This document shows, piece after piece, positions 1 to 64,000 of a stretch of DNA of 64,000 bases. Both the position numbers and the translations under genes were made by a program. The first letter of the stretch is position 1. Each line of letters starts with the position of its first letter. Under the pieces are notes generated by a model. The model saw only the letters and a program-made list of their open reading frames with translations. It was not told where the DNA came from and did no database searches. The DNA lies in assembly GCF_001625215.2 (NCBI RefSeq), contig NC_030387.2, positions 34,991,606 through 35,055,605 on the forward strand, read 5' to 3'. The DNA comes from Daucus carota subsp. sativus. Taxonomy: Eukaryota; Streptophyta; Magnoliopsida; Apiales; Apiaceae.

Positions 1-159
1 ACATCCTTTTGTAATCTATTATGAATATGGTTTAATGTTCAATGCAAGCCATAAACTTTTGCTATTTACATTCCATTGTTTAAATCTTTGTCTTATCTGT
101 TAGTTGAGTTATCCTCTAGGAAATTTGCATGTTATGTTAACAAACAAATAGGGGGAGAT
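1..159 (+). mobile_element. 3' end of the internal region of a copia-type LTR retrotransposon
   Basis: This stretch has no coding potential. It ends in a purine-rich tract (AGGGGGAGAT, 150-159) directly before a sequence that behaves as a long terminal repeat. A polypurine tract beside an LTR primes plus-strand DNA synthesis in LTR retrotransposons, and the same GGGGGAGAT tract is used by the intact element at 20484-32464. The element therefore runs on the plus strand and its body lies to the left of the window. Because internal sequence is attached, the neighbouring LTR is not a solo LTR in this view. Confidence 0.7.
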
Positions 160-861
160 TGAAAGGCATATGTTCAGCCTATTTGTATTTAAAGAGGTAC
201 AACTCAATTCAGATAAGAAAGCTCAGTAAATAGCAAGTCAACGGAATCCGTACGAAGAACGTCAAATGATTTATGGGAATTATATGTCAGATAAATTCCA
301 GGATGCTGCTGCACACCACTGAAAGAAGTTCATTAATATGTTCAAGCCTCAGTGCACAAATAATCCTTTGTGGCACGTCCAGGAGTTCAGAAGATATAAA
401 GTTTCTATTCTTTATTTTATCAGAAGATTCCATTTAATGAAGAAGTACTTACAAGACGAAGACTCGACGAACAAATCAAATTCTTAATGTTTATTTGACA
501 AAGAATATTTGATTTAACTAGATACAGATGAACCAGACAGTGCATCTGTGTATCAGTTATTCAAATTGAATATTTGAAGTCAAGCAGAGTTGGTGGTTCG
601 TTCGCTCGACTGATCAAAACGGAGTTTTTAATGTTTAAAGAAGACGAGAAGCAGTTCTGCTGATGAATGGGTGATTAAATATTTAATAGATTATTATTTC
701 ACTTCTCAAATAATTAAATTAATTATGTAATTTATTTGTTAAATTAATTCACTCTCGAATTAATTTAATTTATGAATTTATATGATTAAATTAATTAAGT
801 GGATAATTTTCTATTTTAATATAATCTACAAATCACATTCAATCATCCACTCAAGCTCAGC

Positions 862-1162
862 AAGACAATCTGAGATTGTCTTACCGAATTTCCAACTGCC
901 AAGACAATCTGAGATTGTCTGACCGTAGCTAAGCATGCAAGACAATCCTGATTGTCTGACCGAATGGTACTCAGCAAGACAATCCTGGATTGTCTGCCCG
1001 AGTATGCTCTGCCAAGACAATTAGATTGTCTGACCGACTGGATACTTGCAAGACAATCTAAATTGTCTGGCCGAATGCATTCTGCCAAGACAATCAAAGA
1101 TTGTCTGACCGAATGAAGATCAGCAAGACAATCCTTGATTGTCTGACCGAATGTAGATTGTC
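862..1162 (+). repeat. Tandem array of about eight 36-39 bp units, each with an AGACAAT...ATTGTCT palindrome
   Basis: Units begin with AAGACAAT at 862, 901, 939, 976, 1014, 1050, 1087 and 1125. Each contains AGACAATC, a 0-5 base centre, GATTGTCT, and usually GACCGA, followed by a variable spacer of about 15 bases ending in GC or GCC. Partial units (ATTGTCT, CAATTGTCTT) continue to about 1310. The array lies in U3, upstream of the LTR TATA box, where retrotransposon enhancers usually sit. Short open frames across it only reflect the repeat period. Confidence 0.9.
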
Positions 1163-1320
1163 TGACCGAGCTCTGAATTGTCTTGCGTGCCTTGAAATTG
1201 TCTTTCTGCAGTGTCTTGTGCTTGCAAGGCAATCTAAAATTGTCTTGCCCTTGCTACTTTGTCTTTGCTACTCACAATTGTCTTGTCTTTCAATTGTCTT
1301 ACAAGTACAAATGCTTTGCC

Positions 1321-1328
1321 TATAAATA
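1321..1328 (+). promoter_or_regulatory. LTR TATA box
   Basis: TATAAATA lies downstream of the U3 repeat array and about 330 bp before the LTR end, the expected place for the retrotransposon promoter. It is the only good TATA match in this part of the LTR. Confidence 0.6.
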
Positions 1329-1653
1329 TGGCATTGCATCCTTCATTTTTAAGTGTTCATTCACTTTGTAATCAAAGCATTTGTAAAGCTTTCAAGTTGT
1401 TCGTAACTTGCTTGATCGTTATATCCACAGTTTTCTGTGCTTTGATAACCTGGTTGTTTTAATCACTAAATCTAGAATATACCCTGTCGAATTTATTCTA
1501 CGAACTTTAGTGGACATTAAAACTGAACCATTTTAATTATTTTAATTAATTATAATCTGATTAACAAATCATATTCAATCAGATTAACTTCCGCGACGAT
1601 TTGGTACTGATTGTATTCAACCCCCCCTTCTACAATCATATCTGGACCTAACA

Positions 1654-3006
1654 TGCTTCCGTATCTTTTTAAAGCTGTATATACGGGTAATTTTTGTACA
1701 ATTAAAATTATTATTTATAAGTAAAAATATATAATTAATATTATAATTTATATTTTAAAACGGAGAAAGTAGTATCGATGGTAATGATAAAAAAGATGAG
1801 AATAATATTTTCACGGTAGATGAACACATATCACTTATGTGCCATCTCTCTTTTTATTCGTAATTGATAATATTATTTTATCTCATTAATGTGAAAATTA
1901 TAGATATAAAATTGTGACAATATCGACAAACTCAAGATATCTCATATCAGATGGCAGCTGGTAACAATTTATCACCTTCAGGCTTCAGTCTTAGATTTCT
2001 TTGATACTGTAATATATATTGCATGCCGGCAGTGGCCCAGATTTCTGTTAATAGAATGAGGTGGAAATGGGTACGTAAAAAGTGCATCTGAAAAAGCAGG
2101 AAAGCAGACGAGTCAGATAGAAGTCCTTCGGAGTATAAACATCAACTTTCAGGAATCACGTGAAATATTTCCATTTTTTGGTTTTAGTTCCTTGTCAACA
2201 ACATATTTTGATCCGTAACTTCAGTAAACCTAAATCATCATAAATATTGTCCAACTACTGTATTCACATGTCGATATCAATGTTGTAATATTACTTGTGT
2301 ATCCCAGCCCTGCAAAATTTTTTGTTAAGAACAGACATAACATATTAAAAATAAAATTTTATTAAATAATATATACATAAATTTTACCGCAAATGTCCAA
2401 AACTTTGTCTATAATTTGATGATATCATGTTCATTCACAACAACAAAATCTTTCTGTGCGCCGGTAACTTTTTCTATAATTTAATGTCGGTTATATTTGG
2501 CCAACCGATAACAAAATTGTACATCATCGATTGTTATATGAAAATTTATTTATAATAACTTAAAATAATAGTAACATACAATTTTATAAATTTGTAATTG
2601 ATTAATATAATCAATATTGTCTTAATTTGTTGACATAGGATATAGAGTAATTCCTTAAATGCCATTAAGTTATATTAATTTTATTTAAAAATAGCTACAT
2701 TTAAAATGTAATTCAAAATAATAATTAGATATTAAAAATAATTTAAATCGAGATCCCTATCCAATCTTAAAGATATTTTATTCCCATCTATATGTGACGA
2801 CTATTAAAGACAGAGACAAGAAATGTGTCGAGAAATTTTAATGCTGCATGACCCCCTGGCAAAGTCAACTTGGTCGCGGATCCAAAAAATCCTATCCTCA
2901 CATTTTGTAGATTTATTATATGTACCATCTTCTATATATTTTGCAGTCAGCTACCCAAGTCCTCTCGTCTCTTTCGTATGCACAAGTCTATAATAACACC
3001 CCGAAA
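1654..3006. other. AT-rich intergenic region
   Basis: No convincing ORF, RNA gene or bounded mobile element was seen. The right part should hold the promoter and 5' leader of the SEC14-like gene starting at 3007, but no clear TATA box could be assigned. Confidence 0.5.
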
Positions 3007-5117
3007 ATGGAAGCGCAAACGATGAAGAAGCCGATAAATATTAAAATGGATTCCGAAAAAACAGCTGACAAAGAAGAACAAGATGGGAAAAACAAAACAA
3101 TTGTGCACTCCTACGGCAGTCATGTAGACGAGGAAGAAGAGCGCAAAATTGAGTGTATGAGAAAGCTTGTCGAAAAGCATGATCCATCCGTTAAGGTAAT
3201 TCACAAATCCCTCCCGGGTTCTTGTACTCTCTCCGTCTCATAATTTTTGTCGGAAATAATTTTTAACGGTATTTTGTATGCGGAACTATATTTGTTTTTT
3301 GTGATGAAAGGAAGTAGACAATCCTACACTGAGAAGGTTCCTGCGAGCGAGAGATCAGGACATCGAAAAAGCGAGTGCAATGTTTGTAAAATATTTGAAG
3401 TGGAAACAAACGTTTATTCCAAAAGGGAGCGTTTCGGAATCAGAGATATCAAATCATTTGGCGCAAAACAAGCAGTTTCTACAGGGAGTTGATAAACAAG
3501 GACGCCCCATCACTGTGTTGTTCGGAGGCAGACATTTACCTAAAAAGATACCAGATGGTGGTGTAGAAGAACTCAAGCGTATGTTCCTCATCATTGCTCC
3601 ATTACGTTATATGTATATGTATTTCGGTCTTTCTTGCTAAGTATTAAAATTTATAAGTTTGATTCGTTTCAATGAATTACAGGTTTCATGGTTTTTGCGC
3701 TTGGAAAAATATGCTCCAGGTAACTCAAGTTGGATTAAATCTGTCTTGCCTAACCTTCGAAATTAACTAAAATTATCTGAATAATTTGATGAAATTTTAG
3801 TAGTTCAAAGTTTCAGCCTCCATACCTCAAATTCCGTCTCATTTTTCAACCCCTGATCTTTTACTGAGATAAGAAGCCTATTAAATCTTAGACTTATTGT
3901 TAAAGATTTAGATAATTGATTGTTTTGTGTGAAAATATATGTAGAGTTCCATAATCTTTTGTGCCAGATACTGTTATCGACCAAAATTATATTAAGCACT
4001 TCAATACGTATGGCATTTAGATTAATTTCAATGGCATCTTTTATTCTATACTATTACCTGATTTATAAAAAAAAAATGAACTATTTATACTAAAATCAAT
4101 ATCATTAATAACTTTTTTAAGATAATTTAATAGAGAGATTATTAATTATAGGGCCTTCTAAAGTTGTCATAAGTTATTTTTTAATTGGCTTAATGGACTG
4201 ACATGTTATCATGCTACCGTATTGACCATGTCATTTTCAATCATGTCTACATTAATTCATGTATGGTATCACCGTCAAATTATCTTTTATCTGATTAATT
4301 TCTAATTTCTATTGATTAAAATCTAGATATTGTGATTCATTTAAGTTGATGTTTGATATATACGAGTACTATTAAGCTCTATTGAATGTGATCCCCTCTG
4401 CACATAACAGGATGGCAGCAGGACAGGAGAAGTTCGTAGTAATAGCTGATCTTCAGGGCTGGGGATATTGTAACAGCGACGTCCGGGGTTGCATTGCTGC
4501 CCTCACCCTTTTGCAGGTACCTTCCCTCCACCTGATTTCTTTTTTCCGTGTTTTCCATAGAACGCGATCTATTGAACATATAATTTGTATCTGACGTAAA
4601 AGTTGTTAATCACAGGATTACTACCCGGAGAGACTGGGGAAATTGCTGATAGTCCATGTGCCTTGCATCTTCATGACTGTGTGGAAGCTCATCTATCCCT
4701 TCATCGACAACAATACCAAGAAAAAAGTAAGATTCACTCCTAATAATTCATGCAATTATCTTCTAAGATATACGACCACTGAAAGTATGTATAATTGAAA
4801 AGATTCCAGAAACCTCTGACGTACACATTGCTATAAAATCAAAAATCTTAAACGTTTAACACTTGAAAAAGGAGAGAGCATCTGTGTACTGTGAACAACT
4901 TTTTGTGTTAGGTAAAAACAAGTTACTCAGGAGATGTTTGAATAATATGGTAATGTGGGATTAAAGTACTAATGATGAGTAATTTGGTGGTTAATGATAG
5001 CTGGTGTTTGTGGAAAACAAGCGACTGAAAGAGACACTAATGGAAGACATTGATGAGAGCCAGCTCCCAGCTATCTACGGAGGCAAATTGCCGTTGGTTC
5101 CTATCCAACATGCCTGA
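3007..5117 (+). CDS. SEC14-like CRAL-TRIO lipid-binding protein, copy A (275 aa)
   Basis: Predicted phosphatidylinositol-transfer-type protein that would bind a hydrophobic ligand and act on cytosolic faces of membranes. Six exons join in frame: 3007-3195, 3311-3578, 3683-3719, 4411-4516, 4616-4726 and 5001-5117, all with GT-AG introns. Residues 1-63 are a charged, poorly conserved leader. Residues about 64-90 form the CRAL-TRIO N-terminal helix region (LRRFLRARD). The rest is the lipid-binding domain, with [38 protein letters not shown] and a YGGKLPLVP tail. Length is normal for the small plant SEC14-like class. The start is the ATG at 3007; the in-frame ATG at 2920 lacks domain support. Copy B (6336-7720) has the same phases and exon lengths from exon 3 on, so this is a tandem duplicate. 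A GAA-like codon is GGA in exon 3 here, a minor difference from copy B. Confidence 0.85.
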
Positions 5118-6335
5118 TCGAAGGACTGTGATTGCTCTTTACAACTCCTTTCCGGTTCCAACATCTATCAGGCTTGCTTTTATTTTAGTGTTCACTCCTG
5201 TCCTGTGTAGTTCTGTAAATGGATCGGAGAACCGGTATGACCCTGTGTAATTATGTGAATGAATCGGAAATCCGGTCCGATCCACTCGTGTCAACTGTCA
5301 TCCTATGCGAGTAGCAATTTTTTTTTTTTTTTTACAAAGAGTAATTAAATTTCTTGCGGGTTCAAAAACAGTCAGAGATTGTTTATCAGATACTAGATCA
5401 CGTGGCATTTATGATAATAATTCATAATTAATTTATAAGATTAGAGATGGAGTATCAAATATTAAATATAATGGTGTACTAATGCAAGGGAGGGCCACTC
5501 CAGATCCTGCTTTCTCAACCATGAAAAATATATTGACCCAACAGAATTGCCTTTCTACCAAAGCTCCAAAGCAATAATTCAAATCCGAGAACTCAAAACT
5601 TTTTTAAAAAAATAAGGTTAGTCTTCTCTAAACCGAACTCCGGGTACCTGAACTCAAACTTTCTTCATAAAATAACAATTTTGAAAAATTGATAATTTAA
5701 TCTAACAAAGATAAATTATCAACTCAAAAATAAGTATTCACTCGCTTTCGAGTGAAGAGAAGTATTAAGTAAAATAATATATGATACCATAAAATCTCAA
5801 GATCTTTGAGAGAATTATTTGTCCACTGGAGGGACACATGAGTCGCCATCACGATGATCTATTTGTGGCTTTATCCGGAAATCTTCTAGATGAAATATCT
5901 GACTTTTTGTAGCTATAGCAACTAACGAACAGCAAGTTCAAGTAGTTGACTAATATAATTCAAACATATATATCACTTGTAACATGAGCTTTAAATTTTT
6001 TTAGTAGTACATGCATATTAGTGCTAATGTGCTATTATAAAATTCTCCATTCCAAGTCCCTCTGAGACCCTGACAACGTTGGCCCTTTTTGACTATTCAA
6101 ATTTGAAATATTTTCTTCAAGCCAGAAGGCTGGCTATCTTTAATTATTTACTCTGCATTAGACCTCTTTCCTTCTCTTTTACTTGAGCTAGATCTTCTCT
6201 TCTTTATGCATCCACCACCAAATTTGTATCACACGGATACTACTAGTCTGTGACCAAATATATATTTATACATTACAGGGATTCAAAGAATATATTTCTT
6301 GGATCTAGATAACTCGAGAAGCAATTATAGTACTG
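5118..6335. other. Spacer between the two SEC14-like genes
   Basis: AT-rich spacer of 1.2 kb with a poly-T run near 5320. It should contain the 3' end of copy A and the promoter and leader of copy B. No other gene or bounded element was recognised. Confidence 0.5.
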
Positions 6336-7720
6336 ATGGAGCAAAGAAACGGATTCAATTCTGGAGAAACAATGAGAAAGCAAGAAGCAGCAGAAATAAG
6401 TAGTATTAAATATGACGGCAAAAATGATAAGGTGGAGCAAAGCAAAGTTGATGCCATGAGGAAGTTTGTGGAAAAGCATGATCCTTCTACAAAGGTTCTG
6501 AGTTTAATTAATGCACAAATATGAATCTTTTCTGACAAAGTTGTGTTGTAATTAAATCTGTTCACTAGCATCTTTGTTAAAGTTTTCGTGGGATTTAATT
6601 GGTTTTCAGGATGTAGACAACTTAACGCTCAGAAGATTTCTAAGAGCGCGTGATCATGATATAGAAAAAGCTTCTACCATGTTTCTGAAATATCAGGAAT
6701 GGAAACGATCATTCATTCCAAATGGTCACATATCAATAAATGAGATTCAAAATGAGATTTCCCAGAAGAAGCAGTTTATACAGGGTTTTGATAAACAAGG
6801 ACGTCCAATCACTGTCCTTATTGGCTGCAAACATTTCCAAAACAAAAAAGGAGGTGTTGATGAGTTGAAGCGTATGTTAAATCTTTCCTCTGTTATGATT
6901 AGGTTACTTTCAGTTGAGCTTCTCTGCTTAAATTAATTTGACTAGTTCAAAATCTCATACTGAAATATCTTCAAACTACAGGTTTTGCAGTATTTGCACT
7001 TGAAAAGTTATGCTCGAGGTATATCATTATATAAATCATCTCGATCATACACATATATTTTGAGAGAATAATATACTTACCAAGTCAAACCTTGGCATAC
7101 CAGAATGCCTACAGGGGAGGAAAAATTCGTCGTCATTGCAGATCTTAAAGGATGGGGGTACTCAAATTGTGATATTCGAGGAATGCTTGGTGCCCTCTCC
7201 ATATTGCAGGTCTGATCATCTCTTTTAGTCTGATACTTCTCATCATGAAAAACATTAATGACACCACTTGAAAATCTGGGACCTCCTGCAATCATGCAAA
7301 GTGATATTACTAGATATTAATCACATTTGACATGATATGATGTATAAATTAATCAAGTTTTATGAATGGCAGGACTACTATCCGGAAAGACTAGGAAAAC
7401 TGTACATTGTCCATGTGCCATACGTCTTCATGAAAGCATGGAAGATAGTTTATCCATTCATTGACAATAATACAAAAAAGAAGGTAAGATTAAAACTTAC
7501 TGTAGATACTGAAAGTTCAAAGGAAAATTGTTTTGGTATGCACAATTTGCGCATATACAGCATAGCAAAATATCATATTCTCATGTTGGTGACTCAAATA
7601 CAGATTGTATTTGTGGAAAATAAGCAACTGAAAGCAACGCTACTTGAGGACATTGAGGAGAGCCAGCTTCCACAGACTTATGGAGGCAAATTGCCCCTCA
7701 TCCCTATCCAGGAGAGCTAA
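6336..7720 (+). CDS. SEC14-like CRAL-TRIO lipid-binding protein, copy B (263 aa)
   Basis: Tandem paralogue of the gene at 3007-5117 with the same predicted role in lipid binding and transfer. Exons are 6336-6494, 6610-6871, 6982-7018, 7104-7209, 7373-7483 and 7604-7720; exons 3-6 have exactly the same lengths as in copy A (37, 106, 111, 117). Visible landmarks are [59 protein letters not shown] and YGGKLPLIP. The N-terminal leader is shorter (53 codons) and diverged, while the lipid-binding core is well kept. No stop or frameshift was found, so both copies look functional. The ATG at 6336 is the first in frame and sits at the equivalent place to that of copy A. Confidence 0.87.
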
Positions 7721-9062
7721 GTGGGAGAGCAATTTTAAAGAGAGATCAACTTTGTTCTTTAGCACTATGTTTCGGTCCCTTTTTTCTAGTAATGCAGCTA
7801 TATATAAGATAGTTATTATGTTGCTTTGTAACACTTAAGCAATATAGTAATCTTCAAAGATATGTTAACTGCTACACTATCTACAACTTCATATTAGTGC
7901 ACACTGCAAACTCTCTGCCAGAGATTGAGAGAATTGGATGGTGCAAAATTTCCCCTTTCTAATATTTTTTTTAGAGTGTTGTTTTTAAAATAAGTTTAGT
8001 GTCAAAAGTCCAATTTGCAGGTTTTCTAAGTACACATCAACCATGATGCCATTTGACATACAAGTGCAACACTTTTGTCGCACTTATTTCCATCTTGTAG
8101 AAAACCAGAAACCCAGATCTATAACTTTTAAGTTAAGGGTGGAAATGACTTTCAATTAAACTTTAAAGGGATGCCCGAGAGCGGCATACATTTCTTGCGG
8201 GCCACCTACCATTGCACAAGCACTCGATTTACCTGGTGTTGAATCTAGTAGGGTGGTCCGCACCCGGGGTTTACTTCTAAAGGTTTCCCGTAAAAAAAAA
8301 TATAATGTGCGAACTGATTACACATGAACTTTCCAAGTTTCTCTCTTCAACTTTGATTAGTAATAACTGATGTATAACAAAGTGTAGCTTTATGATACTA
8401 GCATACCAAAGTACTAACCAAAAAACAAGATTCACAGTGACATTGATCGATATAAGCACACATGTAAATATTCTATGCTGTTGAACTAAAAAGTGTTTTC
8501 CTACTATGATTTTTATTTAGCTAATGCATCCACAGTTTCTTATGATCTAATCTTGAACAAACAAACAAAGGCGGGGATAGCATTGCTAGGAACTGTCTAA
8601 TCAAAACATCGACCACCACATAAGAAAAATAGCTACAAAATTTCAGTAAGAATCCAGTTTCTAAAGAAGTCCAGATTACTAGCTCTAATTGCTAAGAATA
8701 GTTAATCTTGTAGCTACTGGTCTTTCATAATACCCTTTTTCAACAATTGTTTATAATCTAACAGACTTGCACTTTATTCAAATAAAAAAGCTACTTGGTT
8801 TAAGTATATGTATATGCTTCATCAAATATGTGCAGAAGTCTAAAGCAACTAATAGTCAAATAGAGCTTTGGCTTTAGAAACATAACCGTACTTATGTAGA
8901 CACCTTGCAATGTTCAACTTAAGCTGAGAAGTATATTAGAATTTTGCAACAGGGCATCCCATTTCTTTCACAAAGCATGGTATCGGCATCACATCCTTCA
9001 TGTAGCAACATGAAAAACTTACAAGTTATCTCCAGCTCTACCAGGTAGGCTTTTAATAATGA
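7721..9062. other. Convergent spacer between SEC14-like copy B and the PPR gene
   Basis: AT-rich sequence that should include the 3' UTRs of both flanking genes, which point toward each other. No RNA gene or bounded mobile element was recognised. Confidence 0.5.
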
Positions 9063-10852
9063 CTACCAAAAATCTCCGCAAGTACATAAACCACCTTCAA
9101 ACCTGTGAAAGCGGATCCGGTCCCTCACAATTATGACCCTATTTAATATTCGAGATACAATCTTCATCCAATAGTGGCAATCAATACAAGTCCGAAGATT
9201 CTTTGAAACTTGAATCTCAGTTCTTGGACTTGATTTAAGTATAGCATAGGCTACTGCTAACTTCTCACTATGATAATTGAGATTTTGCTCCTTCTCCTCT
9301 TCAGAAATATCCATTAAAACAAGCTCTGTGCTAGACATAAATCCCTCCATTCTGGTTCGAGAAATCAATTTTTCCAGAACCTTGTATATTTCTACAGTCT
9401 CAGGGTGTGAATGATCTCCGGACTTGAAGTGGTGAATTAATCCGCCAGTTTCGACCCAACTCTTTCCACTACCTTTGTGAACCCCCTTCTGTTTCATCCC
9501 ATCTCTCACTCTTGCCGCACTATCCCATTGTCTCAATGAGCTATAGGTGTTAGATAGCAAGACATAATCTCCACTCTCAAGACGCGATATCTTTTCTACC
9601 GCAACTTCAGCCATATCAGAATTTCTGTACGTTCTGCAAGCACTAAGGAATGCCCTCCATATGACAACATCAGGTTCCACCAGCATCCTCTTGATTAGAT
9701 CAAAAGCTTCTTCGAGAAGACCAGCTCGGCCCAAAAGATCAACCATTGCTCCATAATGCTCTATTTGTGGATGGACCAAGTAATGGGTTTCCATCAGATC
9801 AAAAAATTTGCGACCTTGCTCCACCAAACCTGAGTGACTACATGCTGTCAAAATTCCTATAAATGTGATAGCATCTGGTGGAATATTTTTCTCTTCCATC
9901 ATTGTAAATATCGCAATTGCATCAGAAGCAAGCCCATGAACTGCAAATCCATTAATCATAGAATTCCAAACAGAAACATCTTCTTTCTGAACAGAGTCAA
10001 AGATTGCCTTGGCTTCCTCAATTCGTCCACATTTTGAATACATATCTATCAGTGCAGAAGATAAAATGTAATTGAGTTCAATTTTTCTCTCAATCATCAG
10101 GCTATGAATCCACTTAGCATGACCAAGAGCTCCAGTTCGTGCACACCCAGTTATAATAGATGCAAATGTAAATCCATCAGGCTCATATTCCGACCGCAAC
10201 ATTTTCCGAAAATAACTAAATCCCTCCTCATAACGCGCATTTTTAACACAACCTCCAATAATTGAATTCCACGACACCAAATCTCGGGTGTGCATTTTCT
10301 CAAATACCTTCTTAGCAACATCAGCCTCCCCCATCTTCATAAATCTCGCAATCATCAAATTGGAGTCAACAAGACCAAAATCCAAACAATGTACTTCACT
10401 AAACAATCTCTTTGCAAGAATAGGTTCATCACAAGATATATAAGCGGACACGAGTAACGAAACGAGCGACGGGTAATTTCCATACCCAAGTTTTATGATG
10501 CTAGAATGTGTTCTGTTAGTATTTATCGAGTTAGGAGAGAGTCTGCATTCTTGAAGAACACTAAAAAGTGTCCCATAATCTATAAAATTACAAAAACAAA
10601 AACAAAAAAAAACATGAAATCACCATCCAACATGAAGAAGCTAAAGTTATAGCAGAACATAAAATCAAGAAACTGGGTAATTAATCATTTCATGCAAATA
10701 TAGAAGAGTAAAAATTAATTAACAATTAGTCAGGAGCTTTTGCTGCATAAACATTATCGAGAGAGAGAGAGAGAGAGAGAGGTGTTACCAGTACAACTGT
10801 TGATCATTTGAGCTGTTTGGTTAAGACGCCTAGTTAAAGTATGAGTCACCAT
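9063..10852 (-). CDS. DYW-class pentatricopeptide repeat protein (526 aa, two exons)
   Basis: Predicted organelle RNA-editing factor. Exon 1 is 10789-10852 (ATG at 10852) and exon 2 is 9063-10579; the phase-1 intron has GT-AG ends and holds a (GA)n run. PLS-type PPR motifs fill about residues 60-390 (for example LVSWNSIIGG, SVWNSMINGF, AITFIGILTACSHSG, HYGAMVDLLGRAG). E motifs follow, then a complete DYW deaminase-like domain with the zinc-binding HSEK and CIDCH motifs. The last three residues are DFW instead of DYW. The exon 2 frame is open well upstream of any ATG in it, which is why exon 1 was sought and found. From memory the sequence resembles Arabidopsis At5g50990; this was not checked. 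Such proteins act in mitochondria or plastids; the short N-terminus is basic and rich in Thr. Confidence 0.85.
10759..10781. repeat. (GA)n microsatellite in the PPR intron
   Basis: About eleven GA units lie just inside the donor side of the PPR intron (minus-strand gene). On the transcript they read as a (TC)n pyrimidine run. Confidence 0.9.
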
Positions 10853-11742
10853 TTTTTTAAATATGCATTATATATATGGGTTTGTCATATAGAGAAGAAA
10901 TATGGTGGTGTTTAGATAATTTGTAGTGAGAGTTTGAGCAGAAGAGCTTGTCGCCATGGTCATGGTGACTTCCATTGATAGAGCTTGCCCCGGGTCACTG
11001 TTTGGGCTTCGGAGTGGGTCGAATCTACTTGGGCCTAAATAATGATTCAGTTCATTGTTAGCCTGTTTGGCAAAAAAAATTATTTGTTAAAGAAATAGGT
11101 TAATTTAAGAAGTTGGTTGTTAGTGATTGTTACATGTTGAAATAGTTATTTATTTTTGTATTTTTGAATATGAAATTTTGTATTATCAATCAATTTGAAA
11201 ATTTGTTAAATTAATTTTCATTAGTAAATGTCAATTACCCATAATATAAATTTTTTAATTAGATATTTCTTACTATTTTTTAGACAATTTAAAATCATAT
11301 GTCTTACAAATGAATTTTATTGTGACGAGACAAGTCGAACTTGGATGTTCGAGAATATTTTATATACATTTAAATAATGAATATTATCTTTTTAATACAC
11401 ATTTCTTAATCCGTTGATGTTAATTGAGGAATGGCACGAGAGATTGGGTGGTGGTTTATTAGAGCATCTAGAATATATTTTTAATCAACACAACTGGAAA
11501 TGGTCCAGTGACATATTTTTTACCTTAAAAAACCCGAAAACACGATTAATGGAAATAAAAATGATGTCCGAGTAAACGTTATTACAAGTTTAGTTAATCC
11601 TCCCCTGGGCACTGGGCAGCATCAAAAGAACAGTTGTGTTTTATTTACCTATCTGCAATTCTGCATGCCAGTGAGGAGTTGCATCTCTTTACTAAACTGC
11701 CATAAAGAATTTAGCATAAGTTGCCCCGGGCAACATTGCTAA
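10853..11742. other. Intergenic region upstream of the PPR gene
   Basis: Should contain the PPR promoter (right-to-left reading) and the 3' end of the coiled-coil gene. No other gene or bounded element was recognised. Confidence 0.5.
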
Positions 11743-12735
11743 TCAAGAACCATAAACGATACGGTCCCTCACATTCTTAATCATATTGCATCTTAGCATC
11801 TGATCTTCATAATTTTCTTTACGCGATGCGGATATGAAACTCCAGTCATATGTCTTGCAATTGTTATCCATGTTGAACTCAATAGAGTGAAGATCACTAT
11901 CAGGTGAATAATCCATTTCTGTATCATCCCCATTAATATTTTCTCCCTTCCGCGATCTCGTGTTAGCACTGTCAAACGCCTTCTCTATCGTGAAGATACT
12001 TGCCTTTGTAGTGGCTAATTCTTTTCCCAGCTTTCTGTTTAGTCTCTCAAATTGGCATTTCAACTTCTTTTCCACTTGTAGCTCTCGCGCAATGGACTCA
12101 ACTGCATTTTGAATTCTTTCTTGCTCTTTCGTTTTCCACAGGTATCTTTCTTTCGCAAATTTCTTCATGAGGCAGCCCATCTTACTTTCTTCAACTTGTT
12201 GTTCTTGAATTAACTTGCCCACCTTGGCCTCAGTTTGTTCAAGCTCACATTTTAGTGCTGCAACAAGCGATTTAAATGTACAGCTTCTGTCATCCATCTC
12301 CCACGTGTAGTCGAGTATTTTAAGCAACTCCTTAGATGTGCTAAGGCCTTCACTGATGTCCTTGAGATGATCAGCTTTAGTTGCAGCTCTCTGCGTGCAG
12401 CCCGGAGTTTTGATCTGCATCAGCTTAGAATTAGATTAATGTTTGAAATTGTGCGGACAATTCTTAAAACAAATCTTTTGAGTGCATATCAGAAGCGAAA
12501 TTTTCAACGATTATGTATCAATTACCAGCAAAGCTGTGATGTAAGAGTAGTGCTACATGCACAAAATTAGATACAAAATTTTGCACGATATGACATGACG
12601 ATTCCATAATTAAGTCGAAGTTGAGTATGCTCATCTTACCTTTTGGGAGTTAACATTCCGCAGAGAATCCAACCTTCCACTCTTGTGAAGAAATTTATGT
12701 GAACCCAGTGGTGTTCTTGCCTTGTGACTATCCAT
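11743..12735 (-). CDS. Short coiled-coil protein, possibly a truncated member of a larger plant family (255 aa)
   Basis: Exon 1 is 12640-12735 (32 codons, ATG at 12735) and exon 2 is 11743-12414; both are phase 0 with a GT-AG intron. The protein begins with a basic Ser/Arg-rich leader and then has a charged helical region (about residues 45-180) with ISEGLSTSKELLKILDYTW, EQQVEESKMGCLMKK and KEQERIQNAVESIARELQ. This resembles plant USO1-like coiled-coil proteins of about 600 residues (the Arabidopsis At5g41620/At1g64180 type, recalled from memory). Here the region after the first coil is short and ends in an acidic, non-family-like tail. It may be a truncated paralogue, a genuine short form, or a model missing distal exons. 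No function can be assigned. Confidence 0.55.
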
Positions 12736-13857
12736 TCTATGAATAATGAAATTCAAAACAGATCATATGAATAATGGACTGCCAATGTAGAAAATTGAAA
12801 ACCAATAATAAGTCACAGTATGCTTATAACAGCAAGTTGTTTGTGTGGGGTATGCTTTAACGGATACGTTATTTATGTTTGCGTGTGGTACTATTTTTTG
12901 GAGTTATTTTGCTTCTGCTATGTTGCCCGTTGCACTGCCATGTTCTGCTTTTATTTTATGCTTTAAAATTTCGACTGTTCTTTCGCTTTGTAAATTTATT
13001 GAAAGAAATAGATGAATATATTTTACTACTTCTTTGCTAATGTTCAGTTTTTTTACACTTCTGTTTTCCTATCTTTGTTGAAAACTACTATTTTTCTTCT
13101 CCTCAATGAATTAATTTCTGACAAAACACCCCAAAAACATGTAATACAAGGAGACTCCGTGTGCAAATGAATATAACTAAGTTAAGTACACTTGATTTTA
13201 AAGTTTGTGATCTGTTTATACTATCTAATCATTAGCAAATGCAGGAATAATTTGTAGTTGACTAAATATTTTAGTCACTCCTAAATTACTCTATTTTCTA
13301 TATTATTTAATAATTTATAATAAGTAATATAGGGTTAATTTAAATATAGGGATGATTATGGAAAAACATACCAACATGTCTCTTCTCATCTTAATTTAAT
13401 TATAACGTATCTAAAAAAATGATCATATAACTCTTCTTAACTCTAAAGAGTTCTAATACAAGACATACACGGTATAACTATTTTAAATTTTAACGTTGTC
13501 TATTCTAACATGAATGTTATAAATAATATATTTTTTTTAGAAATGAAATAATAACAAGTATGAAAAATATGATTTAAAATTTATCAATAACAACTCGTGA
13601 ACACATTGATATTAAGAAAACATTATATATGCAAAAATATTTATTTTTTAAGCTACAAATTTATGATATATAAAAAATAGAGTTAGATTCTATAGAGTCC
13701 GCATTTAAACTGGAGTATTCATAAATTTTTAGTTTACTTATATATAATTCTTTGATTATCCAAATTTATATATAATTTATATTTATCCACTAAAATTTCG
13801 AACATAATGTCAAATATTATCGTATAGTTTAATGATTATGATCCCGAGTAAATGCTA
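12736..13857. other. AT-rich intergenic region
   Basis: No convincing ORF or RNA gene was seen between the coiled-coil gene and the first MITE. The left end should be the promoter of the minus-strand coiled-coil gene. Confidence 0.5.
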
Positions 13858-14368
13858 CTCCCTTCGTCGCAATGAATTATATACATTGGATCGGACACGG
13901 AGACCAAGAAAAATTGTAAGAAATATGTAAAGTTATATGGAAAGTGGGTAAATTGGTGGGATCCACATATTTTTTAATACGGTTTTTCTATGGTGTGCCC
14001 AAGGGCACACTAAGCACTAATTTTTATGAGTTTGGTGCATTCTTATTGGTCATGTAATCATAAATATGGATGGCCCCCTGCATTTACACCAACTCCACCA
14101 ATCAAAATCCACGAAACTCATCAAATTTAGTGCTTAATGTGTGCCCTTGGGCATACACTAGAAAGACCCTTTTTAATAATAGATTTGATATAGTGTAGTA
14201 AAGTAGTGGGTGTAATAGTGTTTTTATTATTATATAATGGAGATAGTGGGAGAATGTAGTAGGTGTAGTGGTGTTTTATATAATAAAAAGTTGCTATTTT
14301 AGGAATGTATAAAAATGATGGGACATCTCAAAAAAGAAACTGTATATAATTGATTGGGACGGAGGGAG
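13858..14368. mobile_element. Stowaway-like (Tc1/mariner) MITE interrupted by a second MITE
   Basis: The ends are inverted (CTCCCTTCGTCGCAATGAAT on the left, ATTGATTGGGACGGAGGGAG on the right) and are flanked by TA (13856-13857 and 14369-14370), the Tc1/mariner target. A second, uninterrupted copy lies at 46043-46355 and shows what the 190-bp nested insertion at 13980-14169 split. The element has no coding capacity. Confidence 0.85.
13980..14169. mobile_element. MITE with 9-bp target-site duplication nested in the Stowaway-like element
   Basis: Inverted ends (CGGTTTTTCTATGGTGTGCC and the reverse complement of GCATACACTAGAAAGACCC) extend for about 55 bp each and include the GCCCAAGGGC core. 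Direct repeats TTTTTAATA lie on both sides (13971-13979 and 14170-14178). A 9-bp TSD with long inverted repeats points to a Mutator-like non-autonomous element. The uninterrupted sibling at 46043 has a single TTTTTAATA at the equivalent place. Confidence 0.8.
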
Positions 14369-15049
14369 TATAAAATGATGGCATATTTATTGAATAAGGA
14401 TATATTGATCATTTTCATGTCCCCTTTTAATATATAGAAGCAGATTATTTTTTTAAATAAGTATGTGCTCTAGTTTCCTGTAGTGTTACAGAAATCGGGA
14501 ACCGGATCTAATCGGCTGAGTTACCGATTCAGGGATTAATTGAAAATCGGGGATTAATCGAAACGATTAATCAAAGTGAAAATCATTAAAATTTAAAATT
14601 TAAATATTATTCAATATTTAGTTATTATTATACTAGTTATTTATTAACAAATATATATTTACTATATCACAAGTTCTTCAATTGTTCGTAATTAAACTAT
14701 TAAAGTAATATAAGATTTTAAATTAAATAAATTATTATATATACTTTTGTTAAGAAAAATTTATAAAAATTAATAATCAGATTTCAAGAATCGAATCGGC
14801 CGGCCACATTGTTGAAGATTAATTGGATCTGTTAAATCAGAGTTTTTTTAGAACAATGGTTTACTGTCATAACTCATACGCGAATGTCTTGAGTGAAGGT
14901 GTAGCCGGCTGGGCCGCTGCAATTGCTGTAGTTCTGAGTTATGACGTATGTAATTAGTTTATCATGTTTCTTGCTACAGTTACGTGATATCAAGTCTAAA
15001 ACCTTACTGAAATCTTCTGCACAACTGGAGGGAGCCGAGGAGGCTAGCT
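14369..15049. other. AT-rich intergenic region
   Basis: Contains repeated ATCGG/ATTAATC-type words at 14495-14580 that resemble 34205-34360, possibly remnants of a dispersed repeat. A weak inverted repeat (CATAACTCATACG near 14869 and GAGTTATGACGTATG near 14935) is present. No gene was recognised. Confidence 0.4.
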
Positions 15050-16622
15050 CACATTTCTGACCAGTTTGAACGTAAAGTTTTCAAAACTAACCGACCTACG
15101 TTCAACTTTTCAAAACTAACCAGCCTAATTCTAAGGAAGTCGGGCGACCCCAACGGCGAGGTAAGAACACTAAGAGGTCGCCCCTTCCGTGAGCGACATG
15201 TGCTGCAGGGACATCAGGTATATTTCTTTCACTTTGTTGTCTTCAAAACTACTTTTGATATATTTTGTGCAAATTTCTTGATTTATTTTATCATTATTTG
15301 CTGCTTATTGTGCTTAGTCTTTTACTTCCTGACAAAATCTTGGCATATGAGTTGTTTTTAACCGAAATATAGTGAGGAATCTGGTTGTGATGATATTTGA
15401 ATATTATAATTCGAATATTTAATATTTGTAAATATTAAATAATAATATTTGTAAAAAAAATTCGGATATTCATAAATTTTGATTATAGCAATAATATTTG
15501 TAAATTCTGATTATAACAATAATATTTGTAAATTCCGATTACAACATATTATTTTACAAATATTTTCTCTTTTATTACGTAGAAAGACTAAGCAGTTTTT
15601 TGTTCGTTAATTCATATTATTACTCTTCTATTATTTTTAATATATTATTCTTTTGGATTATTATTTTTATTAATTCCGATTATTACATTTATTATTTTAA
15701 AATATTTTCATTTCTATTTTTGTTATAAATTACACTATTTTTCTAAAAAATTCCGATTATTACTTATATTATTTTACAAATATTAAATATTCGAATTATA
15801 TATACAAATAGGGTAAACATTATAAACAAAATTGAAAAAATAATATTTGAAAAAAAAGAAAATATTTGTAAAATAATATTGTTATAATCAGAATATACAA
15901 ATATTATTGTTATTATCGGAATTTACAAATATTATTGCTATAATCGGAATTTACAAATATTCGAATTTTTTTCTACAAAAATTATTGTTTAATATTTACA
16001 AATATTAAATATTCGAATTATATTTACATATAGGGTAAAAATAATAATAAATGAAATCGATAAAAAAGAGGAATCCGATTATATTTGCAAAAAAATTGTT
16101 ATAATCGGAATTTACAAATATTATTGTTATAATCGGAATTTACAAATATTATTTACAAATATTATAGTTATTAATTTACAAATATTTGTAAAATAATATA
16201 AGTAATAATGGAAATTTTTTAAAAATAGTTGAATTTAATGAAAAATAGAAATGAAAATATTTTTAAAATAAAAAAAAGTAATACTCGGAATTAACAAAAT
16301 TAATAATCAAAAAGAATAAAATATAAAAAATAATAGAAAATTAGTAAGAGTAATAATAGAAAACAAACTGATTTGCACATGTGTGATGAATGAGCTCACC
16401 AGTTCATGTTTCAGTTCATGGTAGGGGTCGCCTGTGTAAGGGGCGACCCTAACCCTCGTTCATAAATAGCACGGGTCGCCCGTGCTAGGGGCGACCCACT
16501 CTTCTTTTCCCCGATCAATTGGGGTCGCCCGACTTCCTTAGAATTAGGCTGGTTAGTTTTGAAAAGTTGAACATAGGCTGGTTAGTTTTGAAAACTTTAC
16601 GTTCAAACTGGTTAGAAATGTG
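15050..16622. mobile_element. Long foldback (inverted-repeat) transposon, 1.57 kb
   Basis: The left arm starts CACATTTCTGACCAGTTTGA and the right arm ends with its near reverse complement. Arms match for at least about 110 bp, including a repeated CAAAACTAACC box and the GTCGGGCGACCCC block. The AT-rich centre is itself largely palindromic: CCGATTATTAC and TACAAATATT words on the left reappear inverted on the right. There is no ORF. Just outside, a 24-bp imperfect direct repeat (GAGGGAGCCGAGGA then AGCTC, from 15029 and 16622) flanks the element and may be an unusual target-site duplication. The superfamily is uncertain. Confidence 0.75.
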
Positions 16623-18473
16623 AGGGAGCCGAGGAAACCTAGCTCTTGTTTCTTCCTTTTCTCACGGTGCATAAGTAAACGTCATTCATTCCATCCCCGG
16701 TGGTATTATTCAAAGCAATAAATCTTGGGTTACATCCTTATGCACTACTAAAACACTACCCTTTTTTTAGGAGTTGACGTGGCCCAACAGTAGTACTATT
16801 CTGCTGGTTGTGTAAAACGTTGCTTAGACTTCAATTTTTTTTTTCTAAGTCCTTAAAATTGAAAAATGGATCAGTTTTAAACGTACTTTTAATATTCATT
16901 TATTTAAAATTTATTCAAATATAAATTTATTGAAATATTCAAATATAGATTTATTGTAAAAACTTATACTAAATAAATTTATTGAAATTTATTCAATTAA
17001 ATAATACCAACTATTAAATTTTTGTTTCATTTTCCTAAAGTTTGATTTTTCATTTTTTCTCATAATATTAATTTATGATTCAACATAAATTTAATTTCTC
17101 TGTAATTGTTATGTATTACATCTTTTTAAATATTATTCTTAATTAAATATAATTTTAACATAAAATTTCTCTAGTTAGAAAAATTTCTTTTATTACTATT
17201 TTTGTATTTCTTTGTATATTATTACTATATAACCATAAATTTTGTATTCATCATTTTAAAAAAAAAAATTCAAATTGTTATTGCTAACTACTATTGTTAC
17301 TCTATTTTTTTAGGGGTTAGTTTGTTTTTATATTTGGGAAAATAAAAGAAGTGGTACTTCTGAAAGCACATATGAGAAGAAAGAATTTCTAGTACAATTG
17401 CTAGTACACTGTTTCTAATAATTTAATTCAAAGAAGAGCAACAGTACTAAGCAACTTCAATGAAAAGAAAAAGAATTCAAGACACTTCAGCTTTCTATTC
17501 AGAATATTTTAGTTACAGGTAATTTAAGAATTTGGCTCGTGTGTCATGCGCACATACTAAACACTAAACTTGATGTATTTAATTTGTTTTAATTAATGAA
17601 GTTTTTGTATATGTAGAGGTGTGTTAACATGTGCCGATCACAAAAAAATTGATACTTTAGGTATACACTCTCAACTCTAAGTAGTATATGATTACGGATG
17701 GTATAAGCTGGGCGAAGTCTTTGTTGAGCTGAAGACACTTCTGATTTATTTGGTAATGATTTTGACTTAAGGAAATGATTCTAAATATTATGTTGGCCAA
17801 CCTCCAGATGTAGCAAAATTTTATATCATCTATTAACATATTAAAAAAAATTTAAAAAAAATATTTTAACAGAATATATTTTATTTATAACAACATGAAA
17901 CAATAACAACATATTTTTAAAATATAGGCAATCAATATAACGAATAGCATTGAGCAAAATGTCGTACATATCCAATTTTATATTATGTCCTGGAATTTTG
18001 ATTTAACTAAACAATTTGGGACACCGTGATTACTCTTAAGTATATAATTTGAAGATGGTATGAGATGAAAGGGAGAGATGAGGTGATTGTGGCACTATGA
18101 TCTAGGAGACTGGATATAAGATACTCCTATGACATTTGTCATGAATCAAGAGAGCTCCGTCTCCGCTGCATTATTATTACAAGTACGATAACAGCTTTTT
18201 TAAGTTGCTTAATTAGAGCTAGTTTTCCCATAGCTATGGTTTTGCAGTTTTGTACCTCATCTACTCTACACATCAGGATCTCTCTTTTGCACTTTACTCA
18301 ATTTGCTGTATGCATCTCTCCCTGCATCACTTTGACCAACACCATCTCTTCCTCCCGTGTTTCTCTTTGTTTTCATGTTTTACACCTATCATATGCTTAG
18401 CTACACACTTCGTACATGTACATAATAATTTGGTCAGCCTAGTTGCTACTGTCCACCATGGACTGTTGGATAA
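16623..18473. other. AT-rich intergenic region
   Basis: No convincing gene, RNA or bounded mobile element was recognised in this 1.85 kb. The short ORFs present (for example 18250-18558) have no family resemblance. Confidence 0.5.
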
Positions 18474-19994
18474 GAGCAACTCCAAGGGCTCTCTAAACAA
18501 GCTCCTAAGTCTAAAATTTAGGAGCAAATCAAAATTTAGTGCTCCAATGGGCTCCTAGATGCTCTTTAAAAATTTAGGAGCCTTCTCTCTCCTTTCTTTT
18601 AAAGAGTATCTAGTAGCTCCTAACTCAATATTATATTATTTTTCCTTCAATCTTCTCTTTTTTTTTTTTTTTTTTTTAAATTGAGAATAAATCTCACAGA
18701 TATAAACCGGCAATTCACCGAGATAATTCTTTCATTCAAGAAAGCTTATTATCTAACCGTCGGACATACAAGATGACCGGGGAAATTTAGACAATAAGAC
18801 TTTAATGTCCGAAAAGAAAATCCGTCTTCTTCCGAGAGTCCTGAAAATAAAACAGAGGAAACAAGAAGAATATAAGTCGATATATATAACAGATTATATA
18901 TATTATAAAAATAAAAATAAAAAATATATCCAATAAATAATTATTAACAAAATCGCGTGTATATGCATGTGGTGATAAAAAATTACACAATTATGATAAA
19001 TCATAATTGAGACAATTAAACTCTTAATTAAGGCACAATTAATAAAATATTAACGCCCTTAATTAAGACACAAATAACGCCCTCAAATAAGGCACAATTA
19101 ACATCCTCAATTAGAGGCACAATTTACGCCCAATAAGGCACAATTTACGCCCTCATAATTATGAGGCACAATTAACGTCATCAATTAACGCCTTCCTTTC
19201 TGAATTATCCCGTACTGATCGGAATGTTGTCGCCACAACCCTCAGCCACCACCGCTATCACCGCTAAGCTATCTCTCCCGCACACCACCGTAAAAAAGAC
19301 AATGACCATCCGAATTATATCCATCCACATACACAAGCAAGCCCTCTAGTTTCGCTCCTGCAACACAACACAATACTCCTTGCTTTCTCCGTTTGATCCA
19401 TCTCCGCAATGTCCTCACTCCGATGACAAATTCTCACGCCGGTATCACTAGCGGTGAAAACCGAGAACTTCTGATCGGAAACATAGTCTCTAGTGAGCAG
19501 ATCGGTGGCCTTTTGCCGATGTTTGTGCAGGAGTAGCCATGGGAGTCGGAGAATCAAGGATATTCACAAACGGCAGCGTATCGGAGTTTGATGGGCTGAA
19601 ACTTTGAATTCAGCGGAGAGTAAATTTAACACCTTTTTGATCTGAAAGTGAGCCTTCAATATTCATGCACCAATAGCTTAGGCTAACAAACACATGGTTC
19701 AAGATGACAAAGGACATGTTTTGTTTCTACCAAGTCACAGAAATTAACTACAGGATTTAACACTCATTCACATGACACATACGACCGAACCCACTAAGCC
19801 AAACACACCATCTTCTCTCTCTTTTAGTTAACTTTTTCCTCTCATTTATATAAAATAAATATAAAATGTGAATAAGGAGCCAAATTTAAAGAGTAGTATT
19901 GGAGTTCTCACGTTTTCCGGTGTATTAACTTACTAGGAGCCACATTTTATATTATTGTTTAGGGAATGATTTAGGAGTACCGTTGGAGATGCTC
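18474..19994. mobile_element. PIF/Harbinger-like non-autonomous DNA transposon, 1.5 kb
   Basis: The left end GAGCAACTCCAAGGGCTCTC and the right end (reverse complement GAGCATCTCCAACGGTACTC) form imperfect terminal inverted repeats. TAA flanks both sides (18471-18473 and 19995-19997), the 3-bp target typical of PIF/Harbinger. No transposase is encoded. The inside holds a poly-T run (18659-18677) and a degenerate tandem repeat at 19020-19195. Confidence 0.8.
19020..19195. repeat. Degenerate tandem repeat (AAGGCACAATTAACGCCCTC type)
   Basis: About seven units of 20-33 bp share GGCACAATT(A/T)ACGCC(C)TC with varying AT spacers. They lie inside the Harbinger-like element. Confidence 0.75.
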
Positions 19995-20483
19995 TAATAT
20001 GTTAAGTTGTTTATCCTTTTTAAATAGGGATAATTAATTTATACGTCCTTGAACTTTGGTCCATTTTTGATTCGCATCCTTGAACTAAGTTTGTCAATTT
20101 ATGCATCCTCAAACTTTGTAAATTTCCAATTAAGGTCCTTCCGTCAGTTTTTGACTAACGGAAGTTAGTCAATTAGGGTTTTTAATTTGAGGGTTTTCGA
20201 TTCGTTCATGGATTGATGAAATTGATGGTATGGGAAGTTTCGGGAGATCAAACCGAACAGATTAATGTAGGTTTCAATGATGGAGGATTGCCGGAATGGT
20301 GGCAATGTCTCCGCTGGCCGGAAAATGGCCATTGATTCCGGCCATCATTCCGGCAATCCTCTGCCATTGAAACCTACATGAATCTCTTCGGTTTGACCTC
20401 CCGAAACTTCACATACCATCAATTTCAACAATTCATTAACGAGTCGAAAACCCCCAAATTCAAAACCCTAATTACTAACTTCT

Positions 20484-21033
20484 TGTTAGGTCCTATTAAT
20501 TCACTATATATAATAATATAGTGATCACAATATGTAATACAGTATGACAATATAAGAGATCGAAAGCAGTAAACTCTTATGTTCACAAAACTTGATGGTT
20601 ACAAAAACTCTCTCAGTGATTTATATTCTATCACCAAGAGCTGCTAGGGTTCTTAACAATATACTTGATAACTCAACTCATATAGAGTAACCCTAATCTG
20701 TGTTTATATAGACACAGTTACAAAATCAATCTCTGATTTGATATCCTATAAATCAGCTAATAAATCTATCAATCAAAGATTGCTCCAGTTTTCTGTTTAG
20801 TTTCCATAGTCAGCAAATCACTCCTCAGCTTCTATCCTTCCTTGAAGTATATCCGCTTCTGAGCTCTTTCCACGTGTAAACTCTGTCGAGTCTTGACTAT
20901 GTAAACTCTGATCAGACTTTATCAAACTCTGTCAGACTTTACTAAACTCTGATCAGCTTCCAGTTTAAACTCTGATGATTCCTGTTCTAAAACAAACCTT
21001 AAGAACATTAGTAATCATCAATTATATCTAACA
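20484..21033 (-). repeat. 3' LTR of the intact retrotransposon
   Basis: 550 bp, TG...CA ends (on the minus strand TGTTAGATAT ... GGACCTAACA). A minus-strand TATA box TATATAAA is at 20703-20710. Five AAACTCTG words lie at its U3 end. It matches the other LTR with no difference found by eye. Confidence 0.95.
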
Positions 21034-21045
21034 ATCTCCCCCAAC
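21034..21045 (-). other. Polypurine tract
   Basis: The minus strand reads GTTGGGGGAGAT immediately before the 3' LTR; it is the plus-strand primer. The same core is used by the element at 1-1653. Confidence 0.9.
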
Positions 21046-21161
21046 TTGTGCATGAATAAGTTATGTGCAAGTTAACAGATAATTGATGATGTCAAAACAT
21101 TTAAGTCAAATGCAACAGAGTTTAACTATATAACAGAAAACTTTTAAAACTTACAGATACT

Positions 21162-24100
21162 TTACTCCTTAGCTGCATAGATTCCATTTGCTGTCTTTAG
21201 ATACTCTCTGAGGAGTTCTTTCTCAGCTTCTTCAAGCACTGCAATCATTTGTCTCTTGATCTCTCTCAGCTCTGGATCTGAAACTCCAGTTTGATAAATT
21301 GCAGCTCTGAGATCATAAATCTTGTTCTTCTTCAAGTCCCTATCCAGCCTGATATTGTAAGCTTTATCAGACTCTTCATTAAATGCAAGAGTTCTGATTC
21401 CACCTATTGTTTCAATCTTTGCTGAATTTTTCTTCATCTCCACCAGCTGTCCTTTATGATTGAGGTATTTAGGAATGAAAGGTCCAGCATTTTTGTTTCC
21501 TGTAATCCCCATCTTTCTTCTGATTTGATCTTTTAGCAGGTTGGAGATGTGTTGTCCTGACTTGTTCTTTACTTGAAATATGTATGATACATATCTCAAT
21601 TCTTCCCAGTGTTTAGCATATAGATCTGCTTCAAGTACTCTAAACACTGTTCCATCAGACATGAAGTAGATAAGGATATTATCTCCTCTGTCATTTTTTA
21701 CCAACTGGACTGAATCAAGTTTGTCCATTCTGTCTTGCAATACTCCAGTCTTGGGAGCACAGAGAGATGAGGGGTCATCTGGTCTTGATCCTATACTCTG
21801 ATCAAATTTTTCATACTTGGATCCCAGCCCTCCTTTATCTCTTCCTGCCTTTTGATGAGAAAATGGTTTAATTGAGCCTTTTTCAAAACTTATTTCAGTC
21901 ATCAGAGTAGGCTTTGCAAATCCAGCCAGTGGAGTAGTTGTTGGTTTGAACACACCTTGAGCTTTGTCAGAGACTGTGTCTTTCTTTGCTTCCTTATTGA
22001 CTTGAGCTGTGTCAGAGGTCAATCTTTCTTTTTGAGGTTCTGCAACATGAGCTTTGTCAGAGATTGCAGCTTCTGTTTTCTTTTCCCTCACAACTTGATC
22101 CTTGTCAGAGGTTGTAGGCTTCTTCTTTTCCCAGCCTTTCTCCAGATTTTCATCTACTTTGCTTTTACCCTTGGAGGTGTATTCATCTTCAGAGTATACC
22201 TTTTTGACTGGTAAACTCTGATCAGCAACAGTAGATTCCTTGATCAGTATTCCTTTTTCTTTTGGCTTGGTAGTTGACTTTGCAGGCTTTTGGATCTTTC
22301 CAGAGTTTATGGCTTCAATATGTTCCTTTTTCAGCTCAGCTTCCTCTGCAGCAATCAACTCCAAATCCAAATTTGCTTCTGGATTTTCTTGTTCAAAAAC
22401 CAATCTAGCAAGCTCTTCATCAGTCATGGGTTTGTCTGATCCAGTCACTGGTCTTTGCTTAGATCCAGATGTGATGTTGTGAGTTGGACCAGACTTTGTG
22501 CTTTGCTTAGATTGTTTCTGACTGTCAGAGTTTGAAACTCTTCCACCAGTTCCTGCTTGAAATCTCTTGTGCTTTGTGAAGTCATCCACATCATCATCAT
22601 CATCATCATCCTTCTTCTTTCTCTTCAGAGTTTGATTAGTAGACTTGCATTTGACTTTAGCTACTCTCTCCCCCTTTTTGACATCATCCTCATCAGGTAT
22701 CAGAATTGATGTGATCAGAGAAAGTGAAGTTTGGATGGCTTCAAGCTGTTTGGACATCTTTTCTTGATTTGATTCAATCATGGTCATCCTTTGGTCCAGA
22801 GAGTCATTTGCAGTCACCAGCTTCTGTACATTTTCTTTCATAGGATTGATGGTCCTTTTCTTTTCCAGTTCATTTGTCTCCTTGACTTTTGCCACCTCTG
22901 TTCTTAGACCATCTATTGATTTAGATGTCTGGGCATGAGCAGGATGAAATGTCTTCAGATATAGAATTGTGCCCTTGAGGCTTGACATAACATCAGAGTT
23001 TGTAATTTTCTTTTCTGCCATAGATAAGAACTCTTCAGCTTTAGGTGTTTCCAAGGAATGCTGGTGACTCAACCAGAGTTTATCCCATACTTCAGTTGGA
23101 GGATCAACCTGAAGATCCCTGGGAAGTGGCTCAGAGTCTGTGTTCAGAGTTTGTAGCCTGGCATTGTACTGGCTAGTTGACTCCCATTTCTGTTGTGTCA
23201 GAGGAACTCCATCATTTTCATCCTTGGCAGTATCTGAACTGGCATCATCCTCAGTATCAGAGTTTGCTTTTTCATCTTCAGGAACAGGATCAGCAACTTT
23301 CTCCACATTATCCGGAGCAGATTTTTCTTGAGCTTCAGACTGTGACTTGATGGGCTTTTCACCAGTCTGAGCAAGAGATTGTAAAGCTTCCACAGCTACT
23401 TTGTCAGTTTCCTCAACTACATCAGACCTGTAGTTCTCTGGAGCTGTATCATGAACAATGGCATCCTCAGGAATTTTCATTGGAGATTGAGGAATTGGAC
23501 CATGATCAGATAATGGAGTTTGAGAATCAGACAAATTTGCTCCAGCTTCAGTTGTAGCTTGTGCATCACACTCTATTTCTTCATCTACTGCAGATGCTGT
23601 AGGAGATGCTTTAGGAGATGTTGTAGGAGATACTGTAGGAGATATCAGAGGAACAGCTTGAATAGGAAGCACCATCAGAGCTTGAGAAGTTTCTGGTAGT
23701 GTGGTAGATGGTGTTTGGTCTTCCTCAACAGTGAAGTCTGTGATGTCAGTTTCTGGGATTTTCGCCTTTGCAGGTTTTTGAGCCCGTAACTTGAATCTGG
23801 CTGTCTTCTGAGGACTTGTGTGAACCGGTTCAGAGACTGTTGTTGGAGTAGGTTCAGAGTTTGCAACTTGTGCAGTTTCTAGATCATCATATTCATATGC
23901 TGCAACAAGTCTTCTTCTTTTCTTCTGCTTTGGAGGAGAAGCAGCTTCATTGTGGACATTATCAGAGTTTGCAGCATCAGAGTTTGCTGTTTTATCAGAC
24001 TTTGTCTTTAGAACTTGTGTATCAACAGAGGTTCTGGTTTTGGTTGTAGAGGGTTGGTCATCAGACTTTGTAGATTTGGATGGTTTTGTAGTTGATGATC

Positions 24101-24968
24101 TTGGTTTTCTGGTGACTGTGGGAGAGGGTGGATGTTGTGGTTGAGGTTGTTGAGGCTGTTGTTGTGGTTCCTGAGGAAGGTTCAGCCTTGCTCTGAATGG
24201 AGCTGGGATTTGCAGAGGCCTGAGAACTGGTCTCTTCTCATCTTTAGATATGAGATCCTTAAAAGCCCTTTTATGAAGTTTAAAAGGTTTGATCTCATCT
24301 GCAGCATCAAAATCCACTTCTCCAACAGTGGCATTAAACAACAATTGGCAAAATCTTGAGAAATATATGACATTCCTGTTCTCAAGCATTCTTTCACCAA
24401 TATTTCTAAGAACTAATCTACCAAAATCAAAAGCAGTAGAATAGATCAGAGAATACCCGATCTGTAGCATGTCCATTGGAATAGCATCCCAGTTTGTAGA
24501 TTTCTTCTGGAAAGCTCTGGTAATGCAATCAAAGAAAAAACTCCACTCCTTATTGAGCCATGGACGCTTCAACTGACCCAGTTTATCCAGAGATTCGTAG
24601 TACCCCAATTCAAGCATCATTGTTCTGAGATTTGCATCTCCATTGGTAATGTACGCAGAATGTTCTGGCAAGTTGAGTGCCTGACGAACTGTTGCTGGAG
24701 TAACTGCATACTCCTCCCCGTCATAGGAAAACACAATTGATGGTGATCCATCTGCACCACCATTGTCATATGTACCCGACTTCCAAAAGCTGATGATTTG
24801 GCTTCCTGAAAGTCTTGCAGGAGCGGTGAGAGCGGTACCGATGGCACTTTGTGCCAAGAATCGCTGAAAGGGATGATAATCCCTTGGGGCTTCAGCAGTG
24901 TCAAGGATGGCTGCATAGTTATTAGGAACGAATTCAACACCTGCCAAGATAAAAGCTGTAGTGGCCAT
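21162..24968 (-). CDS. Accessory retrotransposon ORF downstream of pol, 1268 aa, function unknown
   Basis: A single uninterrupted frame between pol and the 3' LTR, on the same strand as gag and pol, starting at ATG 24968. Residues 1-265 look globular (FVPNNYAAILDTAE, PWLNKEWSFFFDCITRAF, GRLVLRNIGERM). A Gln/Pro run follows near 270-285. Residues about 290-1075 are charged, Ser/Thr-rich and mostly disordered-looking, with SPT-type repeats near 450, a predicted coiled segment at 700-765, an acidic run of seven Asp near 789 beside Lys/Arg clusters, and four SDKAQV-like repeats at about 950-1005. Residues 1080-1268 look folded again (DRGDNILIYFMSDGTVFRV, DQIRRKMGITGNKNAGPFIP). No signal peptide or membrane segment is visible, so it is not an obvious env-like protein. 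I do not recognise a named domain. The intact frame in a young element suggests recent selection. Confidence 0.85.
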   Translation of the reverse strand: MATTAFILAGVEFVPNNYAAILDTAEAPRDYHPFQRFLAQSAIGTALTAPARLSGSQIISFWKSGTYDNGGADGSPSIVFSYDGEEYAVTPATVRQALNLPEHSAYITNGDANLRTMMLELGYYESLDKLGQLKRPWLNKEWSFFFDCITRAFQKKSTNWDAIPMDMLQIGYSLIYSTAFDFGRLVLRNIGERMLENRNVIYFSRFCQLLFNATVGEVDFDAADEIKPFKLHKRAFKDLISKDEKRPVLRPLQIPAPFRARLNLPQEPQQQPQQPQPQHPPSPTVTRKPRSSTTKPSKSTKSDDQPSTTKTRTSVDTQVLKTKSDKTANSDAANSDNVHNEAASPPKQKKRRRLVAAYEYDDLETAQVANSEPTPTTVSEPVHTSPQKTARFKLRAQKPAKAKIPETDITDFTVEEDQTPSTTLPETSQALMVLPIQAVPLISPTVSPTTSPKASPTASAVDEEIECDAQATTEAGANLSDSQTPLSDHGPIPQSPMKIPEDAIVHDTAPENYRSDVVEETDKVAVEALQSLAQTGEKPIKSQSEAQEKSAPDNVEKVADPVPEDEKANSDTEDDASSDTAKDENDGVPLTQQKWESTSQYNARLQTLNTDSEPLPRDLQVDPPTEVWDKLWLSHQHSLETPKAEEFLSMAEKKITNSDVMSSLKGTILYLKTFHPAHAQTSKSIDGLRTEVAKVKETNELEKKRTINPMKENVQKLVTANDSLDQRMTMIESNQEKMSKQLEAIQTSLSLITSILIPDEDDVKKGERVAKVKCKSTNQTLKRKKKDDDDDDDVDDFTKHKRFQAGTGGRVSNSDSQKQSKQSTKSGPTHNITSGSKQRPVTGSDKPMTDEELARLVFEQENPEANLDLELIAAEEAELKKEHIEAINSGKIQKPAKSTTKPKEKGILIKESTVADQSLPVKKVYSEDEYTSKGKSKVDENLEKGWEKKKPTTSDKDQVVREKKTEAAISDKAHVAEPQKERLTSDTAQVNKEAKKDTVSDKAQGVFKPTTTPLAGFAKPTLMTEISFEKGSIKPFSHQKAGRDKGGLGSKYEKFDQSIGSRPDDPSSLCAPKTGVLQDRMDKLDSVQLVKNDRGDNILIYFMSDGTVFRVLEADLYAKHWEELRYVSYIFQVKNKSGQHISNLLKDQIRRKMGITGNKNAGPFIPKYLNHKGQLVEMKKNSAKIETIGGIRTLAFNEESDKAYNIRLDRDLKKNKIYDLRAAIYQTGVSDPELREIKRQMIAVLEEAEKELLREYLKTANGIYAAKE

Positions 24969-26329
24969 TAGAACAGAGATTATGAAAAGAAGATGTTTGA
25001 GGAAGTGTGTAGACGAAGATTTGAATTTCAGAGAACAGAGTGTAAGAGTTTTGTTTAGAAGGTGAATGTAGAGAGTAAGTGTAAAATTGAATAATGAGCA
25101 ATAAAATCTGATCTGAAAAACTCTTCAGATTTTGTTGAACTGAGCACGCATGGGCTTTTTGTTCAATCAGACACCTGTCAAAATGTAACTGGTAGATGAG
25201 TGTTAGTGGGATGGAGAAACGAGAGTAATAATCATGAGTGCAGTAAAACATGCGCAGTAATAAATGCTGATTACACGTTCTCCTATTAAAATGTTTTGCA
25301 TGTAAACCCACTAATAATACATCCGTTTGAAACACATTCTCTACACATTCTCTGAATATTTGAAAAAAATCAAGATCAAATCTCTCGAATTTTTAAACTC
25401 TGAGATTTAAGACAAAGAAAATAAATTTCTGCGAACCTCAGAATAAAGACATAATTTTCAGAATATTCATCAATAAATCAGAGTTTGTTCTAAAATCCAT
25501 AGCTCAGAGTTTGTGTGGTCATGTTAAATCAGAGAATATAAAATTTCACAATTTCGTAATTATAAGGTAGACTTTGAATAATTTATTCAAACTCTCAAAA
25601 CTTAGACTAGGACATACTCTGAAGATAATCAATAAAATAATCTACCCTTTTTTTTTTTTTTTTTTTGTGCAGGACGCTTCTCAGTGTGAGTGAGGCACGA
25701 CCTTTAAATATACTATTGCATTAGTATTTCTCCAGTAATCAGAGATTGTGACTGGTCACCATAGATTATAAAATCTTAGCAATTACTTAATACCAGCAAA
25801 TGTTTGGTTCTTCCCAGTCACTGTCATATTAACATCTAAGATCTCAAAGGAGTACCATGCTTATTTTTCAGGGGGTTTTGTCTCAGGTAATAAAAACATC
25901 AGAGTTTATAATCACTGTCTAGTATATGAGAGAAAATTTAAATTAATCAGTCTCACTTATAATTAAGATATGTGAAGTAATAGAGTCTCAATGATATCAG
26001 CATGCATAGTGTGAACTAGTGTAGCACAAAATTGAGATCAGGATTAAGGAACTTAGCTGAGATTCATGATTACTCATTCAGAACATGCTTCATGGTATCT
26101 TCATAGGTGTTTTGTCTCAGAGAAGATAAAAATGAGATCACTTATCAAGATTCAGAGTTTTATAAGCATCAGAGAATATTATCAGAGAATGTTATCAGAG
26201 TAAAGCAAACAGAGTATATTATCAGAGAATGTCATCAGATTTTATCAATCAGAGTATATCATGGCAGATGTGTGAGTAATACATATGGTAAATTTGACAA
26301 GTTAAATTTTAAAGATCTAACCAATATGT
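24969..26329 (-). other. Non-coding spacer between pol and the accessory ORF
   Basis: 1.36 kb with no long sense ORF. It contains a 20-bp A run on the sense strand (25648-25667) and a dense cluster of CAGAG words on the plus strand (26150-26260, TCAGAGAAT/CAGAGTATAT). It may carry a promoter, splice acceptor or readthrough context for the accessory ORF, but no such signal could be proved. Confidence 0.55.
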
Positions 26330-29300
26330 TTACTCAGTTCCTGATATCATTCCTAGCTCATTCACCAGCCTAGTAAAAGTTGCTTCACTTAATGGCTTGG
26401 TGAAAATGTCTGCTAGCTGCTGTTCAGTAGGAACAAAGTGAAGTTCAATGGTTCCTTCCTCCACATGCTCCCTTATAAAATGATATCTTATACTGATGTG
26501 CTTTGTCAGAGAATGTTGAACTGGATTTCCTGTCATAGCAATAGCACTTTGGTTATCACAATAAATAGGAATTTTAGAGAAGGATAACCCATAGTCCAAC
26601 AGTTGATTCTTCATCCAAAGAATTTGAGCACAACAGCTGCCTGCAGCAATATACTCTGATTCTGCTGTTGATGTTGAGATGGACTTCTGCTTCTTACTGT
26701 ACCAAGAAACTAGTCTTCCACCCAGAAATTGACAACTCCCACTTGTGCTTTTCCTGTCAATTTTGCAACCTGCAAAATCTGCATCAGAGTATCCAATAAG
26801 ACTAAAATCTGATTCTCTAGGGTACCATAGTCCCAATGATGTGGTTCCCTTGAGATATCTGAATATCCTCTTTACTGCAATCAGATGAGGTTCTCTTGGA
26901 TCTGCCTGAAATCTTGCACATAGACATGTGGCATACATAATGTCTGGTCTACTTGCAGTCAGATAAAGCAATGATCCAATCATTCCTCTATAGTTTGTGA
27001 TATCCACTGATGCACCAGTATCTTTGTCTAGTTTTGTTGCTGTTGCCATAGGAGTAGTTGCAGCAGAACTGTCTTGCATACCAAATTTCTTTAAAAGATT
27101 TCTGGTATACTTGGCTTGATTTATAAAAATCCCATCTTCAGTCTGTTCAACTTGTAAACCCAGAAAATAACTGAGTTCCCCCATCATGCTCATTTGGTAC
27201 CTAGACTGCATGAGCTTGGCAAATCTTTGACAGAGTTTAGCATTAGTGGAGCCAAAAATAATGTCATCAACATAGATTTGAACTAAAAGCAGATCATTAC
27301 CATGATTCAAATAAAACAGAGTTTTATCTATGGTACCTCTAGTAAATCCACTTTCAAGAAGAAATTGAGCTAGAGTTTCATACCATGCCCTTGGAGCCTG
27401 CTTTAGTCCATAAAGTGCTTTGTCCAACCTGTAGACATAGTCTGGATGTTTTGGATCCACAAAACCTGGAGGTTGTTCAACATATACCTCTTCATCCAGT
27501 TTCCCATTTAGAAAAGCACTTTTGACATCCATCTGAAATACTTTGAATTTCTTGTGTGCAGCATAGGCCAGAAAGATTCTAATTGCCTCCAATCTTGCAA
27601 CTGGAGCAAATGTCTCATCATAATCAATACCTTCCTGTTGTGAATACCCTTTTGCCACAAGCCTTGCTTTATTCCTTGTAATGACACCCTCACTGTCAGT
27701 TTTGTTTCTGAACACCCATTTTGCACCAACTATGGATCTGTCTTTAGGTCTTGGTACTAGGGTCCAGACTTTATTTCTTTCAAATTCATTTAACTCTTCT
27801 TGCATTGCTTGAATCCAATCAGGATCTTGAAGAGCTTCCTCCACCTTTTTGGGTTCTGTTTGTGACAGAAAGCAATGATGTAAACATTCATTTGCTGTAG
27901 CTGTCCTTGTTTGCACACCTGCTTCTGGATTGCCAATTATTAAATCAGGTGTGTGAGATTTTGTCCACTTCCTAGCATGTGGAAGCTGACCATTTTCATC
28001 ATTGGATCCTCCCCCTTGATCCATGCTCTCCTGATTCTGTTGATCATTCTCTGTAGCTCCCCCTAAGTCTGTGCTATCAGAGTTTGAATCAGTATTCTCT
28101 GATGAGTTTAAGTCAGCATTCTCTGATGAGGCTTGGGTAGAGTCTGAAACATTCTGATGCTCCCCCTCAGCAATTGCTTCATCATCATGAACTTGTGAAT
28201 TTTTACTAGAGTTTGCTGTATTTTGTTCACAGTCAGAGTTTGACTGTTCATCAGAGTTTGTTGAATCAGAGAATATTTCTTCATTTTCAAAATGCAGTTC
28301 TTCATGTTCATCCATATCAGCTAAGCCCATAATTCTTTTGTCATCAAATGACACATGTATGGATTCCATGATGACCTTGGTTCTCAGATTATAGACTCTG
28401 AAGGCCTTTGTTATCAGAGGATAACCTACAAAAATACCTTCATCAGCTTTTAAATCAAACTTGGTAAGCTGTTCTGAATGAGTCTTCAATACAAAGCATT
28501 TGCACCCAAATATATGAAAATACTTCAGATTTGGCTTCTTCTTCTTCACCATCTCATATGGGGTTTTGCCAAGCTTATTAATCAAGGTTGCATTTTGAGT
28601 GAAACAAGCTGTTTGAACAGCTTCTGCCCAGAAATAAGTGGGCAATTTAGCCTCATCAAGCATAGTTCTGGCAGCTTCTATAAGAGTTCTGTTTTTCCTT
28701 TCAACTACACCATTTTGCTGTGGTGTACCAGGTGCAGAGAACTGTTGCACTACACCTCTTTCTTTGCAGAACTCTTCCATTGTTGAATTTCTAAACTCAG
28801 TTCCATTATCACTTCTAATGATTTTCACTTTGTCTTCAGATCCATGATCCAGTTGTGTCACATGATCCATCAGATGCAAGGCTGTTTCATCTTTAGAGTG
28901 AAGAAAATATACCCAAGTGTATCTAGTATACTCATCAACAATGACAAGAGCATATTTCTTCCTTGCAATGGATGGTACATTGACTGGTCCAAATAGATCA
29001 ACATGTAGAAGATGATATGGTTTGTTTATTGAGAATTCAGTCTTACTCTTGAAAGATGTCTTTCTCTGCTTGGCTTTTTGACATGAATCACACAATCCAT
29101 CAGATGTCAGTAGTGATTCAGGGAGTCCTCTCACAAGCTTTTTCTTTATAAGCTCATTTATGGAATTGAAATTTAGATGTGAAAGCTTCTTGTGCCATTT
29201 CCAACTTTCTTCTGCAGAGATCCTTGTAGACAAGCAAATTGCTTTTTCTTCAGAGTTTGTAGGCAAGTGGATTTCATAAATATTCCCATGTCTGTGAGCA

Positions 29301-29617
29301 GTTACTGCCACTTTGCCTGTTGACTTGCTTACTATCTCACTGTGTTCTTCATAGAAATCAACATGATATCCTCTGTCACAGATCTGACTGACAGAGAGTA
29401 AATTGTGTTTCAGCCCTTGAACAAGAGCTACATTTGATATGATGACATTTCCAAGATTGATTTTGCCATATCCCAGAGTCCTTCCTATGTTGCCATCTCC
29501 ATAAGAAACACTTGGGCCAGCCTTCTCCACAAACTCTGACAGCAGGGTCTTATTTCCAGTCATGTGTCCTGAACATCCACTGTCCAAGACTAGGATATTC
29601 TTCCTGTTGCCCTGCAA
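26330..29617 (-). CDS. pol: Copia pol polyprotein: protease, integrase, reverse transcriptase, RNase H
   Basis: 1095 codons of continuous frame. Domains in order: retropepsin with LDSGCSGHM (about residues 10-20, a Cys form of the usual DSGA); the gag-pre-integrase zinc finger (HKKLSHL ... CDSCQKAK, about 140-182); the integrase core with [17 protein letters not shown] and the Glu of NGVVERKNR (DDE triad, about 205-310); reverse transcriptase with [19 protein letters not shown] and YVDDIIFG (near 782); and RNase H with [17 protein letters not shown] and IYCDNQSA. It is in the same frame as gag but separated by three stops, and its first codon in this ORF is TTG, so it is probably expressed only as a gag-pol product. 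All catalytic motifs look intact. Confidence 0.95.
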
Positions 29618-29860
29618 TCATAAAGACCACTAGTTGTTAGTTTTAAGGACCCAGACTTGCTTGGATCCCTTGGCCTTATTAAGTTTGTTAGCTTTTGCAG
29701 CGGTATTATTATCAGAGTTTGAGCTAACAGACTTTGCAACAGAGTTTGTACTGGAAACAGAGTTTGTAATTGCAGAGTTTTTATTAACCTTTAAAGAAGG
29801 TTTCAATTGATAATAATCATAATACAAACTATGATATTCTTTGCAAGTATAAATAGAATG
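29618..29860 (-). pseudogene. gag-pol junction, same frame, interrupted by stops
   Basis: The gag frame continues unshifted into pol but meets TGA (29861-29863), TAG (29630-29632) and TGA (29618-29620). The intervening 66 codons are coding-like (Ser/Asn/Lys-rich, ending near WVLKTNN). Frame arithmetic from 31858 to 29617 is a multiple of three, so no frameshift is involved. Confidence 0.8.
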
Positions 29861-31858
29861 TCATAAACTACCACAATGAAAACAAGGATCTTGTGGTTTA
29901 TATCTAATACTACTTTTTCTAACTCCAGACTTTGTAGGTAAAGAGTTAATGTCCTTGTTCTTCCTGCAAAAATTAGCAAGATGATTAGTATTACCACAGT
30001 TATGGCATGTCTTCCTAGGTGCATTTGGAACAGGCATGTAGTTATTACTCTTGTCTATGCCAATTTTGCCATTTCTATTTTTCCTAGGCTCCTTGTTTCT
30101 GTCATCAGACTTTACCTCTTTAAGCTTATGTTTAAGCTGTTTCTGAGTCATCAGTCCTATGTTAACCTGTTTGGGCTTTTCAGATTTTAAATTGTTGTTA
30201 ATCTCTGATTTTGGTCTACATTGTTTAGGCTTAGAGGATTCAACAACAAATTTAACAGGTTTAACCTTAGGTTTTTGAGTTTTAATAAACTCTGTTTTTG
30301 ATGACTCAGCTTCTGAGTTATCAGTGTAACCTAGTCCCTTCTTCCAGTTTCCACTACCTAAGATATCCTGAGTAGTTTTGCCTGAATTAGTCCATGTTTT
30401 AATGATCTCTCTTTCCTTGGCAAGTTCTGATTGAAGAGATGCATACCTCTCTAATAATTCATCTTTGACAATGACAGCATCATCTCTTTCTTTTTGAACT
30501 TCCAACATTTGAACTAATTCTTTTTCTAGAAAATCATTCCTTTTCTTTACACTCAGAGTTTCAGATTTTAATCTTTCATTCTCTAAAGTCTGATCTCTAA
30601 AACTGATATGTAAAGTTTTAAGAAACAATCTTAACTCAGTTATATCTTCAGTATCAAAGGCAAGAGTAGAGTGAGGTACCTTAGCAGGAGTTTCAGTGTT
30701 GTTGTCAGTGTTTGCCATTAGAGCATAATTGACTTCTTCTTCTGAATCAGATGTATCTGTCGAGTTTCCTTTCTTGGTGATAAAGGCTTTTTCTTTTTCC
30801 TTCTTGGCTTTCTTGCATTCAGATGCAAAGTGTCCCTTTTCACCACAGTTGAAACAGGTATACTTGTCAGCTTTTCCAGCTTTTCCTTCTTTGCCCTCAT
30901 TCTTCTTAAAGTTTTTCTTGTCATAAACTCTGTCAGAGTTTCTGTCTTTCCTTGAAAAACTTTTGCCTTTGTTGAACTTTTTGTAGGCCAACTTCTTGAA
31001 GCTCTTCACCATCAATGCTGCTAACTGCATCATCTCATCATCACTTTCTTCAGAGTCTGAGGGAACATCAGAGTTTGAGTCATCAGAGTTTGATGTCTCA
31101 ATGTCAGACTTTGTGACATGAGCTTTTCCCTTGCTCTTAGCAGCTTCCTCTTGAACTTTCAGAGCAACAGACTTTGATTTTCCTCCATGTCGTTTGCTCC
31201 TCTGTTCCATCTCAAGTTCATGAGTCTTCAGTCTTCCATAAACATCATCAAGAGACATTTCTCCAAGATCAAGATTGTCTCTTATTGTAGTGACTTTCAA
31301 ATCCCATTTTTCAGGAAGAGCTAGAAGGAATTTGAGGTTTGAGTCTTCAAGATCATATTCCTTGTCCACCAGAGATAAGTCATTCAGCAGTTTGACAAAT
31401 CTGTCATACAGATCTGTCAGGGACTCACCAGATTTTGAGTCAAAGTGCTCATACTCCTGTGTAAGGATTGTTTTTCTGTTTTTCTTAATGGCCTGAGTTC
31501 CTTGACATCTGGTCTCCAGAGCATCCCAGATTTGTTTAGCAGTTTTGCACCCAATCACCCTATTAGACATTGCATTATCAAGGGCACTATGCAACAGATG
31601 CTTCACCTTTGCATCTTTACTGATAGATGAGATGTCCTCTGGAGTATAATCTTTCTTTTCTTTTGGAACCATCTTTTGAGGTTCATCTGCAATCCCAACA
31701 GAGAGCTTGGTGGGCATATGTGGTCCATCATAAATCCGGTCAAGGTATTCTGGATCAACAGAGTCTAAGAATATGATCATTCTTTCTTTCCAGACTGGAT
31801 ATTCAGATGCCTTAAGGGTTGGGACTCTAAAGGATGAAGCTTGTGATTTTTCAGACAT
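29861..31858 (-). CDS. gag: Copia gag polyprotein (665 aa) with CCHC zinc knuckles
   Basis: Starts at ATG 31858, just inside the primer-binding site. The N-terminal half is the copia gag/UBN2-type domain (YPVWKERMIIFLDS, IWDALETRCQGT, LYDRFVKLLNDLS). Two CX2CX4HX4C knuckles are complete: CFNCGEKGHFASEC (near 339) and CHNCGNTNHLANFC (near 619). A third begins (CFHC) and is cut by a TGA at 29861-29863; the same frame continues past the stop with the His and Cys needed to finish the knuckle. Asn-Ser-Asp repeats encoded by AACTCTGA recur. The product would form the virus-like particle in the cytoplasm. Confidence 0.92.
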   Translation of the reverse strand: MSEKSQASSFRVPTLKASEYPVWKERMIIFLDSVDPEYLDRIYDGPHMPTKLSVGIADEPQKMVPKEKKDYTPEDISSISKDAKVKHLLHSALDNAMSNRVIGCKTAKQIWDALETRCQGTQAIKKNRKTILTQEYEHFDSKSGESLTDLYDRFVKLLNDLSLVDKEYDLEDSNLKFLLALPEKWDLKVTTIRDNLDLGEMSLDDVYGRLKTHELEMEQRSKRHGGKSKSVALKVQEEAAKSKGKAHVTKSDIETSNSDDSNSDVPSDSEESDDEMMQLAALMVKSFKKLAYKKFNKGKSFSRKDRNSDRVYDKKNFKKNEGKEGKAGKADKYTCFNCGEKGHFASECKKAKKEKEKAFITKKGNSTDTSDSEEEVNYALMANTDNNTETPAKVPHSTLAFDTEDITELRLFLKTLHISFRDQTLENERLKSETLSVKKRNDFLEKELVQMLEVQKERDDAVIVKDELLERYASLQSELAKEREIIKTWTNSGKTTQDILGSGNWKKGLGYTDNSEAESSKTEFIKTQKPKVKPVKFVVESSKPKQCRPKSEINNNLKSEKPKQVNIGLMTQKQLKHKLKEVKSDDRNKEPRKNRNGKIGIDKSNNYMPVPNAPRKTCHNCGNTNHLANFCRKNKDINSLPTKSGVRKSSIRYKPQDPCFHCGSL

Positions 31859-31900
31859 GATTGTGTTTAAGATCTCACTGTAGTAATCTTAACAGAGCTG

Positions 31901-31912
31901 GCTCTGATACCA
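31901..31912 (-). other. Primer-binding site for initiator tRNA-Met
   Basis: The minus strand reads TGGTATCAGAGC, complementary to the 3' end of plant initiator methionine tRNA, two bases inside the 5' LTR. This primes minus-strand DNA synthesis and is standard for copia elements. Confidence 0.95.
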
Positions 31913-31914
31913 CT

Positions 31915-32464
31915 TGTTAGGTCCTATTAATTCACTATATATAATAATATAGTGATCACAATATGTAATACAGTATGACAATATAAGAGATCGAAAGCAG
32001 TAAACTCTTATGTTCACAAAACTTGATGGTTACAAAAACTCTCTCAGTGATTTATATTCTATCACCAAGAGCTGCTAGGGTTCTTAACAATATACTTGAT
32101 AACTCAACTCATATAGAGTAACCCTAATCTGTGTTTATATAGACACAGTTACAAAATCAATCTCTGATTTGATATCCTATAAATCAGCTAATAAATCTAT
32201 CAATCAAAGATTGCTCCAGTTTTCTGTTTAGTTTCCATAGTCAGCAAATCACTCCTCAGCTTCTATCCTTCCTTGAAGTATATCCGCTTCTGAGCTCTTT
32301 CCACGTGTAAACTCTGTCGAGTCTTGACTATGTAAACTCTGATCAGACTTTATCAAACTCTGTCAGACTTTACTAAACTCTGATCAGCTTCCAGTTTAAA
32401 CTCTGATGATTCCTGTTCTAAAACAAACCTTAAGAACATTAGTAATCATCAATTATATCTAACA
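31915..32464 (-). repeat. 5' LTR of the intact retrotransposon
   Basis: 550 bp, identical by eye to 20484-21033 at a constant offset of 11,431 bp. It should carry the promoter; the TATA box is at 32134-32141 on the minus strand. Confidence 0.95.
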
Positions 32465-32611
32465 CTTCTGTTAGTCAAAAACTGACGGAGGGACCTGAAT
32501 TGGAAATTTACAAAGTTTGAGGATGCATAAATTGACAAACTTAGTTCAAGGATGCGAATCAAAAATGGACCAAAGTTCAAGGACGTATAAATTAATTATC
32601 CCTTTTAAATA

Positions 32612-33517
32612 CTGAAAGAATAATAGTCTTCTTCCTTTCATCCCAAAATACATGAGCTCGTTTCGGGTTCGTCCCAAAATATATAAACTTGTTTCATGTC
32701 ACTCGGAAGAAAGAAGATGTATCGAGTGTGAGAGCTGTCTCAGTAGAAACGAGGTCTTAAGTTGATTCAAAGGGTCATGGATTCGAACCTTACCAGCTCC
32801 TTTGATTTACTTTTCCAATTATATCCCTAAATATTGACGGGTCCATCAGTTTACCCATTTTTATTTCTTTTTCCAATTATTTTATGTTATTATATACCTT
32901 TTTTTATACACTTGATTTCGGTATCCAATTCATATGTATACATTACATTCAGACGGAAAGAGTATATGCTAAGTGCACAACTAATCTTATCCAAAGAGAT
33001 GGATATAGAATTATGCATGGATACTCGGATTGGATTGTAGGGTAAAGCATGCATCACCTATTAACAGAGAATGAAACCATTAGGTCAGGGAATTGCTAGT
33101 TTCAATCCAACTGGATCATAGATCAGACCCCAACTCAATAAAATAGTACCCTTTGCTGCAGCCTTGCACTGGAATGCACTGTGTGTGTTTTATGTGTACA
33201 TTCCAACAATTAGTTTATTAGTACTATTTTCTCAGATTTAATGTGCAATCAAGCAAGAGCTGGAAAAGCAAAAAAGTGGTGAATAGTACTTGTACGTTAA
33301 TCTGCAATACGTTTTACTGTTTCACATTTACTATCAAGCCATCCCCATTTACTCAAACAACCCTCGCTTAATTTTATAAAACAGTAGCTTCACTACTGGA
33401 CAAAGACCATCCTCTCTTTGTATATAAAATGTAACACAATCTCGCTAGAAGAATTTTATAAGAAACATTTAAATTTTAATTCGCTCTAAGAAATTTACGA
33501 GATTTTTTTTTTTTTTT
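32612..33517 (+). promoter_or_regulatory. Upstream region of LEAFY
   Basis: About 0.9 kb between the nested transposon and the LEAFY start. A TATA box (TATATAAA, 33421-33428) lies about 90 bp before the ATG. A degenerate tRNA-like stretch at 32730-32800 (B-box-like GGATTCGAACC) may be an old SINE remnant. The promoter proper may extend past the transposon insertion, which separates LEAFY from more distal sequence. Confidence 0.5.
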
Positions 33518-36442
33518 ATGGATCGTGGCAATAACGAAGCATTCGTGATCAAATGGGACACGAGAAATCACTGCCTTGCTCCCCCGCCACCACCGCAGCC
33601 ACCTGTAACGCAACCAACCAGGCTTTACGAAGCGGCTGTGGCCCCACCACCGGCGTTCTCAGTGGGCCGGGAAAACAGAGAGGTCAGTGGGCTTGTGGAG
33701 TTGTTTCAGGCCTATGGTATCAGGTACTACACGGCTGCGAAGATTGCTGAGTTGGGCTTCACTGTCAACACTCTTCTTGATATGAGAGATGAGGAGCTGG
33801 ATGAGATGATGAATAGTCTCTCTCAGATTTTTCGTTGGGATCTTCTGGTTGGGGAGAGGTATGGCATTAAGGCTTCGGTGAGAGCCGAACGTCGTCGACT
33901 TGATGATGAAGATGATTCGCGTCGGTTGCGGCAGTTTCATGATACTGCCCTCGATGCACTCTCGCAAGAAGGTAGTACTCTCTCCATCTCATAATTTTTG
34001 TCTTGTTTGATCGCGTAAAGAGTAAAAAGATTTAGATTTTATTTAATCGGACAGAGCATGCAATAAAAATTCGTGTGTTTACAGAAAGTAGAAAATGATT
34101 ATGGTCTATTTTGGGTTAAGAATGTAATGACAGTGGCCTATTCAAGTATTTTGTCAAATTCGAAACTAGTAAAAATGCAACATATGTATTAAATCCATAG
34201 TGACATGAACCGAAACTAATCGGTTGACCTACCGATTTAAGATTTATCAAAAAAATTATTGATAATTTTAGTCAAATTAAAGTGTAATTGTTAAATTGGT
34301 AAAATAATTTTTTAGGAGTAATCAAGGATTTATCGAGATTTTTTTAACAAATCGGAGATCTTTGGAACCCTGGTTAAATCTTTGGGTAATTGTAATGATA
34401 ATTTTTTACTCCTTAAAACTGCAATTAACTGATAGGATTATCAGAGGAGCATGTTCAGCAAGAGAAGGAAGCAGCGGCGAGTGGCGGAGGAGGGACTTGG
34501 GAGGCAGCGGCGAGTGGAAAAAAGCAGCAACGACGGAAGAAGGCCAAGTCGAAAATAAGTTCGATGGAGGATGATGAGGCTGATAGTGATCGAGCGGATC
34601 ACACTAAAGACGACAATGTGGCGACTGTTGAGAGGCAGAGGGAGCATCCATTCATTGTGACGGAACCAGGAGAGGTAGCTCGCGGAAAAAAGAACGGCCT
34701 GGATTACTTATTCCATCTCTATGAGCAGTGCCGTGAATTTCTTGTCCATGTCCAAAGTATTGCCAAGGAGAAAGGTGAAAAATGTCCCACCAAGGTATGC
34801 TAACAGCTCTCTCTAGCTTTGTTTTTGTTTAATATTTGCTTCCACAAGGTTCATAATGTGTTAGTGTATATGTAATGAAGTGCATAATGTGTCAAAAATG
34901 TGAACTCTAGTATTGTAAACGGTATTTCCAAAAGTTTAGCATAGCAAATGAAATATTAACTCTGGTATATTTGAGGTAAAGAAGAAGGGAGTAAATAGTG
35001 AAATGAGTATAGCAGAGGTAGAATATTAACTACCTCAGTAACTGTCAAATTAAAAATTACTGTTGGAATGGACACCTTTTAATTGAATGTGGCAACATGA
35101 TACAGTCTGAATTGATGAATGTAAGCAGTTGGATCAGAGTGGAAGCAGCTAAGCTACATAGGTGATAGGCTGTACGGTTACTACACTGTTACCTGAGTTG
35201 AGCAGACCCGACACTTGATTTAGTTTTCGAAAATGCCAGAGCACCAAAATCATGTATCTCTATTTAATCTGATAGTAATGCTCCCAAAACTTTTTCTCAA
35301 AGACACGGCAGATAAATGACTAATTTTAATTGAGTGATTGATGGGCATACAGGGTTCCATTATTATTAGTGTGAGAGTAAACAATCATACATTGCCAATT
35401 GGATTGGGGAAAAAAAAATTGCAAACATTTTTTGGGTACCTAGCATTTTTCTTAATCTAATATTCTAATGGACCCTCTACTATCATAATAATCTCGCCAA
35501 TTAAAACATTCCAAACTGACTCTTAATCAATACCACGCCATTTGAGTAAAAGTTTGGGTACTGAGTCTGGGTTCGGGTTAGTCTATCTAGATCCCTGCCA
35601 TGCCTCTGTCCACACCCATACTGCATTTATCTTACCAGATGTCCAGATTCTTCTTTAACCAATAAAGCAACCCGATTCCTTTAGTTTATAGCAAGAGATT
35701 TGATACCAGATCCCAAAGTAGCCGATGCATAACGTCACAATACACCATCTGCAATTAATATAGAATCTATAGATACTCTGTCTGAGCTAGATTTTATCCA
35801 ACTCATCTTATATCTGCAAGACTACTGATAAATCTTGTACTAATAGGCAAATAATAATAGAAACTATTAGGACCAGCCTCCGCCGAGTGAGATTATTTGA
35901 CCTTTTGTTCCAAATATACAACTGCGACTTTTTTTGGAGTAAATAGTGAAATGAGTATATAAATTGCATTAGCGTAACAAAAGAAAATGATGTATATTTT
36001 CTTTAATCATTGTATTTTCTTTACGCGAGATGTTGAGTTGGTTGAATGATGCTCGAATGTGTGATGATTTGAAATACAGGTGACAAACCAAGTGTTCAGG
36101 TACGCGAAGAAAGCAGGAGCAAGCTACATCAACAAGCCCAAAATGCGACATTATGTGCACTGCTACGCGCTTCATTGCCTGGACGAGGAGGCCTCTAATG
36201 CATTGAGGAGATTATACAAAGAACGAGGAGAGAATGTGGGAGCTTGGAGGCAGGCTTGTTACAAGCCTTTAGTGGCCATAGCAGCTCAAAAAGGCTGGGA
36301 TATCGACCTCATCTTCAACACACATCCCCGGCTTTCTATCTGGTATGTGCCCACCAAGCTGCGTCAGCTTTGCCATGCTGAGCGCAGCTGCGTTGCGGCT
36401 TCTGCAGCTGCAACAACTGGGACTCATCATCTGACCTTCTAA
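33518..36442 (+). CDS. LFY: LEAFY/FLORICAULA floral meristem identity transcription factor (391 aa)
   Basis: Plant-specific nuclear transcription factor that activates floral organ genes. Three exons with conserved positions: 33518-33971, 34436-34794, 36080-36442 (phases 1 and 0, GT-AG). After a Pro-rich leader, residues about 50-130 form the SAM-type oligomerisation domain ([44 protein letters not shown]). A variable linker rich in Gly, Lys and acidic residues follows. The C-terminal helix-turn-helix DNA-binding domain begins near [20 protein letters not shown] and includes [19 protein letters not shown] and [20 protein letters not shown]. Length and motifs are those of a functional LEAFY, and no break was seen. 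Intron 2 is 1.29 kb and contains a 24-bp direct repeat. It is convergent with the GlyRS gene. Confidence 0.97.
34988..35959. repeat. 24-bp direct repeat flanking 0.9 kb in LEAFY intron 2
   Basis: GGAGTAAATAGTGAAATGAG plus four more bases occurs exactly at 34988-35011 and 35936-35959. The 924 bp between them have no recognised content; the interval ends in a T7 run. It may be an insertion with a long duplication, or a duplicated intronic element. Confidence 0.75.
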
Positions 36443-37192
36443 GACGTTGAATCAGTGAACTCATTTCCAGTCTGTATTTCTAGAATTCTCAGTGTGTTAC
36501 TTTACTTTTGAGTCAAATGTAATTGTGTTCTGGATTTTGTGATGTTTAGACTGCGTTCATTTCAAGAGTATTTTATTTTTCATGTGACAAGGAGTTGTAT
36601 CTTATAATTTGTATTTGGATAATTTTAACTTTTTAATAACTTATAAGTTATAAAAATAAAAATAATTTATGTATTAATTCAGAATTTATGAATACCTTTT
36701 ATAATTTTTTTTAAAATTAAGTCATCAAAAAATATCTCAAACTAATTTATGATTATTATACAAACATACATTTTATAACTTAAAACCAACTTATTACACG
36801 GACATACATTTTTCAGCTTGAAACAATAAACAACTTTATACCCTTCACTTAAAGCTCACACAAACAGGCCATACTTCACTTTAAGCTCACACAAACAGGC
36901 CATACACATACTATTGATATTTACCGCCACTATGCTGGATAATCCTTGCCAAGTCGCAAATAAAAGACAAAAGGTTGTTCAGATACTCCACTAGAGAGAA
37001 TTCAAGCGACCATTATAAAGTCTTTCCTTTCAAGCTCAAAAACATGGGGCTCAGAGTTGCATAGTTACTGTAATGTCTATTAGACATGTATCCATTTTGT
37101 GATAGTATTACAGGGTCAAAATAAAGAGAGAACATTATAGGGTTACAATAAAGAGACAGGAAACTATAGCCCTCCAACATAGGCCAGCGCAA
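36443..37192. other. Convergent spacer LEAFY / GlyRS with a short tandem repeat
   Basis: Holds the 3' UTRs of both genes. A roughly 31-bp unit containing AAGCTCACACAAACAGGCCA is tandemly duplicated with one base change at about 36844-36905. Nothing else was recognised. Confidence 0.6.
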
Positions 37193-40100
37193 TCAAGACG
37201 AATGGGTTGGGTATTTCCACAATACATCATTCCATGTGCTCAGACCCTCGGTCACTTCCTTCACCACAGATGAAACCTCTTCTATGCTCACACGAATCTG
37301 CTTCTTGCTGTCCCTCTCCCGAATTGTCACTGAGGTTGTTGAATCTACTGTAATGGCCAATGGGACACCTAATTCATCTGTTCTGGCATATCGCTTGCCT
37401 ATCGATGTACCTGGAATATCAAATGTGTTAGTATTCACTTCTGCATTTTAATTTGTTACACAAGTTTCTACAGTTAATTTTTGAACTGTTTGGAATTAAA
37501 AATATAATCAAATAAGTTCATAGTAATCCCACAACAATTAACGATATGTGGACGCCAACCCCTATATAGTGGCCAGATAAAAAGGGTGATCACAAAAAAA
37601 ATCTGTACAGAATAAGTTCATTTATGTGTTCTGAACAACAAGAAGAAGAAACATTATAATGAAACATTATACCAAATGTTCACAACTCAATTTCTTCTAC
37701 CACTTAAATTACCCACCAATTGCATGAGTTGAGACATCAATATGTAGAAAATTATAGGATATGACTATTGATATAATTGCATGTTACTAGAAGTTCATAC
37801 CTGTTATATCAATTTTATAAGATATCCCAGCAGCAATCAATGACTTGGCAATGCGTTTAGCAATTTCCTCATACTCTTGATTTTGAACCAAAGGGAAAAC
37901 AGTGCACTTTATAGGTGCTACCAGTGGAGGAAAACGAAAAACATTTAACTGTTCATCCCCATCTCTACTTGGTCTTGTATAGAATGAATGCTCATACAAA
38001 CAGTAGATGATCCTTCCAATACCAAAGGATGGTTCAATTACTGAAGGAATGAACACCCTTTGGTGTTCTTTTTTCTTTTCCTTGGAGATTGTCAACATGT
38101 TCATCTTTATAGTGACATCCTTTTCAAGAGTGCAAACACGGAAATCCACCTCTCCTTTAGACTCCAAAGCAGCTTTCATTTCCATTGCTTCTTTTTCTCC
38201 CATGGCCTGCACACAAAATATGTTGTGCGTATATCAATCTCTCAGGAAAGAGAAAACATATTCACATTGACATAGCTTGAGAACTTAATATTTCTACCAA
38301 CGAATGTGCAAACATTTCTTCCTACGTGTTCTCTTTGATTTCAAATTTTATCCTACAGCGTAATAGACATCACTTGCAAGTCGAATATATACTTAAACAA
38401 GTATAACTAGTTTGCATACTACCTCCAGCGCTTCAACCACCATCTTTTGCTTCCCCTTGAATGCCAGGCCCAACTCTTTCTTGATTGGAGTTATAACAAG
38501 TTTCTGCAAGAATTCGACATAATATGAAGAGCACTGTTATACTCACACAATGCACAATATAATCCACACACACACACACACACAGAAGAGCGGGGGGGGG
38601 GGGGGGGGGGGGGGGCAAGAGAGAGCCAGAGAGAAGGGGGAGGGATACGGGAAATCAAACCTCCACTTCTTTAGGTTCTGCAAATTTTTCATGTGCCACA
38701 AGAGCCACACCACTTTTATCCTGCAACGTAAAAATTACCAAATATCAAGATAAAGATTAAAGAACCAAGTGAAAATGACACATGAATTTCTCTTCTTTTT
38801 TCTCAATTCCTCGTACATAATTAACTTCTCATGCGACTCGAAACAAGAAGACTGTAAATCATCGACAATATTCTTTACCACTGCATGCAGATATACAGAT
38901 TAACATTATAGATGAACACAAATTCCCCCAGACTTTGAAAAGACTCACCATGTGGGCACGCAAATCGTATGCAGATCTATCAGCAATACCAACACACTCA
39001 ATCCAGCCATACGAAGATTCAATCTCAGCATCCCAACAGTCTGCAGCATAGTGTGCCATCTCATTTGCCAGATGTTGCCGGAAACGTAATCGCTCTTTAT
39101 CAATTCCCAAGTGAGTCAGGAACAAATATACTCTCCCTATAAAGTAGCCTAGCGTTTCATTGTTGACAATTCCCTGAGGAACAGATACGTATATATATGA
39201 ACATTTCAGAAGACCATAAGTATACATAAATACAAATACACAAACATATACATGTGGTGCTATCATCAGTAACGGGAGACATTATACGAAATCAGATCAG
39301 TCAGACCAACCTGAGCAACTGCTTCACCTATAACTAGTTTCCTTTCAGATCGTCCAGACACTTGGTCTTCTCTTGGAAACATCAGGAACTCTAAGCTTGC
39401 AACTTCTGCAAATTTTGGGTGAGACTTATCTTCAGGGTCAACAAAATGTTCAATCTCAGCCAGTGTGAACTCACGAACCCTTAGAAGACCTTGGCGGGGA
39501 GATATCTGCAACATATAAATTCACACGAATCAAGATAGATAGTTGTGCACTAGCTTGGTTAACATGCCGAAAACTACCATACTTCAGAAGTATATATAGC
39601 TAAAGTCCACCCATAATAAACTTTGGGACTAATGTTCGATATGAAATCTTTGGGCGAGATATGACATAAAGAAACCAATGGTTAATTACGCATCGAAGCA
39701 TTCAGAACTTAGATATCTCCCCCAGATAAACGGACCTAAGTAAAAAAGCAGAGAGATTTATGTTCCTACAAGATCTTTTTACTTTTCCCCCACTCAGCTC
39801 TGCCATCTATCTAAATAATTTAAGGTAGGAAGAATGGATCAAATATGCTAATACACAAGCGTAACAGAAAAACACAACACAGAAAAAGGAAATAAGCACA
39901 GAGTAAGTTCATATTTATGAATGCCTATATGTCATACTCTTTGCTATGGCTTCCCTTTTACATGTTCAGATGTTAATCACCCACATTTTTATTGTCTATA
40001 TTAGCAATTGAAGCAGTTACTCTTGGAGTCTTAAACAGAATTTCTTCCTATTGTTGAGGCAGGTTATTATCTTCTATGTAGAACAGCTCCTGTTGCAGGT

Positions 40101-43100
40101 TATTATCTTCTGCTGCTTCTCTTGTACTTATTGCAGCTTCTACACCTCTGAGTATACATCCTATGATTTAAAGTCCAAATCCTACTTGGTATAATCACTT
40201 ATAAACTGGTATCTCTGCTACCGCACAACAAAAAGACCAATCAGATGGCACAACTATAGTTCATTAAGAGGACAGAAGACCAATCCCGAGTATTTCCTTT
40301 GTCCTCTTAAATATGCATTCTGTAATTTATAGACATGAAAACAAGAGACATTCTGTATAATCTTACAAGCCACGAGAACCAATGCTGAGAAGAAAATTTT
40401 ATATCAAATAAATATTGATTTGGGGGGGGGGGGTAGCAGTCGGCCCGGCCTAAATGGTCTTTAAATTCATGGTATTCAACTTTCCAGAAATCCAGGATGC
40501 ATAATTTTAGTATCACTCAGAAAATATATATTCCGTGCTCAAAAGTATGAAGTCCAACAGATTTGATCCCATCAAATTAAATATCAAATACAACTATACA
40601 AGAAAGCAAACTAAATATCATGTTCAAATAAAGATTAATTCCTATTAACAGTTGTAGCTAAGCCTGTACATAGCCCATGCAATGAATTGTTTTATTATAT
40701 GCTACCTCATTCCTAAAAGCTTGGCCAATTTGAGCAGCAGCAAAGGGAAGCTTGCTCCCATTGTAATAGTACAAGTCCTTGAAGTTAACAAAAATACCTT
40801 GAGCAGTTTCAGGGCGCATGTATCTGCAGCAAAGTAATGTAAGATATTTAACCAAATGAAAGACTTGGTGAACAAAAAAGTGTTTTTAAAAGACCTAATC
40901 ACCGTGGCATACTAATGTATGTGAATATATAGGCTTATAAATAAATTTGTGTGTGTGCACACAAACGTGTCCAGATAATATTTTTACCCTGGACTCAAAC
41001 CAGATGGACCAATTGACGTCTGAAACATTAAGTTAAATGGATAGGGAGCAGAGAGTGGATTCTTTGTATCTGGAGCAGTAATCCCGTATTCCTTGATTTT
41101 TGCACCCAGTTCTTCAGGTGAAAGATCATCCAGTACAGCAAGAATATGTTTATATTCTGCTCCTTTCTCAGCAGTGAGGGTAGCATCTTTTTCTAGCTTC
41201 TCTTTGCAGAAGTCTTTGAGCAAGTGATCGGCACGGTAACAAGTACCTGTCTTTTCATCCTTCACCATCAGGTCTGTGAACTTGTCGACATGACCTGAAG
41301 CCTTAAGCACAATCTCTGGTGTCACAGAGGGACAATCAACCTCCAACATGTTCTCTTCGAGAACAAAATGCTGAAATATAAGAGTAAAGTTATTAGGCCA
41401 TGTGTGAACAGAACCAATCACATGAACGCATATTTGATATATATATATATAATGATTGTGAACAGAGCAAGGAGCTTTAACAAAGTGGTAAAACAAACAA
41501 ACAAACTAAAACAAACAGATACAGCTCCACAAGTTCGGTATATTACTAAGAGCTACTCTTTAAACTCCAGGTATTAAGCTCCACTATGTTTTTAAATATT
41601 ATCTGGGACACCCAATTTTTATCATTGCTGTAAGTAGTACAATCCAAACTTTTTAAAAATATTTAATAATTAACAAACTTCATAAAAATTATCATCATAA
41701 ATTTTTACATGCAAGTTAAATTTCATAAATTCAATTTCACAAAGCCGCACGTAAAGCACACAGATTAACAAGTTTTTTAAGCGCTAAAATTCAACACATA
41801 CTTAAATTTTGATAATACAAAATACATCAAATCATTGCTTTTAGTTAGAACTATCAGGAATTAAAAAAAAATAATAACTACCGATAAGATGAATCAGTAA
41901 ACTGGATATGTTCTCAATGAAAAATATGTAGTATACTTTTCAGAGTCATTTTCGTTGAAAATTTATATGAGCTTGAGAACTAAAAACAGTAAAAAGTTAC
42001 CAGTTGTGGAGGATCATTAAATGGGAGCAATCTCTGTGGGTAAGGGGGATGTACGATGTTTCTTAGCTAGAAAACTATTCTGGGAAAGGAGAGTCCCGTA
42101 TAACGAATAATGGTTCATGGAGCCTGATTATTTTTTTCAGTGCTCGTGCAAAGGCTCATGACTTCATTTCACATACGGTCGGAGAAGATTCAAACTTTTT
42201 CATGTCACATGACCCTTGGATTAATGGCAGAACCCAAACAAAAATTTTGGGTCCTATTATTTCGATAATAAAGTCTCGTAATCTTGCTACTTTGGGGATT
42301 TTAGGGCCTGGCAGCACAGTTATTCCAGCCACAGGTTAGCTATTGAATTAAGACACATCTGCAGTTCTGTGCAAAGTAAGCATTTTGATTGTATCGCATG
42401 GGATGATCTGTCAGGGCAATCCGTCTCTGTTTCGTCAATATGGCGCTCACTTCGTGGACTAACATAGTTTGGAACAATTTTTTTTGTTATGGCTTAGTTA
42501 GCATTTCGTCAAAGACTTCCAAGAGCAGACAGAATGACCCACTTTCGCTGGACTGTTAACAGGAACTGTATGTTATGTCAGACTAACTTGGAAAATCATT
42601 TTACTCGAAATAATTTTTTTCAGCTTGGCACATTCCTTTATATATTAACTGGAACGACTTGTTAGAGGGAAATGTGAGCATTGGTGAAGCTACTGGTTTT
42701 ATCAAGCAGCTAACAAATCTCTATTTAACAGCATGCATTTGGATGGATCGCAACAAAAGAATACATGCAGGACAAGGGACTTCTAAAGAGGGTTTGGTTC
42801 GTTAATTAAGTCCAGAATTCTTGACAAGTTGTCCAATTGTGATGTATTTCGAAGGAGACTCAGAAGAGACCCAGCTAGTGCTACTTTTTTGTATTAGCTG
42901 CCTGTTTTGTTTTGGTTATTTGTAGTCATAATGCTCTTTGTATATCTCTAGTTTTAAATTTGTATGAACCCGCACCCGTACGGGCCGTACCCCCCACCCG
43001 AATCCCCGTATTTTTAAATTTGCCGAATTCCCGTATCCCCGTACCGCGCACTCCCGCACCCTCACTCATGCTTCCTACTTCCTAGGTACCACGTGATACC

Positions 43101-44001
43101 CAATCCGAGAATGCATAACAGGTCTTCCAAAAGAAAATTTAAAAAAAAAAATATCTGTTTAGTTACCCGTTCTCAGAATGGGTAACATGTAATACGCTAA
43201 CCCAGAATGAGTATTAGGGATGGTATTTTTGGTCATTCTCCCGCAAAGTGGTATTGACGTCAGCATAAGTGATAAAATGTGGTAATTTTGGCCATTAGCC
43301 CAACAGAGACATAAATCTATTTACAGCTCTGAGTGTTTCCAAGTATCAATCTGACAGCAGTGCATTGAATAGTCCAAATCATCTTCGAGTTTTCCCATTT
43401 GCCCAAAATACATTAACAAGTCTGATAACAAATCATCAATCATAGTCGAAACATTTTACAAACCCAATAACAAGTCACAGATTTGGATCCACTACATAAA
43501 CCCCACCTAAACTAGTTATCACCAAAAATTAGAAAATCATGTAAATTTCCCTGAACCCCGAAAAAAAATTCCGCGAAACAGTAGGAGCCTAAACCAATCT
43601 AATTACCGAAAATTAAGCTAAATCAGTAGAAGGGTATAAGCATTATACAAGTACAAATACACAGAAAGGAGAATCGGGGTATAAACCTGACGCCAAAAGG
43701 CAAGAACATTGGCCTTAACGGCGCAACCCGGAGGCCCATAATCAAAAAGCCCAGCAACACCTCTGTAAATCTTGAACGATGGTATATAAAACAGCCGCCG
43801 CTCTAGAGTGTTCACCACGGCTTGACGAAACGCCTCTCGGTTCTGCGCCTCCTGAGCTGCTGCTGGGACTGCCGCCGCCGCCATTTTGGTGCTGTGGTGC
43901 CTACAGTGGTGTGTGTATTGTAAAAGCGTGTGTGTATATGAGGATAATTTTAGAGAATTTAGTAGTGGTCGCAGGTGGGGCTGTGGAAAAAACAAAAACA
44001 T
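37193..44001 (-). CDS. GlyRS: Glycyl-tRNA synthetase, cytosolic/mitochondrial (666 aa, or 627 aa from the second ATG)
   Basis: Class II synthetase that charges tRNA-Gly. Nine exons join in frame: 43687-44001, 40988-41370, 40706-40823, 39311-39505, 38949-39173, 38661-38720, 38423-38503, 37801-38206 and 37193-37410, all GT-AG. Visible family landmarks are [41 protein letters not shown], the motif 2 string [34 protein letters not shown], and motif 3 [18 protein letters not shown], followed by an anticodon-binding domain. The ATG at 44001 is preceded by an in-frame TAG and adds 39 residues with no Asp or Glu and several Arg, His and Ser, like a mitochondrial presequence. The second ATG (43884, AAAATGGCG) starts the usual cytosolic form. 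Intron 1 (2.3 kb) contains a LINE fragment. Confidence 0.95.
38564..38615. repeat. (CA)n and G24 homopolymer in a GlyRS intron
   Basis: A (CA)n run at about 38564-38583 is followed by 24 consecutive G at 38592-38615, between exons 6 and 7. A shorter G10 run lies at 40423-40432. On the transcript these read as C runs. Exact lengths may be affected by sequencing or assembly. Confidence 0.85.
41990..42960 (+). mobile_element. Decayed LINE (non-LTR retrotransposon) 3' fragment in GlyRS intron 1
   Basis: Plus-strand translations in broken frames match the end of plant LINE ORF2, such as a [14 protein letters not shown] stretch (about 42207-42240) and the zinc-finger RVT domain [12 protein letters not shown]...CMLCQ..LENH (about 42518-42600). 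Several stops and frameshifts are present. It lies antisense to GlyRS. Boundaries are approximate and no TSD was found. Confidence 0.65.
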
Positions 44002-44212
44002 ATATGACTAGGGCTTTATGTTCTGCTCCTTGGATTTTAATAAGATGGGCTGAACTTGTAAGATCAGGATTTTAGTCTTTGGGCAAACGGGTTTCTTTCT
44101 ATTTTGCAGAGAGAGGACTATTTGTCTAATTTAATTTTTAAGAGTTCGATACCTTATTTTTTTTCTTTAAAAAAATGTTCGATAACCTATATCTTAAATA
44201 AACTGATTCGGT

Positions 44213-44348
44213 GAGCACGATCGGATAGCCCAGTGGTTAAGGGTTTATCCTCTGTCATCCCAGGTCATGGGTTCGACTCTGGCTCACCCCGAGAATATCT
44301 TCGAACAGATACTCACTTTGTAAGGCTATAAGCCATATTAGTCAAAAA
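44213..44348 (+). mobile_element. tRNA-derived SINE
   Basis: The 136-bp element has an A box (TAGCCCAGTGGTT near 44226), a B box (GGTTCGACTC near 44270) and a short A tail. It is flanked by a perfect 17-bp duplication AAATAAACTGATTCGGT (44196-44212 and 44349-44365). It inserted just upstream of the GlyRS start region. Confidence 0.9.
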
Positions 44349-44365
44349 AAATAAACTGATTCGGT

Positions 44366-46042
44366 TAAAGCATTCCGAATCTTTAGCTAAAATTGTTATT
44401 GTATATTATAAATAAAAAATATAGTGATTATGTAAAAAGAAGAAGCTCAATTTCAATTATGTAGGGGCCGTTTAGACAAATTTAAAAAAAGTGTTTTTTG
44501 TTTAAAATAAAGAAGTGAATTAGAATTGAGATCTAAATAAGTTAATAAAATCTTAAAAGAATGGAACCTTTAGGGGAGAAGTTAACATTCTCAACTACTT
44601 AAAAATATTTTTATTTATTTATACAAGCGAGTAAAAAAAACAGAAGCCAAAAGCAGAAATTGCCAACCGGCGCATAGTTTTCTTGTCTATAAATATGGTT
44701 AATCTTTTTAATATTGATTATATTTGCCAAACTTTTATAGCAGGTGAGCAAGAGAACTCCACACCATTTGTTGTCATGTTGAATTATATATTTTATTTAC
44801 AAGAATTTAAAACACTAATAACATACTATTTTAAAAAATATAATCAATTATTATCGAAACAAAATATATCACGCATTCAACACATTTTGCACAATATCTT
44901 GCGAATTTAATATAATCAAACAATTTTATCAAGTGTTTTAAAAAGTTCATTAAACAGCTACACAGTGGAATTGCGGTCTAAAGCAATTCAATTATGTAGT
45001 AAGCGGATGTTAGGCATTTTCGAAAATTAAGCGAACCATTAAACGAATTAAACGACAAGCGGAACAAGCAATCATAATGATGATAACTTACTTTTTAATT
45101 TTAAAATATTACTCCTTTCATAATATAACCATGATTATATTAAAAACATATATTCTTTATAATATCATAAATTCAAATTCCCACCACATCTTAATTTATT
45201 CTTAAATATATTAACATTATAATTCAATATTTACACATATATTATTAATCTGTTTATTAACACGATTAAAATTAAGCATCTTTCCGATCGTCTGAACGTT
45301 AGAAGGTCGGCGCTTAACACGGATTTACATTGATACATGTAAGTTGTGACGTATATAAAATTATTGCGTTGATGTATGTAAATATGTAAGATTCAATTAT
45401 ATTTTTATAATTTAAAATTATAAACTTAAATAATTATAAATTTGTCATGAATTTGTGTCACATATCACGATGAAATATAGAACTTATCGGGTTAAGTAGG
45501 TATCTTTTTATTTTTTAAAGTAGCCCCCACCCCATATTTTTATAATTTTAAAAAAATAAATTTAAATAATTATAAATTTGTCATGAATTTGTACCACGTA
45601 TCACGATGAAATATAGATGTTATCGGGTTAAGCAGGTATCTTTTTATTTATGAAAGTAGCCCCGGGAGAGTCCATTATAATTATCAGAATAGCTAAGTAG
45701 TACTTGAAAATTGTAACTTTTTTCAACACTTATTTTTGTCTAAATTTGATTTTATAAAAATATTCAGGGTCATTTCAAAAATTAAATTATTATATTTTAT
45801 TATTAATATACTAACTTTCACAAATAAAATTTTCATATCAAAAAAATTATCAATAAATATATTATTTAATTTTCATTTGACAAAAAACCTAATTTTCATC
45901 GAAGACTTGTTAAAATTTTTTAACAATTTTTTTATTATACACATACTAAACACTAAGATTTATTAATTTGAATCGATTTTAATGAACTACTGCTCCTTAA
46001 CCTCGTATAATATAGCCACAGATTGAATCAAATATATACGTA
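44366..46042. other. AT-rich intergenic region with a 130-bp tandem duplication
   Basis: Two diverged copies of about 130 bp lie at 45401-45534 and 45535-45663 and share ATCACGATGAAATATAGA and TATCGGGTTAAG(T/C)AGGTATC. No gene was recognised. Confidence 0.6.
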
Positions 46043-46355
46043 CTCCCTCCGTCCCAATGAATTATATACATCGAGATTGGACACGGATACCAAGAAAAAG
46101 TGTAAGAAATGAGTAAAGTTAGATGAAAAGTGGGTAAAGTGGTGGGACCCATATATTTTTTAATAATAGATTTGAGATAGTGGAGGAAAGTAGTGGGTGT
46201 AATAGTGTTTTTATTATTATAGAATAGAGATAGTGAGAGAATGTAGTGGGTGTAGTAGTGTTTTATATTATAAAAAGTTGTTATTTTGGGAATGTATAGA
46301 AATGATGGGACATCCAAAAAAAGAAACTGTATAGAATTGATTGGGACGGAGGGAG
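46043..46355. mobile_element. Stowaway-like (Tc1/mariner) MITE, 313 bp
   Basis: Terminal inverted repeats CTCCCTCCGTCCCAATGAAT and its counterpart ending GGGACGGAGGGAG are flanked by TA on each side (46041-46042 and 46356-46357). It is a sibling of the element at 13858-14368 without the nested insertion. Confidence 0.88.
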
Positions 46356-46397
46356 TACAATTTAGTGATGTAAATGTTTTTTTTTTTTGGAAAATGC

Positions 46398-46578
46398 TAG
46401 GGACCCCAAATATTTATCCCAAAATTTTTTCCCAAATGACATGGCGAAATTTCATTGGTTGCATTCATTCCCATAATAATGAGGCCCCCCTGCAGATTAA
46501 TCAATCACCCAATCAAATTTCGTCACTTGTTATCCACGTCATTTCGTAACAAATTTTGGGAAAAAAATTTGGGATCTT
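46398..46578. mobile_element. MITE-like inverted repeat upstream of the uncharacterised gene
   Basis: Left arm GGGACCCCAAATATTTATCC continues to GACATGGCGAAATTTCATTGG; the right side carries the imperfect reverse complement (CCAATCAAATTTCGTCACTT ... AAATTTGGGATC). There is no coding capacity. The TSD is unclear and the superfamily is unknown. Confidence 0.6.
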
Positions 46579-46652
46579 TGGCCTTGCCTTTTTTTTTTTT
46601 TAATTCAGTCAAACCGCCCGGTTTTCCCACAGGCCTCCTGCAGCGGCCAGCG

Positions 46653-46660
46653 TATATAAA
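46653..46660 (+). promoter_or_regulatory. TATA box of the uncharacterised gene
   Basis: TATATAAA lies 80 bp before the ATG at 46740 and just downstream of the MITE-like repeat, leaving only about 75 bp of proximal promoter free of it. Confidence 0.6.
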
Positions 46661-46739
46661 GCGAGTATGGAGTCCGTTTTACGCACCACCCAAAACAAAA
46701 CCCCGCTCCAAGCCCCGCAATTTTGGCGCCAAAACAGGA

Positions 46740-49700
46740 ATGGCGAATAAGCTGAAATCACAATCCTCTCATTCTCCATCGATGCGCCAGCTCCGCTGCA
46801 AATTCACTCGAATCGTCTGTAATCACGATCAGCTCAAAATCGCTTTTCATCAGCTCAAATCGCAGATCGAAAGCGGCCTAAAAGAAGTAATCATCACTAC
46901 TCATTTTAATTCAGTCTCATCATCAATTGTGTTCGCATATAAGATTTTTGTTCAATTGTAGTTTACGAGTAGATTAAACATCGCTCTCGTCCTCGCGAGC
47001 TCGTTTTATTAGATTTGAGGTAGTTTGAGATCGTCGTTGTGTAATTGCAGGCTGAAGATGTGTTTAGGTCACTTGCAATTCCGTTATCGAAGCTCGTTGG
47101 CTTGAAGACCGTTGAAATGGCTGAAGAAGGACGATATAGCAATTTTTTCATGACTTCTGAATTACAAACTCAGGTAACCTAAAATATATGCAAGTTCGTT
47201 CTGTAAATACAGTACTTGTTTACCTTGAAATTTGAATATTAGGTTTAGTGCTATCATGTTTAATCTGTGGTTAATATGGCAGAATTGTTGGGGAAACAAT
47301 GGCAGAACAGATTCTTCAGAAGGCTCGCCATCCGCGACAGATAGAGTACATCAAACACACAAGTTTGAGGTGAGTTCTGAGCTCGATAAATTAAAGTTCA
47401 AGTATACGTGAGTGATGTAGCAGGTCACATCTGTGATTTTAAAAATGTTGTTTTCCTGATTCATTTGATTAGTTGATTATCATGTATGCTTAGCAGCAAC
47501 TTGTAAGTCTTCAAAAAGGTGAGTATAGAGAGATCTCACATATAAAATATGTAAATGCATATTTGAGGTGAATCCTGAGCTCGAACAAATTGATTTTAAG
47601 TTTACATGACTAATAAAGCAGGTCATGTCGGTAAATTTAGAAATGTTCTTTTCCTAATATCATTTAATGTGTGGATTATCATGTATCATATATGCAGGTC
47701 GTAAGTCTTTAAACATTTGACTATAGAAAGATCTCGATTATAAGGAATGTATCAGTCCTGAATGTAAAGGGGTATCAGTCTTAAAAAGTCAGATTTAATG
47801 TTTTATGTACTTATGTGTCCTAAACAGCATTGGTTGAAGTAACATTTAATTTACACATCTCTGAGGAGTTCAAATTTGAAATATAGCATAATCTATGAGG
47901 TATTGTTAATTTTTAGTGATTGTTTATAGATGTAGCTTTTTAGTTAATAAACATATTATAATCCAACTCACGAGGCATGTTTAGAATGAAAACAAGGTTG
48001 GCCAGTAGCACAAAGAAGTGATCAATTCATGCAAAATTTTATTTTATGCAACTGAAGTTACTGTTAGTAACATTTGAACTTATGGCCGTAATCTTCATTT
48101 GTTAACTGACTACAATTTTAGAGGAGTGAACCTGTTACTCTGACTGGCATTATAGCCGACCACAAAATCGTCCTTCTTTTCCGCTGTCTAATTAAACCGA
48201 CACAATCCTAACCTTTAACAGTGACTTCAACTCTGGACCTCTGTTTGACAGAAAGAGTTGAAACCATTAAAATGATCAACAGCGTTGCTAAATGGAAACT
48301 TTCTGGTGAACCTTGCAGTTCCGAATTCCAGAAAAATTCTAATCATTGGATTTTTCCCTTCCGTATATCGCTATCATAACTCACAATAGTATACAAATAC
48401 GAATCTTAAGTTAACTAGTGGAAACCAGAAGAAACTCTACCCTACCGTACAGCATGGCTGCAGGCCATGGAGTTTTATGACTCCACTTACCTAAAACTCG
48501 ACCAAACTAGACCCTAGTTGATGCCAGAACAATATTAAATTATCGGCCATATATTTGAATGGAGTGAGGGAGCGCGGGAGACCGGGGGTGGAGGGGGAGG
48601 GACGGAGATTTTGTGCCTGTTAATCTATGTTATAATGTTACAAAGGTTTGCAGTATAGTGGTTTACGCAAATATAGTTCTAATAACGTATTGCCAGCAGT
48701 ATTGTGGTTTGCCCAAATATTACATACTGCCTGTGAGTATCTCTGTATTGGTAGGTCTTGTGTTTTCGAACTGTAATCTTGACTATAACATTAATTTGCA
48801 GTAAACTAGTTTGGTTAGGGAATCTGATCTGCTTTTTCATTGGATTAGTGTCTTATGTATGTTCTCACTCGACCTTGTGATGCACAGGAAGACTTTACTA
48901 CTAGAGCCACCACTGCAGGGAAAGATCTGATGCAGAAACAGAAATTTCAACTAACACAGTTAGTTTACCTTCTTAAAAAAATCGAAGCTCAGGTTAACTC
49001 TAGCCAAAATGAAGTTTCTCAGAACATCAGTGACCATCAAGTCTCCATGCAGAAGTACTTTGAAAAAGCTATTAGATATGTATCTACTTTTTATCAGTCT
49101 GGTCAAAACTATGAAGCCTTTCTTGTCACAATCCAAATCCTTAAAGCCACATTTTCTCGAGTGCATAATGTCCTTGGATCTGTAGAGGGAGATGTTGACA
49201 ATATGATGAATAAACTTGCTACATTAATGTGTAATCCGATGATTGAGTATGTCAAGGGCTTGAAAGCTGAAATAACATCAGGAACGTTCCCAAAGTTGTT
49301 GACAATAGTGGAAGAAATGGTAGAAGCAAATAAAGATCGAAGACTAGAATTAGAGGAAGCAAGAATGAAGTTGAAAGGGGCAGAAGAATGGAAGATTGAG
49401 GCTTTGGGCAGATTGCAGGAATCAGAGGGGCGAGCAAGGAAGATGAAAGTGCAGCTAGGACTCTTATTGGAATCTGAAAAGAGGTCCTTGAACTTGGAGC
49501 GTAACACTGGGAAAGAGGTATGCCATACAACATTCCGCAATTTCACAAAGAATGTGTTCTATTTAGATTATTTTTTAAAACTTTTTTGCTAAGCCTATAG
49601 CTGCAGTTCTTGATTGATTATCTAATAGATCACATCTTAATATATTCTTTTATTGTTGCAACACTTTGTGCTTTTCTGATCACTGATCAAGAAAGATAAA

Positions 49701-50398
49701 CTAGTAGATTCCAGATGGGGAAAAGAAGCTACTAAAACGTACTATAAATTGCTTAAAGACTTAGTTTTCACTTCCATAGATTCTTAAAACAACATATCCT
49801 TTATTTCAAATCAACACTCCAACTCTTCTTTGGGTTTTAAAAAATGAGATATGTTGTTAGATTAGGTTTGATATAATATTATCATCATAATTAATTTGTT
49901 ATGCTCATTGATCATCTTTTACAAACTTCTTATTGAGAGTTATTTTTGGTATGACTGGATTGTTAATGTGGATTAGAGAAATTTATATCATAGGTGTCAA
50001 TTTTTTTGCAATATTATATCATTCTATCTAGCGAATCTCTCCTATAATATATAGTAATTTAAATCATTCACACTGGGTTGTTGTTGAAGTTCTTATGTTT
50101 AAGGGAAGATCAGACAAAAGATGAGAAGTTGTTGTGGGAACTACTGAAGAAAAAGAGGAAATACCAACCACCAGACAGTCCATTTGCACAAACAGGATTC
50201 CTGTGCACTGGGACCAGCAACACACAGAGGAAATTAACAAATGGGAGGTCATTAATCCATTGCAAACCCATCAAACGTAGCTGTGTCCAGGGATTAAATC
50301 CACAAACCCCGCGCTTGGATTACTTGATACCCCTAGGTTCAACACCTTCAACGACAACTCATAATTGCTTTAAAATGCGCAAGCGCATTACACCATGA
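46740..50398 (+). CDS. Uncharacterised plant coiled-coil protein (431 aa, five exons)
   Basis: Exons 46740-46886, 47051-47173, 47283-47369, 48888-49517 and 50090-50398 are all phase 0 with GT-AG introns and keep one frame. The N-terminus (MRQLRCKFTRIVCNHDQLK, GLKEAEDVFRSLAIPLSKLV) looks conserved-domain-like; I think I have seen such plant proteins but cannot name the family. Exon 4 encodes 210 residues of mostly helical, coiled-coil-like sequence (QLTQLVYLLKKIEAQVNSSQ, MCNPMIEYVKGLKAEI). Exon 5 is basic with KLLWELLKKKRKYQPPDSPF, then a Ser/Thr/Pro-rich end. Exons 1-4 are well supported by phase; exon 5 rests on the acceptor TTGTTGAAG and a good frame. No function is claimed. Confidence 0.7.
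47364..47735. repeat. Diverged tandem duplication covering the end of exon 3 and its splice donor
   Basis: TTTGAGGTGA at 47364 recurs at 47562 and the following about 170 bp are similar (GAGCTCGA, AGCAGGTCA, GATTATCATGTAT, AAGTCTT). The period is near 198 bp. The second copy carries another TTTGAG|GTGAAT donor-like site inside intron 3. Confidence 0.7.
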
Positions 50399-51771
50399 GG
50401 TTAAGCTCAAGTGGTACATGGACTACTGCAATGTACATTTGCTCTTTCTGGTAACTTTTTACTAGATGCTATGTTTCGGTAAAGAGTTCTAGATAGTTTT
50501 ATGTTTCTGGATACTGATGCCCATGAGTTCATTAGTTTTATTTTATATCGTTTTTTTTTTATTGTACTTTAGTTGCTTCGGCTAGATAGCCGTAGTTGCT
50601 TGGATTCAGCAGAAAATATATAGAGCTTAGCTAGGGTTAGCAAATTTAAACACATGATTTGTATAAAAATTCACAGACATACGTAAGCAGAATGGAAGTA
50701 TAGATCCAGGACTCAACTTGTGAATAAACTCACCCTTTGATTTCCTGTCGCCGCAGCACTCAAAATTTAAAGTGCTTCGGCAGACAAGCATTTGGCTGGA
50801 AGGAGAACTTACTAGTACTGAGCATATCTGAAGAAAATTGTCAATTGAAATGTGAAAGAAAGTTAAGGGATTACTTCACAAATTACAAGACAAGTGAGGA
50901 GGAAGAGAAGTTTTCATATCTGAAGGAGATTATTAATTTATGAGGCTTCTGGACTTCTGGTCACAGGAGGTCAAATATAACTAAATTTGTAATTTAGGGA
51001 GGTGAGTCTGTACAAGTATTCGCTGGTAACCTACTGGTGTAGGTAAAGAGGAATAATTGACTAGATCGATCAGGGACTAAGAAGAGATTTCAGTTGGGTA
51101 AGAAGATTGTTGATCAGAGAGGCTTGATGGTCAGAGGAGGTTACAGTCATTATATTTATGGATTATTGAATGTGACTACATGTGCTAGTAACAATATGAT
51201 AGAGAGTTGAAAAGAATTCATGAAGCATATATCAGTAATATATAACATTTAAAATGAAAGAGTTCATATGGTTGACGTATATCTTTTTTCCCCTCAAGCT
51301 GATGTCACTAAACAAGGTCCGATTCTTTGTAGCTTAATTAGAAACCATTAAGATTTAAGACGGTTGATTAATTGACAAGTAGTTGAAATTGGGCGGTTCA
51401 AACAGGTTCAGCTGGTCCTTTTGCCTTGATGTTCTTTGGCACATACCAAACAACAAGAAAACCGAAGTACTAAATGTGACTAAATATTTTGTAAGAGCGT
51501 ACTGTTTACTTTGCTTGCCTCGGTATATGGCATACTTCTAGCTGGCATATCTGTTCATTTTCATAAGTTTTAAGCGTGCCTCAAGTTTGCAATATAATAG
51601 ATACGCTTTTAAGTTGGTTCTTCCCCTAATTCTAGTGGAAATTGAAATTCATTCATATATCTTTACAAATTTGGGATTGAACTTCCTTAAAAAAGGATTG
51701 AACGTTAAATATTTTTAACTTCGGGGCATGCTTACTTTATATTTATATTAAAAGCTGTATTTTAATTGATT
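50399..51771. other. Intergenic region
   Basis: Holds the 3' end of the uncharacterised gene. A 68-codon frame at 50737-50943 has a coiled-coil-like sequence, but its only plausible acceptor gives the wrong phase, so it was not added to the gene. Nothing else was recognised. Confidence 0.45.
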
Positions 51772-52361
51772 TATACCGAGTTCAGTTGCTTACTTTGTAA
51801 AAGCGTGATGACTCTCCCTGTCACAACACCTTGTGCACACAACTTTTGCAAGTCTTGTGTAGAAGAAATATTTGCTGGGCAGACTTTCACCAAGGAGAGG
51901 AATAGGGGCGGGCGCACTCTGCGATCACAGAAGAATGTTATGAAGTGCCCTGCATGCCTTATGACATATCTAACTTTCTTCAGAATCCACAGGTTTGCTT
52001 ATATTTGTACAAACTGATAGAAGTTGGGAACTAGATCTTGTGTTTGGGAACAGCTATTAACAGATTTAGTGTATCATAATACTGATTTTGGAATATAACT
52101 GTTACATAATTTTATTGTTATACTTCTAGACCCTGTATAATTTATTGATCCACACATTGACAGCTTTATTTTGTTGAAATACAGGTGAACAGAGAAGTGA
52201 TGGATATCATTGAGAAACTAAAACAGAGACCTGAGGATGAGAATACTGTGGACGAGTCTATAGTGAAGGTATCGGATACTTCTGAAAATGGTGGCCTGGT
52301 GGCTTTGTCAACAGATGAGGATACAGACTCATCAAATACTGAAACTAAGCCACTGAGCTAA
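51772..52361 (+). pseudogene. C-terminal fragment of a VIM/ORTHRUS (UHRF1-like) E3 ubiquitin ligase
   Basis: VIM/ORTHRUS proteins bind methylated DNA through an SRA domain flanked by two RING fingers. This piece encodes the second RING (VTTPCAHNFCKSC, GGRTLRSQKNVMKCPAC) and, after a GT-AG intron, the end of the protein (exon 52185-52361, starting VNREVMDIIEKL and ending KPLS). A one-base shift near 51970 breaks the end of the first exon: the NFLQNPQ-type residues expected before the intron are found in another frame. No PHD, first RING or SRA sequence lies upstream. It is therefore a truncated, broken copy. The missing N-terminal part resembles the piece at 55745-56273, which lies downstream rather than upstream. 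Confidence 0.8.
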
Positions 52362-53227
52362 ATACTGATGTGGTGGCTGGCGGGAGCGCCGGTGTAACCT
52401 GCAGATGAACAAATTAAACTTAAAGTATTTTCTTTCATAAGATAGCCATAAACTTAAAATTCACTTTACATATCTACATTTCTACACAGGGCACCTTTGC
52501 ATAAGCCAATCTTTATATCCAGTATGTTGGTTGTACGGACTTTGTATTTTTATAAACTTAACTGTGCTTTGCTCTGTACATAATTACATTAAACGGGGCG
52601 TGTAAATTTGCAATCTAATAATTCAGTAGAATTAAGTAATGTGACTGATTTCTAGAATATTATACACATCTTCCTTTTGATATTTGTGACATGATTCATT
52701 TTACTCCGAAGCATGCTTGAATACAAATACATATTACTTCATCGGTCCCGTTTTCTCATTTTCTTTTCTTTTGCCCCAAAATAATTGCATCATCTAACTA
52801 ATATGATATATAATGTATTAAGAAATGATTGTTAAGTAAGAGCTTGTTTTCAAGTTACTTCTATGCCATTTCTAATTTATCATGTTATTAGCTATAGGGC
52901 ATAATATACAGTCTTGAAATAATTATAATGGTCCTAATTGGCAATTGACATTTACGGCTAGTTATTACCGGTTTGAATTAGCTATTTGACTACTTGATTG
53001 AAGTAACTTACCGGTTTGAATTAGCTATTTGACTACTTGATTGAAGTAACTTAATAAAATAGTTATTTTGACTAGCGGATTGAATTAGCTGTTTTGTGTT
53101 TGGTAAATCATTGTTTGGTTAATTTTTTATATTTTAAATAGACATATAGCTCTAATTAATTTTTTCAAACTTAGCCTTTTGAGTTCAAAACACTAGTTAG
53201 TTCGCTAACTACTAAATACTAATATTA
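52362..53227. other. AT-rich spacer containing a perfect 43-bp tandem repeat
   Basis: The unit starting TTACCGGTTTGAATTAGCTA is present twice with no difference (52965-53007 and 53008-53050). No gene was recognised. Confidence 0.7.
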
Positions 53228-53835
53228 AATATGATTCAAAGGTCTAATTTCTTTTTATCAAACCTTTAACTTTTAAATATGACCAATATATGATGACCAT
53301 GTTTAGAGAAAATATAATAACTATAAAAAAATTATATAACTTTATAATTATTAGTGGATAGTCGGACGTGGTTACATAGTTTCACTAATAACAAACCTCC
53401 TTTTCTATTAATTAACTAAAAATATATATTTTTATACATCATACATTAATTATATATGGAAAATCTAATAGAATTTATAGCAACTATATTTATTTAAGTA
53501 AAAGAAAATTTTAGAATAATAATATATATCGTGACTAATTTTGAATAATTATGTATCAATCTTATTATATATTTTCAGTATATGATAGTTTTTTTGTGAA
53601 TAAAATTAAAAAATAATTTTGTCATTTCTTCCTTATGTGATTATAAATATCTTAATATGTGGTTTTTTTTAATCTTATTTCTCGTCGGCCCCGTTTTCAT
53701 CTTCTTTCATTCCTCTCCCTTTTCTCTGGAATACTCCGCCCTTCCTCTCTTCATCTTTACCAAATTACCTTCAATATATCAAATATAGGCTCAATACCAC
53801 TGTCACTAACAAAAAAAATGATCTAAAAATGATAA
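53228..53835 (+). repeat. Dispersed direct repeat, copy 1 (at least 608 bp)
   Basis: Starting with AATATGATTCAAAGG, this stretch is nearly the same as 63344-64000 in the same orientation. Differences are a (TA)n expansion and a short duplication in copy 2. It has no long ORF; its right part has a CT-rich, leader-like segment (53690-53770). The end is not defined because copy 2 runs out of the window. The class is unknown. Confidence 0.85.
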
Positions 53836-55744
53836 GCTGTGTTGTTCATAATTATTATCCGATCTACGGTGTTGTGATTCATTTACTCATTGATCTTTCG
53901 TGCTATCGGAGTAAAGGGCGTGGTACACATGATATCTTGGTTGATTTGGTAAGTCGATCTGGTAAGTCGTTTTTTGAATAAATTTGTTACATCGATTGTA
54001 TGAATCGAATGATAAAAGTTTTCATTTGAATGAATTTTAAACAAAAATTTTGAATTTATCTTTTTTGAAACTCAAAAATTAATAGTTTAATATTTTTGTG
54101 AGTATCGAATCAAAAGTTCAATTCGATCATATACGTAATTATATCCTGTTTTGGTTAGTATGTGTTATGAATTTTTCGATTCAAATCAATAAAGTTAAAT
54201 CGGGTTCAGATTCAATTTTACTTTTTTTTAATTTATATCAAGATTTGATTCCGATTTTATCTCGATTAAATTAATAAATTCATGTTATGCAAAACTTTCC
54301 AATAATTTTACATGAGTTTTTGTCATATGTCTATGACAATTCTTGAGATCTTCAACTTAATATATATCAAAATTTGTTTCAATTTTTATTATCATGTTTC
54401 TTTCTCTATTTATTAGTTTCAAAATTGTATATGCAGTAAACAATGAAGAGAGTGCTTCAGAAAAGATTGAATTGTCATCCAAATTCACCTGTGGAGGATG
54501 TGATGATGATGACAAAGTCTTCAAATTTCACTGACCTTAATGGACAACCTTCTTGAGGATCAAGTAGCCGTTGCTCTGAGAAGGTTAAGTTCAGGAGAAC
54601 CATTACTAACTGTTGCTTATTCCTTCTAAATACACAAAGCAACTGTTGGTAACATAACTTGGAGTTTCGTGGAAGTTATAGAACAAAATGGAATCCACTA
54701 TATCCAGTGGCCTTCAACCGAAACTAAGATGGTAATCCGTCATATCCAATGAATGGACTTCAATTTGAGCATTTCTTTACACATTTTTAGAATTGTTATA
54801 TGATTAATTTTGTGATGAACACGTTTTAGGAAGTTCGGTTTTATGTCTGCAGAGTGCGTTTTCAGTTCCTTGGGTTTATGATATATGCTTGCATATTTAG
54901 AATTAGGAGATCATGTCTGGTCATTGTTTCGATTTTAATACAAATTTCTAATTGTTCCGAGTTACTTGTTTAGAATTCGTGATTGATTTGGTAGGATCGC
55001 TTTTCTTAATTACTTGCTAATAGAAGTTTGTAGTTGTAATTTATGAGTTATTTAGACATTGGAGTATAATTCCAGCAATTTTGAAGTTATGTTCATGATA
55101 AATGGGATTTAAATCTTTTATGCTTTGGGAGGGATATACCATTTTGTTTACAGAAAAAATGTCAAGTTCATGTATGAAGCTTGTTTATTCAGTATTAGCC
55201 TACACTTAATAAGGGAACAAGTGCGGTTGGGTAGTGTTTCTTTTTTCTCCTGGATGTTTCTTTCATTATTTTGCACAGTTAGTCATATACCTTCATCAAC
55301 AGTTGCATTTTTCTTCATTGTTTAGCTCACTTGTTTCTCCATATCATCATTGGTGCTCTACTTACAAAAGAATGTAGCTCTGACCATGATTATATTTGTA
55401 GTCACACTGATGAATTTTCTTGGTGAAAAGGTCATGTAGTTGTTCGACTGATAGATACAATTGCATCTTTTTTTATGATTAAAGTATTTTAATAAACATA
55501 AATTTTGGGCAAACAAAAAATAAAGTTTTCATATGTTATGTAGATGTTTCGTCGTTGCTTAGGATTTCTGGCATATGAAATCAACAGCAAAATTCTTTTG
55601 CATCTTCGTGTGCACATTGGCTCTTGGCATTTAGTCCTGTGAATAGTTAATTGTTGTGAATATTCTTGAAAGTCTTCATGTAACTTGGATAATATGGACA
55701 CCTTAAAATATAACTTTTTAATGGTGATAATTTATATGTTCCAG
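53836..55744. other. Region between repeat copy 1 and the VIM fragment
   Basis: AT-rich, with one possible short coding-like segment (54443-54556, KRVLQKRLNCHPNSPVEDV-type frame) of unknown origin. If repeat copy 1 is the left end of a larger mobile element, this and the VIM fragment could be inside it. Confidence 0.4.
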
Positions 55745-56273
55745 ACACCTTGCGGTCATAGTTTTTGTTTGAAGTGTTTCCAGAGATGGGTTGTGCAAGG
55801 GAATTATACTTGTGCAAAGTGTAACTGCAGCATACCTCCTAAGATGGCAAGTCAACCACGCATCAAGTCTTCACTTGTATCCGTCATCCGAATGGCCAAG
55901 ATGTCCATATCAAGATCTATGCATGGACCACCGAAATATCATCAGTACGTGCATAACCAAGACCGGCCTGATAAAGCATATACAACAGAGTGGGCAAAAA
56001 AGAGCGGAATGGCTAATGCTGCCAATGGATGGATACATGTCACTACTCCACCTGACTATTTTGGACCTATTCTTCCAGAGAGGAAAATGGGTGTTTTGGT
56101 TGGAGAGTGATGGGATCTTCGCATGAAGTGTAGGGAATGGGGCATTCATTATCCACATGTATAAGGAATTGCCAGTCAATCCAAATTATGGTGCACAGTC
56201 CGTTGTTATTTCTGGGGGTTACGAGGATGATGAGGATCATGGAGAATGGTTCTTACACTGGAAGATTTGTTAG
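55745..56273 (+). pseudogene. First RING and start of SRA domain of a VIM/ORTHRUS-like E3 ligase
   Basis: After a good acceptor (ATGTTCCAG) the sequence encodes TPCGHSFCLKCFQRWV, CAKCNCSIPPKMASQPRI and the start of the SRA domain (HNQDRPDKAYTTE, TPPDYFGPILPE, GVLVGE). A TGA follows immediately (56108-56110), then a second in-frame stop (56161-56163) and shifts; later pieces (NYGAQSVVISGGY, EDDEDHGEWFL) are recognisable in another frame up to a stop at 56271-56273. The N-terminal PHD part and everything after the early SRA domain are missing. It is a decayed fragment, possibly captured by a mobile element or left from a rearranged tandem pair with 51772-52361. Confidence 0.82.
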
Positions 56274-57502
56274 AATATAAGAACACATGTTGTCAATTGT
56301 ATCTATAAATCCAACATTGTACCACTTATAATTATTAATTTGTGAAACTGTATATGGCTACTAAATATGCTTCTTTCATATTCTTGGGTAGTTGTAATAT
56401 TATGAGCATAATATCCTACTATTTCTCGAAAGGTTTTACACTTTATAGAAATATAAACAAAGCACTTTGAAATACATGATTGTTTCTTTCAATTTATTGT
56501 ACAATAAAATTGATAGCTTAAATTTCGATAGATGCTATCTTTAAAAAAAATTATTTATTGCCAGATGATGTTTCATTTTGTACTTTCTTATGTTCTCTTA
56601 TTGATCAAACACTGATTTTAGAATGTTAGGTTTCTAAATAAAAAGAAAATTTAATTTGAGATGATAATATTATTACTAATGCAATAAAAAAGATATGCTA
56701 AAAGTCAAAATGTTGCATAAAATATAAAGAATATAATTCAACTGTGGTCTTACTTTCATATTAATTTATTCAGAGTTGAAATGATAGAATATGAATTTCT
56801 AAATTATTTAAAAATCTATGTTAAATAAGGACCAAAAAGTTATCTAAATATGTTTTAAATAAAATATTAGAAAAATATAATAGAATAACAATGAATATCG
56901 CACAGTCTATCGGCTGGTGATTACAGTAGTTTCTTGTTCTTTTGTTGTTTGTGGTACGATGGTCAGTAGCTCAGTGCAATTGGCATCACAGGCTCATGAA
57001 ACGCATTCTTTAGTCTCCACCAAATTTCATAGTCCATGCCAAATTTCCCATCGACTCAATGCAGTCACCCATGGCCCATGTATTTACCATCTGAGTGAAA
57101 ATTGTCTTCGAACTTATCTCTTCACTCACTCGGTCATTCTCATCTTTCCTTTCTCTTATATCATACGGCTGTAACACAACAAAAATTTGGCGAAAGTTTC
57201 ACAACTATCATTGAACTGAGAAGAAAGATGTCTTTGTAGCAGCAATTACAAACAGAAACAGTAAAAGTGAAATATAAAATGTGAAATCAAACATAATGAC
57301 AAAACAAACTCCATCATATCATGATTCACCTTGTGCTAAGAGGTCTAACCTCATCAAACATTAGCAATGTCCCTTAATAAGAGGGTTTATTCAACTAGAA
57401 AGAGTTAGCACACAATACTACCAGTGTATTATCCACGTGTCACAGATCACACCACCGGAAGTTCATCAATATTATTCATATATGACGGATCCTTAGATAT
57501 GA
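56274..57502. other. AT-rich intergenic region
   Basis: Should include the 3' UTR of the minus-strand terpene synthase at the right. No gene or bounded element was recognised. Confidence 0.5.
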
Positions 57503-60101
57503 TCATATAACTATAGGATCAAGTATAAAGTTGATTTCATCCTTCAATTGTTGCTCGGGATGAGTATATCCGTCCCCGGCCTTGTAAGTAACATAACACA
57601 CTCTCATTAAATTCAGAAACACGGTGATAAATTGCATCGGAACTGGCGTTGGCCTTAGGCATGCCTCACTCATCTCCTTCCATGTATTGTCAATCATTTC
57701 ATCTAACTCGGCCACAGCTCTTTCCTTAGAAACCCCATGCTCCTTTATGTAGCAATCAATAGATGTAGCGACATGTGCTCTGTTATGTTCCTCATACAAA
57801 TACATATATGAACATAGATGAAAAACTCTAAAGCAATTGTCAAATTAGTTAATGGTGTTGATCACTCTTTTTGTATGGTATGATGATGGCATACCTCAAA
57901 GCCTGCTATATCATTAATGATGCACCCATTTGCTTCAGCTACAAGAATTACTTTTGGTTTTGTTAGTGCCCACTCGCAGGCTTTAACGGTATCAACATGC
58001 CCCATCCCCAGAATACTTGCTACTCCCAGAATCCATACGCCTGATGAAGTTAATGCGTTGGGGAAGTATTCCTTAAATGTTGGCACATAGTTTATCTCAC
58101 GCCACTTGGCCTCTATATGATAACATATTAAGTTTGCCTTGAACTGATATAGTTGATTCAAAGAAACAAAAAAGAAAGAGTTTTGTCATCATATTAGTAC
58201 AATGCTGTACAATTGTGGTAAATTGCATTGTGCGCTATCAAAATAGTAGGTAAACTAAAACCATTTTCTGAAGCCGAGATGGTTATATTATAATAACAGC
58301 ATAAAATCAACTGGTAAAAAGAGTTGGATTGTTAGTCATACCACTTCTTTAAGATAAGAAACATCATAATATCTTCCCATCTTTATAATTTCATCATCAA
58401 ATTCACGCAAGACATTTAGGCAAGTGATGTAGCACTCTTTTGAATGACCTTGAAGGCCTTCTACACTTTCGAAATCAAACCTGGAAAAAGATCATACATA
58501 AATTTCAAATAATTCAATTCTGCAGAGTTTTAATGAGCTGTAGCTTTCATGTGATTCATTTCATAACAAATAAAACACTACATCAATTAAGGGGTGTGTG
58601 ATTGAGCACATGCTTTACCGCTCGATTGCTTTCGTGTACAGATCCAGTTCATCCATTGTGCCATATGCATTATAGAGGTCATCAGCTATTGATAGGGCGC
58701 AAAGTACTTTGGTGAACATGATTCGTCCTACAGCATAGCAGGGTTCATACAATATTGAGACATCCAGGAAATAACCTTCAACTACTCTACTCCTGAACTG
58801 AGGTAGTTTTGAGTCGAAGTCCAAATCAGCCCACCACCTGGAATTTGCGAAACAAAAATTAAAATGTATTTAATTTGAGTAAACTAAGATGGATTTCTGA
58901 TTATGGAAAAAATGGGTGGAACTGGAGGATTATGATTTTTTTCATGATTTTATGGAATATACTTAACGTAATGGACTAATTGGAGGATTAACTAATCCTA
59001 TAAATCTGATCAGTTGTATCAGATGTGAGATGACTATATATAGCTTCTAAGTTATCAATTTAAATTTTCTATATATAACATATTCCCAAAACACGTTAAT
59101 AGATAATATTGCACATCTAAAAGATCTTGCAGGTGATTTACCTTTTGACTTGGGACAATTCCTGCTTGTATAACATTTGCACTAGATTGAAATCTAGCTT
59201 CGCGAACTTGAGTAGCAAGTCATTTCGAGATGGATCCTCCTCATAGAAAGAGATGAAATGTTTGGCCTCGATTCTTGGAAGGCCCTTGTGGAGGGGCTGC
59301 TCTAAGGCATGCATGATTTGCCTACTTAGTAATCCCGACTCCAAGTTACTACTTTTAGCCATTGCATTGAGGTGAGAAGTTGTGAAAGCAAGGGCTTCAT
59401 CTAAGATGGCTTCTTCAGTTATTCTTAATTGTGCTGCTTCAAACAAGCTCAGTGTACTCATCTGGTCTTTGCTAATAGCTTCATCAAATTTCCCCTCAAT
59501 TTTGAATTTGCTAAATATATCTAACAAATGGAATTTGTAAATTTCATAAGCTCTTGTGATTAGTATAATGAAAACGAAACATGGACTTCAAAATTTAAAG
59601 GGCACATGATTTTAATTATCAACAAAACTCTGATCACAAATTAAACTATGCACAGACTGACAGACTACAAGTACTCAAGTAGAAAAAACAGGTAACAAAC
59701 TTATAATACAGAAGTTCCCCTAATTAGAAAATTTAAATCAAAGCTTACAAATAAATAAACACCTCGACCAGAAGTAGCAAACACATGCAAAGTTGCAAAC
59801 AATACTAATATATATTTTACGTGCTATGTATACACTTACCAGAAGTGATGTTATAGCCATGTTGTCTGAAAATCCTAAAGCAAGTAGATGTAGTGAAAAG
59901 ATCATGATGTTGGTCAGTTTCGAAGCAGTTCTTACACAAATCCACCAGCCTTTCTTCAATATATTCCTGAAAATTGTACGCAACACCTAAGCGTTCAATG
60001 GTGTTAATTAATATAAGTTCTTCTGTCATTTTGCCGCTTGCTGCAAACACAAGCATGTTCTTTACTTCACTTTTCAGCGCATCACGTTCTTTGGAATACG
60101 C
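57503..60101 (-). CDS. Sesquiterpene synthase-like gene (TPS-a type), no recognisable exon 1
   Basis: Six exons correspond to exons 2-7 of a class III plant terpene synthase: 59840-60101, 59142-59520, 58619-58837, 58342-58480, 57895-58143 and 57503-57790. Lengths (262, 379, 219, 139, 249, 288) and phases are typical, and no stop or shift was found; together they give 511 residues. Landmarks are IERLGVAYNFQEYIE, the RSR of the RxR motif, RWWADL, and GYTHPEQQL near the end. The Asp-rich motif reads DDLYN, not DDxxD, and the second metal site reads NDIAGFEEH, with His where Glu is expected. Exon 1 (with RRx8W) was not found within 1 kb upstream; a local ATG at 60122 would add only seven codons. 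It is probably 5'-truncated or diverged, with doubtful cyclase activity. Family products are farnesyl-diphosphate-derived sesquiterpenes made in the cytosol. Confidence 0.8.
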
Positions 60102-61770
60102 CTCCAATTTTAAAACAGCCATGAACCGTGTAAATAGCAAACAATCATAATATTATATGTGGATGACAAAGAAATTATGGTCACTTATCATTAAATAACA
60201 GAATTACTTATCATTGCATAACAGAATTCTAGAAGAAGAGATTGATAACAGAAGTCAATGTGACAAAATAACTTCCAGATGAAAGGTAAGGAGCATATAC
60301 CCTCAAATAGGAACTGAAAGTTTTTTGGCAGTGTCAGCAACGATCACGTCCAAGACAAATAGAGCATAAAGAGATTAACATGATAGAATTAGAAAATGTA
60401 TTAAATGGATCAAACAACCCAAAAAACAAAAAAATTAGTTTAGGCATTCTAACAAACATTTTATGGCGTCTCAATTATACTAATCATACATCAGAAATCA
60501 AACATGACAAAGTATAAATTTTTTTAAAATGAATTGAATCCAGAACAAAATCCGTAGATGCGTACCATTAATTCTCGCATATGATGTATGTGTCAACGGA
60601 AAGTGTGACTGCTTGTGTATGTATATTTTTCCTTGTAATTAGTAGGAAGATTTTATGACTTCCTTTGGATATAGTATTATAAAAATTATATATAACACAT
60701 CTAGTAGTTTAATTGGATTTGCTGTTCTGTAACTTCTCTCTCATATTTGGTGATTGAATAACGACTTGATGCTTATCTATGGTCAGTAATTTTGGCTTAT
60801 ATCTCTCTACTTTATAAATCCTACTGCCTTTTTTGCTATAAAATGTCCACTTTGTCCCTCTACATTTCTATTAATTTCATTATACGGCCACTGGGACTTT
60901 ACACATAGCCGCGTGTCTCTTTCTCGACCACATACTCCTCACCAACGCTCTCTTCATCTCATTCTGATTTCAAATTTCAAACCAGCATTCAAACTTCAAA
61001 TCTGAGCTCACTTCACTTTACTTTCAAATCAGGTTACTGTCGTGCTACTCGGCGCTTAACTCTGCCTTTTGACATCGTCTTTTGACAGAGCAAGTGATGG
61101 ATTAATTCATCCATTCTCTTCTCTTTTCTCTTTTCCGAATTGATGAAGAACACGCTTTGACTGTAAGTTTATATTTTGCTGCGAAACTGTTTGATGAAAT
61201 GTCTGAAAGAAAAGGTTAATAACTTCGCACTTTGTAATTATATTTCTTACTTAAATTATTGTTAATGGCTTGATTTTGGGATGTATGTACAAGTTTCTTT
61301 TTGTATTTATTGTTTGAATCTAACTTATGATGTCATATATTTGATGTAGACGAAAAAAAAGATGCGGTGTATGGCCAAGTTGTTACTGTCTCTGACTTTG
61401 CCTGGGAAGTATTTGACGAAATGTCCAGGAGCAATTGATAATTCGGTCGATTTTTAGGTATTTTTTGACTGTGTTTTAAATAATTTTTTCTACAATGATT
61501 AATACTTATTTTTAGGTATTTGTCAATTTTTAGGTATTTTTTGATTTTGTTAATTGTTAGGTATTTTTTGACCGTGTTTTGCGATTTTTTGATGAGAGTA
61601 AGGAGTAAAATTGTAATTTTAAGTTTTGCTCGGATATCTTTTGTCATTTGCAGTACCTGACACGTGATATGCTGTTTTGTGTTTTTGATGTAGTTTTGAT
61701 AGACGAGCAGTTTTGATCTCATTATGTGTTTTAAGTTACTGACTTGCACAAGGATTATAATTCTGATGAT
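60102..61770. other. Upstream of the terpene synthase, with promoter-like and PPR-like bits
   Basis: A TATA-like CTATAAAATG (60837-60846) precedes a CT-rich leader-like stretch on the plus strand. Two short plus-strand frames read like the end of a PPR motif: AAKLFDEMSERK (61178-61213) and AWEVFDEMSRSN then stop (61401-61439). They are too short to call a gene but may be captured exon scraps. Terpene synthase exon 1 was searched for here and not seen. Confidence 0.4.
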
Positions 61771-61976
61771 AGGATGTCTGAGGTATGTCATAAAATAGTG
61801 GAGGCCTTTGAAGGCTGTGCAATTTTCCAGGCGGTTGATCACCGTATTGACAGCAATTGATTTCTGAAATGTATAGTCTTTTCCATGAATTCTTTGCTTT
61901 GCCAGTTGAGGAAAAGCTCAAGTATGATACAATCGGTGGTGAGAGAGGTAGCTTTACTGTGTCCACTCATCTTAAG
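61771..61976 (+). pseudogene. Flavanone 3-hydroxylase-like exon fragment with a frameshift
   Basis: The first part reads MSEVCHKIVEAFEGCAIFQ then AVDHRID; after a shift near 61857-61863 it continues SEMYSLFHEFFALPVEEKLK and ends GSFTVSTHLK at a GT donor-like site (61977). This matches the N-terminal part of F3H, the 2-oxoglutarate dioxygenase of flavonoid synthesis (family knowledge). The catalytic His-Asp-His residues lie in later exons that are absent. The TGA at 61858-61860 and the shift make it non-functional. Confidence 0.7.
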
Positions 61977-62851
61977 GTACATTTAAGATTAACCACACAA
62001 TTAATGTAATGTATGATAGGCTTTGATTTGTACACACGTGATGTATATTGTTAGAACCATTTAGATATTACACGTTAAGGTTCTTAATTTAAATCATGTT
62101 CTTAGGTTCATAATGCTTCTGAGATCTTATTTTAGTGTTCTTTTTTTCCTTATAGCATTTGGCTTTTATTGTTTTTTCTAGCTTTATTCAGTTTTATGAT
62201 TTAGAGGTTTGGATAGAATTTAAAAACCAGAATTTGTCTTTGGATAGGCAGAGAACAAGATAAGTACGCGATTAGATCAAACTGGACTATTGTGCTACCA
62301 AGACAGTCAAATATATTGTTGCTATCTTATTCTGAAACTGCTGCCCTATGGTTTAGAGGTTTGTATAAAAGAAACTAATAACAGAATGTGATAATTAGAA
62401 AAGTGTAATGTGGACATTATGTATGAGCATTTGAGAAAGGCAAATAATTATGGTGTTGACCCTTTTTGACACATTATTATAAATTGATCCTTTTTAACAC
62501 ATCAGAACGCAGGTAGAATTGTAACAAGCATACTTGCACCCAGCAATGAAACTAACTTGACTACTATTTAAATTCCGATAATATGGTAACTTAGACCTCT
62601 TTAATCTCTAATGTTCATTCCACCATTAGCTATGTGAGACAGGGATCAAATTGTGACCCGATTTCATTTATCTATCAAATTTTGGGTTTTACCCTTTGTA
62701 TAGTGTGTGCAGCGTGTAGAGACTATTTCAGGATATCGATAATCTTTTCTGAGATTTTCTACAAGTATGAAATCTGGACAATTCTATATACATGTGTGTT
62801 ACATTCGTTAACTCATGACTGTTGTGTCAATTATCATTGTACAAGAGAAAG
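61977..62851. other. Region between the F3H-like and transporter fragments
   Basis: No gene recognised. It could be intron-like or leader sequence belonging to a captured fragment. Confidence 0.4.
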
Positions 62852-63340
62852 ATGGTGGTTGGTGATAGCAGTGGCCAGGGGATTGTCAGAACAATGCGTT
62901 ACGGATGTAATATAAACAATTTTCTTCCTGAAGAATCATTTAAAAGCTGGGGAAATTATGGCAGGGTGTTAGGAAACACAAAATCGTGGCTTACTGATCG
63001 TCTCTTGACGCAATCCAGTGATGAATCTGAGTTACACAAAATGCGTGCTAGGTGCCAGAATGAGATGACGAAGTTGTTAAACTGGTTTGATATGATGTGG
63101 TTTGGTTCTGTTTTGGGAGCTGGAGTTTTTTTCCTCACTGGACAAGCTGCTAGGGATTATGTTGGGCCTGCTGTCATAATATCATACCTCATTTCAGGTT
63201 TGTCTGCTCTGCTTTCTGTCCTTTGTTATACTGAATTTTCTGTGGACCTTCCTGTTGCTGGAGGCTCATTTTTATTTTTATTTTTTTGTGGTAAATCTGG
63301 AGGCTCATTTGTGTATCTAAGAGTAGAGCTTGGTCAAAAG
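62852..63340 (+). pseudogene. 5' fragment of a cationic amino acid transporter (CAT) gene
   Basis: From ATG 62852 the frame encodes a typical plant CAT N-terminus: NNFLPEESFKSWGNYGRVL, a charged stretch, then the first two membrane segments (LGAGVFFLTGQAARDYVGPA and VIISYLISGLSALLSVLCYT) and VDLPVAGGSF...YLRVELG. The family is the APC superfamily of plasma or vacuolar membrane amino acid permeases. Two residues seem missing in the WFG...GAG motif, and a 39-bp in-frame insertion flanked by a 14-bp direct repeat (63258-63271 and 63297-63310) adds 13 residues after GGSF. Similarity stops after ELG at about 63333; dispersed repeat copy 2 begins a few bases later. It is either truncated by the repeat or a captured fragment; the rest could lie beyond the window. 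Confidence 0.75.
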
Positions 63341-63343
63341 TCT

Positions 63344-63558
63344 AATATGATTCAAAGGTCTAATTTCTTTTTATCAAACCTTTAACTTTTAAATATGACC
63401 AATATATGATGACCATGTTTAGAGAAAATATAATAACTATAAAAAACTTATATCACTTTATAATTTATAATTACTAGTGGATATAATTACTAGTGGATAG
63501 TCGGACGTGGTTACATAGTTTCACTAATAACAAACCTCTTTTTCTATTAATTAACTAA

Positions 63559-63605
<47 letters not shown>

Positions 63606-64000
63606 CATCACACATTAATAATATATGGAAAATCTAATAGAATTTATAGCCACTATATTTATTTAAGTAAAAGAAAATTTTAGAATAATAATATATATCG
63701 TGACTAATTTTGAATAATTAAGTATCAATCTTATTATATATTTTCAGTATATGATAGTTTTTTTGTGAATAAAATTAAAAAATAATTCTGTCATTTCTTC
63801 CTTATGTGATTATAAATATCTTAATATGTGTTTTTTTATCATATTTTTCGTCGGCCCCTTTTCATCTTCTTTCATTCCTCTTTCTCCTTCTCTAATACTC
63901 CGCCCTTCCTCTCTCCATCTTTACCAAATTACCTTCAATATATCAAATATAGCCTCAATACCACAGTCACTAACAAAAAAAAATGATCTAGAAATGATAA
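63344..64000 (+). repeat. Dispersed direct repeat, copy 2 (runs off the window)
   Basis: Near-identical to 53228-53835 in the same orientation. It has an expanded (TA)n run at about 63563-63601 and a short duplication of AATTACTAGTGGATA (63469-63499) absent from copy 1. It begins a few bases after the transporter frame loses similarity. Confidence 0.85.

What the first reader, a model, noticed from the sequence alone, without database searches (positions are those of the whole stretch)
21162..24968. Intact 1268-residue accessory ORF after pol in a very young copia element, with no env-like features
Seen: one open frame of 3.8 kb on the sense strand between pol and the 3' LTR, with two folded-looking ends (1-265 and 1080-1268) joined by a long charged, disordered-looking linker with an acidic run and SDKAQV-like repeats. 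Known: SIRE-type elements often carry an extra ORF here, classically described as env-like with membrane segments. Inference: this one lacks any visible signal or membrane segment, so it may be a nucleic-acid-binding, chromatin-targeting or captured host-derived protein. Keeping 1268 codons open suggests it is used.
Basis: partly seen in the sequence, partly recalled or inferred. Interest (0 to 1): 0.8.

Follow-up and report, generated by a model that had tools for sequence, protein, structure and literature searches.

The report
Retrotransposon protein that may unsilence itself
A jumping gene in what looks like a carrot genome carries a large, actively preserved extra gene whose front part is predicted to fold like a known plant transposon protein that binds DNA and lifts silencing, and the whole element is studded with one short DNA word that could be the protein's address label; if true, a gene long called 'envelope-like' is really a self-recognising anti-silencing factor.

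The parts
20484..32464 (-). SIRE/Sirevirus-type Ty1/copia element, 12 kb, sense on the minus strand
20479..20483 (.). target-site duplication CTTCT (left copy)
32465..32469 (.). target-site duplication CTTCT (right copy)
31915..32464 (-). 5' LTR, 550 bp, identical to the 3' LTR
31901..31914 (-). 5' LTR junction with primer binding site AGTGGTATCAGAGC
29861..31858 (-). gag, with Retrotran_gag_2 and two CCHC zinc knuckles
26330..29617 (-). pol: integrase before reverse transcriptase (copia order)
24969..26329 (-). non-coding linker pol-ORF: 16 CTCTGA/TCAGAG sites; pyrimidine-rich leader in which no other ATG starts in the last 182 nt
21162..24968 (-). accessory ORF (eORF-3'F), 1268 aa
24189..24968 (-). 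N-terminal domain, residues 1-260, predicted VANC21-like fold
23901..23924 (-). basic KKRRRLVA, residues 349-356, candidate nuclear localisation signal; pattern present in 43 of 58 relatives of 1050-1420 aa
22701..22997 (-). long helix / coiled coil, residues about 658-756
21174..21740 (-). C-terminal domain, residues about 1077-1265; weak chromoshadow-like resemblance of its first part
21036..21043 (-). terminal polypurine tract TGGGGGAG followed by AT and the 3' LTR
20484..21033 (-). 3' LTR, 550 bp; four TCAGAG and five CAGAGTTT sites

Best explanation
The ORF encodes a nuclear, element-specific DNA-binding protein that works like VANC of VANDAL transposons. Its N-terminal domain recognises a short word (about YAWWCTCTGAT) repeated through the element's LTRs, linker and coding regions; the coiled coil lets it oligomerise on dense sites; the C-terminal domain contacts chromatin or a partner. 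Bound along its own copies it keeps silencing (RNA-directed DNA methylation, silent chromatin) off them so that they can be transcribed. Shown: an intact gene kept by purifying selection, motif array and its conservation; predicted: domain layout. Supported, not proven: VANC-like fold. Inferred: DNA binding, the match of motif to protein, nuclear location, the anti-silencing outcome. My odds: selected gene 0.97; shares the VANC fold 0.7; binds the CTCTGA array 0.5; anti-silencing 0.35-0.4.
Confidence: 0.4

Rival explanations
1. The CTCTGA array binds a host transcription factor or serves as enhancer/boundary, and the ORF does something else (particle assembly, chaperone). The two are unrelated.
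For: Sites sit in the LTR and upstream of the ORF, where promoters are expected; Sirevirus repeated motifs were compared with stress-factor sites (section 9 of PMC2829016); no binding shown.
Against: A promoter signal does not need 26 sites inside the ORF and 20 in gag and pol, nor turnover of positions with density kept.
Confidence: 0.27
2. The protein is an integration or nuclear-targeting tether: it links the pre-integration complex to chromatin or to the element's own copies through the N-terminal domain or the C-terminal chromoshadow-like part.
Against: Scores are low and many unrelated folds score alike; among the 25 of 37 Pfam families shown for the 41 members scanned none is a chromo or chromoshadow model; no insertion-site data.
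Confidence: 0.15
3. It is a true envelope-like or movement protein acting at membranes.
For: Position after pol and coiled coil are as in Sirevirus env-like genes (passages of PMC3414828).
Against: No 19-residue mean of 1.6 or more in this ORF, and in only 4 of 58 relatives; basic KRRRLV-type pattern in 43 of 58; DNA-binding-like fold.
Confidence: 0.04
4. The word is kept at the protein or RNA level: Asn-Ser-Asp repeats in disordered linkers, or an RNA signal on the sense strand.
For: Many sites encode xSD; sense sites outnumber antisense ones in coding parts and linker; [NT]SD is enriched in some relatives (z above 3 in the ORF and 4 of 9 relatives tested).
Against: Excess remains after synonymous shuffling; sites in other frames; dense in the non-coding linker; in the LTR all four sites are on the other strand.
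Confidence: 0.1
5. The ORF is a decaying or passively carried captured gene without function.
For: Long linker under weak constraint (dN/dS 0.44-0.47).
Against: Strong purifying selection on the three ordered parts and full-length conservation in Heracleum and Apium at 31-38% identity.
Confidence: 0.02

Closest known systems
SIRE/Sirevirus eORF-3'F, the 'env-like' gene
   Same: Same place and sense, copia element, coiled coil, very divergent; present in 74% of SIRE elements in 19 groups with little mutual similarity (passages of PMC6317226)
   Different: Classically called env-like with membrane segments; none seen here. SIRE1 expresses it by stop-codon suppression (title in a reference list); here a 1361-nt linker separates pol and the ORF. 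No sequence comparison with the SIRE1 protein was made: it was not at hand
VANC proteins of VANDAL transposons (VANC21, VANC6)
   Same: Accessory transposon protein; best fold match; short word arrayed densely in the element itself; conserved domains plus variable repeat-rich regions
   Different: DNA transposon, not LTR element; DUF1985 not detected here; the word differs (YAGTATTAY for VANC21) and here also fills coding regions
Sirevirus repeated motifs (RM boxes)
   Same: In LTRs and, in env-containing elements, upstream of the env-like gene: 77 of 79 linker copies; four elements without env have none (section 9 of PMC2829016)
   Different: RMs are palindromic, all but one with a CGG-CCG core; here the word is CTCTGA, not palindromic, and CGG/CCG occurs once in the LTR and once in the linker
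Athila ORF (PF03078) and Transposase_32 (PF20167)
   Same: Plant LTR-element accessory proteins (PF20167 is called related to PF03078 in a passage of PMC11728184); sub-threshold matches in the N-terminal stretch in 1 of 42 and 2 of 32 relatives
   Different: Gypsy elements; matches below curated cut-offs
Retand antisense ORFs with TRP28
   Same: Predicted DNA-binding accessory protein together with short tandem repeats in the same element (passages of PMC11963269)
   Different: Gypsy lineage, antisense; no similarity to this ORF was tested

Membership tests
SIRE/Sirevirus lineage | Ty1/copia order integrase before reverse transcriptase, copia gag | tested here: met
   Pfam order
SIRE/Sirevirus lineage | Long intervening sequence plus PBS TATCAGAGC at the 5' LTR junction (ATTGG, or AGTGG in six elements) | tested here: met
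   AGTGGTATCAGAGC directly after the LTR; rule from passages of PMC2829016
SIRE/Sirevirus lineage | Terminal PPT AGGGGGAG, then AT, then TG of the 3' LTR | tested here: met
   TGGGGGAG-AT-TG, 11 of 12 bases, first base differs
SIRE/Sirevirus lineage | Several identical PPT copies clustered near the 3' LTR | tested here: not met
   Only the terminal copy lies in the last 0.5 kb; AGGGGGAG elsewhere at 22675, 28016, 28064, 28167
SIRE/Sirevirus lineage | Palindromic CGG-CCG repeated motif in LTRs | tested here: not met
   CGG/CCG once in the LTR and once in the linker; found in 13 elements of the paper's set, one of them without that core
SIRE/Sirevirus lineage | Place in a reverse-transcriptase tree | not tested
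   no reference set of copia lineages was at hand
VANC family | DUF1985 sequence domain | tested here: not met
   not among the families for the ORF nor among those shown for 42, 32 and 41 alignment members (25 of 27, 15 of 15, 25 of 37 families shown)
VANC family | Fold of the DNA-binding region of VANC21 | tested here: inconclusive
VANC family | Dense array of one short word in the element's own non-coding DNA | tested here: met
VANC family | Encoded by a VANDAL Mutator-like transposon | tested here: not met
   element is a copia LTR retrotransposon
VANC family | Binds the word and causes loss of DNA methylation | not testable with these tools
   needs binding and methylation data
Env-like (envelope) protein | Transmembrane segment | tested here: not met
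   hydropathy scan only, maximum 1.38
Env-like (envelope) protein | Coiled coil | tested here: met
   predicted long helix, residues about 658-756; no coiled-coil predictor was run

The most novel reading that the evidence does not exclude
The 'env-like' genes of plant Sireviruses are retrotransposon-encoded, sequence-specific self-recognition factors: a VANC-type DNA-binding domain shared between DNA transposons and LTR elements, paired with a lineage-specific word written through the whole element, even into its proteins (CTCTGA gives Asn-Ser-Asp repeats). Word and protein co-evolve, which explains why these genes look unrelated between lineages. A further lineage found here has [NTIAV]-Pro-Asp repeats instead of Ser-Asp (P0203: 13 against 1.0 expected; not in P0211), as a one-base change of the word would give; its DNA was not seen.
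Probability: 0.35. Interest if true: 0.92.

Novelty: new variant of a known kind. Interest (0 to 1): 0.76.

Why it matters
[quoted passage not shown] This case gives that gene a selected status, a candidate fold and a concrete candidate target, so the question becomes a binding experiment. If right, anti-silencing by self-recognition is not a peculiarity of Mutator-like transposons but is used by a large plant retrotransposon lineage, and the puzzling link between repeated motifs and env in Sireviruses (PMC2829016, section 9) is explained. I found no paper that joins Sirevirus env-like genes to VANC or anti-silencing: search listings, with passages looked at in PMC9324142, PMC7385966, PMC12844716 and PMC13317346, which do not join them; listed PMC6696364 and PMC7145672 were not opened, and the library holds only open-licence PMC papers.

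Tried and rejected
Pfam and PDB by sequence: nothing above cut-off for the ORF. Profile searches of the PDB found only low-complexity or chance matches, such as capsid proteins in the linker and Crl. Foldseek against PDB and viral models gave no E<=0.001. PF04195 in relative P0014 lies, as I read its sequence, beyond the ORF's C-terminus, where the gene model runs on. Viral contig scan: no relative. The third protein search was meant to reach VANC or DUF1985 proteins; none is among the 120 of 126 hits listed, though it brought a more distant lineage at 33-42% identity. The count of pol copies with and without the ORF, and the search with P0052, could not be run: the genome tool was busy; it answered.

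Considered and set aside: chromoshadow domain as a firm call (scores too low); splicing as the way of expression (TTTTTCAG lies in the last 250 nt before the ATG in 34 of 36 copies, but no donor or RNA evidence was sought).

Full report
What is there. The ORF stands at 21162-24968 on the minus strand, 1268 codons from ATG to stop. It belongs to a copia-type LTR element that also runs on the minus strand: 5' LTR 31915-32464, gag 29861-31858, pol 26330-29617, ORF, 3' LTR 20484-21033. The LTRs are identical over 550 bp and flanked by CTTCT. Copia domain order, the AGTGGTATCAGAGC junction and the terminal TGGGGGAG-AT-TG place it with SIRE/Sireviruses by the rules in PMC2829016 (passages read); two further Sirevirus traits, clustered PPT copies and CGG-CCG repeats, are not met.

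Where it comes from. The window lies in a 441-Mb genome of 11 contigs. The nearest proteins, 83-84% identical over the whole length, are annotated in Daucus carota; full-length ones at 31-38% are in Heracleum and Apium, and a partial match (38% of the query) is in Orobanche hederae. No call named the species; carrot is my reading.

Is it used? The genome search listed 36 full-length copies, 34 stop-free; it scored 37 of 5198 candidates, so the list favours close copies. On the 34 stop-free copies (the two with a TAG dropped), Nei-Gojobori dN/dS between the near (23) and far (11) groups is 0.30 for the whole, 0.13 for residues 1-255, 0.47 for 256-600, 0.17 for 601-800, 0.27 for 801-1020 and 0.17 for 1021-1268; within the near group the values are 0.29, 0.19, 0.44, 0.20, 0.75 and 0.22. 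Changes private to one copy show it too: N-domain 16 N to 30 S, C-domain 12 to 20, against about 3.5-3.7 N per S if neutral (p 4e-10 and 5e-7); the linker's private changes do not differ from neutral (p 0.18). Pairs are not independent, and the bias to intact copies may inflate constraint.

What it looks like. Across 52 relatives of 1050-1420 aa (the six nearest, P0001-P0006, left out), identity to the ORF is high in residues 1-240, fair to high in about 1041-1268, intermediate at 721-800 and 841-920, and low between 281 and 600. Residues 1-260, predicted from 42 sequences, give pLDDT 88 and pTM 0.86. Residues 590-1268, from 41 sequences, show a helix at about 658-756 and an ordered C-terminal part, with disorder between (mean pLDDT 57). 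A basic KKRRRLVA stretch at 349-356 has a counterpart in 43 of 58 relatives.

The word. If the protein works like VANC, its element should carry a dense short target. In the pol-ORF linker CTCTGA/TCAGAG occurs 16 times, as often as A6/T6, which comes largely from one A tract; dinucleotide shuffles expect 1.5, and no hexamer exceeded 12 in 300 shuffles. Taken as found there and tested elsewhere, with the 52-kb flanks as background: LTR 4 against 0.23, ORF 26 against 1.6, pol 13 against 1.4, gag 7 against 0.85; over the element it is the most enriched hexamer of all, 68 against 5.1. No 2-kb flank tile holds more than 2 of the word (25 tiles); element 1-kb tiles hold 1-13. As a control, 2 of the 25 flank tiles hold some other hexamer more enriched (log10 p -24 and -45) than the word is in the linker (-17); I did not look into these. 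With amino acids held fixed and synonymous codons shuffled, the ORF keeps 3.8 sense sites on average against 21 seen, pol 1.2 against 8, gag 2.1 against 6 (fraction of shuffles reaching it 0.012); antisense sites exceed shuffles slightly in ORF and pol, and not in gag. The sites share YAWWCTCTGAT.

Independent replicates. A carrot subfamily whose ORF is about 36% identical has the same top hexamer: L044 36 against 2.7, L045 28 against 2.7, L046 17 against 1.3, with 15 in 1.9 kb upstream. Not every part follows: in L045's 1.5 kb upstream it is not among the top six, and in L046's first 1 kb of ORF it ranks 93rd. L044 keeps 24 ORF sites against 26, yet only 5 of 23 alignable sites coincide; for L045 3 of 23 coincide. 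Density is kept while positions turn over. Among 36 copies of the near family, motif bases in the 1.4 kb upstream vary in 10 of 96 columns, others in 343 of 1267 (p 1.5e-4), the eight bases on either side in 71 of 233; the word's value is lower than for each of 29 frequent hexamers that overlap it little. Defining sites in the window copy biases this slightly toward conservation.

How it fits. VANC21 binds YAGTATTAY, arrayed densely and in one orientation, mainly in non-coding parts of VANDAL21, and strips methylation from the whole element; VANC6 reads another word (PMC5735166, parts 1-3 of 6 read). In Sireviruses, repeated motifs in the linker occur only with the env-like gene and lie upstream of it in 77 of 79 cases; four elements without env have none there (PMC2829016, section 9 read). 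A VANC-like reading of the env-like gene explains that link. Sunflower SIRE elements show reduced CG methylation between the LTRs, but CHG methylation stays high there (passage of PMC12844716); VANC21 acts more on non-CG sites, so this does not fit well.

Noticed in passing
window 29549-29950, minus strand: The gag frame and the pol frame are the same, but three in-frame stop codons lie between gag's zinc-knuckle region and the protease motif, in an element with identical LTRs. Whether this is damage in this copy or a family trait was not checked.
   Followed up: no
window 53228-53835 and 63344-64000: Two direct repeats of about 0.6 kb, 88% identical, perhaps LTRs of another, older element cut by the window's end.
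   Followed up: no
window 15405-16338: AT-rich 28-bp tandem units together with inverted repeats of about 160-170 bp.
   Followed up: no
relatives P0197, P0199, P0201, P0203: A more distant lineage of the N-domain (unnamed sources, 35-42% identity) has [NTIAV]PD repeats, 5-13 against about 1 expected, in place of xSD; a related but different DNA word is predicted.
   Followed up: partly
relatives P0086, P0106, P0125, P0169, P0182: Fragments of this retrotransposon ORF sit in gene models named FLO11-like, KNR4/SMI1 homolog, nucleolin 2-like, SAC3 family protein and glycolipid transfer protein: likely misannotation or fusions.
   Followed up: no
relative P0221: A fragment on a 776-base contig labelled Klebsiella pneumoniae, 67% identical to the ORF: probably plant DNA in a bacterial assembly.
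   Followed up: no
relatives P0057 and P0088: Celery gene models fuse pol (RVT_2) directly to this ORF.
   Followed up: no
window flanks, 2-kb tiles: Two of 25 flank tiles hold a hexamer enriched beyond log10 p -20; the cause was not looked into.
   Followed up: no
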